A DNA stretch of 35,009 nucleotides from an uncultured Candidatus Saccharibacteria bacterium. GTDB lineage: Bacteria; Patescibacteriota; Saccharimonadia; Saccharimonadales; Saccharimonadaceae. Location of the stretch: positions 1 to 35,009 of the forward strand of contig CAMZBA010000009.1 of the NCBI GenBank assembly GCA_947304395.1, in the 5' to 3' direction. Shown piece by piece: positions 1-35,009 of this stretch. The position numbers were made by a program, and so were the translations under genes. Within the stretch, counting starts at the first letter, position 1; each line of letters opens with the position of its first letter. The notes under the pieces are model-generated. The model worked only from the letters and a program-made list of their open reading frames with translations, was not told the origin of the DNA and searched no databases.

Positions 1-49
1 GCGAATGCTGGGACCAAAACCCAGTGCCTTACCACTTGGCGACGGTCCA
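1..49 (-). tRNA. tRNA-Gln (anticodon TTG), 5' part only
   Basis: The reverse complement folds as the 5' two thirds of a glutamine tRNA. It has the T1-starting acceptor strand TGGACCG, a D arm closed by GCC/GGC, and an anticodon stem CTGGG/CCCAG around the 7-base loop TTTTGGT, whose centre is TTG. The window edge cuts it before the T arm, so the 3' half is not visible. The T1 start is typical of bacterial tRNA-Gln. Confidence 0.93.
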
Positions 50-59
50 ATCTTTCAAA

Positions 60-88
60 ATTCTATCACAAAAATAAATCTTTGTCGA
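60..88 (-). promoter_or_regulatory. Promoter of tRNA-Gln
   Basis: On the minus strand there is a -35 box TCGACA (83-88), a 17-bp spacer and a -10 box TAGAAT (60-65), placed just upstream of the tRNA 5' end at 49. Confidence 0.7.
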
Positions 89-100
89 ATAAGGTTACAT

Positions 101-126
101 AAAAAGGTCTCCCGCTAGGGGAGACC
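101..126 (-). terminator. Rho-independent terminator of the 161-724 gene
   Basis: Inverted repeat GGTCTCCC (106-113) and GGGAGACC (119-126) with a 5-base loop. On the minus strand it is followed by five T (101-105). It lies 34 bp past the stop codon of the minus-strand gene. Confidence 0.85.
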
Positions 127-160
127 GCGAAGGCGCTACGAAGCTACGCATAACAAAAAG

Positions 161-724
161 TTACAGCGACACAATAATAATAACGGTATTCGAGATATAT
201 ACGACGTCATCCTCGAGCCAGATCCATACTTCATGCTCGTTATCAACCGTGACAAATTGACATCCACTCTTATCGGGCAACAGGTCGAAATAATAATTTG
301 CGAATATATTTTCCTCATGTTCGACCGTGACATAAACTCGACCATTTTGGTTAACCGTAAAACACCCTTCAATCAAAGATTTACGTTCATAGAGATTGCG
401 GTCAATAGCGCCATACAAGACGTTTCCTTTACTAGCGGTTATTTGATCATAATTGCCACTAGTTGCATCATAATAATACACTTCGTCCAACATAGGCGGT
501 ATTGTCCCGCTCGAATCCGGGCCATACGTAAACATCTGGAGTTCGCCCACGCCTGCAAGGGATATTTTAAAGTTGTATTTTGCAGGCTCATTAGGGCTCA
601 TCCCAGCCTTATCATGAAATTCGCGTAGCGCCGCCAAAGGGATCTTTATTAACCCAGGCATCACTGCGCAAACTCTCGGAACTACGAGCTCGTTAAAGAG
701 ATTGTCTATATCATCAGCATTCAT
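161..724 (-). CDS. Hypothetical protein, 187 aa, cytoplasmic
   Basis: I do not recognise this protein. I place the start at the ATG at 724 because GGAGGT sits 7 bases upstream. A further 26 in-frame codons extend to 802 and would encode a hydrophobic stretch, but they overlap the AT-rich promoter and have no ribosome binding site. The 187-aa product has no signal peptide or clear membrane segment. It is mixed alpha/beta in character: a helical N-terminus (MNADDIDNLF), then strand-rich segments with many Tyr, Asp and Val (EVYYYDATSG, GRVYVTVEHE, HEVWIWLEDD). It ends in a short hydrophobic tail (SNTVIIIVSL). It is a single-gene unit with its own promoter and terminator, divergent from the ABC exporter operon. 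The ORF is well supported; function is unknown. Confidence 0.75.
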   Translation of the reverse strand: MNADDIDNLFNELVVPRVCAVMPGLIKIPLAALREFHDKAGMSPNEPAKYNFKISLAGVGELQMFTYGPDSSGTIPPMLDEVYYYDATSGNYDQITASKGNVLYGAIDRNLYERKSLIEGCFTVNQNGRVYVTVEHEENIFANYYFDLLPDKSGCQFVTVDNEHEVWIWLEDDVVYISNTVIIIVSL

Positions 725-763
725 ACTTTTTACCTCCGCTATTAATGTGCAAAATATACAAAT

Positions 764-792
764 ATATAATCCTAAAATTATAAAATCTGCAA
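764..792 (-). promoter_or_regulatory. Probable promoter of the 161-724 gene
   Basis: Minus strand: TTGCAG (787-792), 17-bp spacer, TTATAT (764-769). This leaves a leader of about 30 nt before the GGAGGT site. Other AT-rich hexamers nearby could also serve as a -10. Confidence 0.45.
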
Positions 793-802
793 GCATTAGC
801 AT

Positions 803-831
803 TTGACTAAAACGGAAACCTGTGATATAAT
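803..831 (+). promoter_or_regulatory. Distal promoter upstream of the ABC exporter operon
   Basis: TTGACT (803-808), 17-bp spacer, TATAAT (826-831), with TG at 823-824 making an extended -10. A transcript from here would have a leader of about 50 nt without a Shine-Dalgarno sequence before ATG 889. Confidence 0.7.
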
Positions 832-873
832 ATAGACATATATACTCCTAGTCTTTTGGCTTGAGCTCTTTCT

Positions 874-882
874 TGCTAAAAT
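874..882 (+). promoter_or_regulatory. Proximal extended -10, leaderless type
   Basis: TGC followed by TAAAAT (877-882), with exactly 6 bases between the -10 and the ATG at 889. This predicts transcription starting at or next to the start codon. No Shine-Dalgarno sequence is present, consistent with leaderless translation. Confidence 0.55.
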
Positions 883-888
883 ATATTT

Positions 889-1758
889 ATGAGCAAGACA
901 CTTATTAGCGCCCGAGGTCTCCGTAAGTCTTACGGCAAACGCAATAGCAAATTTGAGGCACTACGTGGCGTTACGTTAAATATTCACGAGGGGGAATCGG
1001 TAGCCATTATCGGTAAGTCAGGTTCCGGCAAATCTACGCTGATGCATCTACTCGCGCTTCTCGATAAGCCAACTCGTGGCGAAATCACCCTAAACGGGCA
1101 CCCTACGGCAAGATTGCGCGCCCACAAGCTCAATACTATTCGCAATAAAAAGTTTGGCTTCGTTTTTCAAAGTTTCTTCATGAATGCCAACGACACCGTT
1201 TTAAATAACGTGATTCTCCCTCTAAAAATCGCTGGCGTTGGATATAGAGAACGCCACCGCCGCGCCGTCTCCGCCCTCAAGACCGTCGATCTCGACGACA
1301 AGCGCAACAATAAAGCCAGCGACCTCTCTGGTGGCCAAAAACAGCGCGTCTGTATTGCACGCGCTATCGTTAATGACCCTAAAGTCATCTTCGCAGATGA
1401 GCCAACCGGGAACCTCGACTCCGCTACTGGCGAAAAGATAATCAACCTCCTATTCAAGCTTAACCGCGAAAAGGGAATCACTCTCATTATCGTTACGCAT
1501 GACCAAGATTTAGCTAATAAATGTGAACGCCAAATCAACATTAAAGACGGCCGCATCGTATCCGACACTTCTGCCGACGCGGAACAAGACGACGATGGAG
1601 ATGAAGAAATTCGCGAAATCATCGCCGAAAGCGAAGAAGATGACGACGAGGATGCGACCCCGGACAAGTTCGAAGGCGATAACAATATTGACGGCATGCT
1701 CGACCAGAAGCATCCAGTCCACCACATAAACATTGATGAAGATGAGGAGGATTTATAA
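889..1758 (+). CDS. MacB/LolD-type ABC transporter ATP-binding protein with acidic C-terminal tail
   Basis: ATPase subunit of a MacB-type exporter that powers the permease encoded next to it. Walker A GKSGSGKST is at residues 42-50, the Q-loop is FVFQS near 94, the signature LSGGQ is at 146-150, Walker B runs VIFADEP near 167-172 followed by the MacB/LolD-typical TGNLDS, and the switch His is in VTHDQ near 204. The nucleotide-binding domain is complete by about residue 225. The remaining roughly 60 residues form a tail very rich in Asp and Glu that the family normally lacks. The start at 889 agrees with the conserved N-terminus. The stop codon shares one base with the permease ATG (TAATG), so the two are translationally coupled. 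The substrate cannot be told from sequence. MacB-like systems move peptides, lipoproteins or drugs, or act in envelope stress. Confidence 0.93.
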   Translation: MSKTLISARGLRKSYGKRNSKFEALRGVTLNIHEGESVAIIGKSGSGKSTLMHLLALLDKPTRGEITLNGHPTARLRAHKLNTIRNKKFGFVFQSFFMNANDTVLNNVILPLKIAGVGYRERHRRAVSALKTVDLDDKRNNKASDLSGGQKQRVCIARAIVNDPKVIFADEPTGNLDSATGEKIINLLFKLNREKGITLIIVTHDQDLANKCERQINIKDGRIVSDTSADAEQDDDGDEEIREIIAESEEDDDEDATPDKFEGDNNIDGMLDQKHPVHHINIDEDEEDL

Positions 1759-3068
1759 TGAAATTTTTAGACATCATTCGGGACGCGAACGCCAACCTAC
1801 TTCGTAACAAACTGCGCAGCTTTCTAACTATCCTCGCTATTTTTATTGGCTCTTTCTCAATCATTTCAACTTCCGCTATCCAAGCAGGCGTAAATAATTT
1901 CATCGATCAGCAAGTCGACAGCTATGGTGGCGAAGGCTATCTCGCCGTTGTATCAAAAGACTCTTTCGATGCGCTTGAAGGCTTAACCGGCGCTATGGGG
2001 AATGGCAATAGCACCCCTATTGAATACAAGGAAGATAAAATCCAAGACGGCATGACTCCTATCACCAACGAGCAGCTCGATAAAATCAAAAAAATCGACG
2101 GCATCGATGGCGATAGCCTTGTAGAGCAAAAATCTTTAAACATATCCTACGTCAGCAGTAAAAAGACCGACAAAAAATACCTCATCGGCGCCGAAGCTTT
2201 GCCGCCAGGCAACATCAAAGTAGAGACTACCACCAGCGGACAACTCGACTTGCAAGGCGATGAATACCAAATTCAGCTCGAGAAAAAATATGTCGACGTA
2301 CTCGGATATACAGAAGAAAATATAATTGGCGAAAAAATCCAGCTCGTCGTAGTCGACCAGTTCAAGCACACTCAAAAAACTTTTAACGTAAAAGTTGTTG
2401 GCGTAATTGCGCCCGGCGTAATATCAATGGGTTATTCCTACGTGAATAACAAAACGGCTGATGATATCTATACTGAAAATACCAAATACTACCCAGCAGA
2501 ATATAAAGATCACGTCGTTGCAATAGCTGTGAATTACGACTACAAAAATCACTCAGCAAAGGAAATAAAAGACAAGCTTGAAGATATCGGCCTATCCGCC
2601 ATGACTATCGACGACATTATCGGCTCAATCAAAACATTCTTTGATGTCATATTGACCGTATTCAAGATCTTCGGTTTTATCGCCTTGCTAGCAGCCGCCA
2701 TCGGTATCATCAATACACTCTTCATGTCCGTCCAGGAGCGCACCCGCGAAATTGGCCTCGACAAAGCATTAGGCATGTCATCCGCACGCGTCTTCCTTAG
2801 CTTTAGTATCGAAGCTATCTCGCTCGGTTTTTGGGGCTCTGTATTTGGCATTACCGTATCGATGATACTCGGCAACATTGCCAATAATATTTTCCACGCC
2901 GAAGGCGGTTTCCTTGAAAGCTTCCCATCTTTCAACCTTGCGACTTACACTATCAAAGACATCATTATTGTCACTGTTCTAATCATGTTCATATCGTTCC
3001 TGGCCGGAACGCTTCCAGCCAGACGCGCCGCTAGCAAAAATCCAATCGATGCCTTGCGCTACGAGTAG
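1758..3068 (+). CDS. MacB/FtsX-type ABC transporter permease
   Basis: Membrane partner of the ATPase at 889-1758. It has the MacB layout: one N-terminal TM helix (about residues 20-42, after LRNKLRSFLT), a large extracytoplasmic domain (about 45-285) and three C-terminal FtsX-type TM helices (about 290-325, 345-370 and 395-420). It contains the FtsX-family segment VQERTREIGLDKALG and ends with PARRAASKNPIDALRYE, a typical MacB terminus. Length (436 aa) is normal for small MacB-like permeases without a fused ATPase. GAGGAGG lies just before the ATG. No clear terminator follows; the next promoter begins 8 bp after the stop. Family assignment is firm, the transported substrate is unknown. Confidence 0.93.
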   Translation: MKFLDIIRDANANLLRNKLRSFLTILAIFIGSFSIISTSAIQAGVNNFIDQQVDSYGGEGYLAVVSKDSFDALEGLTGAMGNGNSTPIEYKEDKIQDGMTPITNEQLDKIKKIDGIDGDSLVEQKSLNISYVSSKKTDKKYLIGAEALPPGNIKVETTTSGQLDLQGDEYQIQLEKKYVDVLGYTEENIIGEKIQLVVVDQFKHTQKTFNVKVVGVIAPGVISMGYSYVNNKTADDIYTENTKYYPAEYKDHVVAIAVNYDYKNHSAKEIKDKLEDIGLSAMTIDDIIGSIKTFFDVILTVFKIFGFIALLAAAIGIINTLFMSVQERTREIGLDKALGMSSARVFLSFSIEAISLGFWGSVFGITVSMILGNIANNIFHAEGGFLESFPSFNLATYTIKDIIIVTVLIMFISFLAGTLPARRAASKNPIDALRYE

Positions 3069-3075
3069 CCTAAGC

Positions 3076-3104
3076 TTGACCGAATTTAAGATTCATGATA
3101 TAAC
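3076..3104 (+). promoter_or_regulatory. Promoter of the 3202-3891 orphan gene
   Basis: TTGACC (3076-3081), 17-bp spacer, TATAAC (3099-3104), with TG at 3096-3097 (extended -10). The predicted leader is about 90 nt. Confidence 0.75.
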
Positions 3105-3112
3105 AAGGCAAC

Positions 3113-3160
3113 TGGGTTAATCTTAAAATTAAACCCAACTACAATGGCGCAAAATGCGCC
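3113..3160 (+). other. Two hairpins in the 5' leader of the 3202-3891 gene
   Basis: Hairpin 1 pairs TGGGTT (3113-3118) with AACCCA (3132-3137). Hairpin 2 pairs GGCGCA (3146-3151) with TGCGCC (3155-3160) around AAA. No U-run follows hairpin 2, so it does not look like a simple terminator. A role in mRNA stability or regulation is inference. Confidence 0.4.
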
Positions 3161-3201
3161 AAGCAACTTTACAGGCTAGGTATTAAGAGAGGGGGGTAAA
3201 A

Positions 3202-3891
3202 ATGAGGTTTTTATACATAGGATCCGGCCTTTGCGAGCCCGACGAACCATTGTCAAACTTTCGCCTAATTCCGCGAGGCTGGTCTTACGGGGAAAGCAGC
3301 ATGATTAGAGTGCGTATTCCAGACGATGTGCGCATCGAGTTTTTCGACGGGTACTACACCACAAACGACAATCGCCCTGTAAGAGACTTTAATCCCGTCG
3401 TCGTTGTCAGATTCAATACTAAGCTCCGAGTCGACGCCGACCTTACGCAGAAGTGGGGGCTTGGGCTACAGCCTCACCAATTTTATGAGGCTATGTACGA
3501 AAGAGGATACAGAGGAGCGCCACGCTTCGGCTACTTAAACCATGACCAATATGCATTCTACTACGCACACATAAAAACCGCATACCAGATCAAGAAGATT
3601 CCAAAAGACACAAAAAATTTTGATGGTTTTTGGAAGGCCGAAGATTATGCGGCTCATGCCGAGTACGTCGATGCAGTGCGCGAAATTATGCAAGACGACA
3701 AGTATGCACCGCTTCGCAATATGAGCGACGAGCAGATTATGGACATGTACGGCGGAGAATGTTTCTTTCACACCTGTGACCATAGATTGAAATATTTACC
3801 CGACTGCATAATTAAAGACAAACTCGACGATAAACTCGGATGGTACGACTTTATTACCGACCTAGCGCAAAGGAAAACGCCACCGGCCTAG
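3202..3891 (+). CDS. Hypothetical protein, 229 aa
   Basis: I do not recognise this family. The product is soluble, with no signal peptide or TM segment, and is rich in Tyr, Asp and Arg. The N-terminal part looks beta-rich (MRFLYIGSGL, PVVVVRFNTKL) and the rest helical, with many aromatic residues (FYEAMYERGYRGAPRFGYL, YAFYYAHIKTAY). A Cys-containing stretch near residues 187-195 (ECFFHTCDH) could bind metal, but there is no clear pair spacing. The start is backed by a G-rich ribosome binding site (AGAGAGGGGGG) 4-8 bases upstream. The gene stands alone with its own extended -10 promoter, a foldable leader and a terminator. Its stop codon TAG lies in the loop of that terminator hairpin. Confidence 0.8.
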   Translation: MRFLYIGSGLCEPDEPLSNFRLIPRGWSYGESSMIRVRIPDDVRIEFFDGYYTTNDNRPVRDFNPVVVVRFNTKLRVDADLTQKWGLGLQPHQFYEAMYERGYRGAPRFGYLNHDQYAFYYAHIKTAYQIKKIPKDTKNFDGFWKAEDYAAHAEYVDAVREIMQDDKYAPLRNMSDEQIMDMYGGECFFHTCDHRLKYLPDCIIKDKLDDKLGWYDFITDLAQRKTPPA

Positions 3892-3903
3892 CCGGTGGTT
3901 TTT
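3880..3903 (+). terminator. Rho-independent terminator overlapping the stop codon
   Basis: CCACCGGC (3880-3887) pairs with GCCGGTGG (3891-3898), followed by TTTTT. The loop and first stem base hold the stop codon TAG (3889-3891) of the upstream gene. The same 24 bases recur at 34967-34990. On the minus strand it has only a GTTTT run, so activity in that direction would be weaker. Confidence 0.92.
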
Positions 3904-3914
3904 GATGTGGAGGT

Positions 3915-4115
3915 TTATAGAAAACCCAGAACGTACGCCACTATGGCGAGAGCGAACACATATTTCGTGAATCTCTGCAGTCCAAAAATGCCCAGAATAG
4001 CGCTGATAACACAATAGATAAGGCTGCTGATGATCATTATAGCCGTAACGCCAATTACTGCAGCAAATAGAAGAGACGCGATTACTATAGCGAAAAAACC
4101 TTACAGCCAATACAT
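3915..4115 (-). pseudogene. Small hydrophobic membrane protein gene interrupted by a stop codon at codon 5
   Basis: On the minus strand, AAGGAGG followed by an 8-base gap leads to ATG at 4115, and a promoter TTGACA-17-CATAAT sits upstream. The reading frame gives MYWL, then TAA (4101-4103), then 61 in-frame codons. Those codons encode three strongly hydrophobic segments (FFAIVIASLLFAAVIGV, IMIISSLIYCVISAILGIF, YVFALAIVAYVLGFL) and then a stop at 3915. The open frame has no plausible restart near its beginning. Everything needed for expression is present except for that one codon. It may be a recent nonsense mutation, a sequencing error, or a tiny leader peptide followed by an untranslated relic. 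No function is recognised. It is convergent with the 3202-3891 gene. Confidence 0.55.
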
Positions 4116-4164
4116 TCTTATCACCTCCTTAAAAGTGCCAACTTTCACAAGTAGTTCAGACTTA

Positions 4165-4193
4165 ATTATGACACTTTCGTATCTAGCTGTCAA
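4165..4193 (-). promoter_or_regulatory. Promoter of the interrupted membrane-protein gene
   Basis: Minus strand: TTGACA (4188-4193), 17-bp spacer, CATAAT (4165-4170). The leader to the ATG at 4115 is about 45 nt and ends in an AAGGAGG site. It is divergent from, and partly interleaved with, the promoter of the 4219 gene. Confidence 0.7.
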
Positions 4194-4203
4194 AACATGT
4201 TTT

Positions 4204-4212
4204 TGTTATAAT
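4204..4212 (+). promoter_or_regulatory. Extended -10 of the 4219 gene, leaderless type
   Basis: TGT followed by TATAAT (4207-4212), then six bases, then ATG at 4219. There is no Shine-Dalgarno sequence. The usual 7-base distance from the -10 to the start site puts +1 on the A of ATG. Confidence 0.7.
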
Positions 4213-4218
4213 TAACAG

Positions 4219-5367
4219 ATGAACGCAAAAATCGACAAACTCGTCCCGGGCGGGCAGGGAATTGCCACACTTGCTGATGGCAAGAAAGCTTTTTTATGGA
4301 ATGCGCTACCAGGGGAAAAAGTCGAATTTGAAATTACCAAGAACAAACACAGTTATTGCGAGGGTATCGCCACGAAAGTCATCTCGTCATCACCACTTCG
4401 CATCGAGCCGAAAGATGCATGCTATCTCTCAACTAGCCCCTGGCAGATCATCGACTATGCGGAAGAATTGTCGCAAAAACAATCCCTCGTCAAAGAATGT
4501 CTCCGCCAACAGCACATCGATGCCGCCGTCGAGCCCACCATCACCGATGGCAAGGATTTCTACTACCGCAACAAAATGGAATATTCCCTCTACTGGCGCC
4601 ACGAAGATAATCTTATCTATCCAGCTTTCCATACGCGCGGCACACATCGCAAATCGCCCATAGCGCAAAGCTCAATTGAGCGTCCAGAAATCTTCGCAGA
4701 AGCCCAAAGGATTATCGCCGACCTTAACGCTAAACATGCCGAAGCGCGCGCCTATCAGTCGCTCCTGATTCGCTGCGATCAACAAGGCAAAGTATCCTCG
4801 GCACTCTTCGAGAATCGCAAACCGCATCCGGTCATGAGTCTGCTTGAAGATTCTCTCTGTAATTACAAATACTCCTACTCGCCAAACGGGTTTTTCCAAA
4901 TAAATCTACCCGTCTACGAATTAGTTCTCAAAGAAATATCAAAGCATATCGCTACCGACAAAGTCCTCGACCTTTATGCAGGCGTTGGCAGTATAGGTCT
5001 TAGCGTGGCCCGCGACAAGGATCTTACGCTCGTTGAAGTTAACGGCGCCGCTTTTGCCGAAATGCAAAATAACGCCAGAGGAACCACCGCCAATTGCATA
5101 CTCGCCAAATCTGAGGACGTCACAGGATACATCACTCCAGATTGTTCCGTCATTCTTGACCCGCCACGTGCCGGATGCGATCAAAAACTCATCGAAAAGC
5201 TGAACGAAGTTCAACCAGAGAAGATTATCTACCTTAGTTGCAACCCCATCACGCAGGCGCGCGATCTTGTGGCGCTACATAATTACCGCATTACAAAATT
5301 ACAACCATACAACTTCTTCCCACGTACTCCACACATTGAGAATCTCGCTATTCTTGAAAAAGCCTAA
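4219..5367 (+). CDS. 23S rRNA (uracil-C5)-methyltransferase, RlmD/RlmCD/TrmA family
   Basis: SAM-dependent methyltransferase that makes 5-methyluridine, probably in 23S rRNA. An N-terminal TRAM-like RNA-binding region (about residues 1-55, with VPGGQGIATL and LPGEKVEFEI) is followed by a central domain. The SAM-binding fold starts with DLYAGVGSIGLSVA near 251-264. LDPPRAGCD follows, then the catalytic Cys341 in LSCNP and Glu374 in the C-terminal HIEN motif. The SPNGFFQIN segment before the SAM domain is also typical. The four-Cys iron-sulfur cluster of E. coli RlmD is missing; only one Cys remains in that region, as in Fe-S-free members of the family. Which uridine is modified cannot be told from sequence. 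Length (382 aa) is slightly short for the family. Confidence 0.9.
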   Translation: MNAKIDKLVPGGQGIATLADGKKAFLWNALPGEKVEFEITKNKHSYCEGIATKVISSSPLRIEPKDACYLSTSPWQIIDYAEELSQKQSLVKECLRQQHIDAAVEPTITDGKDFYYRNKMEYSLYWRHEDNLIYPAFHTRGTHRKSPIAQSSIERPEIFAEAQRIIADLNAKHAEARAYQSLLIRCDQQGKVSSALFENRKPHPVMSLLEDSLCNYKYSYSPNGFFQINLPVYELVLKEISKHIATDKVLDLYAGVGSIGLSVARDKDLTLVEVNGAAFAEMQNNARGTTANCILAKSEDVTGYITPDCSVILDPPRAGCDQKLIEKLNEVQPEKIIYLSCNPITQARDLVALHNYRITKLQPYNFFPRTPHIENLAILEKA

Positions 5368-5379
5368 TAATCTTATTTA

Positions 5380-5388
5380 TGTTAGAAT
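5380..5388 (+). promoter_or_regulatory. Extended -10 of the gpsA-like gene, leaderless type
   Basis: TGT followed by TAGAAT (5383-5388), six bases, then ATG at 5395. There is no Shine-Dalgarno sequence. Confidence 0.6.
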
Positions 5389-5394
5389 AGTCCT

Positions 5395-6177
5395 ATGATT
5401 ATCTCGATTCTTGGAGCTGGCGTATTCGGAAAAGCGCTCGGCAAAATTCTCACCGACAACCATCACGAAGTAAAATATTACGACCCTTACGTCTACCCAG
5501 ACATACCACTAGAGCAGGCCACTTACCAAGCCAACGCCATCGCTATCGTCATTCCATCGGCCAATCTGCCAGAATTCCTCGAGTCGTATCCTCAGCATCT
5601 AAAAAAGCTTCCAACCATTTTGGCAACAAAAGGCATCTGTGATCCCAGCATGTTTGACGATTTTGAACAGTTTTCAGCCATTTCCGGACCAGGCTTTGCC
5701 CAAGAAATAATCGACGGGAAACCCGCCACATTTACCGCTTCCGCACCCTTCGCTATGGGACTACTAAAGAACGAGCAAATCCAAATCGAGTTGCAAGAAG
5801 ATTTACTCGGCATCCTACTTTGCGGCTCACTTAAGAACATCTATGCTATCGGCGCTGGCTATCATGGCGACTCCGAAAACGATTCAGCCATTTTTATCCA
5901 ACACGCTCATGCCGAAATGCAAAAATACCTCAAAGATCACGGCGCTCAGCCATACACGGCCGAACTAGCCTGTGGCATTGGCGACCTAATTCTTACCTGT
6001 ACTCACGACACTTCTCGCAACTACATGTGCGGCGTTCGCCTACGCGAAGGAAAGAGTTTGCCAGAAATAATCGACGAACTAAAGACTGTCGAAGGCGTAT
6101 CTGCGCTCAGCAAAATCGACCATGCAGATTATATGATTCTTGACGAAATATACGACCTTGTTGGCCAAATAGATTAA
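5395..6177 (+). CDS. gpsA: Glycerol-3-phosphate dehydrogenase (NAD(P)+), GpsA-like, short form
   Basis: Predicted cytoplasmic enzyme that interconverts dihydroxyacetone phosphate and sn-glycerol 3-phosphate, the phospholipid backbone precursor. The Rossmann dinucleotide motif GAGVFG is at residues 7-12. Family landmarks follow in order: ISGPGFAQEI (matching the SGPSFA region), CGSLKNIYAIGAGY (matching the CGALKN segment with its catalytic Lys) and CGIGDLILTCTHDTSRN (matching the AGIGDL..T...SRN block). At 260 aa it is clearly shorter than the usual 330. The losses are spread through the Rossmann half and the C-terminus, not seen as one gap. The dihydroxyacetone phosphate could come from the aldolase encoded at 17459-19300. 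Its stop codon overlaps that of the convergent 6174-8375 gene by four bases (TTAA). Confidence 0.85.
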   Translation: MIISILGAGVFGKALGKILTDNHHEVKYYDPYVYPDIPLEQATYQANAIAIVIPSANLPEFLESYPQHLKKLPTILATKGICDPSMFDDFEQFSAISGPGFAQEIIDGKPATFTASAPFAMGLLKNEQIQIELQEDLLGILLCGSLKNIYAIGAGYHGDSENDSAIFIQHAHAEMQKYLKDHGAQPYTAELACGIGDLILTCTHDTSRNYMCGVRLREGKSLPEIIDELKTVEGVSALSKIDHADYMILDEIYDLVGQID

Positions 6178-8375
6178 AGTAGCCCTTCGATATAACCCAC
6201 CGAAACATCTTTTGTCTGAAAGTTCGTTTGACGTATATGCGCATCGGCCACTAAAAGCGTTCGCGCAATTCTATCATCATATTCCTGACCAAGCGAATCT
6301 TTATACTTCTCCGAAAGCTGCTTTAAATAGTCTCGCTCAATATCATTCGTAGCCGACTCACACAACGAGGCAAAACCACTAAAAAGATATTGTTTTGCTA
6401 ACCCAGATTTATCGTCATAACTTTCATAAAACACCGTCAGCTTATCATATTCTTCAAGAATAGCGCCATATAGTGCTTTACTATTTTTCGCATCCTTAAA
6501 CTGCAAAAATAGCTGCTCCATCGCATAAACTTCATTGCTAGTTATCTTTTTCCGCGTCAGAAGATACTTAAACAAATCAACCTTGTCAATATCATCGCAA
6601 AAGATTGCGCTATAATAAACCCGACTAAGTTTTGCATCGGCAGAATGAACATATTTTTCAATGCTCTTATTCTTTTGCTTAGCAAACCAAAGATCATGGC
6701 ATTTATTCTCAACATCATCCGCAACCTTATATTTATCAGTCACATAGCTGTTCAGAAAAGCTTTTAATTTCGAATCGTATCGCTTAACCCCATCAAGGCA
6801 CAGCACCCAACCCAGGGCCTCTTCAAACTCATCTTTTTCGGACTCATTCACATATTTAATACGATTACGATTCTTTATTGGCCAAACATCGCCAACGCGC
6901 GGCCAAAACAACTCATATACAAGTTTTTCCATCGCATTATTTAAGCCGGCATCTTCGCCTGGCAAAGTTTTCCAAAAATAATTCAAAAGATCGCACGCCA
7001 TCCAATACAAGTTATAATCTTCATCGTTTTTAATAGTTAAATTCTTGAGGATGCTCACGACCGCAGGCAAAACATTGCTGTATTTTTTGTAATCTGCTAC
7101 CTGCATATAATTACATAGATAAAAGGCAATAAAATTCCGGTTATATTCTCCTGAAATTATTTCTTTTTGAATTTGCCTATCTGCAGCAGTAGAGAAATTT
7201 ACAAGTTGCGGGTACTTAAAAAAGACGCACGGATCATTCGTTTCTGTATAACTTTTAAGACTAACATTTATAGTTTCGAGACGTAAAAACTTTTCCCGGA
7301 TATCCTCACCCAATAAATCATTCAGGCGCTCATAGAATGTGCCGACATTTCGCGATAAATTATTATATTCAAAGAAATCGTAAAAGAAATGAACCAACTT
7401 TGCGACATCCACCTTATCAAAAATATAACAAGCACGAAAGATTAATAACTCACGCTCGAAATCCAACTCGTCCTCATCGAATCTTAAATGCGAATCCCCA
7501 CCAATACAGCGCTCATAACTGACCGCTCTTACCCAATCTTCGGTGCTAATTATAAAATCATCTGGGCACAGAAAGCGCGCTAGCAAGACGCACATAAAAT
7601 CCATCTCATCTTCATCAACAAACAAAAAATTGCAATAGTTGTCTTCCAAAATGTTTTTAATCTTGAGCGAATCGCCAGACATCTGCGAAATAATACTTGG
7701 TTCGGCAAAATCCGACATCGGAATCGTATTAATAATATCTAGGTATTCTCTAAACTGTACCGCATCAGTCACGATACTATTACTAGTCAAACAGTCCGCG
7801 TAGCGCGATTTCATTACGGCACTGTCATTCAATGCCGCAACACCCAATTTGCCAAAATATTCATTATGTATCTTTAAAAAGCGTTCGTTTTTTAGCAGCC
7901 GACTCATTTTTACGAGTTGAGCCGTGCCGTCTATATGGCCGTAAGTATCTTTTCGTAGCCGATCGAATATCTCACGATATTTTGGGCTAACTAAATGACT
8001 TGTCTTATAGCTTTGAAACACAAATCCACCCAAATCACCATTTGCGTCAAACGAAATACCCTTCCGCATCAACACGCGCACCGAACGCGAGATAATATGA
8101 AACCGATACGAACGAAACATATCAATTACTTCATAGTGATCCAATGCGCGAATAATCTCATTGTAAGCATCTGGGTTGTCGGCATACTTCAACTCGTATT
8201 CCTTCAGTTTCCGACCATCCAACGCATAAAAATGAATTACTGCATCGTGCAAAGACGAATAGCGCGGTATTATCGTCTCAAAATAAACAATCCGACGACA
8301 TATTTTCTCGAAATCGCCAGCTTTTTTGAAGCTAAAAATAGCATCCCCATTCTTTGCGCCATCACCTCTTGCCAT
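6174..8375 (-). CDS. Large hypothetical protein, 733 aa
   Basis: I find no family for this protein. It appears cytoplasmic, with no signal peptide or TM helix. It seems almost entirely helical, rich in Lys, Asp, Glu, Tyr and Phe, with repeated patterns such as FYDFFEYNN, YLCNYMQVADYKKYS and YYSAIFCDDIDKVDLFKYLL that would suit an alpha-solenoid or scaffold. No Walker, nuclease or zinc motif was found. The start at 8375 follows a -10 TATAAT (8384-8389) by 8 bases with no Shine-Dalgarno sequence, so the mRNA is probably leaderless or nearly so. It is divergent from the helicase gene, with overlapping promoters, and convergent with the gpsA-like gene with a 4-base stop overlap. The base composition looks somewhat more AT-rich than the neighbouring enzymes. 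Confidence 0.85.
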   Translation of the reverse strand: MARGDGAKNGDAIFSFKKAGDFEKICRRIVYFETIIPRYSSLHDAVIHFYALDGRKLKEYELKYADNPDAYNEIIRALDHYEVIDMFRSYRFHIISRSVRVLMRKGISFDANGDLGGFVFQSYKTSHLVSPKYREIFDRLRKDTYGHIDGTAQLVKMSRLLKNERFLKIHNEYFGKLGVAALNDSAVMKSRYADCLTSNSIVTDAVQFREYLDIINTIPMSDFAEPSIISQMSGDSLKIKNILEDNYCNFLFVDEDEMDFMCVLLARFLCPDDFIISTEDWVRAVSYERCIGGDSHLRFDEDELDFERELLIFRACYIFDKVDVAKLVHFFYDFFEYNNLSRNVGTFYERLNDLLGEDIREKFLRLETINVSLKSYTETNDPCVFFKYPQLVNFSTAADRQIQKEIISGEYNRNFIAFYLCNYMQVADYKKYSNVLPAVVSILKNLTIKNDEDYNLYWMACDLLNYFWKTLPGEDAGLNNAMEKLVYELFWPRVGDVWPIKNRNRIKYVNESEKDEFEEALGWVLCLDGVKRYDSKLKAFLNSYVTDKYKVADDVENKCHDLWFAKQKNKSIEKYVHSADAKLSRVYYSAIFCDDIDKVDLFKYLLTRKKITSNEVYAMEQLFLQFKDAKNSKALYGAILEEYDKLTVFYESYDDKSGLAKQYLFSGFASLCESATNDIERDYLKQLSEKYKDSLGQEYDDRIARTLLVADAHIRQTNFQTKDVSVGYIEGLL

Positions 8376-8412
8376 ATATAATTATTATATGGAATTCGAG
8401 AACGCTTATCAA
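8354..8412. promoter_or_regulatory. Interlocked divergent promoters
   Basis: Plus strand: TTGCGC (8354-8359), 17 bp, TATAAT (8377-8382), then 6 bases to ATG 8389. Minus strand: TTGATA (8407-8412 read in reverse), 17 bp, TATAAT (8384-8389), then 8 bases to ATG 8375. Each promoter's -35 lies within the coding sequence of the opposite gene, and the minus -10 covers the A of the plus-strand ATG. Confidence 0.7.
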
Positions 8413-11400
8413 CACCTTAACGACCAGCAGCGCGCCGCTGTTGACCATATCGACGGGCCATTATTAGTTATTGCGGGGCCAGGCACCGGCAAGACTCAGC
8501 TTCTTTCCGTTCGCGTTGCCAATATTCTTAGACAAACCGACGTCGGACCAGAAAACATCCTTTGTTTAACTTTTACCGAAACCGGCGCTAGTAATATGCG
8601 CAAGCGTCTCGCCGATTTTATTGGCCCAGAGGCTTATAAAGTCCAAATTCAAACCTATCACGCTTTTGGCTCCTACATTCTTCAGGAACATCGTCCAGAT
8701 TTAACTGCCGCCATTGACGAGCTTGAACGTTTTACTATGGTTCGCGACATTCAAGAATCACTCGACCCAACTGACATTCTACGCCCAGAGTTTTACACTA
8801 GCTCCATCATTTCTGCCATTTCCGACTTAAAATCCGCAGCCCTATCACCAGAAGATATTCGTAAAATCGTCAATCGCAACCAGATTGATTCTGCTAAGAT
8901 TTATTCCGCCATATCAGAAGAAATCCAAAGCACGCGCGGCTTGCGCTATCCGAAATCCGCCGAAGTATACGGGCGTATCCTTGACGCCATCAAAACTTTC
9001 GTCGATGCGCCAAGCTCGCCCGAATATATTGTTGGGAGAGTCGAGCCAATCGCAAATATTTACTACCGCTCGCTCGCCGAAGCTCTACTTGCAGAAGAAA
9101 ATTCCGCCAAACCATCCTCAAAGCTACCAGGGAAGTGGCGAGATAAATATTTCAAAAAGGATAAAAACAACAACTATGTTTTTGGCGACGATATTGCTAA
9201 TAAAAAATTACTCAGCCTCGCCAATATTATGGAAAAGTATAGTGCCGCGCTAAACGCGTCTGGGCTCTTCGACTATGATGACATGATCCTAAACGCCATC
9301 GACTTACTTAAGAATGATGACGAAAAACGCTATAACGCCCAAGAACGCTTTCAGTATATCCTACTCGACGAGTTTCAAGATACTAATGACGCTCAAGCGC
9401 AGCTAGTTAGCTTACTTACCGACAATCCTAGCAATGAAGGTAAACCAAATATTATGGCCGTCGGCGACGACGATCAGGCCATTTACGGCTTTCAAGGCGC
9501 CAATACGTCTAACTTCTTCGATTTTGATGCCAAATATCACCCAAAACAAATCTTCCTTACCAAGAACTACCGCTCCTCGGCACCAATCCTTGAACTGTCG
9601 CACAATATTATCGAACAGGCGACAGACCGTTTCTGCAAGGCACCAAACGTCAATATTGATAAGCATATTTCGGCCGAAAACGCACCCGACCAAACAAATA
9701 TCGAGATCCGTGAATTCAAAGCCTATCAAGCCGAGTATTCATACATCGCTCGCGAAATACGCAAAATACTCGATAATGGCACAGCAGGGAACAATATCGC
9801 TATCATCGCGCCAAAGCATAAATGCCTAGTCTCTATTTTGCCATATCTTCACGCGCTAAATATTCCCGTTTCATACACGCGTCGCGAAAACATCCTTGAG
9901 GACAGCAGCATCAACGAACTGCTCAATTTCTGCCACACATTACTCGCCATCGCACAGAATCCAAAATACGCCGACACATACTGGTTCCAATTATTATCCA
10001 TGCCATGTTGGAATCTCGAACCCAAAACCATCATCGAATTAATTCAATCAGCAAAATACAGCAAACAAAGCATCCTCGAGCATATGCTTGAGGGGGATAA
10101 TGAACAGTTGAAAGAAATTGCGAATTTTATCACAGAACTTTCCGCCCAAACAGAAACATATTCGGCCGAATATATCATCAATATTGCCTGCAAAAAACTC
10201 TTTGATGACGAACTTGATAATTACGAGCTATTTAGCAATCTAAATACACTTCGCGACATGCTTTCGGCAAAAAAGACTAAAAATAGCGAAAAACTCAAAC
10301 TAGCCGATTTTATACATATGCTAGACGCCTACAATAACGCCGAAATGGCCATCTTAAATAAATCACCTTACCACGAATCCGACACGGCCGTACAACTGCA
10401 GACCGTACACTCCGCCAAGGGGCTAGAATACGAACACGTATTCTTGATTGCGGCCGATAACAAAAACTGGAGCGAGGCAAAAGGGAATACTGATCTTATC
10501 ACCCTACCACGCAACCTTGAGCATGTCCGCCATACCGGCGACTCGGCCGACGAGAAAATTCGCATATTCTTTGTCGCCCTAACTCGCGCAAAAGCATATT
10601 TACACCTTACCTACAGCCTCTCCGACTTTGCCGGACACACTGCCGACCGTCTGAAATATTTAGATATCCGCGAAAACGAAAATCATTCTCAAATTAGCAA
10701 GGTTACCCCAGAGGAGTTTGCCGAGATTATCCCTAGCGAAGCCGACGAATTACAGCCAAGCGACATCGCCCCAGATAAGTGGCTCGACAATTATATTCCC
10801 GACGACGAAACTCGCAAAAACCTACTCTTGCCATATGTCGAGAAATACCGCATTTCGCCTACCCATCTCAACACCTTCCTGGACTTACGCTACGGAGAAG
10901 GCCCCATCACATTTCTGCGCAACTACATCATTGGCGAGCCTAGCGATGAATCCAACAACTTCGCCCTCATCTACGGAAGCCTCATCCATGAGATAATGGA
11001 CGAGATTAACAAGGAGAATATTAGCAACGAGGAGGCTATCGAGCGGTTTGAGAAACGCATCGATGAGGCCGACACGGACGAAAAAACCAAAGAGGACCTG
11101 CATAAGCGCGGCCAGGCAGAGCTAGCTAAATTCCTCGGCGAACGCGGCGACTTGATTCGCAACACCAACGCCGAATCTGAACGCGGCTTCTTTACGGAAA
11201 CCATCACACTTGGCGACGCTATTTTAACTGGCAAAATCGATCGCGTAGAGATCGATGAAGATACTAAGACTATAACTGTTGCGGATTTCAAAACCGGAAA
11301 CGCCAAGCATAAATGGAGCACTTACGACACGACATTTGCCTATAAAATCCAATTGTATTTTTATAAATTCCTAATCGAGAATTCCAAAGATTTTCGTAAC

Positions 11401-11625
11401 TATAAGGTCAAGACTGGACGCATTGACTATATTTCGCCAGACGACGAAGGCGACATCGTTTCATTAGAGCTAGATTTTAACGAAAAAGACTCCGCGGACA
11501 TAAAACATCTTATCCAAACCGTATTCCGCCATATAAAAACGCTCAATCTCCCAGACACCACTGCGGCCCTAGAAAGCAGCAATCCGACAAAAGCATTCTA
11601 TGATCAGCTAATTGCCGAAGCGTAG
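8389..11625 (+). CDS. UvrD/PcrA-family superfamily I helicase fused to a RecB-type PD-(D/E)XK nuclease
   Basis: ATP-dependent 3'-5' DNA helicase with a C-terminal nuclease-like domain, for repair or recombination. In order it has the Q-motif region LNDQQRAAVDH (residues 10-20), Walker A GPGTGKT (30-36), motif Ia (CLTFTETGASNMRKR), TYHAFG, motif II LLDEFQDTND, motif III VGDDDQAIYGFQGA, motif IV KNYRS, motif V TVHSAKGLEYEHVFLI and motif VI FFVALTRAKAYLHL. The last 230 residues carry the nuclease signature: GSLIHEIMDEI, then GKIDRVE and VADFKTG supplying the His/Asp/Lys of a RecB/Cas4-like active site. I chose the ATG at 8389 because TATAAT ends six bases upstream. An in-frame start at 8326 would lie upstream of this promoter. 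The 1078-aa product resembles UvrD-like helicase-nucleases of Actinobacteria and CPR bacteria. Confidence 0.92.
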   Translation: MEFENAYQHLNDQQRAAVDHIDGPLLVIAGPGTGKTQLLSVRVANILRQTDVGPENILCLTFTETGASNMRKRLADFIGPEAYKVQIQTYHAFGSYILQEHRPDLTAAIDELERFTMVRDIQESLDPTDILRPEFYTSSIISAISDLKSAALSPEDIRKIVNRNQIDSAKIYSAISEEIQSTRGLRYPKSAEVYGRILDAIKTFVDAPSSPEYIVGRVEPIANIYYRSLAEALLAEENSAKPSSKLPGKWRDKYFKKDKNNNYVFGDDIANKKLLSLANIMEKYSAALNASGLFDYDDMILNAIDLLKNDDEKRYNAQERFQYILLDEFQDTNDAQAQLVSLLTDNPSNEGKPNIMAVGDDDQAIYGFQGANTSNFFDFDAKYHPKQIFLTKNYRSSAPILELSHNIIEQATDRFCKAPNVNIDKHISAENAPDQTNIEIREFKAYQAEYSYIAREIRKILDNGTAGNNIAIIAPKHKCLVSILPYLHALNIPVSYTRRENILEDSSINELLNFCHTLLAIAQNPKYADTYWFQLLSMPCWNLEPKTIIELIQSAKYSKQSILEHMLEGDNEQLKEIANFITELSAQTETYSAEYIINIACKKLFDDELDNYELFSNLNTLRDMLSAKKTKNSEKLKLADFIHMLDAYNNAEMAILNKSPYHESDTAVQLQTVHSAKGLEYEHVFLIAADNKNWSEAKGNTDLITLPRNLEHVRHTGDSADEKIRIFFVALTRAKAYLHLTYSLSDFAGHTADRLKYLDIRENENHSQISKVTPEEFAEIIPSEADELQPSDIAPDKWLDNYIPDDETRKNLLLPYVEKYRISPTHLNTFLDLRYGEGPITFLRNYIIGEPSDESNNFALIYGSLIHEIMDEINKENISNEEAIERFEKRIDEADTDEKTKEDLHKRGQAELAKFLGERGDLIRNTNAESERGFFTETITLGDAILTGKIDRVEIDEDTKTITVADFKTGNAKHKWSTYDTTFAYKIQLYFYKFLIENSKDFRNYKVKTGRIDYISPDDEGDIVSLELDFNEKDSADIKHLIQTVFRHIKTLNLPDTTAALESSNPTKAFYDQLIAEA

Positions 11626-11655
11626 AACACCGCTATTGCTGTATTCCCAATAAAA

Positions 11656-11664
11656 TGTTATAAT
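11656..11664 (+). promoter_or_regulatory. Extended -10 of the zinc-ribbon gene
   Basis: TGT followed by TATAAT (11659-11664). The predicted leader is about 47 nt and ends at AAAAAGGAGGTG. Confidence 0.65.
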
Positions 11665-11717
11665 TATGCAGCTTTAGATAACCTTAAGTGTTCTTTTTTC
11701 AAAAAGGAGGTGAAAAC

Positions 11718-11921
11718 GTGTTGTTTTTCGGTAGTCACATAATCTCAGGGCCTTACGAGAGAAAGCTCCCAGCGACATTCAAGTCGACGGATGACCAGTT
11801 GAAGTATAGGACAAAAGGGTGCCCCCGTTGCTCAGGGACAGGACAGCGAATCATTACAACAATGTTCCCCGCTGTAAGCAGATGTCCTCTTTGCGGCGGC
11901 CGACAGCGCATTATTTACTGA
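11718..11921 (+). CDS. Small zinc-ribbon-like protein, 67 aa
   Basis: The start is the GTG at 11718, seven bases after a perfect AGGAGG (11705-11710). The frame is open back to 11688, but that would put the ribosome binding site inside the gene. The product has two CxxC pairs in its second half, GCPRCSGTGQRI and RCPLCGGRQRI, spaced as a zinc ribbon. The first pair looks like one CxxCxGxG repeat of the DnaJ cysteine-rich domain, but there is no J domain. The Cys, Gly and basic residues suggest nucleic acid or protein binding through Zn2+; this is inference. It is a single-gene unit with its own promoter and a strong terminator at 11951-11976. Confidence 0.7.
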   Translation: MLFFGSHIISGPYERKLPATFKSTDDQLKYRTKGCPRCSGTGQRIITTMFPAVSRCPLCGGRQRIIY

Positions 11922-11950
11922 TTGCGCCTCTCGTTAAAACCACCCCCATG

Positions 11951-11976
11951 CCACCGTCAATATGCGGTGGTTTTTT
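11951..11976 (+). terminator. Rho-independent terminator of the zinc-ribbon gene
   Basis: CCACCG (11951-11956) pairs with CGGTGG (11965-11970), followed by six T. The outer bases AACCACC and GGTGGTT allow an alternative pairing. Confidence 0.85.
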
Positions 11977-12030
11977 CATGAAACAACATTATCTAACACC
12001 GCAAGGCGCATATCATACCATCATTTGCAC

Positions 12031-12063
12031 GCCATTTTGGGCAGAAAATGCCATATTTTGGCA
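12031..12063 (+). repeat. Overlapping small inverted repeats upstream of the 12199 promoter
   Basis: GCCATTTT (12031-12038) faces AAAATGCC (12045-12052) with one mismatch. TGCCA (12049-12053) faces TGGCA (12059-12063). The two structures share bases and would exclude each other. They lie 18 bp upstream of the -35 box and could be a binding site; nothing else supports this. Confidence 0.25.
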
Positions 12064-12080
12064 AAAACCACAAAAAACTA

Positions 12081-12109
12081 TTGCATGATTATTCGTCTCG
12101 TGATATATT
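12081..12109 (+). promoter_or_regulatory. Promoter of the 12199-12417 gene
   Basis: TTGCAT (12081-12086), 17-bp spacer, TATATT (12104-12109), with TG at 12101-12102 (extended -10). Confidence 0.72.
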
Positions 12110-12133
12110 ATGCTCAGAGTCGCAATAAGTACT

Positions 12134-12174
12134 ACGAGCGACACGTACATTTCTCGTATACCGCAAAGGTATAC
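12134..12174 (+). other. Structured 5' leader of the 12199-12417 gene
   Basis: GTATACC (12156-12162) pairs with GGTATAC (12168-12174) around GCAAA. ACGAG (12134-12138) can instead pair with CTCGT (12153-12157), which overlaps the first arm, so two exclusive folds are possible. The ribosome binding site follows 12 bases later. A switching role is inference. Confidence 0.35.
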
Positions 12175-12198
12175 TCGCCCATCAAAGGAGGTGGTATG

Positions 12199-12417
12199 AT
12201 GGGGCACTATATTAAACTTACCTACAGTAACGGCGTGGACGTACCCGACAGCCAGGGCTTCGGCACATCAAAAGAAGAATACGAAGAAATGGCGCGCGTA
12301 CTCGAGAGCAACCCGAGACAGTACCGCGGAGTAACCTCCGATTTGAGTCTCCAGGATATCGAAGCCGGACTCGGACGCAGACTGTCCGACGACGCACGCA
12401 GACTCTTCGGCTACTAA
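12199..12417 (+). CDS. Small hypothetical protein, 72 aa
   Basis: I do not recognise this protein. AGGAGG (12186-12191) is followed by two adjacent in-frame ATGs at 12196 and 12199. The second has the better 7-base spacing, so it is chosen. The product is soluble and polar. A short strand-like start (MGHYIKLTYSNG) is followed by predicted helices (KEEYEEMARVLESN, SLQDIEAGLGRRLSDDARRLFGY). It has its own promoter, a foldable leader and terminator, like the other small orphan genes here. Confidence 0.75.
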   Translation: MGHYIKLTYSNGVDVPDSQGFGTSKEEYEEMARVLESNPRQYRGVTSDLSLQDIEAGLGRRLSDDARRLFGY

Positions 12418-12440
12418 GACCATCGCCCATCGTAGGCAAA

Positions 12441-12466
12441 GCCATCGCTCACGCGATGGCATTTTT
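12441..12466 (+). terminator. Rho-independent terminator of the 12199-12417 gene
   Basis: GCCATCGC (12441-12448) pairs with GCGATGGC (12453-12460) around a 4-base loop, followed by ATTTTT. Confidence 0.9.
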
Positions 12467-12478
12467 CTTGCACAAACA

Positions 12479-12555
12479 TGCTATAATAATACTAATCGAA
12501 TCATGCTTCGGCCCCTGATTCAGATTCATAAATTTCCAGACGCCAATATTGCGTC
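12479..12555 (+). promoter_or_regulatory. Promoter and folded leader of the Y-family polymerase operon
   Basis: Extended -10 TGC TATAAT (12482-12487) with no good -35. The leader, about 100 nt long, holds GAATCA (12498-12503) facing TGATTC (12516-12521) and the near-palindrome GACGC-CAATATT-GCGTC (12539-12555). Either could be an operator or an RNA hairpin. No recognisable LexA box was found. Confidence 0.5.
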
Positions 12556-12593
12556 ACCCACATCTATAAAAACGCAATCAGTAAAGGATTTTT

Positions 12594-12872
12594 ATGAATC
12601 AAAACTCTCTTCAAACAAACCTTCATGAACCAATCGACGTCGATGCTAGCTTTTCGCGTAGTATTCTTGGACATTGCCGCCCCATCGCTTTTCGCACTCA
12701 ATCCAGCAGGGAAGTGCAAATCGCTCAAGTCGGCCTCGTTCATCCCAAATACGATGGGCTCAAAACTATTTATGCCTTCGATATCACCGACGGCGCTACC
12801 GATTACCGCATTACGCTCGATACTGATTCGCTCAACTGGTATCTAGAATTCGAGGGAGATCATTATGAATGA
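12594..12872 (+). CDS. Small protein co-translated with the Y-family polymerase, 92 aa
   Basis: The ATG at 12594 follows AAAGGA. The stop overlaps the polymerase start by eight bases (ATGAATGA at 12865-12872), so the two are translationally coupled. The product is soluble and looks beta-rich in its second half (KTIYAFDITDGATDYRITLD, LNWYLEFEGDHYE), with no catalytic motif. The position is like that of YolD-type proteins that precede UvrX/DinB-like polymerases in Firmicutes, or umuD before umuC. I see no clear sequence match to either, and it lacks the Ser/Lys protease residues expected of UmuD. A partner or regulator of the polymerase is the likely role; this is inference from context. Confidence 0.75.
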   Translation: MNQNSLQTNLHEPIDVDASFSRSILGHCRPIAFRTQSSREVQIAQVGLVHPKYDGLKTIYAFDITDGATDYRITLDTDSLNWYLEFEGDHYE

Positions 12873-14085
12873 CACTATATACATTGATCTCAATTCTTGC
12901 TTTGCCGCCATTGAGCAACAATCTCGCCCCATGCTGCGCGGGCGCCCTGTTGCTATTACTAATCGCATCACTCCTAACGCCTGCATTATTGCTGCTAGCT
13001 ACGAAGCAAAGGCGCGCGGCATTAAAGTTGGCATGCGCCGCATGGAGGCCAGCACAATTTGCCCAGATTTAATTTTTGCCGAGACTGAACCAAGCAAGTA
13101 TATTTTTGTGCACAATAAACTTAAGCGTATCATGCAAGACTACTCCGCCGACGTCACTATGAAATCCATCGATGAGGGCGTCATTAATCTCGCCGCCGCG
13201 CCGCCGCACATAAAAACTCGCAACCGCGCCGAAATTGGTCAAGAGATTAAACAGCGTCTCCTTACCGAAGTCGGCGATTATATGCGCTGCAATGTCGGAA
13301 TCAGCAGTAATCGCTTCTTGGCTAAGCTCGCCGCCGAGTTACATAAACCTGACGGCCTAGACGAAATAACCCCAGATAACCAACGCACCATCTTCGCCAA
13401 GCTCAAGCTAACCGACCTTCCCGGCATCAATATGCGTATGGAGCGTCGTCTTAACGCGGTTAGTATTTACACACCACTTCAGTTTCTTGACGCCGACGAG
13501 GATACCCTCGTTAAACTCGTTTGCAAAAGCATTGATGGTAGCAAATGGTACCAGCGCCTACGCGGCATCGAAGTAGATGATTATGTCAGCGATATTAAAT
13601 CCGTTGGTCGCCAATATGTCTTAGAGAGCCGTCATCTCACTAGAGAAGAGACCCGCGCCCGCATTCTACATCTCTCCGAGGACGTTGGCTATCGCCTCCG
13701 CAGCAAGCGCCTCTACGCACGCGGCGTCTACGTCTGGACTTATGGCTACGACGATATTTACTCGCATAAATCCACTATTTTAAAACGCGCAATTAACACC
13801 GATCGAGACATCTGCAACTGCGCCAGTCAACTTTTTCTAAACTTACCCAGCCCCGTCCGTATTATTGGTATTACGCTCTATAAGCTACAAAAAGAAGCCG
13901 ACGCGCAGCTAACCATCTATCAAAAACAAATCGACCGCGCCGAGAGCGTCTGCGCCGCCATCGATAAGATTAATTACCGCTTCGGCTCGCGTAAAGTCCA
14001 TTCCGCCGCCTCGCATGGCACCGAGCATGTGAAAACTAAAATTCCATTTGGCTCTACTCGCTATCTCGACCATTCAATCACGTGA
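12865..14085 (+). CDS. Y-family translesion DNA polymerase (DinB/UmuC-like)
   Basis: Error-prone polymerase that copies past damaged bases. The first metal ligand is Asp8 in YIDLNSCFAAIEQQ. The nucleotide-contact Tyr and Arg lie in AASYEAKARGIKVGM, and the second catalytic acids are Asp103 and Glu104 in KSIDEGVINL. These are followed by NVGISSNRFLAKLAAELHKPDGL and the thumb helix-hairpin-helix LTDLPGINMRMERRL. The little-finger region ends with QLTIYQ, which resembles a beta-clamp binding motif (QLxLF type). At 406 aa it is of normal length. The DLNSCF and SIDEG forms are closer to UmuC/UvrX-type enzymes than to classical DinB. The start lies inside the end of the 92-aa gene, implying coupled translation. 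Confidence 0.92.
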   Translation: MNDTIYIDLNSCFAAIEQQSRPMLRGRPVAITNRITPNACIIAASYEAKARGIKVGMRRMEASTICPDLIFAETEPSKYIFVHNKLKRIMQDYSADVTMKSIDEGVINLAAAPPHIKTRNRAEIGQEIKQRLLTEVGDYMRCNVGISSNRFLAKLAAELHKPDGLDEITPDNQRTIFAKLKLTDLPGINMRMERRLNAVSIYTPLQFLDADEDTLVKLVCKSIDGSKWYQRLRGIEVDDYVSDIKSVGRQYVLESRHLTREETRARILHLSEDVGYRLRSKRLYARGVYVWTYGYDDIYSHKSTILKRAINTDRDICNCASQLFLNLPSPVRIIGITLYKLQKEADAQLTIYQKQIDRAESVCAAIDKINYRFGSRKVHSAASHGTEHVKTKIPFGSTRYLDHSIT

Positions 14086-14109
14086 CGACGTTTTTATCTT
14101 AAACTGTTA

Positions 14110-14147
14110 TATAATAAAGAGGATACAAAAAGTAGCAAGCGAGGAGC
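14110..14147 (+). promoter_or_regulatory. polA promoter -10 and ribosome binding site
   Basis: TATAAT (14110-14115) gives a leader of about 28 nt ending with GCGAGGAGC before ATG 14151. No good -35 is visible. Confidence 0.55.
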
Positions 14148-14150
14148 ACC

Positions 14151-16601
14151 ATGGACGAACGCGAAAATCTCACTATTATTGACGGCAAAAGCGTATTCTA
14201 TCGCGGCTACTACGCCATGGGACACCTATCTTTACCGGACGGTACACCGACTGGTGGCGTATTTGGCTTTGCTACCATGCTGATTGAGATCATCGAGAAA
14301 CTTGAACCAGAATATATCGCCGTCGCATGGGATAAGTCCAAGACCAATATTCGCAGTCGTCGCGCCATTTATGCCGACTACAAAGCAAACCGCAAGCCGG
14401 CACCGCCAGATTTTTATGCCCAAATACCTTATCTCATGGAACTGCTCGAGGCCTTCCACATCCCGCTATACGAATTTGACGATTACGAAGCAGATGACAT
14501 AATCGGCACGCTTGCTCGCAAAGCACAAGCGGCAGATAAGCGTGTCGAAATCATTTCTGGCGATCTCGATATGCTCCAAATCGTAGACGAGCACATCAAA
14601 ATGTACCAGCTCAAGCGCGGTTTTTCGGACGTTGCGGAATTTAACATTCCGGACGTCGAAGCAAAATACGGCCTCAAAAAATCACAATTCCTCGATCTTA
14701 AATCGCTAAAAGGCGACTCCTCGGACAATATTCCTGGCGTGCCTGGTATTGGTGAGAAAGGCGCCATCAAATTACTTCAAGAATACGAAACCCTCGAAAA
14801 CCTTTATGCGCATATTGACGAAATCCCCGGCGCCATCGGCACAAAACTTCGCGACGGCAAAGAATTAGCATTCATTAGTAAACGGCTCGCTCAAATCCAG
14901 TTTGACGCACCAGTTGAATTTGACCCAGAATCCACCAAACTAGCAGATTTCAACCCCGAAAAAGTCGTTTCCGAGCTTCAAAAGTTACAGTTCAACTCCC
15001 TAATTCGCAAGTTTATAAAACTTTTCCCAAACACAAAGCTAGATAATGTTGCAAAAATTACAACACCAACCACAAAAGCCCCTGTTGTAAAAAAGACAAC
15101 ACAAACACCAGGTAAAATCCCCACCGACATCCTGCCACCACCCGCAGATATCGAAGTAAAGGTACCTGACAACCTATACATCTCCTACGACGTGAAAGCC
15201 GATATGCACGATCGGCCAGAACTAACTGAGGAAATCCTCAACGGCCGTCCGTTTTGGGACTTAGGGCAAGTCGATTTCCTGCTCGATCCCTTAGCCAGAA
15301 AGACCGAGCAAATGCTCTTAATTAAGCCAGTCGACCCCCAAACACACTACATTCAACAGTGCCAGCAACTGGCTGCTATTCCCAAGCTTGAGAAAATAGC
15401 CACCGAATTCGATATGCCACTCATCCCTGTACTCTATAAGATGGAGAAAGAGGGTGTTGCAATATCGTCCGACCGTTTCGATGCACTTAAAAAGGAATTC
15501 TCCGCCGAAATCGCCGAACTCGAGCAAAAAATCTACGCGATGTCTGGCCAGAGTTTTAATATCAACTCGCCCATTCAACTCTCACAGATTCTCTTCGAAA
15601 AGCTCGGCCTACCAACACAAGGAATCAAGAAGACTCAACGCGCATACTCTACGGGCGCCAAGGAGCTCGATAAACTCCGCGACAAACACGAAATAATCCC
15701 GCTTATCGAGCGCTATCGCGAAGTTGGCAAACTTCTTAGCACCTACATCAATCCACTCCCGAGCCTCGCCGATGAGAATCATCGCATTCATACCACTTAT
15801 ACGCAAGACGTTACCGCTACTGGCCGCCTTTCCAGTATCAATCCAAATCTGCAAAATATCCCCGTACGTAGCGATGACGGCAAACGAATTCGTGGCTGCT
15901 TTACAGCCGAAGCTGGCAAAGTTTTCATTTCCGCTGATTATGCCCAGTTCGAGCTACGCCTAGCCGCAGCCTTATCTGGAGATCAAAAGCTAATCGACGA
16001 TTTTAATGCCGGCCTCGATATCCATACCAAGACCGCCGCCGACGCTTTTCACATTCCAATGGAGCAGGTTACAAAAGCGCAACGTCGCGCCGCCAAAGTC
16101 ATCAACTTCGGCGTTCTGTACGGCATGAGCCCTAAAGGGTTGTCCGACGCCGCCGGTATGACATTTTATGAAGCAAAACAATTTATCGACAGCTACTTTA
16201 AGCTCCGCGCACCAATGCGCAAATATCTTGACGACACGCTAGATTTTGGCCGCACGCACGGATACGTCGAGACCATGTTCGGCCGTCGTCGCCCCACTCC
16301 CGATCTTGGAGCACCAAACCATCTAGTCCGTGCCGCCGCCGAACGCGCTGCCGGCAATATGCCAATTCAAGGCACAGAGGCCGATCTCATGAAGAAAGCT
16401 ATGCTCGCCGTAGATAAACGGCTCCCAAGCGGCGCAAAGCTCATTTTACAAGTTCACGATTCCATGATTATCGAGTGCGAAAAGGGAATTGCCGACGAAG
16501 TGGCAAAGACCCTAAAAACCTGCATGGAGAATGTCGCGCCAGAGTTACCAGTTAAGCTTGCTGTAGATGTTACAACGGGGCAGGACTGGGGCGAGCTCTA
16601 A
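14151..16601 (+). CDS. polA: DNA polymerase I, without a functional 3'-5' exonuclease domain
   Basis: Replication and repair polymerase that removes primers and fills gaps. Residues 1-290 form a complete 5' nuclease (LTIIDGKSVFYRGYYA, DYEADDIIGTLA, SGDLDMLQ, LKGDSSDNIPGVPGIGEKGA). A Thr/Pro/Lys-rich linker follows (about 295-335). Only about 90 residues stand where the proofreading domain should be, without the DEDD carboxylates, though a relic of its end (FWDLGQVDFLLDP) remains. The polymerase domain is complete: motif A DYAQFELR with Asp596, motif B RRAAKVINFGVLYG (Arg645, Lys649, Phe653), and motif C QVHDS with Asp770. Two changes from the classical sequence stand out: Phe in place of Ile in DYSQIELR, and Ser771 in place of the Glu of QVHDE. 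The 816-aa length fits an enzyme with the proofreading domain cut down. Confidence 0.96.
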   Translation: MDERENLTIIDGKSVFYRGYYAMGHLSLPDGTPTGGVFGFATMLIEIIEKLEPEYIAVAWDKSKTNIRSRRAIYADYKANRKPAPPDFYAQIPYLMELLEAFHIPLYEFDDYEADDIIGTLARKAQAADKRVEIISGDLDMLQIVDEHIKMYQLKRGFSDVAEFNIPDVEAKYGLKKSQFLDLKSLKGDSSDNIPGVPGIGEKGAIKLLQEYETLENLYAHIDEIPGAIGTKLRDGKELAFISKRLAQIQFDAPVEFDPESTKLADFNPEKVVSELQKLQFNSLIRKFIKLFPNTKLDNVAKITTPTTKAPVVKKTTQTPGKIPTDILPPPADIEVKVPDNLYISYDVKADMHDRPELTEEILNGRPFWDLGQVDFLLDPLARKTEQMLLIKPVDPQTHYIQQCQQLAAIPKLEKIATEFDMPLIPVLYKMEKEGVAISSDRFDALKKEFSAEIAELEQKIYAMSGQSFNINSPIQLSQILFEKLGLPTQGIKKTQRAYSTGAKELDKLRDKHEIIPLIERYREVGKLLSTYINPLPSLADENHRIHTTYTQDVTATGRLSSINPNLQNIPVRSDDGKRIRGCFTAEAGKVFISADYAQFELRLAAALSGDQKLIDDFNAGLDIHTKTAADAFHIPMEQVTKAQRRAAKVINFGVLYGMSPKGLSDAAGMTFYEAKQFIDSYFKLRAPMRKYLDDTLDFGRTHGYVETMFGRRRPTPDLGAPNHLVRAAAERAAGNMPIQGTEADLMKKAMLAVDKRLPSGAKLILQVHDSMIIECEKGIADEVAKTLKTCMENVAPELPVKLAVDVTTGQDWGEL

Positions 16602-16611
16602 CATTAGCATC

Positions 16612-16640
16612 TTGACAAAAATACAAAATTTTGATATAAT
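16612..16640 (+). promoter_or_regulatory. Promoter of the metallophosphoesterase gene
   Basis: TTGACA (16612-16617), 17-bp spacer, TATAAT (16635-16640), with TG at 16632-16633. This is a near-consensus promoter giving a leader of about 24 nt with GAGAGGAG. Confidence 0.88.
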
Positions 16641-16670
16641 AGAACAATCATTGAAGAGAGGAGAACTGTT

Positions 16671-17423
16671 TTGCGAATTGGGATTATTTCTGACGTGCAT
16701 AGCAATATCGACGCGCTGCGTGCTGTTTTTCAAGAATTCCAAGAACGTGGCGTCGATAAGTTCATTTGTCTTGGCGACGTAATCGGTCTAGGCGCGCATC
16801 CAGAAGAATGCGTTCAGCTTATCATGGAGCACCAAAACCAAATCTTAGCAATGGTTCACGGAAATCACGAAAATTACTTACTAAAAGCTCTGCCTGTTCA
16901 TAATCACAATGACGAAAACCAAGAAATGCTCCCTCCAGAAATCATAGATTTATTTAAATGGAACCATGAACAAATCAGCAACACATCAATCAATTTTCTT
17001 CGCCAGTTTTCGCAACAACAGATCGTAGAAGTGGAGGGGAGCAAAATTTACGTCAGCCATTACCCACTTGATCAGCTCGGAAACTATCGTAAGTTTTACT
17101 TCCGACCCGATAGTACCCAATGCAAACTAATCTTCAAAAATATCGATGCCGACATCTTTCTCTTTGGACACACGCATATCCGTTGCACTACCAAAACACA
17201 CGATGGCAAACTATTTATTAACCCTGGCAGCGTCGGGTGCCCTATCGGTATTGAAGCCGCCAGTGTTGGTATTCTCGAAATATCGCCCAGTAAAGTCTCG
17301 TATGAACAAATCGACATTGCCTATGACGTCGATCACGCCATTAACGAGATGCTTGGCTACAGCGACAAATATCCAGCCATCGACTACACAGTCAACCGTT
17401 ATTACCGCATATTAGACAACTAG
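16671..17423 (+). CDS. Calcineurin-like metallophosphoesterase, YfcE/MJ0936 type
   Basis: Metal-dependent phosphoesterase of the small cytoplasmic class. The motifs are complete: DVH (Asp8, His10), GDVIG (Asp36), GNHE (Asn65, His66), a His in VSHYP, and GHTH followed by FINPGSVGCP. These supply the two-metal centre. Start: TTG at 16671, with GAGAGGAG eight bases upstream and the conserved MRIGIISDVHSN N-terminus immediately after. No in-frame ATG fits. Length (250 aa) suits YfcE-like phosphodiesterases or bis-nucleoside tetraphosphatase-like relatives; the substrate is open. It has its own near-consensus promoter downstream of polA. Confidence 0.9.
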   Translation: MRIGIISDVHSNIDALRAVFQEFQERGVDKFICLGDVIGLGAHPEECVQLIMEHQNQILAMVHGNHENYLLKALPVHNHNDENQEMLPPEIIDLFKWNHEQISNTSINFLRQFSQQQIVEVEGSKIYVSHYPLDQLGNYRKFYFRPDSTQCKLIFKNIDADIFLFGHTHIRCTTKTHDGKLFINPGSVGCPIGIEAASVGILEISPSKVSYEQIDIAYDVDHAINEMLGYSDKYPAIDYTVNRYYRILDN

Positions 17424-17443
17424 ATACGGATAAGAGACGCTTA

Positions 17444-17452
17444 TGCTACAAT
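17444..17452 (+). promoter_or_regulatory. Extended -10 of the aldolase fusion gene, leaderless type
   Basis: TGC followed by TACAAT (17447-17452), six bases, then ATG 17459. There is no Shine-Dalgarno sequence. Confidence 0.6.
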
Positions 17453-17458
17453 AAAAGC

Positions 17459-19300
17459 ATGAGCAACATTTTGATTGTTGGCAATATCACGAAAGACGTT
17501 TATCTGCGCCTCGATAATCGCCAAAACAAATTCGAGACCGACCAGAACGATATCAAATGGCTAGATTTCGCTTTTGACGGTTCCACGCATAAATATTACA
17601 ACCGTGTCTCCATTTTTGGCGGCGCTAGCATCAGCCTAGAAGTATTGACGCGTTTTGGGCTAACCGCCGAAATTGCAAATACCTCAGCGAAGTTCCTAGA
17701 TGGACAATTTATCGTCAAAGACACCAATATCGTTTATCGATATATTCTTTGCCAAGACCGCCACGTCAGCTATCTTAGCCCTAGCAACTACAAACAAACC
17801 ACCTGGGAAATTCCCAAAGAAAGCGTCGACTGGATCTACGCCGACCGCAGTGCCAGCATCTCGCCAAAACTTGCCGAAGAACTCATCGAATATCTAAATC
17901 TAAATCACCAGAGCAAATTAGCATTATTCGTCGGCAAATATAGCAACGTTAACGCCAATCATATGCGCGAACTCATCAATCGCGCCAGTATCGTTATTAC
18001 AGACACAAAGCTCAATCAAAATGTCGAAAACTTAGTTGTCATTACGCCACATCATATTGAATATATGGGCAAACGCGTTCGCTGGCAGCTCGAAGATCGT
18101 CAAGACCTCATGACGCATCTTAGCTCACATCTAACCATTGGCGCCTCTGTTTTCGGCGCACTTGTACTTGGGAAAGATGTTGACGAAGCTTTACTTCTAG
18201 CGCGCGCCAACATCGAACGCTCAATCCTAAGCTCTAGCTCTAACATCTCAACACTCGAAGAAGAAATATCCGACGATTTCTATCGCGTCGAAAAACACAA
18301 TCCAAAGGAGGATAAAATGCTTGAAGTAGAATCTAACGCAAAAAGACTAGTTTCCGAAGGCCGCGGCATCCTCGCCGCCGACGAATCCGGCGGTTCTATC
18401 CATAAGAAATTTGAAGGCATGAACATTCCCGACGACGAGCAACATCGTCGCGATTATCGAAATCTTTTCTTTACTACTCCGGATCTCGAAAAATTCGTTA
18501 ATGGCGTTATTCTTTTCGACGAAACCGCCCGCCAGCAATCCGATGACGGTCGCGATTTTGTCACATTCTTGGCCGACAAGGGCATTCTGCCTGGCATCAA
18601 AGTAGACCAAGGCCTTGAACCTATTGATGGCACTGACGAAAAATACACCAAAGGCCTCGATGGTCTATCAGATCGCCTCGCCGAATATTACCAAATGGGC
18701 GCCCGCTTCGCAAAATGGCGCGCCGCTTTCGAAATAACCGATCATAGTCCTAGTCAAATGGCAATTCGCAAAAATGCCGAAATTCTTGCCCAATACGCAC
18801 TTGACTGCCAAAACGCTGGCATTGTGCCAATTGTGGAACCAGAGCTAGTCTACGATGGCGATTACCCAATCGAAAAGAACATAGAATTTACTGGGCAAAT
18901 TCTTGATGCCTTGTTTGAAGAGCTTAAGAATAAAAACGTCAGTCTACCAGGCTGTATCCTAAAAGTTAACATGGTGCTTGCAGGCAAGCGCTATCATACA
19001 CAGTCCACCCCAGCCGAAGTAGGCAAAGCCACTGCCGACGTACTAAAGGCACACGTTCCGAGCAACCTTGCCGGCGTAGTCTTCCTTAGCGGCGGTCAAA
19101 GTGTCACGCAAGCTACCGATAATCTTCAGGAGGTCACCAATAACGGTCCATTCCCATGGCCAGTCACCTTCTCGTTTGCGCGCGCACTCCAAGATCCCGC
19201 GCTTAACGCCTGGAAAGGGAATAACGAGAACGCCGATGCGGCTCGTGCCGGTTTTCGCGAGCGCCTCGTCGCCAACTGCGAAGCCCTAAAGCGCAAATAA
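17459..19300 (+). CDS. PfkB-like (degenerate kinase) domain fused to class I fructose-bisphosphate aldolase
   Basis: One open frame of 613 codons. Residues 1-285 have the ribokinase/PfkB fold signature (ILIVGNITKDVYLRL, GGASISLEVLTRFGL at 54-68, LVVITPHHIEYMGK). However, the catalytic block that should read like TNGAGDAF is LTIGASVFGA, with Ser230 where the base Asp belongs, so kinase activity is doubtful. Residues 287-613 are a class I aldolase, which splits fructose 1,6-bisphosphate into two triose phosphates. It shows GRGILAADESGGSI, KVDQGL, GARFAKWRAAF, PIVEPELVYDGDYP and LKVNMVLAGK, where Lys502 is the expected Schiff-base residue. A perfect AAAGGAGG site precedes Met287, so free aldolase may also be made. 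Translation of the full frame begins at ATG 17459, six bases after a -10. A strong terminator follows. Confidence 0.9.
   Translation: MSNILIVGNITKDVYLRLDNRQNKFETDQNDIKWLDFAFDGSTHKYYNRVSIFGGASISLEVLTRFGLTAEIANTSAKFLDGQFIVKDTNIVYRYILCQDRHVSYLSPSNYKQTTWEIPKESVDWIYADRSASISPKLAEELIEYLNLNHQSKLALFVGKYSNVNANHMRELINRASIVITDTKLNQNVENLVVITPHHIEYMGKRVRWQLEDRQDLMTHLSSHLTIGASVFGALVLGKDVDEALLLARANIERSILSSSSNISTLEEEISDDFYRVEKHNPKEDKMLEVESNAKRLVSEGRGILAADESGGSIHKKFEGMNIPDDEQHRRDYRNLFFTTPDLEKFVNGVILFDETARQQSDDGRDFVTFLADKGILPGIKVDQGLEPIDGTDEKYTKGLDGLSDRLAEYYQMGARFAKWRAAFEITDHSPSQMAIRKNAEILAQYALDCQNAGIVPIVEPELVYDGDYPIEKNIEFTGQILDALFEELKNKNVSLPGCILKVNMVLAGKRYHTQSTPAEVGKATADVLKAHVPSNLAGVVFLSGGQSVTQATDNLQEVTNNGPFPWPVTFSFARALQDPALNAWKGNNENADAARAGFRERLVANCEALKRK
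18304..18319 (+). promoter_or_regulatory. Internal ribosome binding site and ATG for free aldolase
   Basis: AAAGGAGG (18304-18311) lies five bases before an in-frame ATG (18317, codon 287), exactly at the boundary of the aldolase domain. This predicts a second product of 327 aa, the normal length for class I aldolase alone. Confidence 0.7.
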
Positions 19301-19324
19301 TTAACAGGACTTTCATACCATTTA

Positions 19325-19355
19325 AAACCGCATTCTTTACAGATGCGGTTTTTTA
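19325..19355 (+). terminator. Rho-independent terminator of the aldolase gene
   Basis: AAACCGCAT (19325-19333) pairs with ATGCGGTTT (19343-19351), with a run of T after it. Confidence 0.92.
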
Positions 19356-19393
19356 TTACTTTCCAACTTCTTTGAATAAATCATATGATACCC

Positions 19394-19449
19394 TTGACAG
19401 AATATCCATTCTATTGTAATATACAAGAGGTGTAGCATCTCTTAGCTAC
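19394..19449 (+). promoter_or_regulatory. Promoter and leader hairpin of the acidic membrane-protein gene
   Basis: TTGACA (19394-19399), 17-bp spacer, TAATAT (19417-19422). In the roughly 60-nt leader, GTAGC (19432-19436) can pair with GCTAC (19445-19449). AGAGGAGGG precedes the ATG at 19489. Confidence 0.75.
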
Positions 19450-19488
19450 GGTACTTTTAACTGAGGTTCATATTAGAGGAGGGAAAAT

Positions 19489-19776
19489 ATGGGCAAAGTA
19501 ATCATTTCACTTGTAGTTGGTGTCGGCTTTTTCATTGCAGGAATGATCGTCGCCAAAATCACGAACGGTCTTACCAGCCGCAACAACGGCCATGGCTACA
19601 ACGACGATGGCGGCTACGACGATGATGACTATGACAGCGAAGACTACGAAGACGACGAAGACAACGACGAAGGCGGCGAAGAGGAAGAGGAGGAATACTT
19701 CTACGACGAACACCTGACAATTGGTGACGAGGAAGGTATTACGGATTATTTCGGAGTACGACACATTGATCACTAA
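19489..19776 (+). CDS. Membrane-anchored, highly acidic small protein, 95 aa
   Basis: Residues 4-24 form one hydrophobic helix (VIISLVVGVGFFIAGMIVAK region), followed by a polar Asn/Gly stretch. Residues 38-71 are almost all Asp, Glu, Gly and Tyr, then comes a short mixed tail with HLTIGDEEGI. No Cys or lipobox is present, so the first helix is probably an uncleaved anchor, but which side the acidic part faces is not clear. No family is recognised. A divalent-cation or basic-protein binding surface would suit the composition; this is inference. The start is backed by AGAGGAGGG. It is a single-gene unit with a promoter and a terminator. Confidence 0.8.
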   Translation: MGKVIISLVVGVGFFIAGMIVAKITNGLTSRNNGHGYNDDGGYDDDDYDSEDYEDDEDNDEGGEEEEEEYFYDEHLTIGDEEGITDYFGVRHIDH

Positions 19777-19798
19777 TTACCTAACGCCAACTACTTGC

Positions 19799-19824
19799 AG
19801 TCTCCCCATCAGGGGAGGCTTTTT
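19799..19824 (+). terminator. Rho-independent terminator of the acidic protein gene
   Basis: AGTCTCCCC (19799-19807) pairs, with one G-T wobble, with GGGGAGGCT (19812-19820), followed by TTTT. Confidence 0.9.
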
Positions 19825-19856
19825 CTTGTCAATATTTCTTACTAAATGAAAGAACT

Positions 19857-19883
19857 AAAAAAGCGCCTCCACGAAGGAGGCGC
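19857..19883 (-). terminator. Rho-independent terminator of the 19922-20569 gene
   Basis: GCGCCTCC (19863-19870) pairs with GGAGGCGC (19876-19883). On the minus strand it is followed by six T (19857-19862). Confidence 0.92.
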
Positions 19884-19921
19884 GACATTTGTTTGGAGAT
19901 AATAATGCGACGAATAGGCGA

Positions 19922-20569
19922 TCAGCTCATCCTGCGGAGCAGATCAATCAGCGACGAACTCGGGTTCATGAGGATACCAATTCCACCAAGACCAAAGCCG
20001 GCATCATGCATACCGAACAGGCTGCTCTGCGCAGAATCCTCGACCGCAATCGAAAGGATAGTGAAAAACAGCGGCATCGGAATGGGCTCCTTCTTCAGGA
20101 TATACATGAACGTATCGCGCGCGAAACGAGCATCGATCGCCCTGATATCATCTTTCAGCAGATAAGCAATCATGTTATCATAGGAAGCCGCATCCATTTC
20201 GTCAATAGCCTTGGCCGCTTCATCGCTGTACGTAATCCGCCAGATCGCCTCACGCACTTTCTCGGGAATCAGTTCAGGGTCCGGATCGTTATCAGCCCCG
20301 CGGGCAATCAGGTAATAATGCCATACCATCGACCAACGCACGCACCTCCAAAGATATTCAACCAGCAGCTCCGCCATGGCGGGACTTACTTTCCCCGCGT
20401 GCGCAAAAATCGCAGCACCGCTGAGCGCCGACGCCGTAAAAATCTCACGATACGGCGCACGCGCATCCCCTCCGGGCCGCATACCGACCTTAGAGAAAAT
20501 GCCCTTCAGCCCTTCTACGTCGTCATCCTTAATGGCCTCAACTACAGATTTGACAATAATTTTTTCCAT
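19922..20569 (-). CDS. Hypothetical protein, 215 aa, helical
   Basis: I do not recognise this protein. The start at 20569 has AAGGAGG seven bases upstream and a consensus promoter. The product seems all-helical and soluble, with moderately hydrophobic helices (TASALSGAAIFAHAGKV, MAELLVEYLWRCVRWSMVWH) and a Gly-rich segment near the C-terminus (DAGFGLGGIGIL). Its base composition is more GC-rich than the polymerase or helicase genes around it, with codons such as CTG, CGG and CCC that those genes use less. This could mean recent arrival or a different expression class. It lies immediately downstream of the broken TetR gene on the same strand but has its own promoter. It may have been a TetR target; this is inference from position. 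Confidence 0.8.
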   Translation of the reverse strand: MEKIIVKSVVEAIKDDDVEGLKGIFSKVGMRPGGDARAPYREIFTASALSGAAIFAHAGKVSPAMAELLVEYLWRCVRWSMVWHYYLIARGADNDPDPELIPEKVREAIWRITYSDEAAKAIDEMDAASYDNMIAYLLKDDIRAIDARFARDTFMYILKKEPIPMPLFFTILSIAVEDSAQSSLFGMHDAGFGLGGIGILMNPSSSLIDLLRRMS

Positions 20570-20624
20570 CTTTTTACCTCCTTGGAAAAGAACAAAAATA
20601 CAACGAGTATCTTATAGCCTGTCT

Positions 20625-20653
20625 ATTATATAACTCTTTTTATGATTAGTCAA
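20625..20653 (-). promoter_or_regulatory. Promoter of the 19922-20569 gene
   Basis: Minus strand: TTGACT (20648-20653), 17-bp spacer, TATAAT (20625-20630). The leader is about 48 nt and ends at AAGGAGGT. Confidence 0.85.
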
Positions 20654-20662
20654 TACGCCAGC

Positions 20663-20695
20663 AAAAACTGCCCCGCTAAAGTGCGAATTTTAGCG
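20663..20695 (-). terminator. Weak terminator-like hairpin after the TetR gene
   Basis: CGCTAAA (20674-20680) pairs with TTTAGCG (20689-20695). On the minus strand five T follow after a short G-rich gap (20663-20667). The stem overlaps the stop codon of the out-of-frame TetR end. Confidence 0.45.
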
Positions 20696-21282
20696 CCTAG
20701 CTTCTTCTTCAATCAAATTTTCGACCGTGACACGAAATATGCGCGCCAAGTATTTCTCAACCTTCGCACGTTCAAAAGAAACCGGATTGCTCACCCAGTG
20801 CATAATCATGCCACTATAGCCTCAGTCGAGAAGCCAGAAATAAAATCAGCATATTCTTTTTCGATAAAGGCATTATTCCGCTTGGCAATATCCTTTATTG
20901 TCTTGAGAAATATGTCGTGAAGATCCTTATACAAGAAGCGTCGCACCTCGTTTCGCGCATACGACTTCATCACATTGTCCATAAATTCCGAATTTTGCTC
21001 CATATAGTCAAGCGTAATTTTTATCGCTTTCTTATAATCAACCGTTAAGTCAAAAGAGCGTACTAGATTTATCGCTTCAGTCTCTAGAGTCCAAGCTAAC
21101 AAATCATAAATGTCATTAAAATGATAATAAAAAGTCTTTCGATTCACTTTCGCCGCCTCGGCTACTTCGCTTATGGATATCTTAGAAAGATCTTTTTCTT
21201 TCATTATATTCTTTAGGGTAGTGGAAAGAAGTTTTCTGGTATTATAACTAGCGACCTCGTGTCTCATCGTCTTTGTCCTCAT
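20690..21282 (-). pseudogene. TetR/AcrR-family transcriptional regulator, frameshifted near the C-terminus
   Basis: The N-terminal part is a normal TetR DNA-binding domain: TRKLLSTTLKNIMKEKDLSKI, then the helix-turn-helix ISEVAEAAKVNRKTFYYHFND. A helical ligand or dimer domain follows. The frame ends at a TGA at 20806 after STEAIVA (158 aa). In the -1 frame the sequence continues as GMIMHWVSNP and onward to ARR, with its own stop at 20690-20692. It adds about 40 residues that match the usual TetR C-terminal helices (such as IVGMIMHWV). One missing G near 20810 would restore a protein of about 198 aa, the family norm. The TGA overlaps an ATG (ATGA), so the tail could be a separate coupled peptide. 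Start may be ATG 21282 (ten bases after the -10) or ATG 21267 (after AGGA). Confidence 0.75.
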
Positions 21283-21292
21283 TATTTACGCC

Positions 21293-21321
21293 ATTATAAC
21301 TAATTGACCAATAAAATACAA
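21293..21321 (-). promoter_or_regulatory. Promoter of the TetR-family gene
   Basis: Minus strand: TTGTAT (21316-21321), 17-bp spacer, TATAAT (21293-21298), ten bases before ATG 21282, so little or no leader. Confidence 0.65.
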
Positions 21322-21336
21322 AATTATGACGGTCAA
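21304..21336. promoter_or_regulatory. Possible TetR operator
   Basis: TTGACC (21304-21309) and GGTCAA (21331-21336) form an inverted repeat with a 21-base gap around the TetR -35 box. TetR-family proteins often repress their own promoter. The gap is long for such an operator, so this is tentative. Confidence 0.25.
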
Positions 21337-21363
21337 ACGTCCTACAATACAGATACATCAACA

Positions 21364-21390
21364 AAAACAGGACACTTAATGTCCTGTTTT
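21364..21390 (-). terminator. Rho-independent terminator of the L25 gene, possibly bidirectional
   Basis: AAAACAGGACA (21364-21374) pairs with TGTCCTGTTTT (21380-21390) around CTTAA. The A and T ends give a T-run on both strands. Confidence 0.9.
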
Positions 21391-21408
21391 ACTAAAACTA
21401 GAATAGTC

Positions 21409-35009: not shown

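Follow-up and report, generated by a model that had tools for sequence, protein, structure and literature searches.

The gene described here lies in a window of 35,009 nucleotides, the whole stretch of DNA analysed, from a Candidatus Saccharibacteria genome of ~ 1.02 Mb in 23 contigs. Positions 17459-19300 of the forward strand form a single open frame of 613 codons. In agreement with the preliminary description of this DNA, AAAGGAGG is found at the boundary between the two encoded domains and is followed by ATAAA and an in-frame ATG, i.e., at proper Shine-Dalgarno (SD) spacing. The features of the locus and the evidence for them are as follows:

17444-17452, forward strand: extended -10 element TGCTACAAT of a predicted leaderless promoter, ending 6 nt 5' of the outer ATG (sequence)
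17459-18304, forward strand: PfkB/ribokinase-fold domain, residues 1-282, catalytically degenerate (AlphaFold2, Foldseek, motif loss)
18131-18133, forward strand: codon Leu225, at the position that the catalytic Asp of DRTGAGD occupies in intact relatives (alignments)
18304-18311, forward strand: internal SD AAAGGAGG (sequence; duplex -10.7 kcal/mol with an assumed anti-SD)
18317-18319, forward strand: internal in-frame ATG, codon 287, predicted start of a free aldolase of 327 aa (sequence, alignments)
18323-19297, forward strand: class I fructose-bisphosphate aldolase domain with intact active-site residues (PF00274, NF033379, conservation)
19324-19352, forward strand: intrinsic terminator 3' of the fusion gene

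The upstream gene, which encodes a yfcE-like phosphodiesterase and starts with TTG, has its own perfect promoter (TTGACA-17-TATAAT with TG before the -10; 16612-16640), so that the fusion gene probably forms a one-gene transcript. Downstream of the aldolase, positions 19489-19776 encode a small protein whose N-terminus resembles a membrane anchor and whose Asp/Glu tail is very acidic; its gene has a good SD.

The outer ATG (17459) has no SD, and a TACAAT -10 ends 6 nt upstream of it, as expected for leaderless mRNA. The mRNA is therefore predicted to be leaderless at this ATG, in line with the earlier view of the outer start; of the 45 same-genus loci, 37 carry a TA...T hexamer of the leaderless type at this place. 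Six loci (L010, L020, L022, L034, L146 and L149) have an SD at the outer start instead of the -10 and keep the internal start. In stretches L232-L251 of the present genome (G000), such hexamers lie 4-8 nt 5' of 28% of first ATGs vs 7% of internal ATGs, which suggests that leaderless genes are widespread in this Saccharibacterium. The named relatives retrieved by a profile search with the N-terminal domain were nearly all Candidatus Saccharibacteria MAGs, mostly from the rumen and the gut of other herbivores.

The two halves of the fusion protein

Both Pfam and NCBIfam place a class I aldolase at residues 289-611. The matches to PF00274 (E 4e-113, 378 bits vs a cut-off of 22.2) and NF033379 (405 bits vs a cut-off of 250) are full-length, and D308, K381, K419, E460, E462, K502, S544 and R575, including the Schiff-base Lys, are at least 90% conserved in the alignment; we take the catalytic positions to correspond to those of rabbit aldolase. 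Thus, as had been proposed, a full class I fructose-bisphosphate aldolase forms the C-terminal half, with all active-site residues common to this enzyme class, and cleavage of fructose 1,6-bisphosphate is predicted for it. In other families of the same taxonomic class, the close class I aldolases seen are stand-alone proteins of ~ 330-360 aa, whereas here the aldolase sits behind a PfkB-like domain.

Residues 1-282 matched nothing convincing in Pfam or NCBIfam, and a profile search of the PDB with this half returned weak matches only. An AlphaFold2 model of the domain built from 31 relatives (pLDDT 86, pTM 0.86) was matched by Foldseek to ribokinase-fold enzymes of the PDB (E down to 3e-10, prob 1.00), among them ketohexokinase, LacC, a Listeria phosphofructokinase and ribokinase. 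According to this model, the N-terminal half has the PfkB/ribokinase fold; the PfkB-like domain of the preliminary description is recovered by fold but not by a Pfam or NCBIfam profile. The N-terminal sugar-side motifs of PfkB/ribokinase-family sugar kinases (PF00294) are recognisable as well. In contrast to these kinases, the domain has lost the DRTGAGD catalytic motif, the NxxE motif and the ATP/nucleotide loop TDGPxG, and carries deletions of ~ 20-25 residues, as alignment with intact relatives shows. No sequence of genera g1, g27, g29, g42, g138 or g141 has the catalytic Asp, and NxxE and the ATP loop are also lost across these genera. Because of these losses, the N-terminal half is almost certainly not a phosphofructokinase. 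Its invariant residues are concentrated in the sugar-facing half (29 in the first 132 positions vs 6 in the remainder), and it is most likely a non-catalytic domain, which may retain sugar-phosphate binding. The model of the full-length fusion reached a pTM of 0.60, which is too low for domain contacts to be inferred.

Are both halves maintained? Where dS could be estimated, dN/dS was 0.01-0.1 in both of them, including the pair L067/L068 with a decayed aldolase half, a range indicating purifying selection on each half.

The predicted internal start at the domain seam

The internal ATG lies two residues ahead of the aldolase domain (residue 289). In related families, class I aldolases that stand alone begin at the corresponding point (-5 to -8 relative to the same profile position vs -5 here), with an ATG that is often preceded by an SD. 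In 343 kb of stretches of this genome, we found 983 internal in-frame ATGs; the SD at the seam is the strongest of them and the only one at -10.5 kcal/mol or below, while four reach -9.5. These energies assume the anti-SD, as a 16S search of the MAG detected no rRNA. If the whole genome has perhaps 3000 such ATGs, an SD of this strength alone could arise by chance, and it is the position at the domain seam together with conservation, not SD strength alone, that carries the weight for an internal start. Local RNA folding revealed no unusual structure that would hide or expose the SD (z 0.68).

The fusion is present in 44 of 45 same-genus genomes and the N-terminal domain in all 45. An in-frame ATG or GTG occurs at the seam in 37 of the 44 fusions and is absent from seven (L012, L015, L027, L151, L152, L030 and L032), as it is from nearly all fusions of g27, g29, g31, g42, g138 and g141. 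The preliminary description had asked for conservation of the internal site among relatives and named, as evidence against its use, relatives that keep the fusion and lose the site. Both occur: the site is largely kept and shows selection at the codon level within the genus, but the seven fusions and nearly all of those in the sister genera lack it. A free aldolase is thus not needed for retention of the fusion, and the start is dispensable.

At 35 distinct junction starts the mean SD energy is -7.1 kcal/mol, and 91% of them have an SD of -5 kcal/mol or stronger, vs 1.6% of 320 other in-frame ATG/GTG codons of the same ORFs; about half of the same-genus SDs reach only -5 to -6 kcal/mol. The amino acids of the Lys/Glu-rich linker by themselves predict an SD of about -3.7 kcal/mol. 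Codon choice at the junction departs from normal use. Lys-Glu is written AAGGAG in 11 of 16 cases at the junction vs 5 of 44 elsewhere, and Lys-Gly uses GGA in 11 of 12 vs 12 of 111. A synonymous null model gave a median p of about 0.09 per genome, a weak result, as SD-like bases are already favoured by the amino acids of the linker. Combined over 17 clades, which are related and not fully independent, it gave p 1.8e-5 with the mean p per clade and 2e-4 with the worst p per clade; only this combined form of the test is convincing. Moreover, the SD is read in either of two codon frames (AAG-GAG or AAA-GGA), indicating that the bases rather than the residues are conserved. Taken at the level of sequence, these data make a second start likely in this genus.

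Origin of the fusion and alternative explanations

The class I aldolase is nearly always fused in the family, and every family aldolase falls into one clade of the aldolase tree (bootstrap 100), sister to stand-alone enzymes. This topology fits a single fusion, and the fusion is ancient. The earliest branches are g31 and g151, whose fusions retain an intact GAGD motif; the remaining fused genera form a clade without it (bootstrap 98). It is therefore probable that an active kinase-aldolase came first and that the kinase was lost later. The earlier idea that the two halves catalyse consecutive glycolytic steps is not supported for the present protein, in which the kinase half no longer has the catalytic Asp, the NxxE motif or the ATP loop, but it fits the ancestral form still seen in g31 and g151. 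Fusions of a PfkB with intact DRTGAGD to a class I aldolase (669-708 aa) at L078 698-2749 and L156-L158 are candidate active kinase-aldolases. A different arrangement occurs at L074-L076, where 505-aa proteins consist of an N-terminal domain of ~ 165 aa of no assigned family followed by an intact PfkB kinase.

Several g27 genomes (L060-L063, L066-L069) keep the N-terminal domain with the aldolase lost or decayed, and no class II aldolase was found in the six g27 genomes checked (G229, G187, G197, G227, G163 and G211). In G002 (L039 2001-3837), the gene for a lone N-terminal domain shares 8 bases with that for a class II fructose-bisphosphate aldolase, which has a AAAGGAGG SD; judging from the sequences, an unrelated aldolase occupies the same place. 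Retention of the domain where the aldolase is lost or decayed, together with the low dN/dS, indicates that it probably does more than carry the aldolase.

The pattern of the internal start has to be weighed against other explanations. The fusion could be the sole product, with an SD-like sequence that reflects a linker rich in Lys, Glu and Gly and a Met that is a relic or has arisen by chance. The fusions without a start, seven in the genus and nearly all in other genera, and the SD energy predicted from the linker amino acids are what this account would lead one to expect; it does not explain why the start position is kept in most of the genus within a variable linker, why codon choice is biased exactly at the junction or why this SD exceeds those of all other internal ATGs surveyed. 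We consider it improbable, though deserving of serious attention. It is less probable still that the start dates from a time when two unfused genes formed an operon and has been retained since the fusion rather than gained later. The ATG of stand-alone class I aldolases at the same place, often with an SD, and the overlapping ATG of the class II aldolase in G002 agree with such an origin, but with a single clade of fused aldolases and other fused genera devoid of the start, it would require many losses. In the simplest history, the start arose at the base of the genus or close to it, and one clade-level and two single losses followed. Nor do we expect that the motif, placed as it is at a domain boundary, slows elongating ribosomes there and aids folding instead of serving initiation: the motif is accompanied by a conserved start codon at SD spacing, and fusions that lack this codon have weaker SDs (-4.5 vs -7.0 kcal/mol, p 0.004), which favours initiation over pausing and leaves pausing a slim chance.

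The least credible alternative concerns the N-terminal half, which might be an active phosphofructokinase channelling fructose 1,6-bisphosphate to the aldolase. Its PfkB fold, the same fusion with an intact DRTGAGD in g31 and g151, and the absence of the canonical phosphofructokinase (PF00365) from 23 of 24 genomes tested, this one included, are in its favour. So is TM7x, in which a PfkB (TM7x_02415) in an operon with a fructose-bisphosphate aldolase (TM7x_02420) has been proposed as the phosphofructokinase (PMC12815258). There, too, a PfkB-type kinase gene adjoins an aldolase gene in a Saccharibacterium; however, the TM7x genes are separate and the kinase is predicted to be active, whereas here they are fused and the kinase is degenerate. 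Against activity stand the loss of the catalytic residues across six genera and an intact second PfkB elsewhere in this genome, in an operon with GAPDH, rpiB and rpe. We regard an active kinase here as very improbable, and the domain should not be annotated as the missing phosphofructokinase of Saccharibacteria.

A predicted free aldolase from a pseudokinase fusion gene

The best reading of these data is that a derived, selected second start adds a predicted free aldolase to a pseudokinase-aldolase fusion. The gene would encode a PfkB-type sugar kinase that is catalytically dead (residues 1 to ~ 282), joined to a functional class I aldolase (289-611), and would be transcribed as a single-gene leaderless mRNA. 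Ribosomes at the 5' ATG would make the 613-residue fusion, and those recruited by the internal SD would start at codon 287 and make a complete 327-residue aldolase with an N-terminus of the stand-alone type. Aldolase oligomers would probably contain both free and fused subunits, so that the second start would set the number of pseudokinase arms per oligomer; the arm itself is probably a sensor or scaffold and not a phosphorylating enzyme. Taken as a whole, from the dead-kinase fusion and the leaderless mRNA to the used internal start, the mixed oligomers and the sensing or scaffolding arm, we hold this proposal to be somewhat more probable than its negation. A narrower version, in which the dead kinase is a sugar-phosphate-sensing arm of the aldolase, the two initiation modes on one mRNA set the ratio of arm-bearing to bare subunits, and the arm serves a further, separate function, is offered as speculation; the last element is suggested by the several relatives that keep the arm after losing the aldolase.

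Parts of this arrangement have precedents. Internal in-frame starts in infB, clpB and cheA give N-terminally shorter products with separable roles. A second in-frame start is likewise present in the gene for VirF30 and VirF21, and VirF21 is reported to be made from a leaderless mRNA (PMC5101355). As predicted here, one gene in each of these cases has a second in-frame start; the differences are that the shorter product would here be a whole metabolic enzyme and that the outer start is predicted to be leaderless and the inner one SD-driven, whereas in VirF it is the shorter product that is reported to come from leaderless mRNA. According to NCBI annotation, ribokinase-fold kinases are also fused to aldolases in NF047869 (IolC/DKGP aldolase) and NF041633 (KDPG aldolase/sugar kinase), but these involve other aldolase families and substrates and annotated kinases, as opposed to the degenerate one here, and, compared by model names, neither mentions an internal start. 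None of the papers covered by the literature search describes this fusion. Kinase-aldolase fusions and internal in-frame starts are already known, and what is new is that the two occur together, with a pseudokinase and mixed initiation modes.

For the family, the phylogeny provides an ordered series from a stand-alone kinase and aldolase through the intact-motif fusion (g31, g151) and the pseudokinase fusion to the internal start (g1), with other lineages in which the aldolase was lost or replaced and the pseudokinase kept. For the organism, if the internal start is used, one gene in a highly reduced genome would yield both a free glycolytic enzyme and a pseudoenzyme-tethered version of it, and the two modes of initiation on its single mRNA would determine their proportion.
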